DNA of 64,000 nucleotides. It comes from Cellulophaga sp. F20128. GTDB lineage: Bacteria > Bacteroidota > Bacteroidia > Flavobacteriales > Flavobacteriaceae. Under the pieces are notes generated by a model. It worked only from the letters and a program-made list of their open reading frames with translations. It was not told the origin of the DNA and did not search any database. Shown in pieces: positions 1-64,000 of the stretch. Every line of letters begins with the position of its first letter. The first letter of the stretch is position 1. The stretch spans positions 124,001-188,000 of the forward strand of contig NZ_JALKBA010000001.1 in NCBI RefSeq assembly GCF_023015805.1, read 5' to 3'. Made by a program: the position numbers and the translations under genes.

Positions 1-740
1 TTTATCCAACCAAAACAATTGGTAAAAAACCAACAGCCGCTATCGTTTTTTTCTTTGGAGGTGGTTGGTCTGGTGGTCATCCCAGACAATTTTACCAACA
101 AGCCAAATATTTAGCAAGTAGAGGCATCCTGGCCATTAGTGCCGAATATAGAATAAAAAGCATACATGGCACTTCGCCCTTTAAATGTGTTGAAGATGGT
201 AAGTCTGCTATTCGTTGGGTACGAGCTCACGCCAAGGAACTAAATATAGACCCAAACAAAATTGTAGCCAGTGGTGGTTCTGCAGGCGGACATATTGCAG
301 TCTGCACTGCGCTTATTACAAACAATGAAAGTACTGCCGAAGACTTAACCATAAGTTCTATACCCAATGCTGTTGTAGCTTATAATCCAGTTTTAGATAC
401 CACAGACAAAGGGTATGGCAACGAAAAACTAAAAGGACGAGAGACCGAAATTTCGCCTACCCATCAAGTTAAAAAAAATAGCCCACCCATGTTAATATTT
501 CACGGTACGGCAGACACCACGGTTCCCTTTGAGAATGCAGAACGTTTTACAAGCTTAATGAAAGCCAATGGAAATGACTGCAAATTGATTGCTTTTAAGG
601 GCGAAGGGCATGGGTTTTTTAATGGGAGTTACTTTAGAAAGAATAGTAGTGATAAAAATTTCAACGCAACTATGTTTGACACCGATGTGTTTCTTAAAAA
701 ATTGGGATATCTCAAAGGAAAACCTACTTTGTCTAAATAG
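1..740 (+). CDS. alpha/beta hydrolase (BD-FAE/lipase-like), 5' end cut by window
   Basis: The reading frame is open from base 3, so the N-terminus lies outside the window; about 245 residues are visible. The fold is an alpha/beta hydrolase of the acetyl-esterase/lipase type. An oxyanion-hole GGGW motif lies near the start, followed by the nucleophile elbow GGSAGGH (Ser in GxSxG), an acid-bearing segment HGTADTTVP and the catalytic-His segment GEGHGF near the C-terminus. All three triad elements look intact. The substrate is not predictable from sequence; relatives hydrolyse acetylated or feruloylated carbohydrates or small esters. The gene ends in a strong bidirectional terminator shared with the convergent tRNA-Leu. 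Confidence 0.9.
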   Translation, partial: YPTKTIGKKPTAAIVFFFGGGWSGGHPRQFYQQAKYLASRGILAISAEYRIKSIHGTSPFKCVEDGKSAIRWVRAHAKELNIDPNKIVASGGSAGGHIAVCTALITNNESTAEDLTISSIPNAVVAYNPVLDTTDKGYGNEKLKGRETEISPTHQVKKNSPPMLIFHGTADTTVPFENAERFTSLMKANGNDCKLIAFKGEGHGFFNGSYFRKNSSDKNFNATMFDTDVFLKKLGYLKGKPTLSK

Positions 741-776
741 TAGGCTTTTGGAGTTTTAATTTTAAAAAAAAGACAT

Positions 777-810
777 AAAAAAACCCTCCTGTAAAAGGAA
801 GGTTTTTTTT
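777..810. terminator. bidirectional intrinsic terminator
   Basis: An A-run and CCcTCCT arm pair with AGGAaGG and a T-run of eight, around a small GTAA-type loop. There are U-runs on both strands, so it can end both the upstream hydrolase transcript and the minus-strand tRNA-Leu transcript. Confidence 0.85.
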
Positions 811-811
811 G

Positions 812-891
812 TACTCGAGGTGGGAATCGAACCCACACTCCGAAGAACTGGATTTTGAATCCAGCGCGTCTACCAGTTCCGCCACTCGAGC
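812..891 (-). tRNA. tRNA-Leu (anticodon CAA)
   Basis: The reverse complement folds as a class II tRNA of 80 nt: a 7-bp acceptor GCTCGAG/CTCGAGT (first pair G-U), D arm GCGGAACTGGTAGACGC, anticodon stem CTGGA/TCCAG around loop TTCAAAA (anticodon CAA, codon UUG), a variable arm of about 11 nt, and T arm GTGGG-TTCGATT-CCCAC with discriminator A. The GCGGAA...GGTAGACGC D arm is typical of bacterial leucine tRNA. CCA is not encoded. It stands alone, with its own promoter on one side and a terminator on the other. Confidence 0.96.
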
Positions 892-907
892 ATTCCGTAA
901 GGGTTTG

Positions 908-939
908 CAAAAATAAAATAAATTTCTAGTTATTCGCAA
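908..939 (-). promoter_or_regulatory. promoter of tRNA-Leu
   Basis: On the minus strand a perfect TATTTTTG -7 element (TAnnTTTG consensus, 915-908) lies 21 nt after a TTG (939-937). This is the known Bacteroidota primary-sigma arrangement. It predicts transcription starting about 10 nt before the tRNA 5' end. Confidence 0.7.
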
Positions 940-981
940 AAAATAAGAACAAATATTCTTTAGCATGAATAAATAAATATT

Positions 982-989
982 TAAATTTG
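982..989 (+). promoter_or_regulatory. -7 promoter element for prs-rplY
   Basis: TAAATTTG matches the Bacteroidota TAnnTTTG -7 consensus exactly and lies about 60 nt before the prs start codon. No clear TTG is seen at the expected upstream distance. Confidence 0.55.
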
Positions 990-1048
990 CACCTCCTTAC
1001 AAAAAGGCTATTAAAATCCTGATAACGACCTAGATAGAAAACAACAAC

Positions 1049-1996
1049 ATGACCACACCTTACTTTGTTCCTGATCCTAAAATTTTTGCCTGTACACAGA
1101 GTACTGTTTTGGCCGAAAAAATTGCCAAAGCATTCGGCAGTAAATTAGGTATCGTAAAGTTTTCGAGGTATAGTGATGGTGAGTTTCAGCCTTCTTTTGA
1201 AGAGTCGGTTCGTGGGGCTAGAGTATTTATCATAGGATCAACAAATCCTAGTTCGGAAAATTTAATGGAAATGTTGTTAATGTTAGATGCTGCTAAAAGA
1301 GCATCTGCTAGACATATCACTGCTGTTATGCCTTATTTTGGTTGGGCAAGGCAAGACAGAAAAGACAAACCTAGAGTCCCTATTGCTGCTAAACTAGTAG
1401 CTAAAATGCTGGAAACAGCAGGTGCTACTCGAATTATAACAATGGATTTGCACGCCGATCAAATTCAAGGTTTTTTTGAAAAACCTGTGGATCATTTGTT
1501 TGCTTCTACTTTGTTTTTACCTTATTTAAAGAGCTTAAATCTAGATAATTTAACCATTGCCTCCCCTGATATGGGTGGTTCTAAAAGAGCTTATGCCTAT
1601 TCTAAGGCTTTAAATTGTGATGTTGTTATTTGCTACAAGCAAAGAGAAAAAGCCAATATTATTTCACATATGGAACTTATAGGTAATGTAGAAGGTAAAA
1701 ATGTTGTTCTTGTAGATGATATGGTAGACACTGCAGGAACCCTAACAAAAGCAGCAGATTTAATGATGAAAAGAGGTGCTCTTAGCGTTAGAGCAATTAC
1801 CACACACGCCTTATTATCGGGTGATGCTTATGAAAAAATAGAAAAATCACAATTGCTAGAGCTTATTGTAACAGATTCAATTCCGTTAAAAAAAGAAAGT
1901 TCTAAAATAAGAGTGCTAGATTCTGCCGAATTATTTGCGGATGTTATGACTAGAGTACATAACAATACTTCTATAAGTTCAAAATTTTTAATGTAA
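1049..1996 (+). CDS. prs: ribose-phosphate pyrophosphokinase
   Basis: Makes 5-phosphoribosyl 1-pyrophosphate from ribose 5-phosphate and ATP, feeding purine, pyrimidine, histidine, tryptophan and NAD synthesis in the cytosol. At 315 residues it has the normal length of class I PRPP synthetase. Visible signatures are the ATP-binding flexible loop RQDRKDKPRVP, the catalytic-region MDLHADQIQGFF, and the PRPP-binding loop VVLVDDMVDTAGT. The start is the first ATG after an A-rich leader without a Shine-Dalgarno sequence, as is usual in this phylum. It is followed 52 nt later by rplY with no terminator between, so the two are probably co-transcribed; this neighbourhood is common in Flavobacteriia. 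Confidence 0.98.
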   Translation: MTTPYFVPDPKIFACTQSTVLAEKIAKAFGSKLGIVKFSRYSDGEFQPSFEESVRGARVFIIGSTNPSSENLMEMLLMLDAAKRASARHITAVMPYFGWARQDRKDKPRVPIAAKLVAKMLETAGATRIITMDLHADQIQGFFEKPVDHLFASTLFLPYLKSLNLDNLTIASPDMGGSKRAYAYSKALNCDVVICYKQREKANIISHMELIGNVEGKNVVLVDDMVDTAGTLTKAADLMMKRGALSVRAITTHALLSGDAYEKIEKSQLLELIVTDSIPLKKESSKIRVLDSAELFADVMTRVHNNTSISSKFLM

Positions 1997-2048
1997 CGCA
2001 TCGTTAAAGAATAAGAAATAGAATTTTAATATTAATTAAATATATATA

Positions 2049-2669
2049 ATGAAGTCAATTACAATTACAGGATCACAAAGAGAAAGCGTGGGCAAGAAAG
2101 CAACAAAAGCCTTACGTAATGCTGGACTGGTTCCTTGCGTGTTATACGGAGGAGACAAGCCACTACACTTTTCAGCGCCAGAACTAGCGTTCAAACACTT
2201 AGTGTACACTCCAAACGCACACACCGTTGTGATCGATTTGGAAAATGGAGAAAAATTGAATGCTGTTATACAGGACATTCAGTTTCACCCAGTATCAGAT
2301 AGAATTATTCACATAGATTTTTATCAGTTGTTTGATGACAAATTGGTAACTATGGATATTCCAGTTCGTTTAACAGGTAGTTCTCCTGGAGTTAGAAACG
2401 GTGGTAGATTATTGTTTAGAAAAAGAAAACTTACAATTAAAGCATTACCTGCTAATTTGCCAGATTTCTTTGATGTAGACATATCAAAATTAAAAATTGG
2501 TGCTAACATCGCGGTTTCATCTTTATTAAATGATGATTTTACTATTTTACACCCAGATACTACAGTAGTGGTACAAGTGAAATCTTCACGTAACATTGTT
2601 GCAGAAGAGGACGAGGAAGAAGGTGAAGAAGGTGCTGAAGAAGCTCCGGCTGCTGACGCTGCTGAGTAA
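2049..2669 (+). CDS. rplY: 50S ribosomal protein L25/general stress protein Ctc
   Basis: Binds 5S rRNA in the large subunit. At 206 residues it is the long Ctc form: an N-terminal L25 beta-barrel (about residues 1-95, beginning [12 protein letters not shown]) followed by the C-terminal TL5/Ctc domain. The last 25 or so residues form an acidic, Ala/Glu-rich tail ([13 protein letters not shown]) that is probably disordered. It lies directly downstream of prs and ends in a strong terminator. The prs-rplY-pth order is conserved in many Bacteroidota and other bacteria, which supports the assignment. Confidence 0.97.
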
Positions 2670-2689
2670 CCCTTTGCAAAAACAAAACA

Positions 2690-2733
2690 AAGCATCCTGT
2701 CTTGGAAATTCACCAAGTTTCAGGATGCTTTTG
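2690..2733 (+). terminator. intrinsic terminator after rplY
   Basis: AGCATCCTG pairs with CAGGATGCT, with an inner CTTGG/CCAAG extension, followed by TTTTG. It separates the prs-rplY transcript from pth. Confidence 0.85.
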
Positions 2734-2757
2734 TATTTTTAGCCTTTATTACGTACC

Positions 2758-3393
2758 ATGATACTACAATTAATTAAATCACTTTTTGAGACAAAAACCT
2801 CATCCTATTTAGAAGAAACAGATATAATGAAAAAGTTTTTAGTAGTTGGCTTAGGAAACATAGGCTCAGAATATTCCGAAACTCGCCATAATATTGGTTT
2901 TAAAATTTTAGATGGCTTTGCAAAAAGCGAGTCCTTACTTTTTGAACCCCAAAAATTAGGGGCCGTAACTAGTTTTAAAATAAAAGGACGGACTATCTTG
3001 TTTTTAAAACCTTCCACCTATATGAATTTAAGTGGTAAGGCCATCCGCTACTGGCTAGAAAAAGAAAAGATACCCTTAGAAAATTTATTAGTTATTACAG
3101 ACGACATAAACCTGCCATTTGGCACTATTCGCGTTAAAACAAAAGGGAGTGATGGTGGACATAATGGTTTAAAAGACACCCAAAACACTTTACAAACCAC
3201 CACTTACAATAGATACCGCTTTGGTGTGGGAGCCGATTTTGGAAAAGGCAGACAGGTAGATTATGTTTTAGGGGAATGGAATGAGGAAGAAAGAGACAAA
3301 CTTCCAGAACGTTTAAATAAATCCGTAGACCTTATTAAATCCTTTGTTCTAGCAGGCATCAAAGACACGATGAATGTTTTTAACAATACCTAA
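2758..3393 (+). CDS. pth: peptidyl-tRNA hydrolase
   Basis: Cleaves the ester bond of peptidyl-tRNAs released from stalled ribosomes, recycling tRNA. Signatures are VGLGNIGSEYSETRHNIGF (containing the catalytic His) and GSDGGHNGLKD. The frame from 2758 gives 211 residues. An internal ATG at 2827 (MKKFLVVGLGN) gives 188 residues, the usual Pth length. I keep the longer start because a short Lys/Phe-rich N-terminal extension is, as I recall, common in flavobacterial Pth proteins, but the 2827 start is a real alternative. Its stop codon abuts the stop of the convergent lipoprotein gene. Confidence 0.96.
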   Translation: MILQLIKSLFETKTSSYLEETDIMKKFLVVGLGNIGSEYSETRHNIGFKILDGFAKSESLLFEPQKLGAVTSFKIKGRTILFLKPSTYMNLSGKAIRYWLEKEKIPLENLLVITDDINLPFGTIRVKTKGSDGGHNGLKDTQNTLQTTTYNRYRFGVGADFGKGRQVDYVLGEWNEEERDKLPERLNKSVDLIKSFVLAGIKDTMNVFNNT

Positions 3394-4071
3394 TTAGCGT
3401 ACCTTAAATTCGTAAATCCCAGAATCCGAAGAGTTCCCAGCTACATCCGTAGCAATTACCTTCCAATAGTAAATAGTAGCAGCTGTTACAGAAACCATAG
3501 TTTCAGTATTTTCTGGACTATTGGTCGCCACCAATACCGTGGGTGGCGTTGTATTAGAAAAATACACTTTAAATTCAAGTAAGTCATCTTCTACATCGGC
3601 ACCTGACCATTCCAATTTAATTTCATTGTTTAAATCCTTAAAGACGGTTTGCCCAGATTTAGGCGCTAATAATTCTGAAGGAAAAGGAGGATATGTAGTT
3701 TCTACCCCTGCATTATAAAATTTCCAAATAGTACTTGCGGCAGTTTCTGAAAGCTCATCACTTTTAGAGGTTACAAACCAAGAATAGGCCAATCCTTTAT
3801 CTAAAGCAACTTTTAACGAAGTTTGCCCCGTTATGAGGGTTTGGGTAAGATTTGTACTAAGATTAGTCACCTTAAGCTCATAAAAGTCTGTTCTACTAGA
3901 CGCATCCCACTTAAACTCCACTTCACTTTTATCCGTATTTGCAACATCTACTCCTGTTGTACATTCCGAGTTTTGCAAAGGATAAACCAATTGCGCTGCC
4001 TTAGGTGGTTTGGGTGATTTTTTACAACCTACAAACAAAACAACACAGCATAAAATCAGTAATTTTTTCAT
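3394..4071 (-). CDS. lipoprotein with two fibronectin type III-like domains
   Basis: A 225-residue protein with a lipoprotein signal peptide (hydrophobic stretch ending LFVGC, Cys about residue 16) followed by a KKSPKPPKAA linker. Two beta-sandwich repeats follow, resembling FnIII domains: about residues 35-115, and 130-225 containing YYWKVIATD near its end. No catalytic motif is visible, so it is probably an outer-membrane-anchored binding or accessory module. Its ATG overlaps the TGA of the metalloprotease gene (ATGA), which indicates translational coupling. An assembly, anchoring or accessory role for the secreted protease is inferred from that coupling only. Confidence 0.8.
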   Translation of the reverse strand: MKKLLILCCVVLFVGCKKSPKPPKAAQLVYPLQNSECTTGVDVANTDKSEVEFKWDASSRTDFYELKVTNLSTNLTQTLITGQTSLKVALDKGLAYSWFVTSKSDELSETAASTIWKFYNAGVETTYPPFPSELLAPKSGQTVFKDLNNEIKLEWSGADVEDDLLEFKVYFSNTTPPTVLVATNSPENTETMVSVTAATIYYWKVIATDVAGNSSDSGIYEFKVR

Positions 4072-7000
4072 TTCTTAATTAATTTGGTTGCTCCTATAAT
4101 TTCAGTTCCTTCAAAGTACACAATATACATTCCTTTAGCAAGACCAGACAATTCCATAGTTATTTTTCCATTGGCCACACTGTAGTTCTTTTGCTGTATT
4201 AGACTCCCACCAAAGGTATAAATAGCAACCTTAACACTCCCTGAAACAGGTCCAACATAAGCCGTGGTAAAATCAGCCACTGGGTTCGGAGAAATTACAG
4301 GTTTACTAGACACAAAAAAGCGTTCTTCATACACACCTTGACATTCCAGGGACGTATATATTTTTAGCGTATTCAATCCGTTTTTAAGCTTTAATTGATG
4401 ACTACCTATTTCGGTTTGCTCCAATACACCATTCAATTCTATGGAATACAATCTTGCACCACTAAGCTCAACTTCTACCTGTCTACCGTCTATACTCAGG
4501 GTAGAAAAAACATTTAAATCATCAGGTTCTGTGATCACTACATCTACACAATAAGGCTCATACGTTATACTACCATTGCTTCCTGTAATACAGATGGTAT
4601 GCACCCCTGCTTCTAAGTTTGAAAGTGATATAGCATCTGTAAAGTTCGTTGGCTGACCTTCTGAAATACGTACAGCATAATTCATAGGTGTTACTGCTTC
4701 AATAAGCACTTCTCCATTATTGGCAATACTACAAGATTCACTCTTTACCACTATCGAAAAATTATCCGGCGCATACCTATAGATGGCACACCCATTTAAA
4801 TTTACAGAAGCACCCTGAGGTGTTCCCAAGCACAAATCATCCCCATCATCAAAAATGCCGTCGTTATCTGCATCGGGTCTGAAACTACCAGCAACACAGA
4901 TGTTCAAAGCAAAATCTATCACCTGTCCCCCATCAGATGATGCACCATCTTTTACCTCTAAAATCCAATCACCCAAAAGAGACTCCCCGTTTAACGAAGC
5001 CAGAGAACCTAATGGCTTTACTGTACCATTTATGGCTGCTCCACCTCCTGCGCCACATTCAAAATTATCTGCAGCATCATCAAAAACTGCGTTTATATCT
5101 TGGTAATCACCACATGAATTTGATGTTAACACTACTCTAGTTCCCTGAGGGGATATTAAACTAATGGTTAAATCTGCCAAAAACGAATGTGTTAAATTAA
5201 GGGTCACGTTTACATCAGAAATAGGCAAATCATCTAGAAAAGTAATTTTAGACAACACGGTAGGTGTACCGATGTTTGAAATTTCTTGTGGCAAGTCTTC
5301 TGTACCCTTATCCATACAACTCACCAAGGCCGTTGTAAAACTAAAGGCTGGCCCAAAAACCCCTTCTCCGCACTCATTCTTAGGTTTCACACGCCAATAA
5401 TACAGCGTTTCAGGCTGCAAATCTATAGGATTATAGGACGTAAATAATGTAGTGGCCGTTTCTACTATAGTAGCAAAGGCATTGTCCGTAGCAATCTCCA
5501 CATCATAGGACGTATAATTGTCATTTTGTCCCCAAAATAAGGGTCCGCCCATATCAACTTCAGTTGCAGCATTCAAAGGCAATAACAATACTACATCATT
5601 ATAATCCGTATTATTTATAGTTAAATTCACGGTAACAGGAGTGGTGTTATTTTGTGAGGCAGACAATATTGTTAAGGCATAGTTTCCGTCTGCTACCGCC
5701 GCTGTATTAGAAAATTCAATTGTAAGATTCGTGTTATTTACTGTGGCCGTATTTGAAGAAAATGTTACTCCTAAATTAGCCGGAGCACCGTTAACGCTAA
5801 AGGTTGATGTTTCCGTAAATCCATTGTTTGTTTTATAGACAAAAGGAACCACCAAATCTGCCGGTTGGCAAACCGTATGTTCCAAGGCAGCAAACTGAAG
5901 CTCTACATTGGCATTGGTTACCGTAAAATTGGTAGAATTTACAGCGTAAAACACATTGTTACTCGCCTTAACCTTTATTCTTGCTGTAGCGGTTGCAACG
6001 CTAGGTATTTGAACCATTTGAGCTCCATCATTGGGAACATCTTCGGCCAGTAATCTAGTAAAAGTTAAGCCCGCATCTGTAGACAAATAAATAGATACGG
6101 TTTGGGCATTTACCGGTGCAATATGTGTATTGGCCACATCCCACGTCACTTGCTGACTTGAACCCGATTGGTAGCTTACATTTGTAGCTTGTGAGGTAAC
6201 AACAAAAGGACCCGCCGCATTCACAACGCGTACATGCATAGTCTCTGAAGCCACTTGTCCGCCACCTACCACATTATCCCTTACTGTAAATGCAAAATTA
6301 AGATCGCGTTCAACATTAGAAACTGTCTCCCAACTAGAACCCTCAGGCGGATTAATCTGGGTTAAATTCCCTTGTAAAACACGTTCCAACTCAGGGAAAT
6401 AACGCTCTGGACTAGTGGTAGGTTTCAGGGATCTAAAATTAGCGCCACTTGGATTCTCCGGACCAAAATTTGCTCTTGTAACTACACCATCATCCAGTTG
6501 CTCCCAAGTGTAGGTAAGCACATCTAGAGCATCTATATCTGTTGCTTCTCCATTTAGTACAAATGCAGTTGCTTTAGGGATCACATAATTAGCCAAAGGA
6601 GACACCAAAGGTGGATTGTTCGTAATAGGGGTAGGTACGCCACAGCTTGCGCTTTGAATATACTCCGCTATTTGAAAAATACTGTAGTAATGAAAATAAT
6701 CGTCCCCATTCATTGCAACATTATTTCCATCCGTAATCCCTGCATATCCCATAATTGTAGAACCACTACCAGGCTCTGCTTGCACAAAAGTACCTTCAGA
6801 TTCAAAAGACCATGTATGATTTGCCCCAAATTGATGACCTATTTCATGTGCAACATAATCCATATCAAACAATTCACCTTCTGGCACACTACTCGAGGAA
6901 TAAGCCCTACCCTTCCAATTATCATTACATACGGTCCCTACAGAACCCGCGTTTCCCCCATTAGGACCTTGATGAAATAGATGGCCCACATCATAATTTT

Positions 7001-7844
7001 CCGAACCAATTACCGTTGTAAACGTATTTTGAGCCTCTGTATTTAAACTTCCGGTATACGGATCTGAAGCTGCATCTGTATAAATTACTTGATCTGTAGT
7101 TGCTATTAATTCTAATCGTATACCCAAATCAACTTCAAAAACTTCATTTACCCGTGTCAATGTCGCATTGATTGCCGCCAAAGCATCTGCTTTGGAACCT
7201 CCGTGGTAGTTGGTATACTCCCCAGAAGCTGAAATTGCCAGGCGGTAGGTTCGCAACATTTGATCGTCTACTAATTTTGAGGCTTTAGAGCCTACTGTTT
7301 TTTCTAAAATTGATTGGGTTTCACATAGAAAATCATTTTTCACATCTTTTGCATCCCGAGAATACACCACATAAACTCCTTTATTGGTTTCGGCCAACTG
7401 CATAAAAGTGGATTTTTTTTGATCTCCATGAACCACCATACTCTGCAGCCCTTTGTGCGACATACTAAACCGTATTCGATCTTCCCGGTTTGAAACCCCA
7501 TAGCCAATATAAGATTTTATCCCTGGGTATTTCGCGGCCAGTTTTGGAGCAAAAACAGCATGCTCCTGTACAGTAAATGCCTCTAATTGGCCATCTACAG
7601 TAGGGAAATATACGATTCGTGAACCTTTGTTCTGTGTGCTTTCTTCTAATTTATTTAAAAAAAGAACCTCATCCAAAACAAAGGATTTTGCCTTGTTTAC
7701 ATCCAAATCCTGCACTGAATTAGCAACTGTTGTAGGCTGCAAGGTTCCTGATTTCCAATAATTATCTTGGGTAAAGCCGTAAAAGCTCCCAAATAATATG
7801 GTAATTGAAAAAACAAGACGTAGTTTTGTAATCATACAAAGCAA
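4068..7844 (-). CDS. secreted reprolysin-like (M12B-type) zinc metalloprotease with T9SS sorting domain
   Basis: A 1258-residue multidomain secreted protein. A signal peptide (cleaved near GFTQ) and pro-region precede a metzincin catalytic domain with the zinc site HEIGHQFGANH (about residue 332) and the Met-turn TIMGYAG. Ig/cadherin-like beta domains follow (about 400-740), then an FnIII-like repeat (about 755-840, ending YYWRVKPKNECG). Next is a proprotein-convertase P-type domain (about 842-985, containing SLISPQGT and DWILEVKDGASSDGG), an Asp-rich calcium-type DADNDGIFDDGDD loop, and a C-terminal type IX sorting domain (from about 1184: SPNPVADF, ending GMYIVYFEG). It is likely exported and attached to or shed from the surface to degrade protein. 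A second in-frame Met (residue 4) could be the start. Confidence 0.93.
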   Translation of the reverse strand: MLCMITKLRLVFSITILFGSFYGFTQDNYWKSGTLQPTTVANSVQDLDVNKAKSFVLDEVLFLNKLEESTQNKGSRIVYFPTVDGQLEAFTVQEHAVFAPKLAAKYPGIKSYIGYGVSNREDRIRFSMSHKGLQSMVVHGDQKKSTFMQLAETNKGVYVVYSRDAKDVKNDFLCETQSILEKTVGSKASKLVDDQMLRTYRLAISASGEYTNYHGGSKADALAAINATLTRVNEVFEVDLGIRLELIATTDQVIYTDAASDPYTGSLNTEAQNTFTTVIGSENYDVGHLFHQGPNGGNAGSVGTVCNDNWKGRAYSSSSVPEGELFDMDYVAHEIGHQFGANHTWSFESEGTFVQAEPGSGSTIMGYAGITDGNNVAMNGDDYFHYYSIFQIAEYIQSASCGVPTPITNNPPLVSPLANYVIPKATAFVLNGEATDIDALDVLTYTWEQLDDGVVTRANFGPENPSGANFRSLKPTTSPERYFPELERVLQGNLTQINPPEGSSWETVSNVERDLNFAFTVRDNVVGGGQVASETMHVRVVNAAGPFVVTSQATNVSYQSGSSQQVTWDVANTHIAPVNAQTVSIYLSTDAGLTFTRLLAEDVPNDGAQMVQIPSVATATARIKVKASNNVFYAVNSTNFTVTNANVELQFAALEHTVCQPADLVVPFVYKTNNGFTETSTFSVNGAPANLGVTFSSNTATVNNTNLTIEFSNTAAVADGNYALTILSASQNNTTPVTVNLTINNTDYNDVVLLLPLNAATEVDMGGPLFWGQNDNYTSYDVEIATDNAFATIVETATTLFTSYNPIDLQPETLYYWRVKPKNECGEGVFGPAFSFTTALVSCMDKGTEDLPQEISNIGTPTVLSKITFLDDLPISDVNVTLNLTHSFLADLTISLISPQGTRVVLTSNSCGDYQDINAVFDDAADNFECGAGGGAAINGTVKPLGSLASLNGESLLGDWILEVKDGASSDGGQVIDFALNICVAGSFRPDADNDGIFDDGDDLCLGTPQGASVNLNGCAIYRYAPDNFSIVVKSESCSIANNGEVLIEAVTPMNYAVRISEGQPTNFTDAISLSNLEAGVHTICITGSNGSITYEPYCVDVVITEPDDLNVFSTLSIDGRQVEVELSGARLYSIELNGVLEQTEIGSHQLKLKNGLNTLKIYTSLECQGVYEERFFVSSKPVISPNPVADFTTAYVGPVSGSVKVAIYTFGGSLIQQKNYSVANGKITMELSGLAKGMYIVYFEGTEIIGATKLIKK

Positions 7845-7882
7845 TTTATAGACTAAAAATAGTCTTTTTATTATTTTATACC

Positions 7883-8812
7883 GTGGTAACAGTCCAAAGC
7901 ATTTCCAAATTCGATAAAAATCAATCCTCCGTTATTACCATTGGCACTTTTGACGGTGTGCACATTGGACATAAAAAGATACTTGAACGTCTCATAAATA
8001 ATGCCAAGCTTCTTGAAATAAATGCAACCGTACTTACTTTTTTTCCACATCCAAGAATGGTTTTGCAGCAAGATAGTAATATAAAATTATTAAATACGAT
8101 AGAGGAAAAGGTAAAGATTCTAGAAAAAACAGGACTCGATTATCTTATCATTCACCCATTTACCAAGGAATTTTCACGATTAAGTGCTATTGAATTTGTT
8201 CGTGATGTATTGGTAAATAAATTAAAAATAAAAAGTATAATTATTGGGTATGACCATAGGTTTGGCAGAAACCGAAACGCCGACATTAATGACCTAAGAA
8301 ACTTTGGGTTCACTTTTGATTTTAAGGTTGAAGAAATTACTGCACAAGAAATTGATGATGTATCGGTAAGCTCCACGAAAATCAGAAAAGCCTTAGAATC
8401 TGGGAAAATTGGCACTGCCAATAAGTACCTAGGTTACGCGTATATGCTTACAGGAGTTGTAAAAAAAGGTAAGGGCTTGGGCAGGCAATTAAATTTCCCG
8501 ACCGCCAATCTTTATATTGAAGAAAGTTATAAACTCATTCCAAAAAACGGAGTCTATATTGTAAAATCGAGACTTGGTTCAAAAATCGTATTTGGCATGA
8601 TGAATATTGGGTTTAACCCCACTGTAAATGGCACTGAACAAAGTATAGAGATACATTTCCTTAATTTTGAAGCCAATCTATACGGCCAAAAAATTCAAGT
8701 AGACATCCTAGAGCGTATCAGAGACGAGCAAAAATTTAACTCGGTTGATGATTTAAAAATTCAACTCACCAAAGATCAAGAGATTGCTACAGGCATCATA
8801 TCTAAATTATGA
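7883..8812 (+). CDS. ribF: bifunctional riboflavin kinase/FAD synthetase
   Basis: Phosphorylates riboflavin to FMN and adenylylates FMN to FAD. The N-terminal nucleotidyltransferase domain shows GTFDGVHIGHKKIL (HxGH site) and the SSTKIRKAL segment, and the C-terminal flavokinase domain shows GRQLNFPTANL and NGVYIV. At 309 residues it matches the family. The start is a GTG only 38 nt from the divergently transcribed protease; no better in-frame start is present. Its TGA overlaps the ATG of the HTTM gene (ATGA), so the two are likely translated together. Confidence 0.96.
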   Translation: MVTVQSISKFDKNQSSVITIGTFDGVHIGHKKILERLINNAKLLEINATVLTFFPHPRMVLQQDSNIKLLNTIEEKVKILEKTGLDYLIIHPFTKEFSRLSAIEFVRDVLVNKLKIKSIIIGYDHRFGRNRNADINDLRNFGFTFDFKVEEITAQEIDDVSVSSTKIRKALESGKIGTANKYLGYAYMLTGVVKKGKGLGRQLNFPTANLYIEESYKLIPKNGVYIVKSRLGSKIVFGMMNIGFNPTVNGTEQSIEIHFLNFEANLYGQKIQVDILERIRDEQKFNSVDDLKIQLTKDQEIATGIISKL

Positions 8813-10119
8813 ATGCCTTTCTTTTTCAAAAAATAGACAATGCCGGACTAATCCTTTTCCGTATTTTTTTTGGAATTTTAATTAGCTTAGAGTGCTATGG
8901 TGCACTCCTAACCGGGTGGGTTAAAAGAAATCTTGTCGATCCTAAATTTACCTTTACTTTCATTGGTTTTGAATGGCTGTCTGTTTTTACAGGTAGTGGA
9001 ATGTATGCCTATTTTTTTTGCATGGGTACTTTGGGAATTCTCATCGCTTTAGGCTACAAATACAGAGTTGCGATCTTCGCCTTTACGCTTCTGTGGGCCG
9101 GAGCCTACCTGATGCAAAAAACAGCATACAACAACCACTATTATTTACTGCTTTTAATTGCCAGTATACTCTGTTTCTTTCCAGCTAATGCAGCATATTC
9201 TTTGGATGCTAAATACAATCCAAAACTTAGAAGCAATACCATGTACGCTTACTTTAAATGGATTATCGTACTTCAATTATGTATCGTTTACACCTTTGCT
9301 TCCGTAGCCAAGCTTTATGCAGATTGGCTAGATTATGGATTTATAAAAATACTCATGCAGGACAAGGCAGGTTACCCATTAATTGGCGGACTATTACAAG
9401 AACCATGGGTACATCAACTAATCGCTATTTTTGGTATTGTTTTTGACTTCCTAATAATCCCTGCCCTACTTTGGAAACCTACCCGTAAAATAGCCTTTTT
9501 AATCGCTATATTTTTTCATCTGTTTAACTCCATCGTATTTCAAATAGGCATTTTCCCCTATTTAGCCCTTGCCTTTACGGTCTTCTTTTTTGAGCCTCAA
9601 ACCCTACGTAAAATATTCTTTAAAAAAGCTTTAAATTATCCTACAATTAACCCCAAGGAACCAAAATTAAAAAAAGTGATCTATACGCTATGGACTGTAT
9701 ATTTCCTCTTTCAAATAGGGTTGCCTCTTCGTCATCATTTTATTAAAGATGCTGTGGTATGGACCGAAGAGGGACATAGGCTGAGTTGGCGTATGATGCT
9801 CCGTACGCGCGGTGGCACTATTAATTTCACTACGATAAACAAAACAACGAAAGAAAAAAAACAGATAAACCTGGCCGATTATCTCACCAACAAACAACAG
9901 AGAAAAGTTAGCTCTTATCCCGATTTTATATGGCAGTTTGCCCAGCATTTAAAACAAGAAGCTTTGGCTAAAAATGAAGAAATTTCAGTTTTTGTGCGCT
10001 CTAGCGTTAGTATAAATGGGAAAGCTTTTGCTCCTTTTATAGACCCTACGGTAGATTTGGCTAAGGAGGAATGGCATCATTTTAAACACCATTCGTGGAT
10101 TCTCCCGAGTGGCTATTAG
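8809..10119 (+). CDS. HTTM-domain membrane protein (vitamin K-dependent gamma-carboxylase-like)
   Basis: A 436-residue polytopic membrane protein. Roughly the first 310 residues contain multiple hydrophobic helices (for example IALGYKYRVAIFAFTLLWAG and YLLLLIASILCFFPA), matching the horizontally transferred transmembrane (HTTM) domain shared with vitamin K-dependent gamma-glutamyl carboxylase. A soluble C-terminal part contains GHRLSWRMMLRTRGG, reminiscent of the conserved region after the membrane domain. The biochemical function of bacterial members is largely unestablished. The ATGA overlap with ribF suggests co-expression; a flavin link is speculation. Confidence 0.85.
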   Translation: MNAFLFQKIDNAGLILFRIFFGILISLECYGALLTGWVKRNLVDPKFTFTFIGFEWLSVFTGSGMYAYFFCMGTLGILIALGYKYRVAIFAFTLLWAGAYLMQKTAYNNHYYLLLLIASILCFFPANAAYSLDAKYNPKLRSNTMYAYFKWIIVLQLCIVYTFASVAKLYADWLDYGFIKILMQDKAGYPLIGGLLQEPWVHQLIAIFGIVFDFLIIPALLWKPTRKIAFLIAIFFHLFNSIVFQIGIFPYLALAFTVFFFEPQTLRKIFFKKALNYPTINPKEPKLKKVIYTLWTVYFLFQIGLPLRHHFIKDAVVWTEEGHRLSWRMMLRTRGGTINFTTINKTTKEKKQINLADYLTNKQQRKVSSYPDFIWQFAQHLKQEALAKNEEISVFVRSSVSINGKAFAPFIDPTVDLAKEEWHHFKHHSWILPSGY

Positions 10120-10209
10120 CAGCCGCTTTCTTTTTTATACCTAAAATCTTTTCTTCGGATTAAAATAGACTTTAGACATGCAATCTTTCTAACTTTCAAC
10201 ATTTAATCC

Positions 10210-10217
10210 TAAATTTG
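10210..10217 (+). promoter_or_regulatory. -7 promoter element for serS
   Basis: TAAATTTG is an exact match to the TAnnTTTG -7 consensus, 17 nt before the serS ATG. That implies a very short leader of about 12 nt. Confidence 0.55.
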
Positions 10218-10234
10218 CCACCAAATAAAAAACA

Positions 10235-11506
10235 ATGCTACAGCTTCAAGCTATTCGTGAACAAAAAGAAGAGATCATAATCGCCCTAAAAAAGCGAAAT
10301 ATCGACGCAGCTCCTTTGCTAAACAGCGTTATTTCATTTGATGAAAAACGCCGAGAAGCACAAACCAAATTAGATAATACCCTTGCCGAAAGCAACAAAC
10401 TATCTAAAGAAATTGGGCAGCTTTTTAAATCCGGAAAAGCGCAAGAAGCTACGGCATTAAAAGAACGTACTGTTGTTTTAAAAGAAGAGGTAAAGGTGCT
10501 GCAAGAAGAATTAAATACCGCTGCAGATGAATTACAATCTTTACTGTATCAAATTCCGAACGTACCGCATGCTAGCGTTCCTGCAGGAAGTACAGAAGAC
10601 GATAATGAAGAAATTTTTAAGGAGGGCGACATTCCTAAATTGATAGATAACGCCTTACCCCATTGGGAGCTTGCTAAAAAATATGATATTATAGATTTTG
10701 AGTTAGGTGTTAAAATTGCCGGTGCCGGTTTTCCTGTATACAAAGGAAAAGGTGCTCGGCTACAACGGGCCCTCATCTCTTATTTCCTTGACAAAAATAC
10801 AGCAGCTGGCTATACTGAAATTCAAGTTCCCCATTTGGTTAATGAGGTTTCTGGTTATGGCACTGGGCAATTACCCGACAAAGAAGGGCAAATGTATCAT
10901 ATAACTGCAGATGACTTATACTTAATACCCACCGCAGAAGTTCCAGTTACTAATATTTTCAGGGATACTATTGTAAATGAAAAAGATTTTCCCATCTGTT
11001 ATACAGGTTATACCCCTTGCTTTAGAAGAGAAGCAGGAAGTTATGGAGCACACGTTCGCGGGTTAAACAGATTGCATCAGTTTGATAAGGTCGAAATTGT
11101 ACGCGTAGAACACCCTAACAATTCTTTTGCTGCCCTAGACGGTATGGTAGAACACATTAAAACCATCTTAAGAGAGCTTAAGCTACCCTATCGTATATTA
11201 CGTCTTTGCGGAGGTGACCTTGGGTTTACTGCAGCGCTAACATTTGATTTTGAAGTGTTTTCTACGGCACAAGACCGATGGTTAGAAATTAGCTCAGTTT
11301 CTAATTTTGAAACCTACCAAGCCAACAGGCTAAAATTACGTTTTAAAGATGAAAATGGAAAAAGTCAATTTGCCCATACTTTAAACGGTAGTTCTTTAGC
11401 ATTACCGCGAGTTTTGGCTGGGATATTAGAAAATTATCAAACTGAAGATGGGATTAAAATACCAGAGGTATTAATTCCGTATTGTGGGTTTGACACCATA
11501 GATTAA
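10235..11506 (+). CDS. serS: seryl-tRNA synthetase
   Basis: Charges tRNA-Ser (and tRNA-Sec where present) with serine. At 423 residues it is a full-length class II enzyme. The N-terminal 110 residues form the long antiparallel coiled coil that contacts the tRNA variable arm (Lys/Glu-rich, for example KSGKAQEATALKERT). The catalytic core carries motif 2 (PCFRREAGSYG) and motif 3 (NGSSLALPRVLAGILEN). It is flanked by short gaps and appears monocistronic. Confidence 0.98.
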   Translation: MLQLQAIREQKEEIIIALKKRNIDAAPLLNSVISFDEKRREAQTKLDNTLAESNKLSKEIGQLFKSGKAQEATALKERTVVLKEEVKVLQEELNTAADELQSLLYQIPNVPHASVPAGSTEDDNEEIFKEGDIPKLIDNALPHWELAKKYDIIDFELGVKIAGAGFPVYKGKGARLQRALISYFLDKNTAAGYTEIQVPHLVNEVSGYGTGQLPDKEGQMYHITADDLYLIPTAEVPVTNIFRDTIVNEKDFPICYTGYTPCFRREAGSYGAHVRGLNRLHQFDKVEIVRVEHPNNSFAALDGMVEHIKTILRELKLPYRILRLCGGDLGFTAALTFDFEVFSTAQDRWLEISSVSNFETYQANRLKLRFKDENGKSQFAHTLNGSSLALPRVLAGILENYQTEDGIKIPEVLIPYCGFDTID

Positions 11507-11563
11507 AGTGGTTTTATAAACAACTATCCATATTCTTGGTATCTTTACGGAAAATTAAATTTC

Positions 11564-13348
11564 TTGAAGTTATTTGTATTTGTTTTGGTCTTTTGTTTTG
11601 CGCAATGTATAACTGCGCAAAATAGTTTTTTGGCCAAACAATATTTTGATGATGGGGATTTTGAAAAAGCGGTTGTTTTCTACGAAAAACTAGTGGAAGA
11701 AAACCCCAGACGTACAGATTATTATACGAACCTCATAAGCTGTTACCAGCAACTAGAGCGCTATGATGCCGCAGAGAGTCTAATTGCGATGAAGTTACAA
11801 GAACTTAATGCACATCCGGTTTATTATATAGAATTAGGTCATAATTACACCTTACAAGGCAAGGATGCTGAAGCTACTAAAAACTATGAAATTGCTTATG
11901 AATCTGTATTAAAAAATCCAAATAATGGATATGGTATAGGCTATCGCTTTCAAGGATATTCGCTTTTAGACTACGCTTCAAAAACTTATATCAAAGCCAT
12001 GGAATTAAATCCGAAATTTGATTTTAATTTTCAATTGGCGCGTATTTATGGGGAACAAGGAGCCATTGAAAAAATGTTTAGTAGCTACTTAGCCCTGGTA
12101 GGCCAAGACAAAGACGAACTAGCTGCAGTGATCCGTAGCATCGATGATTTTATTTCTTCCGATGCCGAAGATGAAAACAATATTAAATTTAAAAGAGCCG
12201 TTTTAAAACAGGCCCAGAATAATCCAGATGTAATTTGGAATGAATTATTGAGTTGGTTATTTATAGAGCAAAAGCAGTACAACAGTGCCTTTAATCAAGA
12301 AAAAGCAATTTACAAAAGGTCTGAAGAGGGCAACTTAAAACGGTTGAATATCTTGGGAAACATTGCGTTAAAAGAAGGTGAGAAAGATACCGCAAAAGAT
12401 ATTTTTAGCTATATAGTTGATAACAGTATTGAAAATAACACTACACTAAATGCCCAACTACATATCATTGCAATTGATTTAGAATTGTCTGATGATAAGC
12501 AATTAGATGACGCTCAGAAATCGTACGAATCCTTACTAGAAACCTACGGCTATAAATCGAGCAGCTTGCTACTACTTACCTCCTACGCCAATTTTTTAAC
12601 TTTTAAGAAAGAAACCCCTACCCAAGCCATAGCTATTCTTAAAAAAGCCTTAGAGCTGCCCTTAAATAAATACAGTAAAGCATATGTGAAAATGGCTTTG
12701 GGAGACATATTGGTATACCATAAAAAATTCAATGAGGCTTTAATCTATTTTACCCAAATTCAGAAAGAATTAAAAAATGATGTTTTAGGCCAAAACGCAA
12801 GGTATAAGGTAGCACAAGCTAGTTTTTACAAAGGCGATTTTGATTGGGCCCTGAATCAATTAAAAGTATTGCGCAGTTCCACTTCGCAACTCATAGCCAA
12901 TGACGCTATGCAATTAAGCCTATTAATATCAGACAATTCACTTCAGGATTCTACACAAACCGCTCTAAAAAAATATGCCACTGCAGATTTATTGGCATAC
13001 CAAAACAAAACCAGAGAAGCCATTACGGTTTTAGATGATATTCTAATAAACCACAAAGGAGAAAAAATTGAAGATGAAGCCCTTTTAAAGCAGGGACAAT
13101 TATTAGAAAAATTAAAAAAATATGAAGAAGCTGAATTTAATTACCTGAAAATAGTTGAATTTTACGGGAACGATATCTTGGCCGATGATGCCCATTACGC
13201 TTTGGGGGAAATGTATCGCAATGTGTTTGATAACATTGAAAAAGCAAAATATCATTACGAGAAAATAATATACAGTTATCAAGACAGTTACTATTTTCCA
13301 ACGGCTCGAAAAGAATTTAGAAAACTAAGAGGGGACATCATTAATTAA
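11564..13348 (+). CDS. secreted/periplasmic tetratricopeptide-repeat protein
   Basis: 594 residues starting at a TTG that gives an immediate signal peptide (KLFVFVLVFCFAQCITAQ). No upstream in-frame start exists, and later Met codons would lose the signal. The rest is alpha-helical with TPR-type repeats, for example YFDDGDFEKAVVFYEKLVEE at about 25-45, plus further repeats around 395-425 and 505-585. The TPR scaffold mediates protein-protein contacts; the partner is unknown. A TATCTTTA box just upstream is a plausible -7 element. Similar TPR proteins are widespread in Flavobacteriia next to serS. Confidence 0.85.
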   Translation: MKLFVFVLVFCFAQCITAQNSFLAKQYFDDGDFEKAVVFYEKLVEENPRRTDYYTNLISCYQQLERYDAAESLIAMKLQELNAHPVYYIELGHNYTLQGKDAEATKNYEIAYESVLKNPNNGYGIGYRFQGYSLLDYASKTYIKAMELNPKFDFNFQLARIYGEQGAIEKMFSSYLALVGQDKDELAAVIRSIDDFISSDAEDENNIKFKRAVLKQAQNNPDVIWNELLSWLFIEQKQYNSAFNQEKAIYKRSEEGNLKRLNILGNIALKEGEKDTAKDIFSYIVDNSIENNTTLNAQLHIIAIDLELSDDKQLDDAQKSYESLLETYGYKSSSLLLLTSYANFLTFKKETPTQAIAILKKALELPLNKYSKAYVKMALGDILVYHKKFNEALIYFTQIQKELKNDVLGQNARYKVAQASFYKGDFDWALNQLKVLRSSTSQLIANDAMQLSLLISDNSLQDSTQTALKKYATADLLAYQNKTREAITVLDDILINHKGEKIEDEALLKQGQLLEKLKKYEEAEFNYLKIVEFYGNDILADDAHYALGEMYRNVFDNIEKAKYHYEKIIYSYQDSYYFPTARKEFRKLRGDIIN

Positions 13349-13355
13349 ATAGCAG

Positions 13356-13379
13356 ATGCTCTAATATAGAGGCATTTTA
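13356..13379 (+). terminator. weak intrinsic terminator
   Basis: ATGCTCT and AGAGGCAT form a short stem with one G-U pair, followed by only four T. It may reduce read-through into the DUF4286 gene rather than stop it. Confidence 0.4.
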
Positions 13380-13404
13380 AAACAATAAAACTTAAAAAGA
13401 AAAA

Positions 13405-13740
13405 ATGTATATATATAATGTAACCGTAAACATTGAAGAAGCTGTTCATTTAGACTGGTTAAATTGGATGAAAGAAACTCATATACCAGCTATGTTGGCT
13501 ACAGGGAAGTTTACCAAGGCCAAGTTATGCAAAGTCTTGGTTGAAGAAGAAATGGGAGGTGTTACCTATTCGGCACAGTATGAAACACCAAACAAAGAAA
13601 CCTTAGAGGTCTACTACAGTGAAGATGCAGACCGCTTACATCAAGAGATCAATGAAAAATTCGCGGGTAAATTTGTAACATTTAGAACCGAACTAGAAGT
13701 GATAGGTGAGGCTGTATTAACACCTTCAAACAAGAAGTAA
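13405..13740 (+). CDS. DUF4286 family protein
   Basis: A 111-residue soluble protein of the DUF4286 family, recognised from its start (MYIYNVTVNIE), the HIPAMLATGKF segment and a ferredoxin-like alternation of strands and helices. Function is unknown. It lies 46 nt upstream of rsmA and just after the TPR gene, an arrangement found in many Flavobacteriia, and is likely transcribed with rsmA-mgtE. No signal peptide or cysteine-based motif is seen. Confidence 0.85.
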   Translation: MYIYNVTVNIEEAVHLDWLNWMKETHIPAMLATGKFTKAKLCKVLVEEEMGGVTYSAQYETPNKETLEVYYSEDADRLHQEINEKFAGKFVTFRTELEVIGEAVLTPSNKK

Positions 13741-13786
13741 GAGCAGTTCAAATACCCAATTAATTATAAATTTATAGTTCCCGCAA

Positions 13787-14647
13787 ATGTCGAAAAAGAA
13801 AAAACAATTTTTCAAACAAAACAAAGCCGATCGTAAAGCTGAAAGCCCCGTTAAGGCAAAAAAGCATTTAGGACAGCATTTTTTAACTGACGAACCCATT
13901 GCGCAACAAATAGCAGAAACGCTAACCCTAAAAAATTATAAAAATATAATTGAAATTGGACCTGGAACCGGAGTACTAACAAAGTATATCTTGAAAAACG
14001 ATATAGATTTGGTCGCTATGGACCTGGACAAAGAATCCATTGCTTATTTAAATCAGAGTTTCTTACTAGAAAACCCAAGCCTATTGCAACGCAAAGGAAG
14101 TTTTAAAGTGGTAGAAGCAGATTTTCTAAAGTATGACATAGGTACTCTTTTTGGCTCAGAACAATATGCCGTAACGGGCAATTTTCCCTATAATATATCT
14201 ACACAAATTGTATTTAAAACCTTAGAGAATAAGGAACAAATACCAGAATTTACGGGGATGTTTCAAAAAGAAGTTGCGCAGCGTATTTGCTCAAAAGAAG
14301 GGAGCAAAACCTACGGTATTTTATCTGTTTTAACTCAAGCTTTTTATGAAGCCGAGTATTTGTTTACCGTACCCCCTACCGTTTTTAACCCCCCTCCTAA
14401 AGTAGATTCAGGTGTTTTACGTTTAACCCGAAAAGATAATCTTGCGTTAGGAGTAGATGAAAAATTATTCTATAAGGTGGTAAAAGCCGTATTTAATCAG
14501 CGTAGAAAAACCATTAGAAATAGTTTAAAAACCTTTGAACTTTCTGATAATCTAAAAGAAGACACTATCTTTGACAAACGTCCAGAACAATTAGCAGTTG
14601 CAGGCTTTGTGGCACTTACAAAAATGATAGCCAATGATACCGTTTAA
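13787..14647 (+). CDS. rsmA: 16S rRNA (adenine(1518)-N6/adenine(1519)-N6)-dimethyltransferase
   Basis: Dimethylates the two adjacent adenines in the 3' terminal helix of 16S rRNA during small-subunit maturation (KsgA). A 25-residue Lys-rich N-terminal extension precedes the family signature KKHLGQHFL. The SAM-binding motif [11 protein letters not shown] and the catalytic motif NFPYNIS follow, with [11 protein letters not shown] near the C-terminus. Length (286) is near normal allowing for the extension. Its 3' end overlaps mgtE by 14 nt. Confidence 0.97.
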
Positions 14648-15980
14648 ATTAACAGACGAGTTTTTAGAACAAATAGAAGGATTAATTGAAAGTAAAAACG
14701 ATACCGATCTAAAGCTTCTTTTGCACGATATTCACTTTGCGGATATCGCGGAAATTGTGAATGAACTTTCTACGGAAGACGCCACCTATCTTATAAAACT
14801 ATTAGAAAGCGATGTAACTTCCGATATCTTAACTGAACTAGATGAAGATGTTCGAGAATCTATTTTAGGAAATCTTTCTAACAAGGAAATTGCCGAAGAA
14901 TTAGATGAGTTAGATACAGATGATGCCGCAGATATTATAGGGGAATTACCTCAAGAAATTGTACAACAGGTAATTTCAGAATTAGAAGACAAAGAACATG
15001 CCAAGGACATTGTTGACCTTTTGCGATATCATGAAAATTCTGCAGGGGGATTAATGGCAAAGGAACTCGTTAAGGTTAATGAAAACTGGAATGTACTTAC
15101 TTGTGTTAAGGAAATGCGTGCACAAGCCGAGAATGTTACTAGAGTCCATTCTATATATGTAGTAGACGATGAAGACAAACTAAAGGGGAGATTATCATTA
15201 AAGGATCTTTTGACCACGTCTACAAAAACACATATCAGTGAAATTTATATCCCAAAGGTAGATTACGTTTCTGTAAACGAAAAACCAGAGGAAGTTGCCA
15301 AAATAATGACAAAATACGATTTAGAAGCTATTCCAGTCATTGATGAAATTGGCAGATTGGTGGGCAGAATTACCATTGATGATATAGTAGACGTCATCAA
15401 GGAAGAGGCTGAAAAAGATTATCAAATGGCGGCGGGTATCTCACAAGATGTAGAAGCAGATGATAGTATCTTAGAGCTTACAAAGGCACGTTTACCCTGG
15501 CTAGCCCTAGGTTTACTTGGGGGTATTGGCGCTGCATCTATTATGGGTGGCTTTGAATACCTTATGCAAAGTCATAAAATTCTATTTTTATTCACCCCAT
15601 TAATTGCAGCAATGGCTGGTAATGTTGGGGTACAATCTAGCGCCATAGTTGTGCAAGGATTGGCTAATAATGATTTAAAAGGCAGTATAACCAATAGACT
15701 ATTTAAAGAGATGCTATTAGCAGCTCTAAATGGCGTTATTCTGGCTTTGTTTTTATTCGGATTTGTATGGATTTACAAAGGTGAATTAGCAGTAGCAATT
15801 GCCGTGTCTGTTTCTCTGGTTGCCGTAATTATTGTAGCTGGTTTAATTGGGACATTTGTACCTTTATTTTTACACAAAAGAGGTATAGATCCTGCCATTG
15901 CCACAGGACCCTTTATTACTACTAGTAATGATATTTTTGGGATTCTAATTTACTTTTCTATAGCAAAAATGTTTTTATAA
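14634..15980 (+). CDS. mgtE: magnesium transporter MgtE
   Basis: A 448-residue Mg2+ channel/transporter of the inner membrane. The N-terminal domain is acidic and helical (about 1-125), with repeated ELD/ELE segments that sense Mg2+. Two CBS domains follow (about 130-255), then a plug helix and five transmembrane helices (about 280-448) including the pore motif [10 protein letters not shown]. The ATG lies inside the end of rsmA (14-nt overlap), suggesting coupling. In homologues, Mg2+ binding at the N and CBS domains closes the pore. Confidence 0.96.
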
Positions 15981-16011
15981 AAAATGCTATTCGTAGTGAT
16001 GCGTCATTCTA

Positions 16012-16050
16012 AGGCTAACTAAAAGTTAAGGTTTTATTTTTTGTTAGCCT
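16012..16050 (+). repeat. inverted repeat downstream of mgtE
   Basis: AGGCTAAC and GTTAGCCT are perfect complements separated by 23 nt. There is no clean U-run after the second arm, so termination is possible but unproven. Confidence 0.4.
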
Positions 16051-16183
16051 ATTAGGTTTCAGATAATTAATTTCAATTGCTTTCATAGAAGCCTAGATTA
16101 TTATTATTTTGCCGCTACCCAAAGTAGCTATTTTACCTTATACCCAAGTGAGCACCTTACTTAATGACCAAACAACGCCATAA

Positions 16184-17146
16184 ATGAATCCATTTTTTAA
16201 ATATATCATCTCGGGAGTTACCAAGTATGAATTAAGAAAACAACAACTTTCTAATGTTCAGATTGCCGCTAAGATAAAAAATAGAAGAGTAGAATTTTCT
16301 CATTTAATACACGACAGTATTTTTATTTTTATCGGTATTTGTTCGGCTTGTTTTGGCTTAAAAGGTTTTCTTTTACCCAACCAGTTCATAGATGGCGGTG
16401 TAACTGGCATCTCATTAATACTCGCAGAGGGCACAGGCTTACCTTTGTCTATTTTACTTGTCATAATCAACATTCCTTTTGTTATAATGGGATATTCTAC
16501 CATCAGCAAAAAATTTGCCATTAAAAGTATCATTGCCATCCTATTATTGGCCATTGCAGTACACTATATAGAACTACCTACCATTACAGACGACAAATTA
16601 CTTATTTCCGTTTTTGGAGGCTTCTTTTTAGGCTTGGGAATTGGCCTTACGATACGTGGCGGTTCTGTTATTGATGGCACAGAGGTATTGGCAATCTTTA
16701 TTAACCGAAAAGCTGCTTTGACTATTGGCGATGTAATTTTAATCTTTAACCTCTTTATTTTTATTGCAGCCGCCTATGTTTTTGATATTGAAACAGCATT
16801 ATACGCCATATTAACCTATTTGGCCGCGTCTAAAACCGTAGATTTTGTAGTCTCCGGATTAGAAGAATACGTGGGTGTTACCATCATCTCGTCAAAGACA
16901 GAAGAAGTAAGACTTATGATTATTGAAAAAATGGGAAGAGGTTGTACCCTATACGACGGCAAAAGAGGATACGCAAAAAGAGGCGAATTACTAAAGCCAC
17001 AAGAAATAATATACACCCTATTAACCCGATTGGAACTCGCACGATTGCAAACAGAAATAGATAAAATTGACAAGGATGCCTTTATTGTCATGAGCAGTAT
17101 TAAAGATGTTAAAGGGGGTATGATTAAAAAGCGGACTATTAAGTAA
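16184..17146 (+). CDS. YitT family membrane protein (DUF161/DUF2179)
   Basis: A 320-residue inner-membrane protein. After a 35-residue basic cytosolic segment come about five to six hydrophobic helices (residues about 45-220) with the family-type segment GLKGFLLPNQFIDGGVTGIS. The soluble C-terminal DUF2179 domain (about 225-310) includes RGCTLYDGKRGY. The transport substrate or function of the family is not established. A TTATTTTG box upstream resembles a -7 promoter element. It is followed closely by the broken DUF1801 gene. Confidence 0.9.
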   Translation: MNPFFKYIISGVTKYELRKQQLSNVQIAAKIKNRRVEFSHLIHDSIFIFIGICSACFGLKGFLLPNQFIDGGVTGISLILAEGTGLPLSILLVIINIPFVIMGYSTISKKFAIKSIIAILLLAIAVHYIELPTITDDKLLISVFGGFFLGLGIGLTIRGGSVIDGTEVLAIFINRKAALTIGDVILIFNLFIFIAAAYVFDIETALYAILTYLAASKTVDFVVSGLEEYVGVTIISSKTEEVRLMIIEKMGRGCTLYDGKRGYAKRGELLKPQEIIYTLLTRLELARLQTEIDKIDKDAFIVMSSIKDVKGGMIKKRTIK

Positions 17147-17159
17147 ACCGTTGCTTTAA

Positions 17160-17524
17160 ATGAATAAGGTTTACAAATACACAACAGCATTCTCTGTAGA
17201 AAAACAGGCCATTATAAAGGAAGTAAGTCCGGTTATTTTACAACTTGCGCCATATACAGAGGAAAATATCAGTTATGGAATGCCAGCCTATAGGTTAAAA
17301 GGCCTACCCTTGTTTACTACGCTGCATACAGAAATCATATCGATTTCTATGCCACAGCTTCGGGCCATACTAAGTTTGTATCCGAGTTTTCTGTGTACAA
17401 ACAAGGCAAAGGCGCCGTGCAATTTCCATGAGACAAACCACTACCTTTAGGTCTCATTAAAAAAATTGTACAATTTAGAATCCTAGAAAACACTGAAATA
17501 GCAACTCCAAAAAATAAAAAATAA
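17160..17524 (+). pseudogene. DUF1801 (YdhG-like) gene broken by a frameshift and a nonsense codon
   Basis: From ATG 17160 the protein reads as a DUF1801 domain through ENISYGMPAYRLKGLPL, then loses similarity. The expected continuation appears in the frame offset by one base: VYYAAYRNHIDFYATASG and KQGKGAVQFP. That places a one-base deletion at about 17310-17312. In this second frame a TGA at 17429-17431 replaces the usual Leu of the FPLDKPLP motif. DKPLPLGLIKKIVQFR then continues to a TAA at 17522-17524. Two separate lesions argue for a real pseudogene. The final TAA overlaps the next ATG by one base, so the original gene probably sat in an operon with it. Confidence 0.88.
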
Positions 17525-18498
17525 TGACCATAAAGTTTTTTAAAATAGTGCTATTGCTAATTGTTTTTTCCGCTTGCAAACAAAAGGAGAAACAGACAAA
17601 TGTTATTTCAAACACTACTATAAAAACCAAGTACAAAACATCCTTGATCATTTTGGGTACGGTTCAAGATGCTGGCTCACCACACATTGCCTGTACAAAA
17701 GATTGCTGCAGCCTTTTATTGGAACATCCAGATAAAAACAGAAAAGTAGTCTCCTTAGGTGTCATAGACTCAGAAAATAAAACCACCTATCTTTTTGAAG
17801 CTACCCCAGATATAACAACACAATTAAAAACCTTAAAAAAAAGTGCTAATTTTAATGCTAGTGAAACCCCTAATGGTATTTTTTTAACACACGCTCATAT
17901 TGGCCATTATACCGGGTTGATGTATTTAGGAAAGGAGGCTATCAATGCAAAACGAACTCCTGTTTATGCAATGCCAAAAATGAAATTATTTTTAGAAAAT
18001 AATGGCCCTTGGAGTCAGTTGGTTACGAATAATAACATCGAAATTAAAGAAATGCAACAGCTCGTTCCTTTGCAACTTACCTCCAATTTAAAAATTGTTC
18101 CCTTTTCTGTACCACATCGGGATGAGTTTTCTGAAACGGTTGGCTACACTATTGTTGGCCCTAACAAAAAAGCTTTATTTATTCCCGATATTGATAAATG
18201 GGAAAAATGGGATCAAGATATTAAAGCACAAATTGCCAAGGTAGACTACGCCTTTATCGATGCTACTTTCTTTGATAGCGAAGAAATAAACAACAGGGAT
18301 ATTTCAGAAATACCACATCCGTTTGTGATAGAAAGTATGCAACTTTTTTCTAAGTTGTCATCAAAAGAAAAAAGTAAAATCAATTTTATTCATTTTAACC
18401 ATACAAACCCTGCTTTACATATAGGCAGTCCTAAAGCACAGCTAATTTTAGAAAACGGATTTAATATCGCTCAAATTAACGATATTTATGGCTTATAA
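17524..18498 (+). CDS. PqqB-like metallo-beta-lactamase-fold lipoprotein
   Basis: A 324-residue protein with a lipoprotein signal (LLLIVFSAC, Cys about residue 18). The body resembles the PqqB group of metallo-hydrolases: LGTVQDAGSPHIACTKDCC near the start, the metal-binding motif THAHIGHYTG (HxHxxH), a further His in SVPHRDEFSETVG, and IHFNHTNP near the end. No pqqA, C, D or E is nearby, so PQQ synthesis is unlikely. Hydrolysis of an unknown ester or phosphoester in the periplasm is the best guess. It is 28 nt upstream of ggt and probably co-transcribed with it. Confidence 0.82.
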   Translation: MTIKFFKIVLLLIVFSACKQKEKQTNVISNTTIKTKYKTSLIILGTVQDAGSPHIACTKDCCSLLLEHPDKNRKVVSLGVIDSENKTTYLFEATPDITTQLKTLKKSANFNASETPNGIFLTHAHIGHYTGLMYLGKEAINAKRTPVYAMPKMKLFLENNGPWSQLVTNNNIEIKEMQQLVPLQLTSNLKIVPFSVPHRDEFSETVGYTIVGPNKKALFIPDIDKWEKWDQDIKAQIAKVDYAFIDATFFDSEEINNRDISEIPHPFVIESMQLFSKLSSKEKSKINFIHFNHTNPALHIGSPKAQLILENGFNIAQINDIYGL

Positions 18499-18526
18499 TT
18501 TTTCAGGAAACTAACACCTACAACGG

Positions 18527-20203
18527 ATGAAAATTAAATTGATATTTTTTACGGCCATTTTACTCTTTGCACATGTGGGCAATACACAAACCTATGCCAA
18601 AAATGGTATGGTTGTTTCAGACAATATCGCAGCATCTACTGTTGGCACAGCCATTCTTAAACAAGGTGGAAATGCAATTGACGCAGCTGTAGCCACAGCA
18701 TTGGCCTTGGCTGTAACGCACCCACAAGCTGGAAATATCGGAGGGGGTGGATTTTTAGTATATATGAAATCTGATAGTGATGTCACTACAATAGATTTCA
18801 GGGAAAAAGCCCCTCTAAAAGCTTCTGAAACGATGTTTTTAGATGAAAATGGCTCGCTTATCCAAGGCTCAAACCACAATGGTTTACAATCTGTTGGTGT
18901 TCCTGGAACGGTAGCTGGTTTATTTTTTGCTCATAAAAAATACGGCAAACTGCCTTGGATAACCTTGGTGCAACCCGCCATAGATTTAGCAGAACAAGGG
19001 GTTCCCTTATCGTTTACACTATACCAACATGCGCTCTATTATAAAGAAAATGGGGATTCTGATTTTATGGCCAATTACTTTAAAAATGAAGCCGGAGCTC
19101 TTGTGCAAATGGATGAAATTTGGAAACAACCAGCCTTGGCAAATACACTTAAAAGCATACGAGACAAAGGGAAAGACGGATTTTACAAAGGTAAAGTTGC
19201 CAAAGAAATTGCTCGGTTCATGAAAAAAAACGGAGGCATTATTACCTTAAAAGACTTGGAGAAATACGAGGCAATCGAAAGAGCTCCTATGAAAGGAACG
19301 TACAAAGGACATGATATTTATGTTATGGCACCTCCAAGTTCAGGTGGAGTGGCACTTATTGAAATGATGAATATAATGGAATTGGCCAATTTTAAGGAAG
19401 CGCCATTTAACTCTACAGCATATGTACATCTTATGGCTGAAGCTATGCGAAGGGCCTTTGCCGACAGAGCAGAACATTTGGGCGATCCCGATTTTAATTC
19501 AGACTTGCCTTTAGAAAAACTAACCTCCAAAGAATTTGCTAAAAACCGATATGCAAATATTGACTGGCAAAAAGCTTCTGTAAGTGATTCCACAAAATTC
19601 GGTCAAATTTATGACGGCACAAATACAACTCATTTCTCTGTTATCGACAGAGAGGGCAATGCTGTATCCCTAACCTATACTCTAGAACATTCTTATGGTT
19701 CTAGACTTGGGTCACCAAAACTAGGGTTTATATTCAACAATGAAATGGGCGATTTTAATCCCCAACCAGGCTATACCAACAACAATGGAGTAATAGGTTC
19801 GCCAGCAAATATTATTGTACCAGAAAAACGAATGTTATCTAGTATGACCCCTACCATAGTGGCAAAAGACGGCAAGCCTATTTTAATTATTGGAACTCCT
19901 GGGGGTAGAACCATTATTAACACCGTTTTTCAGACCGTATTAAACGTAATAGAATTCAACATGCCGGTTCACAAGGCTATTGAAGCTATGAAAATTCACC
20001 ACCAATGGTTGCCAGATCGTATTTTATACGAAAAAGACCTATTGTCTCCAGACACTATAAAAGCTTTAGAAGCAATGGGACATACTCTGGTTGGCTCTGG
20101 GCAATTAGGCCGATTAATGGGGATAACCATTGATAAAGAAAACAAAGTGTATATAGGTGCTTCAGATTCATCTAGTCCAGATGGTGGAGCAATAGGCTAT
20201 TAA
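18527..20203 (+). CDS. ggt: gamma-glutamyltransferase
   Basis: Hydrolyses or transfers the gamma-glutamyl group of glutathione and related compounds in the periplasm. It has an N-terminal signal peptide (LIFFTAILLFAHVGNTQ) and family signatures GGNAIDAAVATALALAVTHP and GNIGGGGF. The self-cleavage and nucleophile site TTHFSVID has its catalytic Thr at residue 367, so autoproteolysis would give a large subunit of about 345 mature residues and a small subunit of about 190. The small subunit carries the substrate-loop segment SSMTPTIV and GTPGGRTI. Length (558) is normal and all key motifs are intact. Confidence 0.97.
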   Translation: MKIKLIFFTAILLFAHVGNTQTYAKNGMVVSDNIAASTVGTAILKQGGNAIDAAVATALALAVTHPQAGNIGGGGFLVYMKSDSDVTTIDFREKAPLKASETMFLDENGSLIQGSNHNGLQSVGVPGTVAGLFFAHKKYGKLPWITLVQPAIDLAEQGVPLSFTLYQHALYYKENGDSDFMANYFKNEAGALVQMDEIWKQPALANTLKSIRDKGKDGFYKGKVAKEIARFMKKNGGIITLKDLEKYEAIERAPMKGTYKGHDIYVMAPPSSGGVALIEMMNIMELANFKEAPFNSTAYVHLMAEAMRRAFADRAEHLGDPDFNSDLPLEKLTSKEFAKNRYANIDWQKASVSDSTKFGQIYDGTNTTHFSVIDREGNAVSLTYTLEHSYGSRLGSPKLGFIFNNEMGDFNPQPGYTNNNGVIGSPANIIVPEKRMLSSMTPTIVAKDGKPILIIGTPGGRTIINTVFQTVLNVIEFNMPVHKAIEAMKIHHQWLPDRILYEKDLLSPDTIKALEAMGHTLVGSGQLGRLMGITIDKENKVYIGASDSSSPDGGAIGY

Positions 20204-20220
20204 TTTAAAAATGCATTCCA

Positions 20221-20586
20221 TTGAAAACCATCAACCTCAACGAAAAACAAAAAGCGTTTCACAAAGAATGGCATCCACACCAAATTGCTGTTGTAGATAA
20301 CATGCAGGTTCTTTTAGCAAAACTCAAAGGAGAATTTGTTTGGCATGCACACGAGAATGAAGATGAACTTTTTCAAGTATTAAAAGGCACCTTGTACATG
20401 CAATTTAGAGACCGTACTGAGGTAGTAAAGGAGGGTGAAATCATTGTTGTCCCAAAAGGAGTAGAACATTGTCCAAAAACAGAAAATAACGAAGTGGTAG
20501 AAGTATTACTTTTTGAACAACTGTCTACAGCACATACAGGTTCCGTTATAGATAAAAAAACACAAACAGAATATCCAAAAATATAA
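20221..20586 (+). CDS. cupin domain protein
   Basis: A 121-residue single-domain beta-barrel protein starting at TTG; the nearest ATG (20211) is out of frame. Cupin motif 1 is seen as WHAHENEDELFQVLKG and motif 2 as VPKGVEHCPKT, giving the usual His/His/Glu/His metal ligands. Substrate is unknown; proteins of this size often act as small isomerases or sugar or ligand-binding proteins. Its TAA overlaps the ATG of the dehydrogenase gene by one base (TAATG), indicating coupling. Confidence 0.88.
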   Translation: MKTINLNEKQKAFHKEWHPHQIAVVDNMQVLLAKLKGEFVWHAHENEDELFQVLKGTLYMQFRDRTEVVKEGEIIVVPKGVEHCPKTENNEVVEVLLFEQLSTAHTGSVIDKKTQTEYPKI

Positions 20587-21527
20587 TGATGAAAGTATTA
20601 CATTTAGACAAAAATCACCCTTTAATTATTGAACAATTTAAAGAATTTGGTTTTACAAATGATGTAGATTATACAGCCACAAAGGAAGCGGTTGAAGCAA
20701 TAATTGATACCTATGATGGCCTAATCATTAGAAGTCGATTTCCAATTGATAAAACTTTTTTAAACAAGGCTACCAACTTAAAATTTATTGGAAGGCTCGG
20801 TGCTGGTTTAGAAAATATAGATACTGATTATGCTGCTGAAAAAGGTGTTTTTCTTGCTTCTGCTCCAGAAGGGAATAGAAATGCTGTTGGGGAACACACT
20901 TTGGGAATGATTTTATCCCTATTTAATAAGCTAAATAAAGCCGACCGAGAAGTACGCCATGGCAAATGGGATCGAGAAGGAAATCGCGGTATTGAGTTAG
21001 ACGGAAAAACAGTTGGCATCATTGGTTATGGCAATATGGGCAATGCCTTTGCCAAAAAATTAAGAGGTTTTGATGTTGAAGTACTCTGTTACGATCTAAA
21101 AGCCAATGTTGGCAATGAAAATGCAACCCAAGTAAGCCTGAAAGAGTTACAAGAAAGAGCTGATGTCGTAAGCCTACATGTGCCACAAACTGAAGCCACA
21201 AAAAATATGGTGACCAGCAAATTCATCTCAGGTTTTAGCAAGCCATTTTGGTTGTTTAACACCGCCAGAGGCAAATGCGTAAATACTATGGATTTGGTAG
21301 CTGCACTGCAGTCTGGACAAATTTCAGGAGCTGGGTTAGATGTTTTAGAATACGAAAAATCCTCCTTTGAGAATATGTTTACAGACAAGGAATTGCCCAA
21401 AGCCTTTCAATATTTAATTGCTTCAGACAGCGTACTCCTTAGTCCGCACGTAGCTGGGTGGACGATTGAAAGCAAAATAAAACTAGCCCAAACTATAGTT
21501 AACAAGGTAAAAGGAAAATTTTTGTAA
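20586..21527 (+). CDS. D-2-hydroxyacid dehydrogenase (SerA-like)
   Basis: A 313-residue NAD-dependent oxidoreductase acting on 2-hydroxy/2-keto acids. The Rossmann motif is GIIGYGNMGNAFA, the catalytic Arg lies in NTARGKCVN, the acidic helper is in the GLDVLEYE region, and the His is in SPHVAGWT. The sequence resembles phosphoglycerate dehydrogenase-type members without the C-terminal ACT domain. Since the main serine pathway enzyme cannot be excluded, I give no symbol. It is coupled to the upstream cupin gene by a one-base overlap. Confidence 0.92.
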   Translation: MMKVLHLDKNHPLIIEQFKEFGFTNDVDYTATKEAVEAIIDTYDGLIIRSRFPIDKTFLNKATNLKFIGRLGAGLENIDTDYAAEKGVFLASAPEGNRNAVGEHTLGMILSLFNKLNKADREVRHGKWDREGNRGIELDGKTVGIIGYGNMGNAFAKKLRGFDVEVLCYDLKANVGNENATQVSLKELQERADVVSLHVPQTEATKNMVTSKFISGFSKPFWLFNTARGKCVNTMDLVAALQSGQISGAGLDVLEYEKSSFENMFTDKELPKAFQYLIASDSVLLSPHVAGWTIESKIKLAQTIVNKVKGKFL

Positions 21528-21563
21528 CTTTAGTAGATAAATTCCAACAATCTCCTAGTAGTT

Positions 21564-22018
21564 ATGCAATCAAAGGCCACGACAGTAGAACAATACATCG
21601 AAGAACTACCAGAAGATAGAAAACAAGCCATTTCTAATCTTCGCAACATTTTTCTAAAAAAATTACCGCAAGGTTTTCAAGAACAGATGAGTTATGGAAT
21701 GCTAGGGTATGTGGTACCTCATTCCTTATATCCACCCGGGTACCATTGTGACCCAAAACTGCCCCTGCCCTTTATAAATCTAGCTTCACAAAAAAATTTC
21801 ATAGCTATTTACCATTCTGGTGTGTATGCCGATCCGGAACTTTTGCATTGGTTTACAACAGCATACTCCAAAACAATACAGCCAAATTAGATATGGGAAA
21901 AAGCTGTATTCGATTTAAAAAAATGGAAACGATTCCTTATGCACTTATCGGGGAACTGGCTTCTAAAATGACACCACAAGAATGGATAAAATTATACGAG
22001 AAAAACACTAAAAAATAG
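21564..22018 (+). pseudogene. DUF1801 gene broken by a single frameshift
   Basis: The first 103 or so residues (MQSKATTVEQYIEELPED to LLHWFTTAYSK) are a good DUF1801 domain, including the YGMLGYVVPHSLYPPGYHCDP region. The frame then runs to a premature TAG at 21888. The conserved C-terminus (LDMGKSCIRFKK, IPYALIGELASKM, EWIKLYEK) is present in the frame offset by one base and ends at TAG 22016-22018. The break is at about 21870-21874, in a run CCAAAAC, and is consistent with a one-base deletion. A sequencing error or tolerated truncation cannot be ruled out since there is only one lesion. Confidence 0.82.
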
Positions 22019-22025
22019 GATACTT

Positions 22026-22412
22026 ATGAAAAACAGGGTTACTGGCTTGGGCGGATTCTTTTTTAAAACAAAAGATCCTGATAAAATTAAGGAATGGTAC
22101 AAAGACAAATTAGGGCTTAACACAGACCAATATGGCTGTACATTTTGGTGGAAAGACAAAGAAGGTGAGGATTGTTCTACCCAATGGAGTCCTATGAAGG
22201 ATGACACCACCTACTTTGAGCCTAGCAAATCTTCCTTTATGATGAATTTTAGGGTAGAAAATCTAGTTGCTTTACTAGCGGTATTAAAAACGGAAGGTGT
22301 TACCATAGTTGGTGAGATTGAAGAATATAGCTACGGTAAATTCGGATGGATTTTAGACCCAGATGGTAATAAGTTGGAGTTATGGGAACCTGTTGACAAA
22401 GCATTCCTATAA
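22026..22412 (+). CDS. VOC-superfamily protein (glyoxalase/bleomycin resistance-like)
   Basis: A 128-residue protein with the paired beta-alpha-beta-beta-beta modules of the vicinal oxygen chelate superfamily: GLGGFFFKTKDPDKIKEWYKDKLG at the start and DPDGNKLELWEP (containing the C-terminal metal-ligand Glu) at the end. Many members of this exact type are described only as VOC or glyoxalase-like proteins with unknown substrate. It lies just after the DUF1801 pseudogene; small VOC and DUF1801 genes often sit together in Flavobacteriia. Confidence 0.88.
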   Translation: MKNRVTGLGGFFFKTKDPDKIKEWYKDKLGLNTDQYGCTFWWKDKEGEDCSTQWSPMKDDTTYFEPSKSSFMMNFRVENLVALLAVLKTEGVTIVGEIEEYSYGKFGWILDPDGNKLELWEPVDKAFL

Positions 22413-22466
22413 TATTAAAAATAATTGTTACTTTTAACCCTACAATATTAACCAATACAAATTATT

Positions 22467-22859
22467 ATGTCTGAAGAAAATAAAGATTTAGGAGATAAGG
22501 CGAAAGAAGCATTTGAAGATGCCAAAGGCGCAACAAAGGATTTTGCCGAAGATGCAAAACATAGTGCAAAAGAATTTACTGATAGTGCAAAAGAAACTTT
22601 TAATAGCGGTGAAAACAAAAAAATATTAGCTGGAATTCTCGCTATTGTACTTGGAGGATTTGGCGTACATAAATTTATCCTAGGATACAATAAGGAAGGA
22701 ATTATTATGCTTGTTGTTAGTATCGTTGGATGGTTTTTATGTGGAATCCCTTCCATGTTAGTATGGATTGTTGGACTTATTGAAGGTATTATGTATCTAA
22801 CTAAATCTGATCAAGAGTTCTACAACACCTACCAAGTTGGAAGAAAACCTTGGTTCTAA
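22467..22859 (+). CDS. TM2-domain membrane protein with helical N-terminus
   Basis: 130 residues. The first 50 form a charged Ala/Lys/Glu helix with 11-residue-like repeats (KEAFEDAKGATKDFAEDAKHSAKEF), similar to stress or LEA-type amphipathic segments. A TM2 domain follows: two transmembrane helices around KKILAGILAIVLGGFGVHKFILGY and the DxF-type turn, ending in a short cytosolic tail. Function is unknown. It is the last gene before a strong terminator. Confidence 0.88.
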   Translation: MSEENKDLGDKAKEAFEDAKGATKDFAEDAKHSAKEFTDSAKETFNSGENKKILAGILAIVLGGFGVHKFILGYNKEGIIMLVVSIVGWFLCGIPSMLVWIVGLIEGIMYLTKSDQEFYNTYQVGRKPWF

Positions 22860-22888
22860 AAAATAGAAACCTTGAGGAGTAAATATAT

Positions 22889-22925
22889 AAAAGCCGCAAA
22901 AATACATTTTGCGGCTTTACTTTTT
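22889..22925. terminator. intrinsic terminator after the TM2 gene
   Basis: AAAGCCGCAAAA pairs with TTTTGCGGCTTT, followed by a T-rich tract. Symmetric A and T runs could also serve the convergent OlsF-like gene. Confidence 0.88.
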
Positions 22926-22982
22926 GTTTAAAAATCAAAGATCTTGGAACATCAAACCCATAGGTAGGGATCTAACCAATTA

Positions 22983-24788
22983 TTACACTTGTCCGTTATG
23001 TAGTTTTTGTTCTAGTTCTGCCTGAAACTCCTCCATAACAGGTTTAACGGTGCTTTCCGGTAGGTCTGCTATTTTAATATACATTAAGCCATCAACAGAA
23101 TTATTAAACAACGGGTCTACATTAAAAGCCACTACCCTAGCATTCTGCTTAATATACTTCTTAATTAATACTGGCAGACGCAAGTTGCCTGGTTCTACCT
23201 CATCAATTAACCGATCAAACTTGTTTAAATCTGCTTCTGTAGCATCAAAAACAAATTCCTTGTCTGCATCATTCAATTTTACTTTAAATTCTTTCTTGGG
23301 TCGTATGTACTGTGCTACGTATGGATCCCAATAATGAGACTTCATAAACTCAATCATCAAAGATTTAGAAAAATTAGAGAATTGATTGCTTATACTAACC
23401 CCACCAATTAAATACTTATGCTCTGGGTGCCTCAAGGTAGTGTGTACGATTCCTTTCCAAAGTAAAAATAATGGCATAGGTTTTTGCTGGTATTCCTTTA
23501 CAATATAAGCTCGCCCCATTTCAATGGTCTGCTTCATCATCCCATGCAATTCGGGTTCTAATCGAAACAAATCTTGCACATAAAATCCGTCGATTCCATA
23601 TTTCTCATATATTTCAGCGCCCATACCCATACGATATGCACCTACTATAGTTTTAGCCGCATCATCCCATAAAAACAAATGGTGGTAATATTGATCAAAG
23701 GCATCCAAATCGATAGCCTTGTTTGTTCCCTCTCCTATTTCTCTAAAAGTGACTTCTCTTTGCCTGCCTATCTCTTGCAAAATAGAAGGCATATTTTCGG
23801 CCTTTGCCAAAAAGACTTCGTAGGATTTACTCTGTAATAGCCTACAATCCTTTTTCCGCAATTCTTCAATCTCTTTCGCTATAATTTCCTTGCTAATGGG
23901 AGTGATGATTTTTTTGGGTGCCTTTGGTAGTTTAAGTGTTGTAGGAACTTTGTCTATAAGACGCCCTTTTTCATAGGCATTAGCAAGCATGTATGTTTTC
24001 TTGCGCAACAATTCTGTAAAATCGGCAAGGGATTCGTGTTCGTTTTGGGTTTGCACACTAATGGGTTGCCCAATTCTAACTTTTATAGTTCGATGTTTTT
24101 GGGTTGTAACTTCAGAGGGTAATTTTGCCGTTCTAAAAACATCGCTAATCTTAGACAATCGATAAAATAACCTACTATTTTTTGCGTGAAAATAAATGGG
24201 TACTACAGGTACTTCGGCCTTTCTAATTAATTTTAAGGCAGTTTCTTCCCAAGGTTTGTCTACTATTAATTTTCCGTCTCTATAGGTAGACACTTCCCCT
24301 GCCGGAAAAATACCTAAGGGATGTCCTTCCCGAAGATGCAACATTGCATTTTTAAAACCACCCAAACTACTTTTAACATCCTTTCTTCCATCAAAAGGGT
24401 TGACAGGTAATATATAGGGCGACATGGGTTCTATTCTATTCAATAGAAAATTAGCCATTATTTTAAAATCTGACCGGTGTTCTAAAAGTAATTTTAGTAA
24501 TAAAACACCGTCTATTCCCCCTAAAGGATGATTCGAAATTGTAATATAGGCTCCACCTTTCGGAAGCCTTCTAAAATCTTCTTCCGGTATTTCGAACTTA
24601 ATTTTATAGTGCTCTAAAATAGCATCTAAAAAAACCGTACCACTAAGGTGCTTATGATCATCATAGAAAGTATTGATACTAGATATTTTAGTCACTTTCA
24701 TCAATACCCAACCAATAAAAGTACCAAGAAAGCCATATTTATCTACTTTTATGGCTTTTGCGACTTCTTTTGCTGTAACTAATCCCAT
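22983..24788 (-). CDS. olsF: OlsF-like bifunctional aminolipid acyltransferase (PlsC-type + GNAT)
   Basis: A 601-residue two-domain protein. Residues about 45-280 form a glycerolphosphate-acyltransferase-like domain with the catalytic motif NHPLGGID (about residue 86) and FPAGEVST. Residues about 310-600 form an N-acyltransferase (GNAT/hemolysin-like) domain, including REIGEGTNK and YRMGMGAEI. This architecture matches OlsF, described in Serratia and Flavobacterium johnsoniae, which makes ornithine lipids by N- and O-acylation. Membrane-associated action with acyl-ACP as donor is expected. The amino acid acylated here (ornithine, glycine or another) cannot be told from sequence. Confidence 0.82.
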   Translation of the reverse strand: MGLVTAKEVAKAIKVDKYGFLGTFIGWVLMKVTKISSINTFYDDHKHLSGTVFLDAILEHYKIKFEIPEEDFRRLPKGGAYITISNHPLGGIDGVLLLKLLLEHRSDFKIMANFLLNRIEPMSPYILPVNPFDGRKDVKSSLGGFKNAMLHLREGHPLGIFPAGEVSTYRDGKLIVDKPWEETALKLIRKAEVPVVPIYFHAKNSRLFYRLSKISDVFRTAKLPSEVTTQKHRTIKVRIGQPISVQTQNEHESLADFTELLRKKTYMLANAYEKGRLIDKVPTTLKLPKAPKKIITPISKEIIAKEIEELRKKDCRLLQSKSYEVFLAKAENMPSILQEIGRQREVTFREIGEGTNKAIDLDAFDQYYHHLFLWDDAAKTIVGAYRMGMGAEIYEKYGIDGFYVQDLFRLEPELHGMMKQTIEMGRAYIVKEYQQKPMPLFLLWKGIVHTTLRHPEHKYLIGGVSISNQFSNFSKSLMIEFMKSHYWDPYVAQYIRPKKEFKVKLNDADKEFVFDATEADLNKFDRLIDEVEPGNLRLPVLIKKYIKQNARVVAFNVDPLFNNSVDGLMYIKIADLPESTVKPVMEEFQAELEQKLHNGQV

Positions 24789-24877
24789 ACATCATTTTGT
24801 AATAAACAAATATAGCTTATTAGTTTTAATGTTTAAGGTTGTGTTTTTCTTTTAATACTTAAAACCGATGCTAATCT

Positions 24878-26128
24878 TTATTTCACTACCAACTGAACCG
24901 TTTCCTTAGTGCGTTGTTCTAATAAAATTTCTTTCCCTTTTTGGATGCTTGTAATGGCATCGGAACTAAAATGACGAATGGTATAAAGAGAAACCCCTTC
25001 TTGATGTACTACTTTAAACTTTCCTTTTAGAATGTTTAATAAATCCTGAAGCCTATCAAACTTATTATCAATACACAACGAAAAACTAATTGCAGAATTT
25101 TGAATAAGGTCTACCTTCATTTTATGATCGTGTAGCAACTTAAACAATTCACTAATACTATCTTCTACAATAAATGAAAAATCTAAGGAAGACAATTTCA
25201 TTAATACTTGATCTTTTTTAACAATAAAACAAGGCACTAAAGGTTCTATCCCCACCCCTTTTCCAACCGTTGTTCCCGGGTTTAATGGGTTTAAAAATGA
25301 TTTCACATGCAATGGAATTTCTTTGCGCTGCAGTGGTTGCAATGTTTTTGGATGAATTACAGAAGCCCCATAAAAAGCCAATTCTATTGCTTCTCGGTAT
25401 GATATTTTATTTAAAAGCTCAGCATCTTCAAAATACCTAGGATCTGCATTTAAAACACCCGGTACATCTTTCCAGATTGTAACTTCGGTAGCATTTAAAC
25501 AATACGCTAAGATTGCCGCAGAATAATCTGACCCTTCCCGGCCTAAAGTAGTTGTAAAGTTATTGTCATCACTACCTAAAAAACCTTGCGTAATATTTAA
25601 TTTATTTTTATTTATTCCTGCAGAAATCCTTTCTTGGGTTTTGTCCCAATTTACAGTGGCATCCCTATAATTATCATTGGTTTTTATAAAATTTCGTACA
25701 TCTAACCAATTGCTTTGTATGCCCACTTCATTGAGGTATTCACTTAAAATTGTAGTTGCTAATAGCTCTCCATATCCCACAACTTGATCGTACACAAAAC
25801 CTTTTTTTGGCGATTTGTTCCATACCAAAAAACCTTGAACTTCGTCAAATAATGTTTTCACCTTAGTGTAAACTATATGTTGCTTGTTTGGAAAAAGTTC
25901 CTTTACTATAGCATTGTGAAAATCTATTATTTCTTGCACGGCAGCCGGCAAGGAACTCTTATCGTTAAGGTAGGCATTTACAATACTCTCCATTGCATTT
26001 GTAGTTTTACCCATTGCAGAGGCTACAACCAACGTATTGTCGTATCCAACTTGCTGTAACACACTAACAACATTTTTTACACCAGCTGCATCTTTAATAG
26101 ATGCTCCTCCAAACTTAAAAATTCTCAT
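24878..26128 (-). CDS. lysC: aspartate kinase
   Basis: Phosphorylates aspartate as the first step to lysine, threonine and methionine. At 416 residues it is a monofunctional enzyme. The kinase signature KFGGASIKD is at residues 5-13, TLGREGSDYSAAILAY at about 190-205, and a regulatory ACT region occupies about 300-416 (QVLMKLSSLDFSF). The C-terminal part looks shorter and more diverged than in LysC from enteric bacteria, so the feedback inhibitor is uncertain. Its ATG overlaps the TGA of the upstream GNAT gene (ATGA). Confidence 0.93.
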   Translation of the reverse strand: MRIFKFGGASIKDAAGVKNVVSVLQQVGYDNTLVVASAMGKTTNAMESIVNAYLNDKSSLPAAVQEIIDFHNAIVKELFPNKQHIVYTKVKTLFDEVQGFLVWNKSPKKGFVYDQVVGYGELLATTILSEYLNEVGIQSNWLDVRNFIKTNDNYRDATVNWDKTQERISAGINKNKLNITQGFLGSDDNNFTTTLGREGSDYSAAILAYCLNATEVTIWKDVPGVLNADPRYFEDAELLNKISYREAIELAFYGASVIHPKTLQPLQRKEIPLHVKSFLNPLNPGTTVGKGVGIEPLVPCFIVKKDQVLMKLSSLDFSFIVEDSISELFKLLHDHKMKVDLIQNSAISFSLCIDNKFDRLQDLLNILKGKFKVVHQEGVSLYTIRHFSSDAITSIQKGKEILLEQRTKETVQLVVK

Positions 26129-26604
26129 ATATTCTTTATAAAATTTTGTATTCCGTTTTCATCCAAATGCACAACATCCCAATCTCTCTTAACATCTGCA
26201 CCCTTGCTCTCATAAAAATTAATAGCTGGGTCGTTCCAATCTAAAACCTCCCAACAAATACGTTTTACCCCTAACTCATATCCGTATTTAACTACTTCAT
26301 TCAATAATAAGGTACCTAAACCGGTACCTCTCATTTTTTTGGTTACTATTAAATCTTCCAAATGCAATACCACGCCTTTCCATGTAGAATATCGTGTGTA
26401 TACTAAAGCTGTTCCAACAATTTCATTACCAGATTCAGCAACAAAACAGTGAAATAATTTATGAGTTCCAAAGCCATCAGAAATTAAATCATTTACAGTG
26501 ACCTCAACAGCGTTTGGTTCTTTTTCAAATAAGGCTAGTTCATGAATGAGATGAAGCACCTGCTTCATATCTTCCTTTTTTGCCTCTCTTATGCTATAAT
26601 TCAT
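26125..26604 (-). CDS. GNAT family N-acetyltransferase
   Basis: A 159-residue acetyltransferase from the internal start MNYSIREAKKED. The open frame extends to 26739, but I chose 26604 because the family starts there, because a -7 box (26633-26626) lies downstream of the longer start, and because the longer form would overlap fbp on the other strand. The acetyl-CoA loop is seen as KKMRGTGLGTLLLNEV and the C-terminal strand region as NFYESKGA. It resembles diamine or thialysine acetyltransferases (SAT-like), a family guess only. It is translationally coupled to lysC. Confidence 0.88.
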   Translation of the reverse strand: MNYSIREAKKEDMKQVLHLIHELALFEKEPNAVEVTVNDLISDGFGTHKLFHCFVAESGNEIVGTALVYTRYSTWKGVVLHLEDLIVTKKMRGTGLGTLLLNEVVKYGYELGVKRICWEVLDWNDPAINFYESKGADVKRDWDVVHLDENGIQNFIKNI

Positions 26605-26625
26605 ACCATTTTTAAAAATAATCTG

Positions 26626-26633
26626 CAAAGTAA
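26626..26633 (-). promoter_or_regulatory. -7 promoter element for GNAT-lysC
   Basis: The minus strand reads TTACTTTG, one mismatch from TAnnTTTG, 22 nt before the chosen GNAT start codon. Confidence 0.45.
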
Positions 26634-26717
26634 GACGTTTGGGCGACTTTACATTACGAAAACGTTGTAGTATCACAAAATAACCGATATTTGTACTCAA
26701 AATAAACATCTTTCTCA

Positions 26718-27737
26718 ATGAACAAAAAAAACAAGACATTAGGAGAATTCATAATTGAGCATCAATCTTCATTTCAATATTCTTCTGGAGAGCTTTCTAA
26801 ACTTATAAACGCTTTGCGTCTTGCAGCTAAGGTTGTAAACCACGAAGTAAACAAAGCGGGGCTTATCGATATCCTAGGAGCCGCAGGTGATACTAATATT
26901 CAAGGAGAAGACCAACAAAAATTAGATGTCTTAGCTAACGAAAAATTTATTCAAACCTTAAAAAACAGAGAGATTGTTTGTGGTATTGCCTCTGAAGAAG
27001 AAGATGACTTTATCAGTGTAAATAGTAATGACAAACAACACCAAAATAAGTATGTTGTATTAATAGATCCTCTAGACGGCTCTTCCAATATAGATGTAAA
27101 TGTATCTGTTGGTACTATTTTTTCTATTTACCGAAGAGTCACCCCGGTTGGCACACCCGTTGCCATAGAAGATTTTTTGCAACCCGGAAAGAACCAAGTT
27201 GCAGCGGGCTATATTATTTACGGCACCTCTACCATGCTGGTTTATACCACCGGAGATGGTGTAAATGGTTTTACCTTAAACCCTGCAATAGGTACATTTT
27301 ACTTATCACATCCCAACATGCAGTTTCCTGAAAATGGAAAAATATATTCCGTAAATGAAGGGAACTACATTCATTTTCCTCAAGGCGTAAAAGACTATAT
27401 TAAATACTGCCAACAAGAGGAAGGAGACAGACCATATACTTCTAGGTATATTGGGTCTTTGGTGTCGGATTTTCATAGAAATATGATCAAAGGAGGAATT
27501 TATATGTATCCCAAAAGTAGCGTTGCTTCTGACGGAAAATTACGTTTATTATACGAGTGTAATCCTATGGCTTTCTTGGCAGAGCAGGCCAATGGAAAAG
27601 CAAGTGATGGATTCCACCGTATTCTAGATTTAAAACCAGCAGAACTCCACCAACGTGTCCCTTTTTTCTGTGGTAGCACTAAAATGGTTGAAAAAGCAGA
27701 AGAATTTATGAGAAAAAACAATCAGAAACCATCATAA
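26718..27737 (+). CDS. fbp: class I fructose-1,6-bisphosphatase
   Basis: Removes the 1-phosphate from fructose 1,6-bisphosphate in gluconeogenesis. At 339 residues it is the usual class I length. The metal and substrate signature [19 protein letters not shown] is present, preceded by GIASEEEDD, and the sugar-phosphate site region [10 protein letters not shown] and [14 protein letters not shown] is intact. It is transcribed divergently from GNAT-lysC with a 113-nt spacer that must hold both promoters. It ends in a strong symmetric terminator. Confidence 0.97.
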
Positions 27738-27740
27738 AAC

Positions 27741-27770
27741 AAAAAGCCGAAGCAATTGCTTCGGCTTTTT
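27741..27770. terminator. bidirectional terminator between fbp and the TerB gene
   Basis: AAAAAGCCGAAGCAATTGCTTCGGCTTTTT is a perfect palindrome of 15 bp with A and T runs at each end. It suits both converging transcripts. Confidence 0.93.
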
Positions 27771-27790
27771 GTTTATAAAACGACATACAA

Positions 27791-28213
27791 CTATTTCCGT
27801 ACCATTAAAGCGTAATCTTCAAAATCTATTTTTCCGGTAAAAATAGCAACCGACCTAGATATGACTTGATCCGCTGCATCATTAGAATAGCCTAAACCAA
27901 TGGCGTATTTTTTAAGAAGTGTACGTTCTTCATCATCAATATTATGATCTGCAAATATGATTTTGAACAAATCAAACATACGTTCTAATCTTCTATCTAA
28001 GTTTGTCGGAGGATCAATTGGATAGCTACTTGGGTTTTTCATTATTGTTTTATACTCCACTTCCGTAATATCTAACTTAGAAGCAAATCTATTTAACAAC
28101 TCCAATTCTTCCGCGTTAACTTCTCCATCTACACTTGCCAAAGAAACTATTGCGGCAAAATGAGCTACATTTTTCCTGTGTTCACTATTACCATATAAAT
28201 CTACAAAAGACAT
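27791..28213 (-). CDS. TerB-like protein
   Basis: A 140-residue all-helical protein of the TerB/DjlA-like fold. Two acidic helix-loop segments resemble metal-binding loops: ASVDGEVNAEELELL at about residue 25 and FADHNIDDEERTLLKK at about 90. Flavobacterial copies are annotated as tellurite-resistance TerB family, but no other ter gene is present, so resistance is not implied. A well-formed promoter lies directly upstream. Confidence 0.85.
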   Translation of the reverse strand: MSFVDLYGNSEHRKNVAHFAAIVSLASVDGEVNAEELELLNRFASKLDITEVEYKTIMKNPSSYPIDPPTNLDRRLERMFDLFKIIFADHNIDDEERTLLKKYAIGLGYSNDAADQVISRSVAIFTGKIDFEDYALMVRK

Positions 28214-28525
28214 AATTTTCTATTTTATTTAAAATACAAATATAAATTTTTGTAGTGTACAAACTCAACTTTTTAAAAGATATTTTGTGGGTTTACAGAA
28301 ACTACCAGCAATACTTTTTCTCATAATTCCAATTCCGCATATCCAATAGTTCAAAGTCCTAGCTTAAACTATACAAAATATTTGGAGTGTTTCCCTTTTT
28401 TTACTAACGGAATACACTGATTTATTAGTACTTAATCATTTTCAACGTCCTCGGTTAATGGTATGTGTACTAAAATATCCATTGGTAATAACAGCAATTT
28501 TTATACCGTATAAACTGAATACCAC
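28214..28525. other. 312-base non-coding gap
   Basis: Apart from the TerB promoter at its left edge I see no gene, repeat, RNA fold or terminator in this AT-rich gap. No convincing -7 box is seen before the small membrane protein on the right. Confidence 0.6.
28237..28268 (-). promoter_or_regulatory. promoter of the TerB-like gene
   Basis: The minus strand has TATATTTG (28244-28237), an exact -7 match, 21 nt after a TTG (28268-28266). The start codon is 24 nt downstream of the -7 box. Confidence 0.65.
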
Positions 28526-28768
28526 ATGAAATACTTTAAATATTTAATACTCATTGGAATCATCTGTGGACTTACAAGCACGGTGGAATCGTTTGAGGTA
28601 TTCTATGGAAATATAGAAACCTTAGGCAAACCTAATGAATGGAGGTTTTACTTTTCACTAGCTGCTTTTGGCATTTTCTTTTCTATGTTTTTAACACTTA
28701 TACTCACCTTAATCGTATTATGGAAAAGGATAAAACCGTTGTTATGGAATGAAAGTGACCTTTTATAA
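28526..28768 (+). CDS. small two-helix membrane protein, unrecognised
   Basis: 80 residues with two predicted transmembrane helices: YLILIGIICGLTSTVES near the N-terminus and FFSMFLTLILTLIVLW at about 50-67. A 25-residue polar loop and a short charged tail (KRIKPLLWNESDLL) complete it. I do not recognise a family. The hydrophobic profile and codon use look like a real gene, but there is no operon partner, and about 200 nt of apparently empty sequence separates it from mfd. It could be a diverged remnant. Confidence 0.6.
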   Translation: MKYFKYLILIGIICGLTSTVESFEVFYGNIETLGKPNEWRFYFSLAAFGIFFSMFLTLILTLIVLWKRIKPLLWNESDLL

Positions 28769-28923
28769 ATTTTAAAGATACTACCATTTAAACCCGGCTA
28801 GGTTCTACTACTTTTTTGGGATCACCCTATAAACAAGGGACACTTGGAGTATTTTTTTCAGGGCCCCGGCGACCCATTTAAGCAAGCCTGAATATCCAAT
28901 TTAAAATTAACCACAAACTCTAG

Positions 28924-28950
28924 TTGTTTTAAATTGTAGCTTTATATTTG
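28924..28950 (+). promoter_or_regulatory. promoter of mfd
   Basis: TTG (28924-28926), a 16-nt spacer and TATATTTG (28943-28950, exact -7 consensus) lie just before the TTG start codon of mfd. The predicted leader is only about 12 nt. Confidence 0.65.
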
Positions 28951-28968
28951 CAAAAATTGTATTGACTT

Positions 28969-31900
28969 TTGGGAAAATCCCTTATTTTAAAAACATTGGC
29001 ACAGCTTCCGCAAATGCAGAAACTGCAGGCTGCTATTGCCAACAACGAAAAGAATAGCACCCTTACAGGATTAACAGGCTCCGCGCTTTCCTTTGTTATT
29101 TCAGAAACTTTTAAGCAAACTAGTCTCCCTTTTTTGGTGGTCTTTAACGACAAAGAAGAGGCAGCTTATCATTTAAATGATCTAGAACAACTAATAGGTG
29201 AAAAAGATGTGCTTTTTTATCCTGGAAGTTATCGCAGACCATATCAAATAGAGGAGGTAGACAATGCAAATGTGCTTTTACGCGCAGAAGTATTGAACCG
29301 CATAAACTCCCGTAAAAAACCGGCCCTACTAATTACATATCCCGATGCTTTATTTGAAAAAGTAGTTACCCGGAAAGAGTTGGATAAAAACACTTTAAAA
29401 ATTAAGATTGATGATACTATAAGTCTTGACTTTCTAAACGAAGTGCTTTTTGAATACAAGTTTAAACGTGTAGATTTTGTAACAGAACCAGGGGAGTTTT
29501 CCGTTCGTGGGGGCATTGTAGATGTGTTTTCTTTTTCGCATGATGTTCCCTATCGTATTGAATTTTTTGGGGATGAAGTGGAAAGTATTCGGACTTTTGA
29601 TGTAGAAACGCAGCTATCCACAGAAAAGGTAACTAAGATTACCATCATACCCAATGTTGAGAATAAATTTTTGAATGAATCTCGCGAGAGTTTCTTAAAA
29701 TATATCGCTTCAAATACACTGCTTTTTTCTAAAAATACAGATTTATTATACGACCGGTTAGATTCTCTTTTTAACAAGGCAGAGGAAGCCTTCACAAAAC
29801 TTACGGGCGAATTAAAACACGCAATTCCTTCAGAATTGTTCATTGATTCTGATCAATTAAAAAAAGAATTTCAGGATTTTAGTGTGGTTAACATTCAGCA
29901 GAAATCGGCAGAAAACGCCATCTCCTTTGCGTCAAAGCCACAACCTTCGTTTAATAAAAAGTTCGATTTATTAATTGAAAACTTAAATCAAAATCACGCC
30001 AACGGATACACCAATTATATTTTTTGTGCTACCGAGCAACAAGCCAAACGTTTTCACGATATTTTTGATGAAGTAGAGCAAGAAGTACAGTACCAAACCG
30101 TTGTTTTTCCACTTTTTCAAGGTTTTATTTTAGATGACATCAAGGTTGCCTGCTATACAGATCATCAAATATTTGAGCGCTACCATAAATTTCATCTTAA
30201 AAATGGATACGCCAAAAAACAAGCAATAACACTAAAAGAACTCACCAAATTAGAGATTGGAGATTACGTTACCCACATAGACCACGGGGTAGGGAAATTT
30301 GGTGGACTTCAAAAAATAGATGTAGAAGGCAAAAAACAAGAAGCCATAAAATTGGCCTATGGAGAACGAGATGTACTCTATGTTAGCATCCATTCCTTAT
30401 ACAAAATATCTAAATTTACGGGCAAAGATGGGAAGCCCCCAAAGATTTATAAATTAGGTTCTGGTGCCTGGAAAAAATTAAAGCAAAAAACCAAGTCTAG
30501 GGTTAAAATGATCGCTTTTGATCTTATTAAAATTTATGCCAACCGCAGGTTAAAAAAAGGATTTCAATACGCCCCGGATAGTTATTTACAACATGAGCTA
30601 GAAGCTTCTTTTATTTACGAAGACACCCCAGACCAAAGCAAAGCTACGGAAGATATTAAACAAGACATGGAAAATGAACGTCCAATGGATCGTTTAATTT
30701 GTGGTGATGTTGGTTTTGGCAAGACAGAAGTAGCTATCCGTGCCGCTTTTAAAGCCGTAGATAATGGCAAACAAGTTGCTGTCTTGGTACCTACCACTAT
30801 TTTAGCTTTTCAACACCAGCGCACTTTTGCTGAGCGTTTAAAAGATATGCCCGTTACTGTAGATTACGTAAACCGATTTAGGACGGCCAAAGAAAAAAAA
30901 GACACCTTAGAAGGGTTGGAATCCGGCAAGGTAGATATCATTATTGGCACCCATCAATTGGTAAATAAAAATGTAAAATTCAAAGACTTAGGGCTACTTA
31001 TCGTAGATGAAGAGCAGAAGTTTGGTGTTGCAGTAAAAGACAAGCTAAAATCTATTAAAGAGAATGTGGATGTCCTTACGTTAACGGCTACCCCTATACC
31101 CAGAACTTTGCAATTTAGTTTAATGGCAGCTCGCGATTTATCGGTGATAAATACAGCACCACCAAACAGGTACCCCATAGACAGTCAGGTAGTACGTTTT
31201 AATGAAGAAACCATAAGGGATGCCGTTTCTTATGAAATACAACGTGGCGGACAGGTATTTTTTATCCACAATCGCATAGAAAACATCAAGGAAGTTGCAG
31301 GGATGATTCAACGGTTAGTCCCCGATGCTAAAGTTGGTATTGGACACGGACAAATGGAAGGCAAAAAACTAGAAACCACAATGCTCTCTTTTATGAATGG
31401 AGAATTTGACGTATTAGTTTCTACTACCATTATAGAAAGTGGCTTGGATGTTACCAATGCCAATACCATTTTTATAAACAACGCCAACAATTTTGGACTT
31501 AGTGATTTGCACCAAATGCGCGGACGTGTAGGCCGTAGTAACAAAAAGGCATTTTGTTACTTTATAACACCTCCTTATGATGCAATGAGCAATGATGCCC
31601 GTAAAAGAATACAAGCCTTGGAACAATTTACGGAATTGGGGAGTGGTTTCAATATTGCTATGAAAGATTTAGAAATTCGTGGCGCAGGTGACATTTTGGG
31701 TGGTGAACAAAGCGGATTTATAAATGAAATTGGGTTTGATGCCTACCAAAAAATACTTGCTGAAACTGTTGAGGAGCTCAAAGAAAATGAGTTTAAAGAG
31801 CTCTACGAAGAGGTAGAAGGTAAAAACAAAGTTTTCGTTAAAGAAACACAAATAGATGCCGATTTTGAACTCTTATTCCCAGACGATTATGTGAACAATA

Positions 31901-32316
31901 TTTCAGAACGATTAAATTTATATACCCAATTGAACGAATTAAAGACAGAGGCAGAGCTGCTGACATTTGAAACCGCATTGGTAGATCGTTTTGGAGAAAT
32001 CCCGACACCAGTTGAAGATTTACTGAACTCAGTTCGTATTAAATGGATAGCCAACAGTATTGGATTGGAAAAAATTGTTCTGAAACAAGGAAAAATGATT
32101 GGGTATTTTATCGCTGATCAACAATCTGGTTTTTACCAAAGTCCAACCTTTACCAAAGTACTACAGTTTGTACAAGCTTTTAATACCATCTGCAAAATAA
32201 AAGAAAAACAAACCCGTACAGGTTTACGCCTACTTCTAGTTTTTGACAAAATAACGACAGTAGAAAAGGGGTTATCTAGGCTAAACCCTTTTACAGAACA
32301 ACCAACAACCACATAA
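28969..32316 (+). CDS. mfd: transcription-repair coupling factor
   Basis: Displaces RNA polymerase stalled at DNA lesions and recruits UvrA. A 1115-residue protein in the normal family order: UvrB-like N-terminal module (about 1-300), RNA-polymerase-interacting domain with THIDHGVGKF (about 430-450), and RecG-like translocase with Walker A GDVGFGKTEVA (about residue 580), DEEQ box, LTATPIPRTLQ and the helicase motif GRVGRSNKKAF. A C-terminal TRCF domain follows (about 960-1090). The start codon is TTG (GKSLILKTL); no in-frame ATG lies upstream, and the promoter fixes it. Confidence 0.97.
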   Translation: MGKSLILKTLAQLPQMQKLQAAIANNEKNSTLTGLTGSALSFVISETFKQTSLPFLVVFNDKEEAAYHLNDLEQLIGEKDVLFYPGSYRRPYQIEEVDNANVLLRAEVLNRINSRKKPALLITYPDALFEKVVTRKELDKNTLKIKIDDTISLDFLNEVLFEYKFKRVDFVTEPGEFSVRGGIVDVFSFSHDVPYRIEFFGDEVESIRTFDVETQLSTEKVTKITIIPNVENKFLNESRESFLKYIASNTLLFSKNTDLLYDRLDSLFNKAEEAFTKLTGELKHAIPSELFIDSDQLKKEFQDFSVVNIQQKSAENAISFASKPQPSFNKKFDLLIENLNQNHANGYTNYIFCATEQQAKRFHDIFDEVEQEVQYQTVVFPLFQGFILDDIKVACYTDHQIFERYHKFHLKNGYAKKQAITLKELTKLEIGDYVTHIDHGVGKFGGLQKIDVEGKKQEAIKLAYGERDVLYVSIHSLYKISKFTGKDGKPPKIYKLGSGAWKKLKQKTKSRVKMIAFDLIKIYANRRLKKGFQYAPDSYLQHELEASFIYEDTPDQSKATEDIKQDMENERPMDRLICGDVGFGKTEVAIRAAFKAVDNGKQVAVLVPTTILAFQHQRTFAERLKDMPVTVDYVNRFRTAKEKKDTLEGLESGKVDIIIGTHQLVNKNVKFKDLGLLIVDEEQKFGVAVKDKLKSIKENVDVLTLTATPIPRTLQFSLMAARDLSVINTAPPNRYPIDSQVVRFNEETIRDAVSYEIQRGGQVFFIHNRIENIKEVAGMIQRLVPDAKVGIGHGQMEGKKLETTMLSFMNGEFDVLVSTTIIESGLDVTNANTIFINNANNFGLSDLHQMRGRVGRSNKKAFCYFITPPYDAMSNDARKRIQALEQFTELGSGFNIAMKDLEIRGAGDILGGEQSGFINEIGFDAYQKILAETVEELKENEFKELYEEVEGKNKVFVKETQIDADFELLFPDDYVNNISERLNLYTQLNELKTEAELLTFETALVDRFGEIPTPVEDLLNSVRIKWIANSIGLEKIVLKQGKMIGYFIADQQSGFYQSPTFTKVLQFVQAFNTICKIKEKQTRTGLRLLLVFDKITTVEKGLSRLNPFTEQPTTT

Positions 32317-32317
32317 A

Positions 32318-32348
32318 ACCAAAACCGGCATCAGTTTGGTGCGGTTTT
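32318..32348 (+). terminator. intrinsic terminator after mfd
   Basis: AAAACCgGCA pairs with TGCGGTTTT around a 9-nt loop with one bulged G, then a T-run. Confidence 0.7.
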
Positions 32349-32387
32349 TGAAAATACAGTTATTAAGGATTCATTTAAAAAACTGAG

Positions 32388-33701
32388 ATGAAAAAAATTA
32401 CAACATTCTTACTATTACTTGCTACTCTAGGATTGACTGCCCAGCATACCATATCTGGAACTTTTACACCTGCAAAGGACTTTACTTGGCTTATTGTATA
32501 TCAGGTAAAACCAGGCACACAGGTCTATATAGCCGACACAAAAATAGAAGACGGTAAGTTTAACTTAACCTTACCTGAAGATACCAGCCCAGGAACCTAT
32601 AGGTTGGTATATGCCGTGCCTCAAGAAGATTTTAATTTTGATGTAATCTACAGCGGAACCGAGGATATTGAATTGCATTTTAATGCCCAAGACAAGGTTA
32701 CTTACACCAAATCTGAAGAAAACATACTGCTAACAAAGTATTTTTTAGAGATAAATGCGGTGCAACAACAAATTATAGATTTTTATACAGCTAGCAACAC
32801 CAATAAAAATGAATTAGCCAATCTCTACAAAAAACTAGCATCCACCCAAGCAACCTATGAAAATGACTCTAAAGAATTACTTTCAAACCATTTTATTAAG
32901 GCCAACGCTCCCTACATCGCTAAAACCCATGAGTCTATTTATGACTTTGTTGAAAATAAAAAGAAGAACTATTTTATACATCTCGATTTTAATAACCCAC
33001 AATTACAGGCTTCTGCTTTTTTAACAGATAAAGTCTTAAACTATGTTTTTACCTCTTTGCCACTTCATAAAATCACCAAGTCGGAGACTGAAAATTTCCT
33101 GAATCAGAACATACAAACGGTAGCTAAAAACTTAAAAGGAGTTTCAGAAATGTTTCAATTTAACCTGTACTATGATCTCTGGATTTATGCGGCAAGTGCT
33201 AAATACGACATCACCTCTGATTACATTTATTCCAATTATTTAAAAAACTTAGGAATCAGTACAAACAACCAAGAATTAATCAAAGGCATAGAAGCACATT
33301 CAAGGCTTAGAGAAGGCGCAATAGCGCCAGAAATAACATGGAACAACGATAAAGACAGCTTAAGTACCTTGCCGGCTTCTGAAAACTACCTGCTTGTATT
33401 TTGGAGTAGCGGCTGTTCACATTGTTTAACTGAATTACCCTTATTACACCAAGGGTTAAAAAGCTATAAAACGGTTAAAGTACTGGCGGTTGGCCTGGAA
33501 GATGATGCTGTGGAGTGGAAACAAGAATCGGCTAAGTTAAGTGATTTTACACACGCACTCGCCTTAGGAAAATGGGACAGTAAGTATGCGGAGATTTACA
33601 ATATTTCTGCAACTCCTACCTATTTTATATTGGATAAGGATAAGAAAATAATTAGTAGCCCTGAGAATTATGAGGACGTGCTTTCCTATTTTAAAAAATA
33701 A
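32388..33701 (+). CDS. TlpA-like thioredoxin-fold protein
   Basis: A 437-residue exported protein. A signal peptide (TTFLLLLATLGLTAQ) is followed by a beta-rich DUF4369-like domain (about 20-115), a helical middle (about 120-300) and a C-terminal thioredoxin domain (about 310-437). Its redox site WSSGCSHC places Cys343 and Cys346, and the cis-Pro segment is ATPTYF. It is likely a periplasmic disulfide reductase of the TlpA/ResA type. The long middle segment is typical of Bacteroidota members. It is monocistronic after the mfd terminator. Confidence 0.88.
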   Translation: MKKITTFLLLLATLGLTAQHTISGTFTPAKDFTWLIVYQVKPGTQVYIADTKIEDGKFNLTLPEDTSPGTYRLVYAVPQEDFNFDVIYSGTEDIELHFNAQDKVTYTKSEENILLTKYFLEINAVQQQIIDFYTASNTNKNELANLYKKLASTQATYENDSKELLSNHFIKANAPYIAKTHESIYDFVENKKKNYFIHLDFNNPQLQASAFLTDKVLNYVFTSLPLHKITKSETENFLNQNIQTVAKNLKGVSEMFQFNLYYDLWIYAASAKYDITSDYIYSNYLKNLGISTNNQELIKGIEAHSRLREGAIAPEITWNNDKDSLSTLPASENYLLVFWSSGCSHCLTELPLLHQGLKSYKTVKVLAVGLEDDAVEWKQESAKLSDFTHALALGKWDSKYAEIYNISATPTYFILDKDKKIISSPENYEDVLSYFKK

Positions 33702-33793
33702 GCAAAGACACAAGACAAGCCTCAAAGGATCCATCGGATAATAGCTGCGAAATCCAAAGTAATGGATTAACTACTAATGAGAATCCAAGATTC

Positions 33794-34453
33794 CTACAAT
33801 GCTTTTAAATCTTTTATTGTTTTAAAGGCTATATCTACTTGATCATCATTAACCAAGATAGTAAATTCATTGGTTGTTGAAATTACCTCATAGAGCACAA
33901 TACCCTCCCATGCCAATCGCTGAAAGATAAAATAATAAATTCCAGGTACGGAAACATTTTCGGCGGGTAATTTCACTGTAATGGATGATAAGTTTACCGC
34001 TTTTTGGGTGCACCTTTCATTTTTAAACAATTCTTCAACCGTAGTTTCCAGTGAGTTGTTAACTACTATATTTAGTTCGTTTACCCCACGTGAAGAGGTA
34101 TAAAAAATATCTTTATTTTTATTAACCTCCTTTAAAAGGTGTGTTTGATTTTCTAAAATTGAATCCGACACTAAAAACGTAAAATCGGTTAAAGAAGAGC
34201 GTACCGTTATCTCCCCAATATTCTTTAAAACCTTAATAATTTTATGTGTTGCTCTAAATTCCAAATCATCAGAAAGTCGCTTTAGTGCCATTACAATAGC
34301 GCCATTTCTAATATCTTTCCCTAATTCATTTTCTATTTCAGGCTTTATAATGCGCGACAAAGAAGTTAAATTAATAATATTTTGTGCTAAGGCACTTTGT
34401 AAAAAAGGCTTCTTCTTAATGTATTGCTCAACTACTGATGAAATTGTTTTCAT
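33794..34453 (-). CDS. ACT-domain protein resembling the regulatory part of aspartate kinase
   Basis: 219 residues. An N-terminal helical segment (VEQYIKKKPFLQSALAQNIINLTSLSR) is followed by an alternating alpha/beta region. The C-terminal part (about 155-219) matches aspartokinase ACT segments: SSITVKLPAENVSVPGIYYFI, LAWEGI and VISTTNEFTILV. There is no kinase domain. Similar stand-alone proteins occur in Bacteroidota and are sometimes labelled aspartate kinase; a ligand-sensing role is inferred. It is encoded alone, upstream of nothing related. Confidence 0.75.
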   Translation of the reverse strand: MKTISSVVEQYIKKKPFLQSALAQNIINLTSLSRIIKPEIENELGKDIRNGAIVMALKRLSDDLEFRATHKIIKVLKNIGEITVRSSLTDFTFLVSDSILENQTHLLKEVNKNKDIFYTSSRGVNELNIVVNNSLETTVEELFKNERCTQKAVNLSSITVKLPAENVSVPGIYYFIFQRLAWEGIVLYEVISTTNEFTILVNDDQVDIAFKTIKDLKAL

Positions 34454-34618
34454 GTATTCCTTGTTTGATAATTAGACCAGTTTCTAACCTATAATAAGTT
34501 AGAATTTTATGTTCAAATAGTATTTTTGATACTAAAAAAATTTATTTAGCTACAAAAATAACAACATGTTACATATAAAACAAATTCTATTTTAGCAAAA
34601 ACCAATACTTTTTTTGCT

Positions 34619-34984
34619 TTAAAAATGGTAAAAAGCATTTTCTAGGTGTTCTATTACTATATTTTTGTTTGAATTTTGTTTTAAAACGGTGATTATATCA
34701 AAACGTACATCAACATCTAGATCCTTACTAATAACATAATGATCAGCAGCCATAACCAAAAGTTCAATTTTTTTTTCAGTTACCGTCTCTGCTATATGTT
34801 GTAAAAAATCGCTACTTCTAGCCTTGACCTCAACAATGGCTAAAACATCCCCTTTTTTAGCAATAATATCAATTTCTGCTTTTAAATACCTATAATTTCT
34901 ATGACAAACAGCATATCCTTTTTTTTGCAAAAAAGCTACCGCTAATTGTTCACCCTCCTTACCAAACTCATTGTGCGCCCCCAT
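34619..34984 (-). CDS. yraN: YraN family (UPF0102) endonuclease-like protein
   Basis: A 121-residue protein of the UPF0102 family with a predicted restriction-endonuclease-like fold. The visible core is the family order AVAFLQKKGY, EIDIIAKKGDVLAIVEVKARS (acidic Asp and ExK catalytic-type residues) and VRFDIITV. The biochemical role is not settled in most bacteria; a DNA-processing role is generally proposed. The start MGAHNEFGKEGE is standard for the family. Confidence 0.9.
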   Translation of the reverse strand: MGAHNEFGKEGEQLAVAFLQKKGYAVCHRNYRYLKAEIDIIAKKGDVLAIVEVKARSSDFLQHIAETVTEKKIELLVMAADHYVISKDLDVDVRFDIITVLKQNSNKNIVIEHLENAFYHF

Positions 34985-35180
34985 ACACGACTCTTTTTTT
35001 ATTCAAAAAACGGCATTTCATCGAAAAAATAAGCATTTCAGCATCTAAACTAGCGATTCTACCGTAAATTGTAATGTGATTCTAACCTAAAATATATCCT
35101 TCTAATATACTGATTTTTATTTTTTTACGTTAAAAGTAAACACAATACCAAAGAACCTACGGACTAATGCAACTATAATT

Positions 35181-36680
35181 ATGGAATATTTTGTGAATTG
35201 TAACTCCGCATCCTTAAACCCCATTGGAGGCACTCTAGATAAACAAAAAGCGGAACATTTATTCAGGCGACTAGGCTTTAGCGCCTCCGTCACAACTATA
35301 AATACTGCTATAGGCCAGCCTATTTCTGCCTATGTAGACAATCTAATTGCTGAAGCAATTACGATGCCTCCTCAAACGGCACCAATTTGGGCAGATTGGA
35401 CAGGCGCAGATTACCCCGCAGATGATGATGCTAGAAATCAACTTCACAATCAGCAACGTACAGAATTTTACAATATATATGTTAGTGGCTTAGTGACCAA
35501 CAACCTTAGAGATCGACTTAGTTTCTTTTGGAGTAATCATTTTGTTACGGAATACAGGAACTACCAAGCAAACCCTTTTTTGTATCGCTACGTAGATTGT
35601 TTGCAACGCAACGCTATTGGTAACTTCAAAACTTTTGTAAGTGAAATAGGCCTAACAGATGCCATGTTGTATTATCTAGATGGTGTGTATAATAACGGAA
35701 ACAACCCAAATGAAAATTACGCTCGTGAATTGTACGAGCTTTTTACATTAGGTGAAGGAAATAATTATACAGAAGAAGATATAATAGAGACCGCCAAAGC
35801 CCTAACGGGTTATGTAGAACGTGGTGATGAAAGCTATACCCCTGTTACTTTTGACCCAACAAAACACGACGCAGGAAGCAAGACTATTTTTGGCCAAACG
35901 GATACTTTTGATTACGATGGCGTTATAGATAATCTCTTTGATGAACGAACTACAGAAATCAGTTGGTTTATCTGTAAAAAATTATATGAATTTTTTGTAC
36001 ATCCCGATTCTGATGACGAAGAAAACAATGGAAATGCAAAACAAGTCATTGATGAACTTGCTACAACCTTTAGAACCAGTGGTTTTGAAATAGCAGCCGT
36101 TTTAAGCCAATTATTTAAAAGTGAACACTTTTTTGATGACGAGGCTATTGGCGTAATTATTAAGAGTCCTTTTGACATCTATATAAATCTCTTAAACGAA
36201 ACAAGTTTCACCTATGATGATGCTATAATTGCAAACATAGCCAACACTTGTAGGCTTATAGGACAAGAAATGTTTAATCCGCCAGGTGTAGAAGGTTGGT
36301 ATAGAGACAGAACTTGGATTAATACCAATTTTATGATTGGCCGTTGGTTATCTTCCGAAATGTTCTTGCAACTATTTTATACAAATAACCCAGATGAATT
36401 TTTTGATTTTGCAGTTTCTTTAACACCTAATCCGGCAACGGAAAGCAATCCTGATGTTGTTACAATGGCGATTTTAGATAAACTTCTACCGAAAGGAATT
36501 GCCGATGATCAATTGCAAAACGCCTATGATGTTTTTAGGGATGATGCGCTAACACAATATTACGCAGCTCCAGAAGGAAATGGGTCTTGGTCATTGTATA
36601 ATTACGAAGAGCACTCCAAGCAACAAATATATTTTTTACTACTACATATTATAAGACAACCTGAATTTCAACTAAAATAA
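35181..36680 (+). CDS. DUF1800 family protein
   Basis: A 499-residue protein of the DUF1800 family: LFRRLGFSAS near the N-terminus, FFWSNHFVT, the hallmark NENYARELYELFTLG, LTGYVERG, and PPGVEGWYRD toward the end. No signal peptide is visible. The family is usually paired with DUF1501, as here: the downstream gene starts 9 nt later. Function is unknown; the pair is common in Bacteroidota and Planctomycetota. A second, more diverged copy lies at 46890-48281. Confidence 0.93.
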   Translation: MEYFVNCNSASLNPIGGTLDKQKAEHLFRRLGFSASVTTINTAIGQPISAYVDNLIAEAITMPPQTAPIWADWTGADYPADDDARNQLHNQQRTEFYNIYVSGLVTNNLRDRLSFFWSNHFVTEYRNYQANPFLYRYVDCLQRNAIGNFKTFVSEIGLTDAMLYYLDGVYNNGNNPNENYARELYELFTLGEGNNYTEEDIIETAKALTGYVERGDESYTPVTFDPTKHDAGSKTIFGQTDTFDYDGVIDNLFDERTTEISWFICKKLYEFFVHPDSDDEENNGNAKQVIDELATTFRTSGFEIAAVLSQLFKSEHFFDDEAIGVIIKSPFDIYINLLNETSFTYDDAIIANIANTCRLIGQEMFNPPGVEGWYRDRTWINTNFMIGRWLSSEMFLQLFYTNNPDEFFDFAVSLTPNPATESNPDVVTMAILDKLLPKGIADDQLQNAYDVFRDDALTQYYAAPEGNGSWSLYNYEEHSKQQIYFLLLHIIRQPEFQLK

Positions 36681-36689
36681 CCTATTATT

Positions 36690-38399
36690 ATGTGCAATAC
36701 ACGCCCCAAAATACATCACAAAGACAAGGATGCCCATGATTTAGAGCACAAAATCTGGAACAGACGTTCCTTTTTACAAGCTATGGGTATCGCCGGTTCT
36801 GGTTCTATAATGCTAGGTAGTAATATGGTAACAGCATCATCACCTTCGCCTTTAACAAATGCAATTGCAGCCGCAGAAACCGATAAAATTTTAATTCTAA
36901 TTCGGCTTGCTGGTGGTAATGATGGTTTAAGTACGGTAATTCCTATTGAGCAATATGATGCTTATGCCAATGCACGACCTAATATATACATTCCTGAAAG
37001 TAAAGTTCTGAAATTAACCAATGAATTTGGGGTACCATCCTACATGCAGTCTTTAGAAGCTATGTGGGGTGAAGGTCAGTTTAAGGCCGTACATGGTGTG
37101 GGTTATGAAAATCAGAGTCTTTCCCATTTTACAGGCTCGGATATTTTTGCCAATACAGATTTAACCACAACTGGTTTCACCGGAGAAGATACAGGTTGGA
37201 TGGGTAGACATTTTGAATCGCTCTATGAAGATTATTTAATAAATCCCCCAGAATCACCTGCTGCTATACAAATTGGTCAATACGGTAGTTTGGTCTTTCA
37301 AGGCGAGGAAACCAATTATGCTTTTGTAACCAGCAATATAGATCAGCTGGAGCGCATTGCAGAAACGGGAGAAAATTTTGCTTTAAACGATCCTATGCTA
37401 TTTGGTGATTGTATGTATGGTGACCAACTTCGATTTTTAAGAGGTGTCGCAAATACTACCTACGAATATTCGGGTAAAATACACGAAGCCTATGAAAGGG
37501 GTCAAGCCCTTAAGTGTGTGGAATACCAAGACAACAGTTTTGCAAGACAATTAGCACTTTTGGCTAGTTTAATTAAAGGTAATTTAGGAACAAAAGTATA
37601 TATGATTTCCATGGGTGGTTTTGACACCCATGGAAATCAACCTTTAGCTCATGAGCGCTTAATGACCAACTTATCTGTTGCGATCAATGATTTTTACAAG
37701 GACTTAGCTTGTACAGAACAAGATGATAAAGTATTAAGTATGACTTTTTCAGAATTTGGTCGTAGAATTTTTGAAAATGGTTCTAACGGTACAGATCACG
37801 GAAAAGCTGCTCCTACCCTATTCTTTGGCTCTGGATTAAATGGCAGTGCCTTTGTAGGAGATCATCCTTCGCTTGAAGACCCCAATCAAAGAGGAAATTT
37901 AGAATACACAATGGATTTTAGAGATTTGTACGGTACCGTACTTGCAGAATGGCTTTGTGTGCCAAGAGCCTTAGTTGAACAACATTTATTAGGAAGACCA
38001 TATGTGCCTGTTAATTTAGGATTTAACTGTAGCGGTGAAGATTTTCCGGATATTGTCTACAGCGATGGAAATCCAGATTTACCTGGACCACCAGATGGCG
38101 GAACCGACCCAACAGATCCGAACCCAGAACTAGAAAATGTCATTGTACATAAGCCCTATTATCCAACAGAAGGCAACCCCTCTATACATTTAGAAATGCC
38201 TTTTACAGCCCATGTAGACATTCAATTATACAATATTTTAGGTCAGAATCTCGGTACAGTCTACAATGCCATGACTACCGAAGGATCTCAAGAAATAAAC
38301 ATAAGAGAACGGATGCCCGTAAACCTTGCTACAGGTAAATATATCTATCGAATTAGTGTTCAGAATCAAAAAATGAGCAAGTCCGTTATGGTGGCATAA
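36690..38399 (+). CDS. DUF1501 family protein with Tat-like signal and T9SS-like C-terminal domain
   Basis: 569 residues. An N-terminal twin-arginine-like motif NRRSFLQ precedes a hydrophobic stretch, suggesting Tat export. The DUF1501 body resembles the alkaline-phosphatase/sulfatase-like fold, with GGNDGLSTVIP, MGGFDTHGNQ, FSEFGRRIFENGSNGTDHG and FRDLYGTVLAEWL. A Pro/Asp-rich linker (PDLPGPPDGGTDPTDPNPE) leads to a C-terminal 80-residue domain ending ATGKYIYRISVQNQKMSKSV, which matches type IX sorting domains. This tail is absent from the paralogue at 45666-46856. It is coupled with the DUF1800 gene by a 9-nt gap. Confidence 0.93.
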   Translation: MCNTRPKIHHKDKDAHDLEHKIWNRRSFLQAMGIAGSGSIMLGSNMVTASSPSPLTNAIAAAETDKILILIRLAGGNDGLSTVIPIEQYDAYANARPNIYIPESKVLKLTNEFGVPSYMQSLEAMWGEGQFKAVHGVGYENQSLSHFTGSDIFANTDLTTTGFTGEDTGWMGRHFESLYEDYLINPPESPAAIQIGQYGSLVFQGEETNYAFVTSNIDQLERIAETGENFALNDPMLFGDCMYGDQLRFLRGVANTTYEYSGKIHEAYERGQALKCVEYQDNSFARQLALLASLIKGNLGTKVYMISMGGFDTHGNQPLAHERLMTNLSVAINDFYKDLACTEQDDKVLSMTFSEFGRRIFENGSNGTDHGKAAPTLFFGSGLNGSAFVGDHPSLEDPNQRGNLEYTMDFRDLYGTVLAEWLCVPRALVEQHLLGRPYVPVNLGFNCSGEDFPDIVYSDGNPDLPGPPDGGTDPTDPNPELENVIVHKPYYPTEGNPSIHLEMPFTAHVDIQLYNILGQNLGTVYNAMTTEGSQEINIRERMPVNLATGKYIYRISVQNQKMSKSVMVA

Positions 38400-38421
38400 T
38401 CAACAATACAACCATAATGAT

Positions 38422-38455
38422 AAAGCCTTCACTATTTAAAAATAGTGAAGGCTTT
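38422..38455. terminator. intrinsic terminator after the DUF1800-DUF1501 pair
   Basis: AAAGCCTTCACTATT pairs with AATAGTGAAGGCTTT around a 4-nt loop, then a T-rich tract. Confidence 0.93.
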
Positions 38456-38499
38456 AATTTTTTACATCATTTTCTGCTGCCCTCCGCCATAAAAATCTT

Positions 38500-38507
38500 T
38501 ATTTTTG
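38500..38507 (+). promoter_or_regulatory. -7 promoter element for metG
   Basis: TATTTTTG matches the TAnnTTTG consensus exactly, 19 nt before the metG ATG; the leader would be very short. Confidence 0.55.
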
Positions 38508-38526
38508 CAGCCTAATTCAATATTTA

Positions 38527-40605
38527 ATGGCTCAACAATCAAAAACACCAAGTAGATATACCATCACCGCAGCATTACCCTATACCAATGGTCCAATTCA
38601 TATTGGGCATTTAGCAGGGGTGTATGTACCTGCTGATATTTACGCTCGCTATTTGCGAGGCACTAATAAAGATGTTGCCTTTGTATGTGGTAGTGATGAA
38701 CACGGTGTTGCCATTTCTATGAAGGCAAAAAAGGAAGGAATTACCCCTAAAGAAGTTATTGATAAATACCATGCCATTATAAAAAAGTCGTTTCAAGACT
38801 TTGGAATAACCTTTGATAATTACTCCCGTACTTCTGCCCAAATACACCACGATACAGCCTCTGAATTTTTTAAGAAATTATATGACAAAGGCGATTTTAT
38901 AGAAGAAATCACAGAACAGTTGTATGATGCAGAAGCCCAACAGTTTTTAGCAGACAGATTTGTCACTGGCACCTGCCCTAAATGTGGTCATGAAGAAGCA
39001 TATGGAGATCAATGTGAAAATTGTGGCTCCACACTTAGTGCTACGGAACTAATAAATCCTAAATCCACAATATCTGGTGCAGTCCCCACCTTAAAAGAAA
39101 CAAAACATTGGTTCTTGCCTTTAGATAGGTATGAAGACTTTTTAAAAGAGTGGATATTAGTAGGACATAAAAGTGATTGGAAGCCCAACGTTTACGGACA
39201 GTGTAAATCATGGATCGACGATGGTTTAAAACCACGAGCGGTAACCCGAGATTTAGATTGGGGAATCCCCGTGCCTGTTCCTGGAGGAGAAGGAAAAGTA
39301 TTGTATGTGTGGTTTGATGCACCCATTGGTTACATTTCTTCAACCAAAGAATGGGCCGCCCGAGAAGGAAAAGATTGGGAACCGTATTGGAAGGATGAAA
39401 ACACCAAAATGCTACATTTTATTGGCAAAGACAATATTGTATTTCACTGTATCATTTTCCCGAGTATGTTAAAGGCGCATGGCGATTTTATTTTGCCAGA
39501 AAATGTTCCTGCCAATGAGTTTCTTAACCTAGAAGGCAACAAACTATCTACCTCTAAAAACTGGGCAGTTTGGCTGCATGAGTATTTGGAAGATTTTCCA
39601 GACATGCAAGATGTTTTACGATATACCCTAACAGCAAATGCCCCGGAAACAAAGGATAACGATTTTACATGGAAAGATTTTCAGGCCCGCAACAACAACG
39701 AATTGGTTGCCATATTTGGAAACTTTATCAATAGAGTTGTAGTCTTAACCAATAAATATTACAATGGTGTACTACCTACACCAGCAGCATTTTCAGAAAT
39801 TGATATCGCTACGCTGGCTGAAGTGAAAAAGTATCCTGAGATCATTTCTAGTTCTTTAGAACGATACCGGTTTAGAGAAGCTGGACAAGAATTAATGAAT
39901 CTTGCTCGTCTTGGAAACAAATATTTAGCCGATGAAGAGCCGTGGAAAGTTATAAAACAAGATGAAGAACGCGTACAAACTATTATGTATGTTGCTTTGC
40001 AAATAGCATCCGCCTTAGCTGTTTTAAGTGAGCCTTTTTTACCCTTTACATCAACGAAACTAAAAAATATTTTAAATATAGCTCCATCAGATACAACTGT
40101 GCAATGGGATACTGTTGCTACTTTAGATGTATTATTGCCTGCTGGTCACGCTATAAACAAAGCAGAATTGCTGTTTCGAAAAGTTGAAGACAGCGAAATT
40201 GAAGCCCAATTATCAAAATTACAAGCCACCAAAAAAGCAAACGAACAAATGAACAAAGTTGTTTCTCCCCAAAAAGACACGATTACTTTTGACGACTTTA
40301 CGAAATTAGACATGCGCATTGGAACCATAATTGAAGCAGAAAAAATGGCAAAAGCCAAAAAGCTATTGGTTTTAAAAGTAGAAACAGGCTTAGATACACG
40401 TACCATTGTTTCTGGTATTGCCGAAAGCTTTACTCCGGAAGAAATTATTGGAAAAAAAGTAACCGTACTGGTAAATCTTGCACCCCGAGCATTACGCGGT
40501 GTAACAAGTGAAGGAATGATTTTAATGACAGAAAATGCCGATGGGAAATTGGTTTTTGTAAACCCAGATGAAGCGGGAGTTGATAATGGTGAAACCATTA
40601 ATTAA
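38527..40605 (+). CDS. metG: methionyl-tRNA synthetase
   Basis: Charges initiator and elongator tRNA-Met. A 692-residue protein of the long type. The HIGH motif is GPIHIGHL, the zinc knuckle is CPKCG with CENCG (about residues 150-170), and the KMSKS-type loop is NKLSTSKNW. The C-terminal 110 residues form the Trbp111-type tRNA-binding domain ([15 protein letters not shown] to GVTSEGM), which promotes dimerisation and tRNA affinity. All catalytic motifs look intact. Confidence 0.98.
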
Positions 40606-40700
40606 ATCTTTATTTCTTCTTATAAAAAAATTCATGAAATGAATTAAAGACGGTATGCTTTTTGTTTACATTACAGCAAACAACCTAAAAAACAATTTTT

Positions 40701-41165
40701 ATGAAATTAATAATACTAGCCTTTTGTACAACACTAGTACTTTTTACAAGTTGTAATTCATCTCAAAAAAACAAACCTACTACCGATACAAAAGAGGAAT
40801 CACCCGCAATAGAAATTACCGATAAAAACACCACTATGAAAAATACAAAGTGGAAATTAATGACTTTAATGGGATTAGATGTGAGCGACAAACAAGCGTT
40901 TATCACGTTTTCAGAAGACAATACCGTATTTGGAAACACGGGTTGTAATTCCTTTAATGGAAACTACGAAGACTTGCCAGGTTTAAAGGTTTCTATAGGG
41001 CAAATGGCCGCAACTTTGCGAGCGTGTGAAGACATGGAAATTGAAAAACAATTCATGGCTGTATTAGAAAAAGCGGACAACTACTCCTTACAAGGTATAA
41101 CCATGTCCTTAAACAAGGCTAGGATGGCCCCATTGGCTACATTTGAAGCGATTACCGAAGAATAA
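40701..41165 (+). CDS. META-domain lipoprotein (HslJ-like)
   Basis: A 154-residue predicted lipoprotein (signal ending TLVLFTSC, Cys about residue 18) followed by a short acidic linker and one META domain (about 48-150). Its features are KWKLMTLMGLDV, the GNTGCNSFNG core and QMAATLRACEDM. Proteins of this type occur in stress-related or heat-shock contexts (HslJ), but no enzymatic role is known. It is followed by ferritin with a 123-nt gap and its own or a shared promoter. Confidence 0.88.
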   Translation: MKLIILAFCTTLVLFTSCNSSQKNKPTTDTKEESPAIEITDKNTTMKNTKWKLMTLMGLDVSDKQAFITFSEDNTVFGNTGCNSFNGNYEDLPGLKVSIGQMAATLRACEDMEIEKQFMAVLEKADNYSLQGITMSLNKARMAPLATFEAITEE

Positions 41166-41288
41166 CTGGCAATAAAACAGCATTTTAAAGTCATCTTGCT
41201 TAAAAAACAGCAATTGTAATCTGAGCACTGGTTCCTAGTAAATACCCTTAAATTTTATTAAATTGCAGTATAAATAAACGTGTAAATT

Positions 41289-41807
41289 ATGGTATCAAAA
41301 AATATTGAAAAAGCACTTAACGAACAAGTAAAAATAGAAGCAGAATCTTCTCAAATCTATCTTGCAATGGCTTGTTGGGCCGAAGTTCAAGGTTTAGAAG
41401 GCATTGCTGGTTTTATGTATAGTCAGGCTGATGAAGAACGCGATCATATGCTTAAACTGGTAAAGTTTATCAATGAGCGTGGTGGCCATGCCCAAATATC
41501 TGCACTTACGGCTCCCAACGGTTCATTTGCTTCCTTTAAAGAAATGTTTGAAAAATTATTTGAACATGAAGTGTATGTATCCAACAGCATTAATGAGCTT
41601 GTCCATATCAGTCTTCAAGAAAAAGATTACGCTACCCATAATTTTTTACAATGGTATGTAGCGGAACAAATTGAAGAAGAAGCAATGGCCCGAACAATTC
41701 TAGACAAAATAAACCTTATTGGCAATGACAAAGGAGGCTTATACCTGTTTGATAGAGATATACAGCAGCTAACAATCACCACCGCCTCTACCAGTTCGAC
41801 ACCCTAA
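41289..41807 (+). CDS. ftn: non-heme ferritin
   Basis: A 172-residue iron-storage protein that assembles into a 24-mer shell. The ferroxidase ligands follow FtnA numbering: Glu17 in KIEAESSQIY, and Glu50 and His53 in ADEERDHM, with the later Glu residues present in the HISLQEKDY and QIEEEAMA helices. The first half reads as a classic four-helix bundle. Iron-responsive control would be expected, but no Fur-like site stands out upstream. It precedes the small Cys-rich gene. Confidence 0.93.
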   Translation: MVSKNIEKALNEQVKIEAESSQIYLAMACWAEVQGLEGIAGFMYSQADEERDHMLKLVKFINERGGHAQISALTAPNGSFASFKEMFEKLFEHEVYVSNSINELVHISLQEKDYATHNFLQWYVAEQIEEEAMARTILDKINLIGNDKGGLYLFDRDIQQLTITTASTSSTP

Positions 41808-41847
41808 ATTTAACAAAAAATTTTTATTTAGATTAAGTAAGAATAGT

Positions 41848-41855
41848 TACATTTG
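41848..41855 (+). promoter_or_regulatory. -7 promoter element for the Cys-rich small ORF
   Basis: TACATTTG matches TAnnTTTG exactly, 22 nt before the GTG start. Confidence 0.55.
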
Positions 41856-41877
41856 CGTCACTATTTTATACTTTGTT

Positions 41878-42048
41878 GTGGGTAAAAAGAAGGAAAAAAA
41901 GCGAGAAAAGGCATTCAAAAAAATACAAAAGACAAGGCTTATCGCTGGCTCCAAAGTAAAAAGTAAATGCTGCGAAAAATTTAAAAAATCCGAGCACAAA
42001 CGCTGTAAAAAATGTCCTTGTTTTGATTTAATACAAAAAGTAGCCTAA
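41878..42048 (+). CDS. 56-residue Lys/Cys-rich small protein
   Basis: A GTG-initiated frame encodes a strongly basic protein: MGKKKEKKREKAFKKIQK, then KCCEKFKKSEHKRCKKCPCFDL near the C-terminus. Five Cys residues (CC, then CxxCxC) suggest metal binding, perhaps zinc or iron. The frame has no ATG, which is why it is easy to miss. An exact -7 box sits 22 nt upstream, and the reading frame is uninterrupted to TAA 42046-42048. I recall short proteins of this type in other Flavobacteriaceae, but I know of no assigned function. Its place after ferritin allows a metal-related role; that is inference. Confidence 0.78.
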   Translation: MGKKKEKKREKAFKKIQKTRLIAGSKVKSKCCEKFKKSEHKRCKKCPCFDLIQKVA

Positions 42049-42197
42049 ACACCAATCACTGCTGTATTCTATTTTACGACTCACTACAATCTCAATGTTG
42101 CACATGAACAAGTATATGAATTAGCATTTATTCTATTTGAGTTAAGCAATGGTCTAAATTTTAACTTATTTCGTATATATAAAAACTATTTAACCTT

Positions 42198-42668
42198 ATG
42201 AAACATATATTATTACTATTAGTGTCCGTTAGTTTAATTTCTTGTGGAGCTTCAAAAAATGTTAGCATTAACAAAAAAGAAATTAAAGGAGATTGGACGC
42301 TAAGCACTGTTAGTTACAGTGAAGCCGGAGAATACGCCATAACACTTTTAAACGATGCATCTAAAGCTTGTTTTGAAGGGAGTACTTGGCAGTTTATCCC
42401 TAACAACAATACGGGTACATATATGATATCAGATAGTAATTGTGGTACAGGGGAGCGTAATTTTAATTTTACAATTCAAGAAGTAGATAAAGTTACTGGC
42501 CTGTATGACTTTCTTTTAAAACCTACCAATCCAAAAGGAAAAAGCCAAAACAATGTAGGTTTCAGGTTAGAACTAACGCAACTTACTGAAAATACTATGG
42601 TTTGGCAACAAACTTTGGCTGTAGAAGGAAAACCATTCACAATTACCATGAACTTCTCTAAGTACTAA
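42198..42668 (+). CDS. lipocalin-like lipoprotein
   Basis: A 156-residue lipoprotein (signal ending SLISCGASKN, Cys about residue 17) with a single beta-barrel domain beginning KGDWTLSTVSYSE, the usual start of lipocalin-type Bacteroidota proteins, and continuing with TWQFIPNNNTGTYMI. Function is unknown; ligand binding or stress protection is typical of the fold. It is followed 85 nt later by the OmpA gene; the lipocalin-OmpA pair recurs in Flavobacteriaceae. Confidence 0.85.
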   Translation: MKHILLLLVSVSLISCGASKNVSINKKEIKGDWTLSTVSYSEAGEYAITLLNDASKACFEGSTWQFIPNNNTGTYMISDSNCGTGERNFNFTIQEVDKVTGLYDFLLKPTNPKGKSQNNVGFRLELTQLTENTMVWQQTLAVEGKPFTITMNFSKY

Positions 42669-42753
42669 AATTTATACCAATAGAAAGCAATATCTGTGTA
42701 TAAAACACAGTTTATACATTTTATTCAACAGATTTAAACACTAAATTAAACAC

Positions 42754-43458
42754 ATGAAAACTACATTAAAAAGAATATCAACTACCGTATTTGTACTATT
42801 ATTAATTGCAAGTTTTACCAATTGTAAGGCCGTTCAAAATGCGAACAACAAGCAAAAAGGAGCTGCTATTGGTGTGGCTGGTGGTGCTTTACTTGGTGCA
42901 ATAATAGGTAATAACGTTGGTAAAGGAAATAGTGAACTAGGGGCTGTAATTGGTGCTGCCGTTGGTGGCGGTGCTGGTATTCTAGTTGGTAACAGAATGG
43001 ACAAGCAAGCACAAAAAATTGAAGAGGAAATTCCTGGAGCGCAAGTAGAACGTATAGATGACGCTATTGTAGTTACTTTTGATGAAAATAGTGGTGTCTA
43101 TTTTGATACTGAAAAGTACACTATTAACACTGCTTCGCAAGCAACTCTTAATAAATTGGCTGGAGTGTTTAAAGAATATCCAGATACCAACATTTTAGTT
43201 GTTGGACATACTGATAGTTCTGGTCCTGCAGATTACAACATGACGCTTTCTAAAAACAGAGCAAATGCTGTAACTTCAAACCTTATGAGTAAAGGTTTGA
43301 TGGCTAGTAGATTTACCACAAAATGGTTTGGTGAAGAGCAACCAACCAACGATAACACTACAGCAGATGGTAGAGCAAAAAACAGAAGGGTAAACATTGC
43401 CATTGTACCGAATGAGAAAATGATTAATGATGCCAAAGCGCAGTCTGGCGAAAACTAG
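42754..43458 (+). CDS. OmpA-family lipoprotein with glycine-zipper domain
   Basis: A 234-residue outer-membrane lipoprotein: the signal ends FTNCKAVQN, a glycine-zipper stretch follows (about 40-85, GAAIGVAGGALLGAIIG and GGAGILVGN), and then an OmpA/MotB peptidoglycan-binding domain (about 110-215). The NxxLSxxRA-type signature reads VVGHTDSSGPADYNMTLSKNRA. It likely tethers the outer membrane to peptidoglycan. It ends at the hairpin just before tex. Confidence 0.92.
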   Translation: MKTTLKRISTTVFVLLLIASFTNCKAVQNANNKQKGAAIGVAGGALLGAIIGNNVGKGNSELGAVIGAAVGGGAGILVGNRMDKQAQKIEEEIPGAQVERIDDAIVVTFDENSGVYFDTEKYTINTASQATLNKLAGVFKEYPDTNILVVGHTDSSGPADYNMTLSKNRANAVTSNLMSKGLMASRFTTKWFGEEQPTNDNTTADGRAKNRRVNIAIVPNEKMINDAKAQSGEN

Positions 43459-43509
43459 AAAATTTTAAGCATTTAAATTCGATTAAATCAATTGAGTTAA
43501 ATATATTAG

Positions 43510-43545
43510 AGACCTTATAAAATAAAATTTATAAGGTCTTTTTTA
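43510..43545 (+). terminator. terminator-like hairpin directly before tex
   Basis: AGACCTTATAAA (43510-43521) pairs perfectly with TTTATAAGGTCT (43528-43539) around a 6-nt loop and runs into TTTTTT ending at 43544, one base before the tex ATG (43546). It terminates the OmpA transcript or acts as a conditional structure in the tex leader. Confidence 0.85.
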
Positions 43546-45669
43546 ATGATAAAATTTATAGTTTCTCACACCCAGCTTCCAGAAAGCAGTGTTCAAAATA
43601 CGGTACAACTTTTAAACGAAGATTGTACAATTCCCTTTATTTCTAGGTATCGAAAAGAAAAAACTGGCAACTTAGACGAAGTTCAAATTGGCGCTATTGT
43701 AACCTACAAAGCACTATTTGAAGCTCTGGACAAAAGAAAAACTGCCATTGTAAAGGCGCTGACAGAACAAGGCGTGCTTACCTCCGACCTGGAAGCTGCC
43801 ATCGCAGCTACCACCAATCTTACTGCCTTAGAAGATTTGTACCTGCCCTATAAGAAAAAGCGTAAAACAAAAGCAGAAACTGCCATAAAAAACGGTTTAG
43901 AACCCCTTGCCAAACAAATTATGGCCCAGCGATCAGAGGAAATTGAACATGCGGCTTCAAACTATCTAAATGACACTATTATCAACGAAGATCTAGCATT
44001 AGAAGGAGCTAGACATATTATAGCGGAATGGATCAATGAAAGAACTGACATACGGAACAATATACGCTACCAACTAGAGAACTATGCGGTAATTGCTACC
44101 AAAGTAATCGGCACCAAAAAGGAAGATGAAAAAGCTCAAAAATTTCGAGATTATTTTGATTGGAGTGAAGCGCTAAAGCGCTGTCCTTCTCATAGATTAT
44201 TGGCTATTTTACGCGCAGAAAACGAAGGCTTTATTCGCGTTAAAATTGAGATTGATAACGAACGTACGCTAGACAAAATAGAAAGTCGCCTTATAAAAAG
44301 TAACAACGCCTGCGCGGAGCAAATAAAAATCGCCGTAGAAGACGCCTACAAACGTTTACTTTTCCCATCGCTCTCGAATGAATTATTAAAAAGTGCCAAA
44401 GAAAAGGCTGATACAGCTGCCATTGCCGTCTTTTCAAACAACCTAAAACAACTCTTATTAGGTTCTCCCCTAGGCGAAAAACGAATTCTGGCATTAGACC
44501 CGGGATTTAGATCGGGCTGTAAGCTCGTATGTCTGGATGCTCAAGGTGATTTACTTCACAATGAAAACATATACCCCCATGCACCACAAAACAAGAGCAC
44601 AGAAGCCATAAAGAAGATAAGTTCCTTGGTAGACGCCTATAAAATTGAGGCCATAGCTATAGGTAACGGCACAGCCTCGCGGGAGACTGAATTTTTAGTG
44701 AAACGTATTCAGTTTAAAAACCCCATGGAAGTGTATGTAGTTAGTGAAGCCGGTGCTTCCATTTATTCTGCTTCTAAAATTGCTCGAGATGAATTTCCAA
44801 ACTATGATGTTACTGTTCGTGGAGCAGTATCTATTGGGAGACGCTTGGCAGATCCTTTGGCAGAATTGGTAAAAATTGACGCCAAGTCTATAGGCGTTGG
44901 ACAATACCAACACGATGTAGACCAAACCAAATTAAAGCAATCGCTAGATACCGTAGTAGAAAGTTGTGTAAACTCGGTTGGCGTTAACATTAATACCGCC
45001 AGTACTTCTTTGCTCAGTTATGTTTCTGGGATTGGACCAAAATTGGCAGAAAATATTGTTTTATATAGAAATGAAAATGGTGCGTTTGCCAGTAGAAACG
45101 ATATAAAAAAAGTACCGCGATTGGGCGGAAAAGCATTTGAACAAGGGGCTGCATTTTTACGCATTAAAAATGCAAAAAACCCTTTAGACGATTCTGCCGT
45201 TCACCCAGAAAGTTACGCCTTGGTAAAACAAATGACTACCGATGTAAAAGTTGCAATGAATGAGCTTATTGGTAATAAAGAACTCCTCAAAAAAATAGAC
45301 TTGCAAAAATACTGCTCTGAAACTGTTGGCCTACCTACCCTCCAAGACATTGTAAAAGAATTGGAAAAACCAGGACTAGACATTAGAGAAAAGGCCAAGG
45401 TATTTACCTTCAATCAAAATATTAGAGCTATTACAGATCTTAGTCCAGGTCAATTACTACCAGGTATTGTGAATAATATTACCAATTTTGGTTGTTTTGT
45501 AGATGTGGGTATTAAAGAAAGTGGACTTATCCATATCTCCAATTTATCAGATACTTTTGTAAAGGATGTTAATGAACACGTAAGCCTACACCAGCAAATT
45601 ATAGTAAAAGTGTTGGAAGTAGATGTAGCTAGAAAACGAATCCAATTGGCCTTGCATAAAGCAAGTTAG
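43546..45669 (+). CDS. tex: Tex family RNA-binding transcription accessory protein
   Basis: A 707-residue protein with the Tex architecture: N-terminal helical HTH-like part (IPFISRYRKEKTGNLDEVQIG), YqgF/RNase H-like domain (ILALDPGFRSGCKLVCLD, about 320-450), helix-hairpin-helix pair (INTASTSLLSYVSGIGPKLAENI) and a C-terminal S1 RNA-binding domain (about 635-707, LPGIVNNITNFGCFVDVGIKESGLIHIS). It is thought to act in transcription and RNA metabolism. It converges with, and overlaps by 4 nt, the minus-strand DUF1501 gene. Confidence 0.95.
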   Translation: MIKFIVSHTQLPESSVQNTVQLLNEDCTIPFISRYRKEKTGNLDEVQIGAIVTYKALFEALDKRKTAIVKALTEQGVLTSDLEAAIAATTNLTALEDLYLPYKKKRKTKAETAIKNGLEPLAKQIMAQRSEEIEHAASNYLNDTIINEDLALEGARHIIAEWINERTDIRNNIRYQLENYAVIATKVIGTKKEDEKAQKFRDYFDWSEALKRCPSHRLLAILRAENEGFIRVKIEIDNERTLDKIESRLIKSNNACAEQIKIAVEDAYKRLLFPSLSNELLKSAKEKADTAAIAVFSNNLKQLLLGSPLGEKRILALDPGFRSGCKLVCLDAQGDLLHNENIYPHAPQNKSTEAIKKISSLVDAYKIEAIAIGNGTASRETEFLVKRIQFKNPMEVYVVSEAGASIYSASKIARDEFPNYDVTVRGAVSIGRRLADPLAELVKIDAKSIGVGQYQHDVDQTKLKQSLDTVVESCVNSVGVNINTASTSLLSYVSGIGPKLAENIVLYRNENGAFASRNDIKKVPRLGGKAFEQGAAFLRIKNAKNPLDDSAVHPESYALVKQMTTDVKVAMNELIGNKELLKKIDLQKYCSETVGLPTLQDIVKELEKPGLDIREKAKVFTFNQNIRAITDLSPGQLLPGIVNNITNFGCFVDVGIKESGLIHISNLSDTFVKDVNEHVSLHQQIIVKVLEVDVARKRIQLALHKAS

Positions 45670-46856
45670 ATAAAATCTAACTTGCTGAATGTTTTGTTTA
45701 ATATCTTAGTGTCATTTACCCGCAACCATTGATCCAAAATAGTGGCATAAATTGACCTAAAATCGATACTATGTACTATATCGCCATTGGCATCCAAGTT
45801 TTCTAGATCTGGAGATTCATTATAAAACCCCTTGGTTTTTAAGTTTTGCCCAAGAATAAACACATTGTTGGCTGCCCCATGATCTGTTCCGCCGGCTGCA
45901 TTCTGTTTTACACGCCTTCCAAATTCAGAGAAGGTTAGAATTAATGTATCTTTAAAGGTGTCATTCTGTTTTAAGTCCTTAATAAAAACTTCCATAGACT
46001 CACTATAGGTCTGTAGCAAACTACTCTGTTTGTTCGCCTGATTAGCATGGGTATCAAAACCTCCCATAGAAACATAATACACTTTGCTTTCTAAATGCGA
46101 ATTTATGAATTCTGCCGTGGTTTTAAGCTGCTCACCAAATGGATTTTTAGGATAAGTGAATGTACTTTCAAAGGTTGTAGAGGTTTCATAAATGTACTTG
46201 GCAGAAGAACTTGCCTCTATCATTGTCTTGTACAAATAACCCAAATTATGCTCACTTAAATGGGTTTCACTTTGTTTGTTCAATAACTTCTTAAAATAAG
46301 GCGTCTGGGTATTTCCAAATAATATTTTAGGATTTTTAGTAGCAATTCCATTCATGGTTTCCCCTTTTAAGATCAATGACAAGCTATCATCTAATTCTAT
46401 ACCCGAATAGGGCATTTTACCATAGATGTCTATATATCGACCCAGCCAACCAGAGGATAAGTATTCATTAGCATCGCTTGCCGTTTGCCAAATATCGGTA
46501 GACCTAAAATGGGATCTATTTGGATTGGGATAGCCTACATTATTAAGGATCGTTAGATAGCCTTGATCGTACAAATTTTTTAAAGGTGCTAAGCTTTTAT
46601 GAAAACCTAAATGATCTGTAGCTTTAATAAGATCTTTTTTGGGAATAAAAAGATTGGGCCTATTCTTATAATACAAATCATTTGTAAATGGAACTATAGT
46701 GTTTAAACCATCATTTCCTCCAGACAATTGTACAATTACCAGTTTTTTAAATCCGAAGGACTCTTTGGCAACAGTTTCAAAAGCCTTTACAAAACTCGGC
46801 ACAAGCACCAAACTACTGGCTAGCGTACTTTGTTTTAAAAAATTTCTTCTCTTCAT
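45666..46856 (-). CDS. DUF1501 family protein with Tat-like signal
   Basis: 396 residues beginning MKRRNFLKQSTLASSLVLVPSF, a twin-arginine-like export signal. The core matches the paralogue at 36690: GGNDGLNTIVPF, MGGFDTHANQ, FSEFGRRVKQNAAGGTDHG and FRSIYATILDQWL. It lacks the linker and sorting domain of that copy and ends soon after the conserved core, so it is probably periplasmic. It is the downstream partner of the DUF1800 gene at 46890. Confidence 0.92.
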   Translation of the reverse strand: MKRRNFLKQSTLASSLVLVPSFVKAFETVAKESFGFKKLVIVQLSGGNDGLNTIVPFTNDLYYKNRPNLFIPKKDLIKATDHLGFHKSLAPLKNLYDQGYLTILNNVGYPNPNRSHFRSTDIWQTASDANEYLSSGWLGRYIDIYGKMPYSGIELDDSLSLILKGETMNGIATKNPKILFGNTQTPYFKKLLNKQSETHLSEHNLGYLYKTMIEASSSAKYIYETSTTFESTFTYPKNPFGEQLKTTAEFINSHLESKVYYVSMGGFDTHANQANKQSSLLQTYSESMEVFIKDLKQNDTFKDTLILTFSEFGRRVKQNAAGGTDHGAANNVFILGQNLKTKGFYNESPDLENLDANGDIVHSIDFRSIYATILDQWLRVNDTKILNKTFSKLDFI

Positions 46857-46889
46857 CTTTTGAGGTTTATGTAATTAATTCTGTTGTCT

Positions 46890-48281
46890 TTAACAAAGTT
46901 GGTATTCTGGTAGCGACATCAATTGAATACAATAGTCTTTATTAGAACCTATGGAAAGATTTTTTATAAAATTTTCAGTATCTGTATCCATTTTAGATAA
47001 AATAAGGACCTGTTGTAAATCTTCTGGGGTAACACCGGCATATTCCTTGTTGAAGGTGTCCCATTGCTGGGTTATTTTTAAATACCGATTTCGGTTTTGT
47101 TCTCTTTTATAATAGCGTTCAAAGGAATCTTCAAACTCTCCTTTTTCTTCTAAATTGATAACGGCATTATTCAAAAGTAAAGAGGCTAATTTCATTCTAA
47201 ACATTAGGGTGTTAGAATCTATCCAGTAGGTATCACCTTTCCATCCAGACACATTATTGGGATACAACAACACTTGCCCCATCATTTTTTGCAAATAAAG
47301 CAGCTGCTTTTTGTTATTGAAACTAAAGGGAACTATTTTATATACCCCAGCTATCAATTCCATAGGAGATTTTATTTTTACGCCAATATTGGTTTCCTTA
47401 TAAAACCAATTGGAAGAAAATATATAATGCATTAGGGTTTCTATATTATAGTCTTGGTAAAATAGATTTGTAATTTCATCGAGCCTTTGTTTATCAATTT
47501 TAGGGTTTACAAAATAGGTGTAGATTTTGGTGCATATAAATGTGGCACATTGTTTTTGATCTAAAATAATATCGATGATCTCATCACCGTCAAAATTTCC
47601 TGTTTTTCCGAAAAAAGTCTTCGTTTCAAAATCGTGTTTGTTTTTTCTTAGGTAAAAATCGCCATTGGGTAAAAAGGACCATCCTGTAAAGGCGCGTGCC
47701 GCTTCTTTGATGTCGTTTTCCGTGTAATTACCCACCCCCAATGTAAATAACTCCATTAGTTCTCTAGCGAAATTTTCATTGGGACTTTGTTTTACGTTTT
47801 GTTTGTTGTTCAGGTATTTACTCATAGAAGCTTGTCTGCTAATGGCTTTTACAAAGGTTCTAAAGTCACCCAAAGCATGGTGTCTCAATGTATTGTTGTA
47901 CTGCTGAAGATGTACAATATTATTATCTCTGCACACAAATACATTGGCCCAAAATAAAGTCATTTTTTCTCTAAAAACCGCCTTAGAATCTCCGAGCTTT
48001 GCTACCCAAGCAAAGTTGAGCTCCTTCACTTTTTCCTGGCTTTTTTTTCGCAATTGTTGCAGGGAGGTTGCCCCCATGTTGCTCATTACATTTACAGCAT
48101 CCTTTCTATTGACCACACCAAATTCAGAAAGGTCAAGTTGTATGGGTGTATAGTTTTGGGCCTCCGAAAAAAGATCACCGAGTATGTTTGTTTTAGATCT
48201 CCCTTTAAGATGCTGCAATTGGTTGTATCCAAGGCCAAATCCTGCCCTCCAATATAGATGTTGTATTTCCTTTTCTTTCAT
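46890..48281 (-). CDS. DUF1800 family protein
   Basis: A 463-residue DUF1800 protein: HLYWRAGFGLGYNQLQ at the start, LFWANVFVCRDN, the hallmark NENFARELMELFTLGVGNYTENDI, RAFTGWSF, and NVSGWKGDTYW toward the C-terminus. No signal peptide. It is 33 nt upstream of its DUF1501 partner. The two DUF1800 copies in the window are clearly diverged, so this is an old paralogy or separate acquisition rather than a recent duplication. Function unknown. Confidence 0.91.
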   Translation of the reverse strand: MKEKEIQHLYWRAGFGLGYNQLQHLKGRSKTNILGDLFSEAQNYTPIQLDLSEFGVVNRKDAVNVMSNMGATSLQQLRKKSQEKVKELNFAWVAKLGDSKAVFREKMTLFWANVFVCRDNNIVHLQQYNNTLRHHALGDFRTFVKAISRQASMSKYLNNKQNVKQSPNENFARELMELFTLGVGNYTENDIKEAARAFTGWSFLPNGDFYLRKNKHDFETKTFFGKTGNFDGDEIIDIILDQKQCATFICTKIYTYFVNPKIDKQRLDEITNLFYQDYNIETLMHYIFSSNWFYKETNIGVKIKSPMELIAGVYKIVPFSFNNKKQLLYLQKMMGQVLLYPNNVSGWKGDTYWIDSNTLMFRMKLASLLLNNAVINLEEKGEFEDSFERYYKREQNRNRYLKITQQWDTFNKEYAGVTPEDLQQVLILSKMDTDTENFIKNLSIGSNKDYCIQLMSLPEYQLC

Positions 48282-48667
48282 ACTAATTTTCTTAAGGCGC
48301 TATCCATTTGACATCAAACCAATTAAAAGGTTTAACAAAAAATTAGCAAATAATAGCACTCGCGCTATTTAAAGTAAATAGTATTGGACATAAGAGAGCT
48401 TAAAACCTGTTGTTGACACCCTAAATCTAAAGTAATTTTTGATTCACTAAGACTTCAACCGTTAGAAAATTAACAGAACCGATGTTTACACCAATTCCAG
48501 AACAACAGATACAACTATTGCTTCTCCTTGATAGAAAAAGAATGTGTATTACTTTTAGGGTACGTCTCTAAAAAAAAGGAATTTATGGCCAGTCTCTAGC
48601 CAGAAATTAAACCGCAATGAACATAAAAAATTTAGTATCTTTAAATTTTAACAAAACGATATAAAAA
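48282..48667. other. 386-base non-coding gap
   Basis: Holds the upstream regions of the minus-strand DUF1800 gene and the plus-strand peptidase gene. A TATCTTTA box (48636-48643) is a plausible -7 element for the peptidase. I see no gene, repeat or structured RNA. Confidence 0.55.
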
Positions 48668-50218
48668 ATGAAAAAAATCACTTCCATCTTTGCCTTTTCT
48701 CTGTTTTTAAGCTGCCTTATGGTAAGCGGACAAACAAAAACCGAAATTGTAGATCAAATAATTAAGGAAGCCAATGAAAATTCTCAATTAGAATCTTTAG
48801 CGCATCAATTAATGGATGTTATAGGTCCAAGACTTGTGGGTACACCTCAAATGAAACAAGCTAATGATTGGGCTGTGGCTACCTATAAAAAATGGGGTAT
48901 TGAAGCCAGGAATGAAGAATGGGGAAAATGGCGTGGTTGGGAACGCGGTATAACCCATGTAGATCTGGTTTCACCAAGAGTTGTAAGCCTTAATGGTATG
49001 CAGCTAGCTTGGAGTCCTAGCACCCCTAAAAAAGGGGTTACTGCAGAAGTTGTGGTGCTTCCTGAAGTTTCAGATTCCTTAGCCTTTAATAGATGGTTAT
49101 CTAGTGCAAAAGGAAAAATTGTTTTGGTTTCTATGGACCAGCCTACGGGGAGACCCGATTACAATTGGGAAGAATTTGCTACGGAAGAATCTTTTATTAA
49201 AATGAAGGAAGACCGCAATGAGGCAACCAAAGCATGGCGTGAACGACTTGCAAAAACTGGCTTTTCTTCCAGAACCATTAACACAGCCTTAGAAGATGCT
49301 GGTGCCGTTGCAATAATCCAATCCAGATGGTCTAATGGTTTTGGTGCAAATAAAATATTTAGTGCGAACACCAAAAAGGTACCGGTGATAGATCTTACCT
49401 TAGAAGATTATGGATTATTGTACCGAATGGCAGAAAGTGGAGCCAAGCCTACCCTTAAATTAGTAGCAGAATCTAAGGAATTGGGAACAGTACCAAACTT
49501 TAACACCATTGCTGAGATTAAAGGTTCTGAATTCCCGGATGAATACATTATTCTTTCTGCACATTTCGATTCATGGGATGGTGCAACAGGAGCTACAGAC
49601 AACGGTACAGGCACCATAGTAATGATGGAAGCAGCCCGAATCTTAAAAGAAATTTATCCAAACCCAAAACGTACAATTCTAGTGGGCCATTGGGGAAGTG
49701 AAGAGCAAGGCTTAAATGGTTCTCGCGCTTTTGTAGAAGACCATCCGGAGATTGTAGCAAATATTCAAGCTGTTTTTAATCAGGACAACGGTACCGGAAG
49801 AGTGGTCAATATTTCCGGAGCTGGATTTTTAAATTCGTATGACTATATCGGAAGGTGGCTGTCTGCCGTTCCTAATGATGTCACCAAGCATATTGAAACA
49901 TCATTCCCAGGATCTCCTAGTGGAGGCGGTTCTGACAATGCTTCTTTTGTTGCAGCAGGAGCACCGGCATTTAATTTAAGCTCCTTAAGCTGGAGTTACT
50001 GGAACTACACCTGGCACACCAACCTAGATACCTATGATAAAATTGTGTTTGATGACGTACGTAACAACGTTATTCTTACGGCAATATTAACCTATATGGC
50101 TAGTGAAGATCCAGAGCGGTCTTCACGTGAAAAAGCCGTTTTACCTATCAGTAGAAGAACAGGGGAACAACAAAATTGGCCAAGCCCAAGATCTCCTAAT
50201 CGCGATGGAGGCAAATAA
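48668..50218 (+). CDS. M28-family peptidase (carboxypeptidase Q-like)
   Basis: A 516-residue exported zinc exopeptidase. A signal peptide (SIFAFSLFLSCLMVSGQ) is followed by an M28 domain with a PA-type insertion. Zinc ligands are seen in SAHFDSWDGATGATDNGTG (His, Asp), GHWGSEEQGLNGSRAF (catalytic Glu pair), FNQDNGTG (Asp) and TWHTNLDTYDKI (His). Homologues are often annotated as peptidase Q or glutamate carboxypeptidase. It likely releases amino acids from small peptides in the periplasm or at the surface. It has its own terminator. Confidence 0.93.
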   Translation: MKKITSIFAFSLFLSCLMVSGQTKTEIVDQIIKEANENSQLESLAHQLMDVIGPRLVGTPQMKQANDWAVATYKKWGIEARNEEWGKWRGWERGITHVDLVSPRVVSLNGMQLAWSPSTPKKGVTAEVVVLPEVSDSLAFNRWLSSAKGKIVLVSMDQPTGRPDYNWEEFATEESFIKMKEDRNEATKAWRERLAKTGFSSRTINTALEDAGAVAIIQSRWSNGFGANKIFSANTKKVPVIDLTLEDYGLLYRMAESGAKPTLKLVAESKELGTVPNFNTIAEIKGSEFPDEYIILSAHFDSWDGATGATDNGTGTIVMMEAARILKEIYPNPKRTILVGHWGSEEQGLNGSRAFVEDHPEIVANIQAVFNQDNGTGRVVNISGAGFLNSYDYIGRWLSAVPNDVTKHIETSFPGSPSGGGSDNASFVAAGAPAFNLSSLSWSYWNYTWHTNLDTYDKIVFDDVRNNVILTAILTYMASEDPERSSREKAVLPISRRTGEQQNWPSPRSPNRDGGK

Positions 50219-50246
50219 AAAGTAAGCTAGTGTATTTAAATAGAAA

Positions 50247-50275
50247 AGGGATGATCCTAAGAATCATCCCTTTTT
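50247..50275. terminator. intrinsic terminator between peptidase and ssb
   Basis: GGGATGAT pairs with ATCATCCC around CCTAAGA with flanking A and T runs. It can serve both convergent transcripts. Confidence 0.88.
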
Positions 50276-50295
50276 CAATATACTGTTAGGAACAA

Positions 50296-50631
50296 TTATC
50301 CTTTCCCTAACATTAAAAGCTCGTTGCAATTAATTTCGGTGATGTATCTTTTTTCACCTTCTTTGGTTTCGTATGAACGATTTACCAATTTCCCTTCCAA
50401 GGCAATTTCCTTGCCTTTGGTTAAGTAGTTTTCTACAATCTCTGCAGTTTTACCCCAGGCCACAACATTGTGCCATTGGGTATCTGTTACTTTCTCGCCA
50501 GCGGCGTTTTTGTACGACTCATTGGTAGCTATGGAAAACTTTGCTAGTTTTTTACCACCATCTAGATTAATAATTTCTGGATCATTTCCTAAATTCCCAA
50601 TCAACTGTACTTTGTTTCTAAGTGCGTTCAT
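50296..50631 (-). CDS. ssb: short single-stranded DNA-binding protein lacking the acidic tail
   Basis: A 111-residue protein from start MNALRNKVQLIGNLG, the standard opening of flavobacterial SSB. The OB-fold motifs KFSIATNESY, TQWHNVVAWGKTAEIVENY and KGKEIALEGKL are present. It stops at NELLMLGKG, without the Pro/Gly linker or DDDIPF-type tip that recruits partners in the replicative SSB. It is therefore a secondary, partner-poor SSB. The frame runs further upstream to 50688, but a TAGGTTTG -7 box at 50698-50691 places transcription near or after that start and supports 50631. Confidence 0.9.
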   Translation of the reverse strand: MNALRNKVQLIGNLGNDPEIINLDGGKKLAKFSIATNESYKNAAGEKVTDTQWHNVVAWGKTAEIVENYLTKGKEIALEGKLVNRSYETKEGEKRYITEINCNELLMLGKG

Positions 50632-50967
50632 AATATTTGTTTTTAATGTTAAACAGTTAATGCAATCAGCGTTCTTATCCACTGACACTGCAAACCTAAA
50701 ACAGACTTCAAAGTTTACTCGGTTGAAAAGTATTTACTTTCGGTTGTAAATGTTTGTAGTCATTTAAAAACTTTTTTATTTCTTATTTTCAACTACTTAC
50801 GTTATTGTATTCAAATTTTAAATCCACTTGAAAAACCCGATAACAAAAATATAGCACCACTTACACCTCATTCATTTAGCATTAAAAAGATTGTTTTTTC
50901 AGAAAATGGCCTTCTCCATTTCGGCAACATTTGGTATCTTGCTCCAATCGATTTTTAAAAAAGAACT
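50632..50967. other. 336-base intergenic region between ssb and mscL
   Basis: Contains the ssb -7 box TAGGTTTG (minus strand, 50698-50691). No other feature is recognised, and I do not see a clear promoter box for mscL. Confidence 0.5.
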
Positions 50968-51414
50968 ATGAAATTTCTAAAAGAGTTTAAAGAATTTGCT
51001 GTGAAAGGGAATATGATGGATATGGCCATTGGTATTATCATTGGCGCATCTTTTAATAAGGTCATCGATGTATTGGTAAAAAAAATATTTATGCCTCCCC
51101 TATCCCTACTTACTGATGGTTTAAATTTTCAAGACAAGATTTATGTATTACGCGATGCTGTTTTGGCTGCCGATGGCACCATAAGCTCACAAGAAGTTTC
51201 TATTGCCTATGGTGCTTTTTTTGAAGCCTTTTTAGACTTTATCATTGTAGGATTTACAGTATTTCTAGTGGTAAAAGCAATGAACAGATTACGCAACAAA
51301 TCGCATGACGCCAAAAACAAAACGGTAACCACACCCAAAGATATTGAACTACTCTCTAGCCTTACTGAACTGATGGAAGAACAGAATGCATTGTTACGAA
51401 AAAAGAACAACTAA
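50968..51414 (+). CDS. mscL: large-conductance mechanosensitive channel
   Basis: A 148-residue pentameric channel subunit that opens under membrane tension to release solutes. N-terminal FKEFAVKGNMMDMAIGIIIGASF carries the amphipathic helix and first transmembrane helix with the GxxxG pore region. The second helix is seen as FLDFIIVGFTVFLVVKAMNRL. The charged cytosolic bundle closes the protein (SLTELMEEQNALLRKKNN). Length is normal. It converges with dnaE with a 24-nt gap. Confidence 0.95.
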   Translation: MKFLKEFKEFAVKGNMMDMAIGIIIGASFNKVIDVLVKKIFMPPLSLLTDGLNFQDKIYVLRDAVLAADGTISSQEVSIAYGAFFEAFLDFIIVGFTVFLVVKAMNRLRNKSHDAKNKTVTTPKDIELLSSLTELMEEQNALLRKKNN

Positions 51415-51438
51415 AGAAAATTGTCGTTTTCAAACGCA

Positions 51439-54400
51439 CTAATTCAATTTAAATATTACTTCGTTTTCTGCCAGTTGGGTTAACAATTCATTGGTTATAT
51501 TTATTTTTTGCTTTCTACTAGATAGCTCCACTTTCACCTGCTCTTCCATTTCATACACTTCAAACTGCAACGGATGAGTTCCATTTTCACAAGACAACGT
51601 TCTTTTTAAACTGAACACATCTTCTTCTTTTAAAGTATCTATATTTAATTTTATGGTCAGTTTTTTAGCATAGTGTTCCATCACCTCTTGCAAGAGCATA
51701 AAGCTATTAAACTGTAGTCTAGGATCTCCTTTTTTACCCGTATCGCGATTTACCCAACCTTCTTTCACATATATTTTAACATAAGCGAAAGAGTTAATCA
51801 TGAGAAAGTGTCGGAACTTTAAATACTCTTCCCCAAAGATTCGGAACTCGTAAGTATCTGTATAATCTTCCATAGTAAACATGGCCCAGCCCTTACCATT
51901 TTTTGAAATCCGGTGCTGTACATCTGCTATTACCCCTGCAACAGAAAGTTCTTTATTCACATAACTCTCCATCGTATTAAAGGCACCTACACCTCCATTA
52001 CAAAAAGCATTAATTTCAACACTAAAATCATCCAAGGGATGTCCAGAAATATAAATCCCAACGACTTCTTTCTCTCTGCGCAATTTCTCCATGGTACCCC
52101 ATTCTTCACAGGGAGGCACTATAGGTTCTGCAATTTGCACTTCACTAGCATCACCAAACAAACTCACCTGCGATGAATTTTGGCTTTCCTGGTACTTAGC
52201 ACCGTACTTCATGACCTTCTCTAAAAAAGTAATACCGTCACCTTCTTGGTGTAAATATTGTGCCCTATGCGAATCTCCAAAAGAATCGAAACCACCTGCT
52301 AAGGTTAGGTTTTCAAATGCCTTTTTATTGGCTGCCCGCAAATCGATCCGTTTTGCCAAATCAAAAACCGATTTAAAGGGTCCCTCTTCCTTTCTATTTT
52401 CTACTATAGTTTCCACAGCACCACGGCCTACTCCTTTTACCGCGCCCATACCAAAACGTACGGCACCCGCATCATTTACGGCAAATTTATAGTACGATTC
52501 ATTCACATCTGGCCCCAATACCTCTAAGCCCATACGCTTACACTCTTCCATAAAAAAGGTAACCGTTTTAATATCGTTCATATTATTAGACAGCACCGCA
52601 GCCATATATTCGGCCGGGTAATGCGCTTTACAATAAGCCGTTTGGTAGGCAATCCAAGCATAACATGTGGAGTGCGATTTATTAAAGGCATAAGCTGCAA
52701 AGGCTTCCCAATCTTTCCAAATTTTCTCTAATTTATCAGCAGCATGTCCTTTTGCAGAAGCCTGTTCTATAAACTTTGGCTTCATCTTATCTAGAACGTG
52801 CTTTTGTTTTTTACCCATTGCCTTACGCAAAACATCGGCTTCACCCTTGGTAAAATCGGCCAACTTTTGCGACAGCAACATCACCTGCTCTTGGTACACC
52901 GTAATTCCGTAGGTTTCCGCTAGGTATTCTTCATTGGCATCTAAATCGTATATAATTTCTTCGGTACCGTGTTTCCGCGCAATAAAACTCGGAATATATT
53001 CCATAGGTCCTGGGCGATACAAGGCATTCATGGCAATTAAATCTGCAAACACCGTTGGTTTTAATGCCCGCATGTGTTTTTGCATCCCCGGAGATTCATA
53101 TTGAAAAACCCCAACTGTTTCCCCACGCTGAAAGAGCTCGTATGTTTTTTCATCATCCAAGGGGAAATTTTCTGGATCCAAGTCCACTCCGTGTTTTGCT
53201 TTTACAATTTTAACGGTATCTTTTATTAGGGTTAAGGTCTTTAAACCCAAGAAATCCATTTTTAATAAGCCTGCACTTTCTACGACCGAGTTATCAAACT
53301 GAGTACAGTACATTTCTGAATCCTTAGCCAATGCCACAGGAACGAATTTGGTAATATCATCGGGTGTGATAATTACCCCACAGGCATGAATACCGGTATT
53401 CCGAACAGATCCTTCCAATACATAGGCCTGATTTAAGGTCTCCGCCTCCAAATCATCACCTTCTGAAATAGCAATAAGCTCATTTACTTTTGCTAGTTCT
53501 TCACTATTAAATTTACTTTTTAGTATTTTTTCATCGACCCCAATAATCTTTTTAAGCTTAGACATGTTCGGAATAAGCTTTGCCATTCGATCCGCATCCC
53601 CCAAAGGTAAATCTAGGGCTCGGGCAGTATCGCGAATAGAGGACTTTGCTGCCATTGTACCATAGGTAATAATCTGCGCTACTTGATTGCTCCCATATTT
53701 ATTGATCACATAATCCATAACCCTACTCCTGCCTTCATCATCAAAATCGATATCAATATCTGGCATAGATACACGATCTGGATTTAAGAAACGCTCAAAA
53801 AGAAGGTCGTACTTAATGGGATCTAAATTGGTAATCCACAAACAATAGGCCACAGCAGAACCTGCTGCCGAACCACGTCCAGGTCCAACGGATACATCCA
53901 TTGCTCTAGCTGCTCTAATAAAATCTTCAACAATTAAAAAATAACCCGGATAGCCGGTTTTTTCAATTACTTTAAGCTCAAAATCCAAACGTTCATCAAT
54001 CGCTGGCGTAATATCACCATAGCGTTTTTTAGCCCCTACATAGGTGATATGACGTAAGAATTTGTTTTCTCCGCGTTTGCCACCATCCAAGGCATCTTCT
54101 TGGAATTGAAACTCTTCTGGAATATCAAAAGCAGGCAACAATACATCTCTAGCCAAGGTATAGGTTTCTACTTTGGCTATTATTTCTTGAATATTGGTAA
54201 TTGCCTCTGGAATATCTTTAAACAAGCTCTTCATTTCTTCTGAAGACTTAAAATAATATTCTTGGTTGGGCAGGCCATAGCGATAACCACGACCACGACC
54301 AATGGGTGTCGCTTGTTTTTCGCCATCTTTTACACACAATAAAATATCATGTGCATTGGCATTTTCCTTATTTGTATAATAAGTGTTGTTGGTGGCAACC

Positions 54401-55875
54401 AATTTAACGGCATGCTTTTGAGCAAATTGAACAAGTACTTGGTTTACCCGATCTTCATCTTCTTGACCGTGCCGCATAAGCTCAATATACAAATCGTCTC
54501 CAAATTGTTCTTTCCACCAAATCAGGGCTTCTTCTGCCTGATTTTCCCCAACGTTAAGTACTTTACTTGGAACTTCCCCATATAGGTTCCCGGTTAGAAC
54601 AATGATATCTTCTTTGTATTGTTCTATTACTTTTTTGTCGATCCGAGGCACATAATATTTTCCATCAACAAAGGCAATGGAAGACATTTTTGCTAAATTA
54701 TGATACCCATTTTTGTTTTTGGCAAGCAACACAATTTGATACCCATTATCCTTTTGCGACTTATCTTTATGGTCTTCACACACCTGAAACTCACAGCCTA
54801 CAATAGGCGTAATCTCATTTTCTAGGGCTGGCAATTCAGCTAGTGGTTCTTGTCCGTCTTCTAAGGTTCCGTTTTGTGTAGCTTCAAAGCGTTTTTGGTT
54901 TTCTTCATTCCTAGCAACCACTCCTTTATTATGGCTAAGAACCCCGTTCACAAAATGAAATGCCCCCATCATATTGGCATGATCTGTCATTGCAACCGCC
55001 GGCATATTATTCTTAACTGTAGCCTGTATTAAATCGGCTACACTAATGGTAGATTGCAAAATGGAAAACTGGGTATGGTTGTGCAGGTGAGCAAACTCGG
55101 CTGTTTCTAATGTTGCTAAGTTTTCCTTAATCTCTTCTTTTGAAACACCTCCGGTATCTTGGGCCCAAAGTTTATCGGCTATTTTTTTTGAAGCCTTTTT
55201 TAGGTTGATGTGTTTTAATCCGATTAACTGAATCTCCTGTGGATTGGCCTCTGAGAAGTTTTTAAAATAATCGGGCTGAACATCTAACTGTTCTATTGTA
55301 AATTGCTTTTTACGAACCAACTCTAAGAAACAGCGTGTGGTTGCTTCAACATCTGCCGTTGCATTGTGGGCTTCTCCAAAAGGCTCCCCAAATAAAAACT
55401 GATGCAATTCTGTTAAGGTTGGCAATTTAAACTTACCACCCCTACCTCCTGGGATCTGACACAAACTAGCCGTATGTTCTGTACAGGTATCTAAAACGGG
55501 TAATTCTTGCAATTGATTGTCTACCTGCAACCTGTGAAACTCGGCCCCCATGATATTCAGGTCGAACCCTACATTTTGTCCAACAACAAATTTTGTCTTC
55601 TGTAAGGCTGTATTAAATTTTTCTAAAACCTCCGCTAACGGATGTCCGTCTTGTTCTGCCAAAGCCGTAGAAATACCGTGAATTTGTTCTGCATCATAGG
55701 GAATATTAAAACCCTCTGGCTTAATTAAATAATCTTGATGTTCTATAACATTACCCATAGCATCATGCAATTGCCATGCAATCTGTATACATCTAGGCCA
55801 GTTGTCTGTGTCCGTAAACGGCACATCCCAACGCTTTGGTAATCCGGTAGTTTCAGTATCAAAAATTAAGTACAT
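51439..55875 (-). CDS. dnaE: DNA polymerase III alpha subunit with fused N-terminal proofreading exonuclease
   Basis: 1478 residues, about 300 longer than typical DnaE. The first 190 residues form a DnaQ-like 3'-5' exonuclease with intact motifs: DTETTG (ExoI), NVGFDLNIM (ExoII) and HNATADVEAT (ExoIII). The polymerase follows: PHP domain starting AHLHNHTQFSILQS (about residue 262), palm active site PDIDIDFDDEGR (about 704), and the thumb/finger region with helix-hairpin-helix elements to the C-terminal OB and tau-binding part (SVAGVIADVQHRIS). The fusion is known in Bacteroidota and Flavobacteriia; it provides proofreading in cis. Start at ATG 55875. Confidence 0.96.
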   Translation of the reverse strand: MYLIFDTETTGLPKRWDVPFTDTDNWPRCIQIAWQLHDAMGNVIEHQDYLIKPEGFNIPYDAEQIHGISTALAEQDGHPLAEVLEKFNTALQKTKFVVGQNVGFDLNIMGAEFHRLQVDNQLQELPVLDTCTEHTASLCQIPGGRGGKFKLPTLTELHQFLFGEPFGEAHNATADVEATTRCFLELVRKKQFTIEQLDVQPDYFKNFSEANPQEIQLIGLKHINLKKASKKIADKLWAQDTGGVSKEEIKENLATLETAEFAHLHNHTQFSILQSTISVADLIQATVKNNMPAVAMTDHANMMGAFHFVNGVLSHNKGVVARNEENQKRFEATQNGTLEDGQEPLAELPALENEITPIVGCEFQVCEDHKDKSQKDNGYQIVLLAKNKNGYHNLAKMSSIAFVDGKYYVPRIDKKVIEQYKEDIIVLTGNLYGEVPSKVLNVGENQAEEALIWWKEQFGDDLYIELMRHGQEDEDRVNQVLVQFAQKHAVKLVATNNTYYTNKENANAHDILLCVKDGEKQATPIGRGRGYRYGLPNQEYYFKSSEEMKSLFKDIPEAITNIQEIIAKVETYTLARDVLLPAFDIPEEFQFQEDALDGGKRGENKFLRHITYVGAKKRYGDITPAIDERLDFELKVIEKTGYPGYFLIVEDFIRAARAMDVSVGPGRGSAAGSAVAYCLWITNLDPIKYDLLFERFLNPDRVSMPDIDIDFDDEGRSRVMDYVINKYGSNQVAQIITYGTMAAKSSIRDTARALDLPLGDADRMAKLIPNMSKLKKIIGVDEKILKSKFNSEELAKVNELIAISEGDDLEAETLNQAYVLEGSVRNTGIHACGVIITPDDITKFVPVALAKDSEMYCTQFDNSVVESAGLLKMDFLGLKTLTLIKDTVKIVKAKHGVDLDPENFPLDDEKTYELFQRGETVGVFQYESPGMQKHMRALKPTVFADLIAMNALYRPGPMEYIPSFIARKHGTEEIIYDLDANEEYLAETYGITVYQEQVMLLSQKLADFTKGEADVLRKAMGKKQKHVLDKMKPKFIEQASAKGHAADKLEKIWKDWEAFAAYAFNKSHSTCYAWIAYQTAYCKAHYPAEYMAAVLSNNMNDIKTVTFFMEECKRMGLEVLGPDVNESYYKFAVNDAGAVRFGMGAVKGVGRGAVETIVENRKEEGPFKSVFDLAKRIDLRAANKKAFENLTLAGGFDSFGDSHRAQYLHQEGDGITFLEKVMKYGAKYQESQNSSQVSLFGDASEVQIAEPIVPPCEEWGTMEKLRREKEVVGIYISGHPLDDFSVEINAFCNGGVGAFNTMESYVNKELSVAGVIADVQHRISKNGKGWAMFTMEDYTDTYEFRIFGEEYLKFRHFLMINSFAYVKIYVKEGWVNRDTGKKGDPRLQFNSFMLLQEVMEHYAKKLTIKLNIDTLKEEDVFSLKRTLSCENGTHPLQFEVYEMEEQVKVELSSRKQKINITNELLTQLAENEVIFKLN

Positions 55876-56138
55876 ATATTGGGTCTCAAGATTCAGTAAT
55901 TGGCATTTTTACAGCCCAGGAATTCTGGCTAAAAAATAGGGTATAAATTTACATATAATACCGGGCGCATTTACGAGAAGTTATTACAAATTTTAAACAA
56001 ATGTCGATATGAGGAATACAAAAAGCCAACACAATTGCTTCACTCCAGTGCTATAATTTGCCAATTCGGAATAAGCGTGTTCCTTTTAAAAAAATAGCCT
56101 ATTTTTATTGCTTTCTTAACTCAGCATACAGACATTCA

Positions 56139-57212
56139 ATGAAAATTACAAAAATAACCTTAGTAGTATGTAGTCTTTTTATTTCCCTAATAGGCTGCAA
56201 AGAACAAAATATCCCCTTGTATGTTGGCATATTTACAGATGGTGATAGCGAAGGCATTTACAAATTCCAATTCAACACCCAAACCGGCGAACTCAGCCAA
56301 ATGGAATTGGCGGTAGCCACTAAAAACCCTTCCTTTCTAGCCTACTCACCAGACAAATCTCATATTTATTCAGTAAGCAACAGTGATGGGGGCTATGCCG
56401 CTGCCTTTAAAGTAAAAGAGGAGGGAACCTTGGAATACATAAACCAAGTTAGCAGCAATGGTGCAGGCCCTTGCCATATATCATTAAACAAAGCAGGTAG
56501 CCTGGCTGTAGTGTCTAATTACGGCGGCGGAAGTGCCTCTGTATACTCCATAACAGCAAACGGTTCACTGGGACCTGCATCTCAGGTTTTTAATTACAAT
56601 ACCACAGCAGAAAAGATATCCCGAGCCCATTCGGCTCAATTTTACAAGGACGAATTATACGTGGCCGATTTAGGAACAAACGCCGTTTATCAGTATAACT
56701 TACAAGGCGACAACTACAAAATTGGGACCCCCAATATTATGGAGACTAGCGAAAATCTAGGCCCCAGGCATTTCACCATAAGCAAAAACGGACAATTTAT
56801 ATACATCATTAATGAGTATGGTAATTCTGTAATTTCCGTTGAAAGAACCAGCTCTGGCTTTAAACAAATTGATTTTGACACTACCTTAGCAGAAGGTTTT
56901 AAAGGCGAAAGTTATTGTGCCGATATCCATCTCTCTAAAGATGAGAACTTCCTATACGGTTCTAATAGGGGTGAAAATTCTATCGCAGTTTTTAAAAGAA
57001 ATACGACCAACGGCACCCTTGAAAAAATTCAGAACATAGGTGTTGAGGGAGATTGGCCTAGAAATTTTACACTAGACCCTAGCGGGAAATTTTTATTAGC
57101 AGCAAATCAAAGAAGCAACACTATTACTGTTTTTAAAATTGATGGGGGGACTGGAAAACTTAGCTTGATATCTACTGTAATAGCACCTACACCTGTCTGT
57201 TTATTATTTTAA
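56139..57212 (+). CDS. beta-propeller lactonase-family lipoprotein (Pgl-like)
   Basis: 357 residues from the internal ATG at 56139 (MKITKITLVVCSLFISLIGC), which gives a clean lipoprotein signal; the open frame extends 81 nt further upstream but without a signal. The body is a seven-bladed propeller of the 6-phosphogluconolactonase/3-carboxymuconate cyclase type, with repeats such as GPCHISLNKAGSLAVVSNYGGG, GPRHFTISKNGQFIYIINE and PRNFTLDPSGKFLLAAN. As a lipoprotein it is periplasmic or surface-exposed, so a role in the cytosolic pentose pathway is doubtful. Confidence 0.88.
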   Translation: MKITKITLVVCSLFISLIGCKEQNIPLYVGIFTDGDSEGIYKFQFNTQTGELSQMELAVATKNPSFLAYSPDKSHIYSVSNSDGGYAAAFKVKEEGTLEYINQVSSNGAGPCHISLNKAGSLAVVSNYGGGSASVYSITANGSLGPASQVFNYNTTAEKISRAHSAQFYKDELYVADLGTNAVYQYNLQGDNYKIGTPNIMETSENLGPRHFTISKNGQFIYIINEYGNSVISVERTSSGFKQIDFDTTLAEGFKGESYCADIHLSKDENFLYGSNRGENSIAVFKRNTTNGTLEKIQNIGVEGDWPRNFTLDPSGKFLLAANQRSNTITVFKIDGGTGKLSLISTVIAPTPVCLLF

Positions 57213-57272
57213 TTGGGTGCAACTTAAAGAAAATGGATGGAACAACTTACGTTTTGGTAGTAGTTAAAATAA

Positions 57273-57297
57273 AAAAAGCAGGACTCTCGCCCTGCCT
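57273..57297 (-). terminator. intrinsic terminator of the DUF2383 gene
   Basis: On the minus strand GCAGG pairs with CCTGC around a 7-9 nt loop, followed by a run of seven T. Confidence 0.75.
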
Positions 57298-57325
57298 TCC
57301 AAACTAATCAACCAAACCTAAACTT

Positions 57326-57781
57326 TTAAGATATCATCTCTTCATATGTTTTTGCAGTATTCAATGCTGATTGAACACTGTTTCTTTGACTTATCAATAA
57401 ATTCTCTGTGGAGGGCGCTAGCACAACTTCTTCATCTTTTAAAATCTCATCGTACTCTGCCACAAATGCCTTTTCTCCACGCTCTACTTCACTTAAAATT
57501 ATCTCCGTCTCATTTGGAGACAAACTGGCTGTTATATTCATCCAAGTTCTATGCAAATCTCCCTTAAAACTACCTTCCTTTTTTGGCAACTCGCCATAGG
57601 TTAGTATTTCTGTTTTCAATTGTTCTGCAAATTCTCTGCGTTGTCCTATCTTAGTATCTAAAAACCGTTTCACAGCAGAGTTTTCTACTTTCTCTGATCC
57701 AAGCTTATACCCTTTTTCGGCATCGTATGTCTTTTCTAATAAATTGTTTAATCTGTTTGAAATTTTTTCTGAATACTTCAT
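57326..57781 (-). CDS. PA2169/DUF2383 four-helix-bundle protein
   Basis: A 151-residue all-helical protein from the start MKYSEKISN (57781), chosen because this is where the family begins and because an AGAGAT stretch precedes it; the frame also opens at 57796. Helices read NLLEKTYDAEKGYKLGSEKV, RFLDTKIGQRREFAEQLKTE and NETEIILSEVERGEKAFVAEYDEIL, as in PA2169 proteins. Family members are stress-associated with a ferritin-like bundle; function is unproven. It is transcribed alone. Confidence 0.88.
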   Translation of the reverse strand: MKYSEKISNRLNNLLEKTYDAEKGYKLGSEKVENSAVKRFLDTKIGQRREFAEQLKTEILTYGELPKKEGSFKGDLHRTWMNITASLSPNETEIILSEVERGEKAFVAEYDEILKDEEVVLAPSTENLLISQRNSVQSALNTAKTYEEMIS

Positions 57782-58119
57782 AATATCTCTTATCATTTAA
57801 ATTAATTAACCGTGTTGATTCTCAACAATCTTGTCCATCTAAACTACCTAGATTAAAGGGCAAATCCAAAAAAACACAGCGGTTTAGCCTAAGTTTAACG
57901 CCTATTCTTAACGACTGTTAAACAACGCAAGGTTTTTTTACGTTATTTATCGCAAACCTAACAACTGAACAATATATTTTCTTGTTTTTCAACCGGTTAC
58001 AAGTTTTTTAACAGCCTTTTTCCTTGTTATTTAAATTATTTTTACATATTTTAAAGATTATTCTTACATTTTAAATTCGAAATAAAAGTCTATACTAATA
58101 ATTTTTAAAACTTTAAATT
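57782..58119. other. 338-base AT-rich intergenic region
   Basis: No gene or RNA fold is recognised. It separates the divergent DUF2383 and lipoprotein genes and is noticeably AT-rich toward 58000-58100. It probably holds both promoters, but no box matches TAnnTTTG exactly at a suitable place. Confidence 0.5.
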
Positions 58120-58794
58120 ATGAAAAATGGAATAAAAAAGTTCGCAAAAGGAATGTTCGCAATTCTGCTAATAAAGTTTGTTTTAATAGGTTTTACAACA
58201 CTAAACCAAGCATGCAGTATAGAACCTGAATTAAACGAAAAAGAAGCACACAAAATAGCGCTTATCAATTTCGAGAATTTAGTTAATCAAACAACTCCGA
58301 AGCTTCAGTTATTAATTCAAAATTTAGAATTCAAGGACTTAGCACCATCAAGTAAAAGTTCCAACACCTTAACGAATGCACTAATAATTCAAGAATTGGA
58401 ACCTCTAATTGAAGGAACTAAAATAATGTTTCAAAATTTTGGAATAAATCACACCGATTTTGAAAGAGAGTTTGGAAATTCTTCTGACCCCAAAATTGTA
58501 TTAGCCGGCTTAGCCTTTTTAGCAGCTCATAATTCATCCACTAGAGAAATGTCTATGAATTTATCCAATTTATTTGTTTCAAAAGTCTATGCCACGGAAT
58601 CTAAAGATAAAACCTTAGACTGCGCAGTTGAAGCCTTGGGACTAAATATCTTTGACGCAATTAGAGAACTTGGAGAAAGTGGGGCGCGAATGGCAGCAAA
58701 ATCAATTTTAAAAAATGTGGCTAAGAAATTTTTAGGCCCTATCGGTATTGCTATCACTGTTGCAGAATTTGGATGGTGTATGTCAAGAAGCTAA
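58120..58794 (+). CDS. unrecognised lipoprotein-like protein with hydrophobic C-terminal two-Cys segment
   Basis: 224 residues. A basic N-terminus and hydrophobic helix end at LNQAC, a plausible lipobox (Cys about residue 31). A helical, Asn/Glu/Leu-rich middle follows (about 45-165). The last 60 residues change character: DCAVEALGLNIFDAIREL, a basic helix KSILKNVAKKF, then the Gly/hydrophobic segment FLGPIGIAITVAEFGWC. Two Cys bracket this tail. I do not recognise a family. The tail resembles membrane-active helical peptides or bacteriocin precursors, an inference only. The stop is 4 nt before the next start. Confidence 0.72.
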   Translation: MKNGIKKFAKGMFAILLIKFVLIGFTTLNQACSIEPELNEKEAHKIALINFENLVNQTTPKLQLLIQNLEFKDLAPSSKSSNTLTNALIIQELEPLIEGTKIMFQNFGINHTDFEREFGNSSDPKIVLAGLAFLAAHNSSTREMSMNLSNLFVSKVYATESKDKTLDCAVEALGLNIFDAIRELGESGARMAAKSILKNVAKKFLGPIGIAITVAEFGWCMSRS

Positions 58795-58798
58795 ACTT

Positions 58799-59005
58799 AT
58801 GACTGTAATGGAATTAATATTATTTGTTTTCCTTCAACTGGTTTCCTTTTTTATTTTTTTAAAAGGGCTTCAAATGTTATTTAAGCAATTCAAAAGAAAA
58901 GAAAAAAAGAATCCTAAAATCATAATCCTTTCACTGTTACTTATCTTTGGAGGTGGCTATTACCTAATAAAACACAGTTTAGAATTGTCCTTTCCTGTTT
59001 TATAA
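58799..59005 (+). CDS. small two-helix membrane protein, partner of the upstream lipoprotein
   Basis: 68 residues from MTVMELILFVFLQLV (58799); the frame opens earlier (58748) inside the upstream gene, but the later start gives a 4-nt spacing and a clean first transmembrane helix. A basic loop (FKQFKRKEKKNPK) separates it from a second helix (IIILSLLLIFGGGYYLI). This is the layout of small membrane-bound immunity or accessory proteins, but no family is recognised. Tight spacing shows co-expression with the upstream lipoprotein. Confidence 0.65.
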   Translation: MTVMELILFVFLQLVSFFIFLKGLQMLFKQFKRKEKKNPKIIILSLLLIFGGGYYLIKHSLELSFPVL

Positions 59006-59024
59006 AAAAAGGCACTAGAAACCA

Positions 59025-59053
59025 TTGCCAATTAAATAGAAATTGTATATTTG
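59025..59053 (+). promoter_or_regulatory. promoter of rpsP-rimM
   Basis: TTG (59025-59027), an 18-nt spacer and the exact -7 element TATATTTG (59046-59053). Predicted transcription start is near 59059, leaving a leader of about 68 nt. Confidence 0.75.
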
Positions 59054-59059
59054 CACCCG

Positions 59060-59126
59060 CTTTTAAGTCAAAAGCAAAAAAAAGAATTAATAACCAGGGT
59101 CGGGCACCCTACAAATTTAATGTGAT
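59060..59126 (+). promoter_or_regulatory. rpsP 5' leader with small GC-rich hairpin
   Basis: In an otherwise A-rich leader, AGGGT (59096-59100) pairs with ACCCT (59106-59110) around CGGGC, 16 nt before the start codon. A leader this long is unusual for the window and fits autogenous control by a ribosomal protein. I recall that an S16 leader has been proposed in Flavobacteriia, but cannot check it. Confidence 0.45.
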
Positions 59127-59660
59127 ATGCCAGTTAGAATTAGATTACAAAGACACGGAAAAAAAGGAAAACCTTTCTATTGGGTAGTAGCAGCGGATTC
59201 TCGCTCTAAAAGAGATGGTAAATACCTAGAAAAACTAGGAACTTACAATCCAAACACTAATCCTGCAACAATTAATTTAAACATTGAAAACGCTGTACAG
59301 TGGTTAGAGAATGGTGCACAACCATCTGACACTGCCAAGCGTATTTTATCTTACAAGGGTGTTTTATTGAAGCATCACTTAGCAGGAGGTGTACGAAAAG
59401 GTGCATTAACTGAAGAGCAAGCTGAAGAAAAATTCAATGCTTGGATTGCTGATAAAGACAAGAGTGTTACAGGAAAAGTTGAAGGTTTAGATAAAGCGAA
59501 AGCTGACGAAGCGGCTAAAATCTTTGAAGCTGAAAAAGCAATTAATGAAAAGCGTGCAGCAGATGCAGCAGCAGCATTAGTTCCGGCAGTAGAAGAAGCT
59601 GAAGAAGAAGTTGCACAACCAGATGCTGAAGCGGCAGTTGCCTCTTCTGAAGAAGAATAG
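59127..59660 (+). CDS. rpsP: 30S ribosomal protein S16
   Basis: Small-subunit protein bound to 16S rRNA. The conserved N-terminal 85 residues read MPVRIRLQRHGKKGKPFYWVV and RDGKYLEKLGTYNP. At 177 residues it is about twice the E. coli length: a Lys/Ala/Glu-rich helical extension (DKDKSVTGKVEGLDKAKADEA) ends in an acidic tail EEAEEEVAQPDAEAAVASSEEE, as is typical of Bacteroidota S16. It is followed by rimM with a 15-nt gap, the conserved partner. Confidence 0.97.
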   Translation: MPVRIRLQRHGKKGKPFYWVVAADSRSKRDGKYLEKLGTYNPNTNPATINLNIENAVQWLENGAQPSDTAKRILSYKGVLLKHHLAGGVRKGALTEEQAEEKFNAWIADKDKSVTGKVEGLDKAKADEAAKIFEAEKAINEKRAADAAAALVPAVEEAEEEVAQPDAEAAVASSEEE

Positions 59661-59675
59661 TTAAAATTATAAACG

Positions 59676-60203
59676 ATGCAAAAGGAAGATTGTTTCTACC
59701 TAGGTAAAATCGTTTCAAAATATAGCTTTAAGGGTGAAGTATTAGTGAAAATTGATGCGGATGAACCCGAAATTTACGAAAATATGGAATCAGTTTTTGT
59801 TTCACTAGGAAGCAATCTGATTCCATTTTTTATTGATAAATGTAGACTACACAAATCTAGTCTACTGCGAATTCGATTTGAAGAAGTCTTAAACGAATCG
59901 GATGCTGATCGCATTATGGGATCAAAATTATACCTTCCTCTCAAGTTTTTACCGAAATTATCTGGGAATAAATTTTATTACCATGAAGTAATTGGTTTTA
60001 CACTACAAGACAAAGTACACGGAGACATTGGCAATATCACCAATGTAAACGACACTACCTCACAGGCACTTTTTGAAGTTCAAAAAGGAGACAAACAATT
60101 GTTAATTCCTATTAACGATGAAATTATCACCAAAGTAGACCGTGACAACAAGACCATTTTCGTGACTACTCCAGAAGGTTTAGTGGATTTATACTTGAAT
60201 TAA
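59676..60203 (+). CDS. rimM: 16S rRNA maturation factor RimM
   Basis: Assists assembly of the 30S head, binding S19. A 175-residue protein with the N-terminal RimM barrel (LGKIVSKYSFKGEVLVK) and the C-terminal PRC-barrel (IGFTLQDKVHGDIGNITNV and LLIPINDEIITKVDRDNKTIFVTTPEGLVDLY). It is co-transcribed with rpsP. Length is normal. Confidence 0.96.
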   Translation: MQKEDCFYLGKIVSKYSFKGEVLVKIDADEPEIYENMESVFVSLGSNLIPFFIDKCRLHKSSLLRIRFEEVLNESDADRIMGSKLYLPLKFLPKLSGNKFYYHEVIGFTLQDKVHGDIGNITNVNDTTSQALFEVQKGDKQLLIPINDEIITKVDRDNKTIFVTTPEGLVDLYLN

Positions 60204-60276
60204 AGAATCCTAAAAGTGAATTCTCTTTAGTATCTTAGACGCTTAAAAAATTTATTGCATTTAAAACGTCTTAACC

Positions 60277-61725
60277 ATGTCTAGAATACCCTATACATTA
60301 TTACTTCTTATCATTTTTTCCTCATGTAAAAATGATAAAAAAACAACAATAAAAGTAAAGGAAGTTCCACCAAACATAGTTCTAATCTTTACGGATGATC
60401 AAGGCTATCAGGATGTAGGTGTATTTGGATCTCCTAACATAAAAACACCACATATAGACAAAATGTCTAGAAATGGGGTAAAACTAACCAATTACTACTC
60501 GGCTCAACCCATTTGCTCTGCCTCCAGAGCAGGAATACTTACCGGCTGTTACCCCAACCGAATTGGAATACATAACGCCTTAGGACCTGGTAGTCCCACT
60601 GGCATTAATTCTTCTGAAACTACCATCGCTGAGATGCTAAAATCCATTGGCTACAAAACTGCTATTTACGGCAAGTGGCATTTAGGAGACAATCCTATTT
60701 TTATGCCTACAAGGCACGGATTTGATGAATTTTACGGAATTCCATATTCCAACGATATGTGGCCCAACCACCCCATGCAAGGCAAATGGTTTAATTTTCC
60801 TCCCTTGCCATTGTATGAAAACGAAACCGTTATAGATACTTTAACGGAACAGTCGCAATTAACCACCTGGATTACAGAAAAAAGTGTAGATTTCATCAAT
60901 AGAAACAAGGACAATCCTTTCTTTTTATACGTGCCACACCCACAACCACATGTTCCCTTATATGTATCTGATAAGTTTAAAGGAAAATCTGAAAGAGGTT
61001 TGTATGGCGACGTCATAATGGAATTAGATTGGTCTGTAGGTCAAATTATTGAAGCCTTACAAAAAAACGGATTGGAAGAAAACACCCTCGTGATATTCAC
61101 CTCAGACAACGGTCCTTGGCTAGCCTATGGCAATCACGCAGCAAGTGCTTTACCATTGCGGGAAGGAAAAGGATCTGCATGGGAAGGTGGAAGCAGGGAA
61201 CCTTTTGTGATGCAATACCCTAAAAAAATAACGGCAGGAAGAACCATAAACACCACCGTAAATGCCATAGACCTATTGCCAACCTTTGCCGAGATTACCG
61301 GCGCACCATTACCAACGGCAAAAATTGATGGGAAAAGTGCTTGGAAAGTATTTACTGGCGAAAGTGATGAAAGTCCGCAAGAAGCTTATTTTATTTACTA
61401 TAGAGTAAATGAACTTATGGGGGTACGTTATAAAAATTGGAAACTCTACTTTCCGCATAAGTACAGAACTATGGACGGACAAGAACCTGGAAAAGACGGA
61501 CTCCCGGGAGCTTACCGCTTTGTTGATATGGAAAAAATTGAATTGTACGATTTAGATCAAGATATTAGCGAAACGAATAACGTAGCGGACCAACACCCAG
61601 AAGTGATTGCCAAAATAAAAGTACTGGCCGATGAAATGCGTAGACAGGTTGGCGATTCTTTAACTGGTATACAAGGTGTTGAAAACCGCGAACCTGGTAG
61701 GGTGGAAAAAGCAACTGAAAAATAA
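60277..61725 (+). CDS. S1-family sulfatase lipoprotein
   Basis: A 482-residue sulfatase with a lipoprotein signal (LLLIIFSSC). The metal and active-site motif is IVLIFTDDQGYQDVG. The formylglycine site CSASR places Cys80 (maturation by the radical-SAM or FGE enzyme), and further motifs are GKWHLG, FLYVPHPQPHVP and FTSDNGPW with a C-terminal subdomain. The Cys-type motif has Ala instead of Pro at the third position, which is an accepted variant. It probably removes sulfate from marine polysaccharides or other sulfated compounds, but no other carbohydrate genes are nearby. Confidence 0.93.
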   Translation: MSRIPYTLLLLIIFSSCKNDKKTTIKVKEVPPNIVLIFTDDQGYQDVGVFGSPNIKTPHIDKMSRNGVKLTNYYSAQPICSASRAGILTGCYPNRIGIHNALGPGSPTGINSSETTIAEMLKSIGYKTAIYGKWHLGDNPIFMPTRHGFDEFYGIPYSNDMWPNHPMQGKWFNFPPLPLYENETVIDTLTEQSQLTTWITEKSVDFINRNKDNPFFLYVPHPQPHVPLYVSDKFKGKSERGLYGDVIMELDWSVGQIIEALQKNGLEENTLVIFTSDNGPWLAYGNHAASALPLREGKGSAWEGGSREPFVMQYPKKITAGRTINTTVNAIDLLPTFAEITGAPLPTAKIDGKSAWKVFTGESDESPQEAYFIYYRVNELMGVRYKNWKLYFPHKYRTMDGQEPGKDGLPGAYRFVDMEKIELYDLDQDISETNNVADQHPEVIAKIKVLADEMRRQVGDSLTGIQGVENREPGRVEKATEK

Positions 61726-61736
61726 CATCAATTCTA

Positions 61737-62471
61737 TTGAGCAAACCATTTAAATTTAAACAGTTTAGCATTGCCCAAGACCGTTGTGCTATGAAAATAG
61801 GTACTGATGGAGTTTTATTGGGTGCTTGGACATCTTTAGACAACAATCCCTATTCTATTTTAGATATTGGCGCTGGCACCGGCATTATTGCTTTAATGCT
61901 TGCACAACGTAGCGCTGCAGACACCATTGAAGGTATAGAATTAGACGATGCCGCTTTTGAGCAATGTACAGAAAATTTTGAAACTTCTATTTGGGCAGAT
62001 CGTTTGTTTTGTTTTCACGCCGGCTTTGATGAATTTGTAGATGAATATGCAACAGACGATATAGATACCGATGAATTGTATGATTTAATTGTATCTAACC
62101 CTCCCTTTTATGCAGAAGCTGTTCCTAGCGGTAATGAAGCAAGAGACAATGCCCGTCAAAATTCCTCACTTCCCTTTGATGAATTGATCAGCGGTGTCTC
62201 AAAATTATTAGCTGAAAACGGACTATTTTCTACCATAATCCCTTTTAAAGAAGAGGAAAATTTCATTGCTATGGCAGCTACATTTCAGCTTTTCCCTAAG
62301 CGGATTACTCGTGTGAAAGGGAATGCCACGGCAGAAATTAAACGCAGTCTTCTAGAATTCCAACAAGCAATAATTCCTGTAGAAACTACAGAACTTATAA
62401 TAGAGGAAGAGCGACATCAATACACCAAAGACTACATTGACCTTACTAAAGATTTTTATTTAAAAATGTAA
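61737..62471 (+). CDS. trmN6: tRNA1(Val) (adenine(37)-N6)-methyltransferase
   Basis: A 244-residue SAM-dependent methyltransferase (YfiC/TrmN6) that methylates A37 of tRNA-Val. SAM motif ILDIGAGTGIIALMLAQR and catalytic motif DLIVSNPPFY are present. The start is TTG (SKPFKFKQFSIAQDRCAMKIGTDGVLLG), and an ATG start is not available in frame before these conserved residues. It is 11 nt downstream of the sulfatase gene, so likely in the same transcript despite an unrelated function. Confidence 0.92.
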   Translation: MSKPFKFKQFSIAQDRCAMKIGTDGVLLGAWTSLDNNPYSILDIGAGTGIIALMLAQRSAADTIEGIELDDAAFEQCTENFETSIWADRLFCFHAGFDEFVDEYATDDIDTDELYDLIVSNPPFYAEAVPSGNEARDNARQNSSLPFDELISGVSKLLAENGLFSTIIPFKEEENFIAMAATFQLFPKRITRVKGNATAEIKRSLLEFQQAIIPVETTELIIEEERHQYTKDYIDLTKDFYLKM

Positions 62472-62481
62472 CAGCGTGACT

Positions 62482-62512
62482 TTGTAATGTTATATTTCTT
62501 TACATATCTTTG
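62482..62512 (+). promoter_or_regulatory. promoter of the acyl-CoA dehydrogenase gene
   Basis: TTG (62482-62484), a 20-nt spacer and exact -7 box TATCTTTG (62505-62512), 22 nt before the start codon. Confidence 0.65.
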
Positions 62513-62534
62513 ATTGTAATCAGAACACATAGCT

Positions 62535-63713
62535 ATGAAGCCCGATTTATTTGAAGCACCAGATTATTACAATATCGATGATTTACTATCTGAAGAGCAC
62601 AAACTAGTAAGAGATGCAGCCCGACAGTGGGTTAAAAGAGACGTTTCTCCTATCATTGAAGAATACGCCCAAAAGGCAGAATTCCCCAAGCAAATAATTA
62701 GCGGATTGGCAGAAATTGGCGCTTTTGGCCCTTATATTCCTGAAGAATATGGCGGCGCAGGTTTGGATCAAATTAGCTACGGCTTAATCATGCAAGAAAT
62801 AGAGCGTGGTGATAGTGGAGTTCGCTCTACGGCCTCCGTACAATCGTCTTTAGTCATGTATCCAATTTACACCTACGGCACAGAAGAACAACGTAAAAAA
62901 TACCTACCTAAACTTGCCAGTGGGGAGTTTATGGGAAGTTTTGGATTAACAGAACCCAACCACGGATCTAACCCCAGTGGGATGGAAACCAAATATAAAG
63001 ATATGGGCGATCACTATCTTTTAAATGGTGCCAAATTATGGATCTCAAATTCCCCGTTTTGTGATATCGCCGTTGTTTGGGCAAAAAATGAAGATGGACG
63101 CATACATGGCCTTATTGTAGAACGCGGAATGGAAGGCTTCTCTACTCCCGAAACCCATAACAAATGGTCCTTACGTGCATCTGCAACTGGTGAGCTTATT
63201 TTTGACAATGTAAAAATTCCCAAAGAAAACTTACTACCCAACAAAAGTGGTTTAGGCGCCCCATTGGGATGTTTAGATTCTGCTCGCTATGGTATTGCCT
63301 GGGGTGCCATTGGTGCCGCAATGGACTGCTATGATACCGCTTTACGATATGCCAAGGAGCGTATTCAATTTGGCAAACCTATTGGAGCCTACCAATTGCA
63401 ACAAAAGAAGCTGGCAGAAATGATTACCGAAATTACCAAAGCACAATTGTTAGTCTTGCGTCTGGGTCAATTAAAAAATCAAGGCAAAGCAACAACGGCT
63501 CAAATATCAATGGCCAAACGTAATAATGTAGACATGGCACTAACGATAGCCAGAGAAGCAAGACAAGTTTTAGGTGCTATGGGTATAACAGGAGAATACA
63601 GCATAATGAGGCATATGATGAATCTAGAAAGTGTTATAACTTATGAAGGAACACATGATATCCACTTATTAATTACGGGAATGGATATAACAGGTCTAAA
63701 TGCTTTTAAGTAG
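62535..63713 (+). CDS. acyl-CoA dehydrogenase, glutaryl-CoA dehydrogenase type
   Basis: A 392-residue FAD flavoenzyme of the ACAD family. IPEEYGGAGLDQISYGLIMQEIERGDSG, RSTASVQSSLVMYPI, FGLTEPNHGSNPSGM and the C-terminal SVITYEGTHDIH (catalytic Glu371) match glutaryl-CoA dehydrogenases, which turn glutaryl-CoA to crotonyl-CoA in lysine and tryptophan breakdown. Residue-level specificity cannot be proven without alignment, so no symbol is given. It has its own promoter and stands alone. Confidence 0.9.
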   Translation: MKPDLFEAPDYYNIDDLLSEEHKLVRDAARQWVKRDVSPIIEEYAQKAEFPKQIISGLAEIGAFGPYIPEEYGGAGLDQISYGLIMQEIERGDSGVRSTASVQSSLVMYPIYTYGTEEQRKKYLPKLASGEFMGSFGLTEPNHGSNPSGMETKYKDMGDHYLLNGAKLWISNSPFCDIAVVWAKNEDGRIHGLIVERGMEGFSTPETHNKWSLRASATGELIFDNVKIPKENLLPNKSGLGAPLGCLDSARYGIAWGAIGAAMDCYDTALRYAKERIQFGKPIGAYQLQQKKLAEMITEITKAQLLVLRLGQLKNQGKATTAQISMAKRNNVDMALTIAREARQVLGAMGITGEYSIMRHMMNLESVITYEGTHDIHLLITGMDITGLNAFK

Positions 63714-63790
63714 TTCTAAAATTTTTACTATCTTTACACATTCTAAATAAGGTTTTTGCCTTTTTTGAATAAAATCTACAATGATAGCTT

Positions 63791-63937
63791 ATGGAAACCA
63801 TACAAACCGTACTTGTTTTTATTACCACAGCCATAGCTTTTGGGTATTTGGCCAAGAAATTTTTTCTTCCAAAATCACTCTTTTCCTCTAAAAAAAATAA
63901 AAAATCATGCGGAACTGATGATTGTGGATGTAATTAG
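63791..63937 (+). CDS. 48-residue Cys-rich single-helix membrane protein (FeoB-associated type)
   Basis: A short frame, below the usual length cut-off, encodes METIQTVLVFITTAIAFGYLAKKFFLP (one transmembrane helix), then basic SSKKNKKSCGTDDCGCN. The C-terminal C-x(4)-CxC cluster after a single helix is the pattern of FeoB-associated Cys-rich membrane proteins. No feo gene is visible in the window; one may follow beyond the end. A TATCTTTA box lies about 60 nt upstream. Role in iron uptake is inferred from the family only. Confidence 0.72.
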   Translation: METIQTVLVFITTAIAFGYLAKKFFLPKSLFSSKKNKKSCGTDDCGCN

Positions 63938-64000
63938 TTACAGTATGTCTTTCTCCCTTCTTTTTTCCTAATTTTCTCTTAATTACGTTAATAAAAAACT

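Follow-up and report, generated by a model that had tools for sequence, protein, structure and literature searches.

What do two adjoining genes, one for a lipoprotein and the other for a small membrane protein, do between a DUF2383 gene and rpsP in a Cellulophaga genome of 4.17 Mb? They lie in the window, by which we mean the whole stretch of 64,000 nucleotides that was analysed (G000:C26:124001-188000). The sequence-only reading of this DNA had proposed an orphan pair with bacteriocin-like features. The features of the locus, in positions of the window, are the following.

58120-58794, + strand: lipoprotein gene, predicted toxin (ATG-started ORF, 224 aa; relatives found)
58120-58215, + strand: leader and lipoprotein signal, residues 1-32, K..KG......IK..........Q.C (invariant columns of alignment A7; leader profile search)
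58216-58608, + strand: variable helical middle region, residues 33-163 (AlphaFold2 model; poor conservation)
58609-58791, + strand: conserved C-terminal tail, residues 164-224, with Cys168 at 58621-58623 and Cys220 at 58777-58779 (relatives; Cys count)
58799-59005, + strand: small two-helix membrane protein of 68 aa, predicted immunity protein (ATG-started ORF; co-occurrence)
57925-59025, no strand: inserted cassette between the DUF2383 gene and rpsP, approximate extent (ends set by eye from the alignment; intergenic distances)

Organisation of the locus

The ORFs of 224 and 68 aa are separated by a gap of 4 bases. That a two-helix membrane protein of 68 residues follows the lipoprotein at this distance was borne out by the ORFs and by the Kyte-Doolittle rule, which gives two hydrophobic helices; the small protein has no Cys. 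Its ORF starts with the ATG at 58799, and a longer, TTG-started form of 85 aa begins at 58748. The lipobox-like signal that had been claimed for the 224-aa protein is present as well. It ends in ...TTLNQAC (Cys32) and is relaxed, since the residue at position -3 is Asn. To the left of the pair lie the DUF2383 gene, a gene for a lactonase-like protein (Pfam) and then dnaE, and to the right, by eye, rpsP and rimM. Of the AT-rich promoter region that had been proposed, only the first half stood: the upstream sequence is AT-rich by eye, but promoter-like sites near the pair were not in excess of the shuffled expectation (6 found, shuffled mean 4.7). TAnnTTTG, the Bacteroidetes-type promoter motif, was not enriched in the 3105-base locus either (6 found, 5.0 expected).

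The earlier reader had recognised neither protein family, and in Pfam and NCBIfam neither window protein gave a match above the curated cut-off. The best Pfam match of the small partner was DUF2162, below the cut-off at E 0.006. For 15 family members, the best E-values were 0.002 in Pfam, 0.0097 in PADLOC and 0.044 in PHROG; each of these matches was limited to one member and was therefore read as chance. When solved structures were searched by sequence, a Cox6a helix was rejected as a counterpart of the tail (E 0.081), as were four matches of the whole protein (E 0.14-0.62). Foldseek, run with the full-length model against the PDB, gave a best E of 0.58 and nothing below 0.001. The window tail had no match in plasmids at E 0.01, and four plasmid matches of a Bacteroides tail (E 4-6) were unconvincing. 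Furthermore, the tail was not found in the phage collection, nor in viral contigs scanned with two patterns; these negatives say only that the phages sampled there do not carry the pair. In the open full-text literature, none of the matches listed described the tail or the pair in its title or in the opening of its abstract.

The pair and a second cassette of the same genome are insertions

The window pair is an insertion. The DUF2383 gene and rpsP are 1330 bp apart in the window, compared to 257-259 bp in the four nearest congeners, where the site is empty (G006, G002, G015 and G011), and neither window protein had a match at the corresponding locus of any of the 17 congeners. At the same site, G003 has a gap of 628 bases with a hydrophobic ORF of 76 aa, counted from the first ATG, and no lipoprotein. 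In the other 12 congeners, the left neighbour of rpsP is dnaE in seven and another gene in four, and in one the contig starts too near rpsP. The lone ORF of G003 (L068) between the DUF2383 gene and rpsP is a possible orphan immunity gene. It has no detectable similarity to the window partner (best E 8.7), so that this label goes by position and hydrophobicity only.

A second cassette of the same genome (C81) is likewise an insertion. It is located between maf and the gene of a 306-aa lipoprotein, which are adjacent in 17 of 17 congeners, and in none of the 17 did the C81 cassette proteins find a match between these two genes. The two cassettes of the genome are unlike each other, and each has closer counterparts in other genomes, which suggests that the pairs move as units. 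The lipoprotein frame of the second cassette (L002, G000:C81, 1312-2121) has no ATG near its signal peptide, and the same was seen for the lipoprotein frame of L015.

Recent transfer between two Algoriphagus species, suggested by their near-identical cassettes, was considered and rejected: the flanks are close as well. The flanking genes are 92-99% identical in steps of 250 bases, with one intergenic step at 72%, and ordinary relatedness therefore looks likely. Beyond base 6000 of the locus, the two sequences are unrelated.

The family is patchily distributed across Bacteroidota

A search with the lipoprotein in 100 genomes, its own included, matched five genomes at E 0.01. These were its own genome, G071, G022 and G081 with real relatives, and G040, whose stop-ridden match was read as chance. 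The best relative belongs to another family of the order; it is 39% identical over the full length (E 6.1e-31) and has the same two-gene layout. The window pair is therefore not a chance arrangement. The same genome also harbours a paralogue (E 3.3e-7), and 0 of 17 congeners in the 100-genome search had a relative of the lipoprotein. The description of the pair as an orphan was wrong: it is a member of a widespread, unnamed family.

In addition, profiles of the tail were run at E 0.001. Counting the own genome, they matched 16 of 395 genomes of the phylum and 15 of 397 genomes of the family; three matches in the phylum set, with E between 4.6e-4 and 8.9e-4, are likely to be chance. A scan of one genome per species, covering 84,980 species, yielded nine loci, an undercount because two short peptide patterns were used. 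All nine are recorded as Bacteroidota: Flavobacterium (2), uncultured Flavobacteriaceae (2), Sediminibacterium, Algoriphagus (2), Bacteroides and an unclassified Bacteroidetes bacterium. For the family of Bacteroides sp. 214, a search at E 0.01 was positive in 7 of 201 genomes, among them the start genome and one genome already seen. The distribution of the tail domain across Bacteroidota is patchy.

The C-terminal tail is the most conserved part of the lipoprotein

The unusual C-terminus that had been pointed out, with a Cys, a basic helix, a Gly-rich hydrophobic stretch and a second Cys, is present in all its parts. In the window protein, the order is Cys168, the basic KNVAKKF, LGPIGIAITVAEFG, Cys220 and then four residues. 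These last ~55 residues form a domain of their own that is strongly conserved. Homologues lacking the Cys pair, which had been named beforehand as evidence against the proposal, were not seen among complete tails: two Cys are kept in 38 of 38, a count that is partly circular because the Cys columns sit in the profile by which the tails were found. Of the 42 tail ORFs, 38 were called complete; the incomplete ones, L014, L034, L044 and L045, did not enter the count. The spacing of the two Cys is 46-65, most commonly 53 (14 of 38), and in L095 the rule picked a Cys beyond the tail. In half of the members with a called lipid Cys (15 of 30), the pair represents the only Cys of the mature protein. 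Other near-invariant positions, in window numbering, are Gly174, Gly206 and Phe217. Counted from the first tail Cys onwards, 31 of the 38 tails carry a positive net charge, whereas seven are at zero or below.

Substitution rates were compared in the species pair L053/L054. For the tail, a dN/dS of ~0.04 was obtained (dN 0.041, dS 1.05), compared to ~0.21 for the front part (dN 0.399, dS 1.875, near saturation) and ~0.39 for the partner (dN 0.248, dS 0.631). Purifying selection in this species pair is far stronger on the tail than on the front part or the partner. Both genes therefore look real and constrained, the tail most. The second species pair, L031/L032, was too close to be informative.

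The full-length AlphaFold2 model was built from an alignment of 17 rows and is helical throughout (pLDDT 77, pTM 0.69). Blocks of the middle region have a pLDDT of 83-96, except for residues 31-40 (67), 71-80 (57) and 141-160 (41-48), and the blocks of the tail reach 67-81. Structure prediction of the tail on its own gave a poor model (pLDDT 61, pTM 0.33), and a hairpin and a disulfide are therefore not claimed on structural grounds.

A conserved leader and a variable front part

In the first 36 residues of the lipoprotein there is a conserved pattern in which a Lys interrupts the hydrophobic run. In 12 tail-bearing genomes, a profile of this leader gave 13 matches, of which 11 were below E 1e-4; all 11 are at tail loci, one of them in a different frame from its tail. 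The remaining two (E 0.010 and 0.013) were read as chance. Three of the 12 genomes had no match to the profile, and the leader is therefore not common to all members. The front parts vary widely, those of L027, L028 and L030 not being of the window type, and the tail rather than the leader is the most conserved part across members. The conserved Lys-containing leader might mark a dedicated export or transfer route. In L005 (1111-1806), leader and middle region are followed by a C-terminus that stops soon after the first tail Cys; the contig terminates a few hundred bases past the gene.

Directly after Cys32, the window lipoprotein has the residues SIEPEL. At least one acidic residue lies within six residues of the called lipid Cys in 29 of 30 members, as counted from the sequences of the family only. 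The sole row without one is L061, in which the rule put the lipid Cys at the wrong site. Acidic residues after the lipid Cys are a rule for surface export quoted in the part of PMC9308784 available to us, and in the sequences of this family they hint at surface export of the lipoproteins.

A small membrane protein gene accompanies the tail

To be called a partner, an ORF had to start with ATG within 60 bases of the stop of the tail gene and encode 40-160 aa including one or more hydrophobic helices. Such a small membrane protein gene lies downstream at 35 of 37 tail loci (start -60 to +60 bp from the stop). Among background ORFs of at least 150 aa, the same test was positive for 2 of 68 at these loci and for 1 of 41 in the window. 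Moreover, at 5 of 5 Bacteroides-family loci fetched later, a small ORF, hydrophobic by eye, follows with gaps of 1-17 bases; two of these loci, L099 and L100, are near-identical in tail and partner. The partner thus travels with the tail at nearly all loci, a point that had been named beforehand as a check. Of the two misses, L060 has a 50-codon TTG-started ORF with hydrophobic segments that overlaps the gene end, and L044 is a 68-codon tail fragment with no partner. The shortened tail genes L014 and L034 keep an open partner gene.

Excluded before the count of 35 of 37 were L005 (C-terminus cut short after the first tail Cys), L006 (internal stops), L007 (same gene as L004), L009 (same protein as L032, by eye), repeat loci, and L019, L020 and L022-L025. 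The latter are stop-ridden or lie inside unrelated longer ORFs (E 1.2e-3 to 8.5e-3), and three of these genomes recur in the phylum search. The close pairs L031/L032 and L053/L054 were all counted. More than one small membrane gene was seen at L034, at L003 and at L004 (380-2308), where two lie downstream and a gene for a Cys-rich lipoprotein (193 aa) lies upstream.

The partners range from 41 to 154 aa and have one to four predicted helices. Across 31 loci, tail similarity and partner similarity were correlated (Mantel r 0.59, p 0.0001); 0 of 9999 permutations reached 0.59 and the largest gave 0.35. This co-variation can partly be a product of shared ancestry. L032, L045, L014 and L034 were left out of the test by choice, and L060 and L044 have no partner call. 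The partners diverge more than the tails, with a mean identity of 25% compared to 37%.

The pair as a probable toxin and immunity protein

We consider it probable that the pair encodes a bacteriocin of an undescribed kind, a lipoprotein whose microcin-like tail acts on membranes, together with an immunity protein of the inner membrane. It would form an accessory toxin-immunity cassette directed at other bacteria. The bacteriocin and immunity reading, as first proposed, remains the best fit and survived the refutation tests that were run, while the orphan status was lost; toxicity, immunity and the disulfide we infer.

An unlikely alternative is that of a non-toxic envelope unit, in which the tail would dock to membranes as a hairpin and have the small protein as its obligate partner, for instance in stress signalling or envelope assembly. 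Near-constant pairing and co-variation are expected of any two-protein complex, and toxin homology is missing. However, the family is rare and patchy (16 of 395 genomes), no relative was found in any of the 17 congeners and the second site is empty in each of them, and a partner-like gene is still present at loci with a shortened or missing lipoprotein gene, which is unexpected for an obligate partner. A partner-like gene left in this way would resemble orphan immunity genes. We favour a toxin and its immunity protein over a plain complex because the distribution is that of an accessory insertion, the gene order is fixed and the gap tight, the small membrane partner diverges fast and seems to outlive the lipoprotein gene, and the exported lipoprotein has a compact, Cys-paired hydrophobic tail.

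Anti-phage abortive infection, with the tail as a self-directed membrane effector that the small protein restrains and infection releases, is quite improbable. A patchy insertion cassette of a membrane effector and a small membrane inhibitor would look alike, but the best PADLOC match has an E of 0.0097 with each family matched by 1 of 15 members, no recognised defence gene was seen by eye among the window neighbours, and sensors of infection do not usually carry a lipoprotein signal. We give equally little credence to both proteins being an export or attachment device for something else, with an incidental likeness to bacteriocins: the leader is unusually conserved and confined to the family in the 12 tail-bearing genomes, but the front parts differ among members while tail and partner stay, and it is the tail that is conserved most.

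For the bacteriocin and its immunity protein, a mechanism can be proposed. Judging from its sequence, the 224-aa protein would leave the cytoplasm through Sec, receive its lipid at Cys32 and end up in the outer membrane, probably on the outer face. Comparison of the members shows its tail to be a separate domain, with two Cys ~53 residues apart and two helices, one basic and the other Gly-rich and hydrophobic. Outside the cytoplasm, the Cys pair would form a disulfide and close the tail into a compact helical hairpin like that of a class II microcin. The tail may then reach neighbours by contact, in vesicles or after proteolytic release and insert into the neighbour's inner membrane, which would be depolarised or permeabilised. 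In the producer's inner membrane, the 68-aa protein would stop insertion or pore opening by the cognate tail. The variable front part could serve anchoring, receptor binding or target range. No secretion, protease or receptor gene was found within the cassette.

Comparison with known systems

In our best reading, the pair would work like the Fab1, BcpT or SitA systems. According to the part of PMC8406203 available to us, Fab1/RFab1 of Bacteroides fragilis consists of an antibacterial protein without known domains and an immunity gene directly downstream, with a patchy spread and orphan rfab1 genes. Fab1 is a protoxin of about 50 kDa that is cut at an Arg-Ala site and activated by fragipain, a protease (PMC8406203). 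As far as that text goes, our pair shares with it the phylum, the lack of known domains, a gene directly downstream (here with predicted immunity) and the patchy spread. It is set apart from the ~50 kDa Fab1 by description, through its length of 224 aa, its Cys-paired tail of ~55 residues and its partner with two helices. Among the 201 Bacteroides-family genomes, which do not necessarily include B. fragilis, no tail match was found in a Fab1-length frame; the longest had 327 codons.

BcpT/BcpI of Phocaeicola vulgatus, in the available sections of PMC9308784, is a mobile pair of a surface lipoprotein toxin and a 57-aa immunity gene just downstream. BcpT, a plasmid-borne protein of 499 aa, has to be cleaved twice and seems to disturb the outer membrane, and BcpI is itself a lipoprotein (PMC9308784). 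To the extent of this description, the likeness lies in a lipoprotein with acidic residues after the lipid Cys and a very small downstream gene. In contrast to BcpI, our partner has two hydrophobic helices and no Cys, and in contrast to the plasmid location of BcpT, the tail has no credible plasmid match. The SitA/SitI proteins of Myxococcus are described in excerpts of PMC5562445 as modular lipoprotein toxins that end in a toxin domain and have their cognate gene downstream; their tails are variable nucleases, delivered by TraA-dependent outer membrane exchange. The likeness to what is described there, a lipoprotein with a C-terminal domain and a downstream gene, is one of layout only: SitA tails vary, whereas the window family combines one tail type with differing front parts.

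Class II microcins, such as microcin V, have a double-glycine leader and an ABC exporter. In contrast, the window leader ends in a relaxed lipobox, and no exporter gene adjoins the pair in the window. CdzC/CdzD/CdzI of Caulobacter, as portrayed in part of PMC5380434, are Gly-rich membrane toxins with a membrane immunity protein and type I secretion. With class II microcins and, within that portrayal, Cdz, the pair shares a small Gly-rich hydrophobic domain, here predicted to be membrane-active, next to a small multi-helix membrane protein, again in layout only. BSAP toxins are surface lipoprotein antibacterial proteins of Bacteroidota with a MACPF domain (PMC12853789, in the part available). 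The window family shares the phylum and the lipoprotein nature, with surface location and antibacterial role predicted only, but 15 of its members had no MACPF match in Pfam. Imm17 is a two-helix immunity family (PMC3482391, available in part); the window partner had no match to it in Pfam or NCBIfam, libraries that do not necessarily hold the Imm17 model. Bte2, a Bacteroides pore-forming type VI toxin, was rejected as a counterpart, being a different, VasX-type protein in the excerpt of PMC12718326.

As far as these sources describe them, Fab1/RFab1 and BcpT/BcpI are precedents within the phylum for the killing of neighbours by an exported protein whose immunity gene lies downstream. The family lacks a tested defining feature of Fab1 (size), BcpT/BcpI (lipoprotein immunity protein), class II microcins (leader, adjoining exporter) and BSAPs (MACPF), and the pair is filed under no known system.

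To our knowledge, few antibacterial toxins of Bacteroidota have been characterised outside gut Bacteroidales. We tentatively suggest that Bacteroidota may carry phylum-wide lipid-anchored microcins. These would combine a conserved, disulfide-closed membrane-piercing tail, exchangeable lipoprotein fronts, often with their own leader, and rapidly diversifying immunity proteins of one to four helices in a two-gene cassette that passes between genomes, and delivery would need no dedicated secretion machine. The recognisable ~55-residue tail would allow candidate weapons and their immunity genes to be listed from sequence in marine, soil and gut Bacteroidota, and these small, genetically simple pairs would lend themselves to asking how a lipid-anchored protein reaches the inner membrane of a neighbour.
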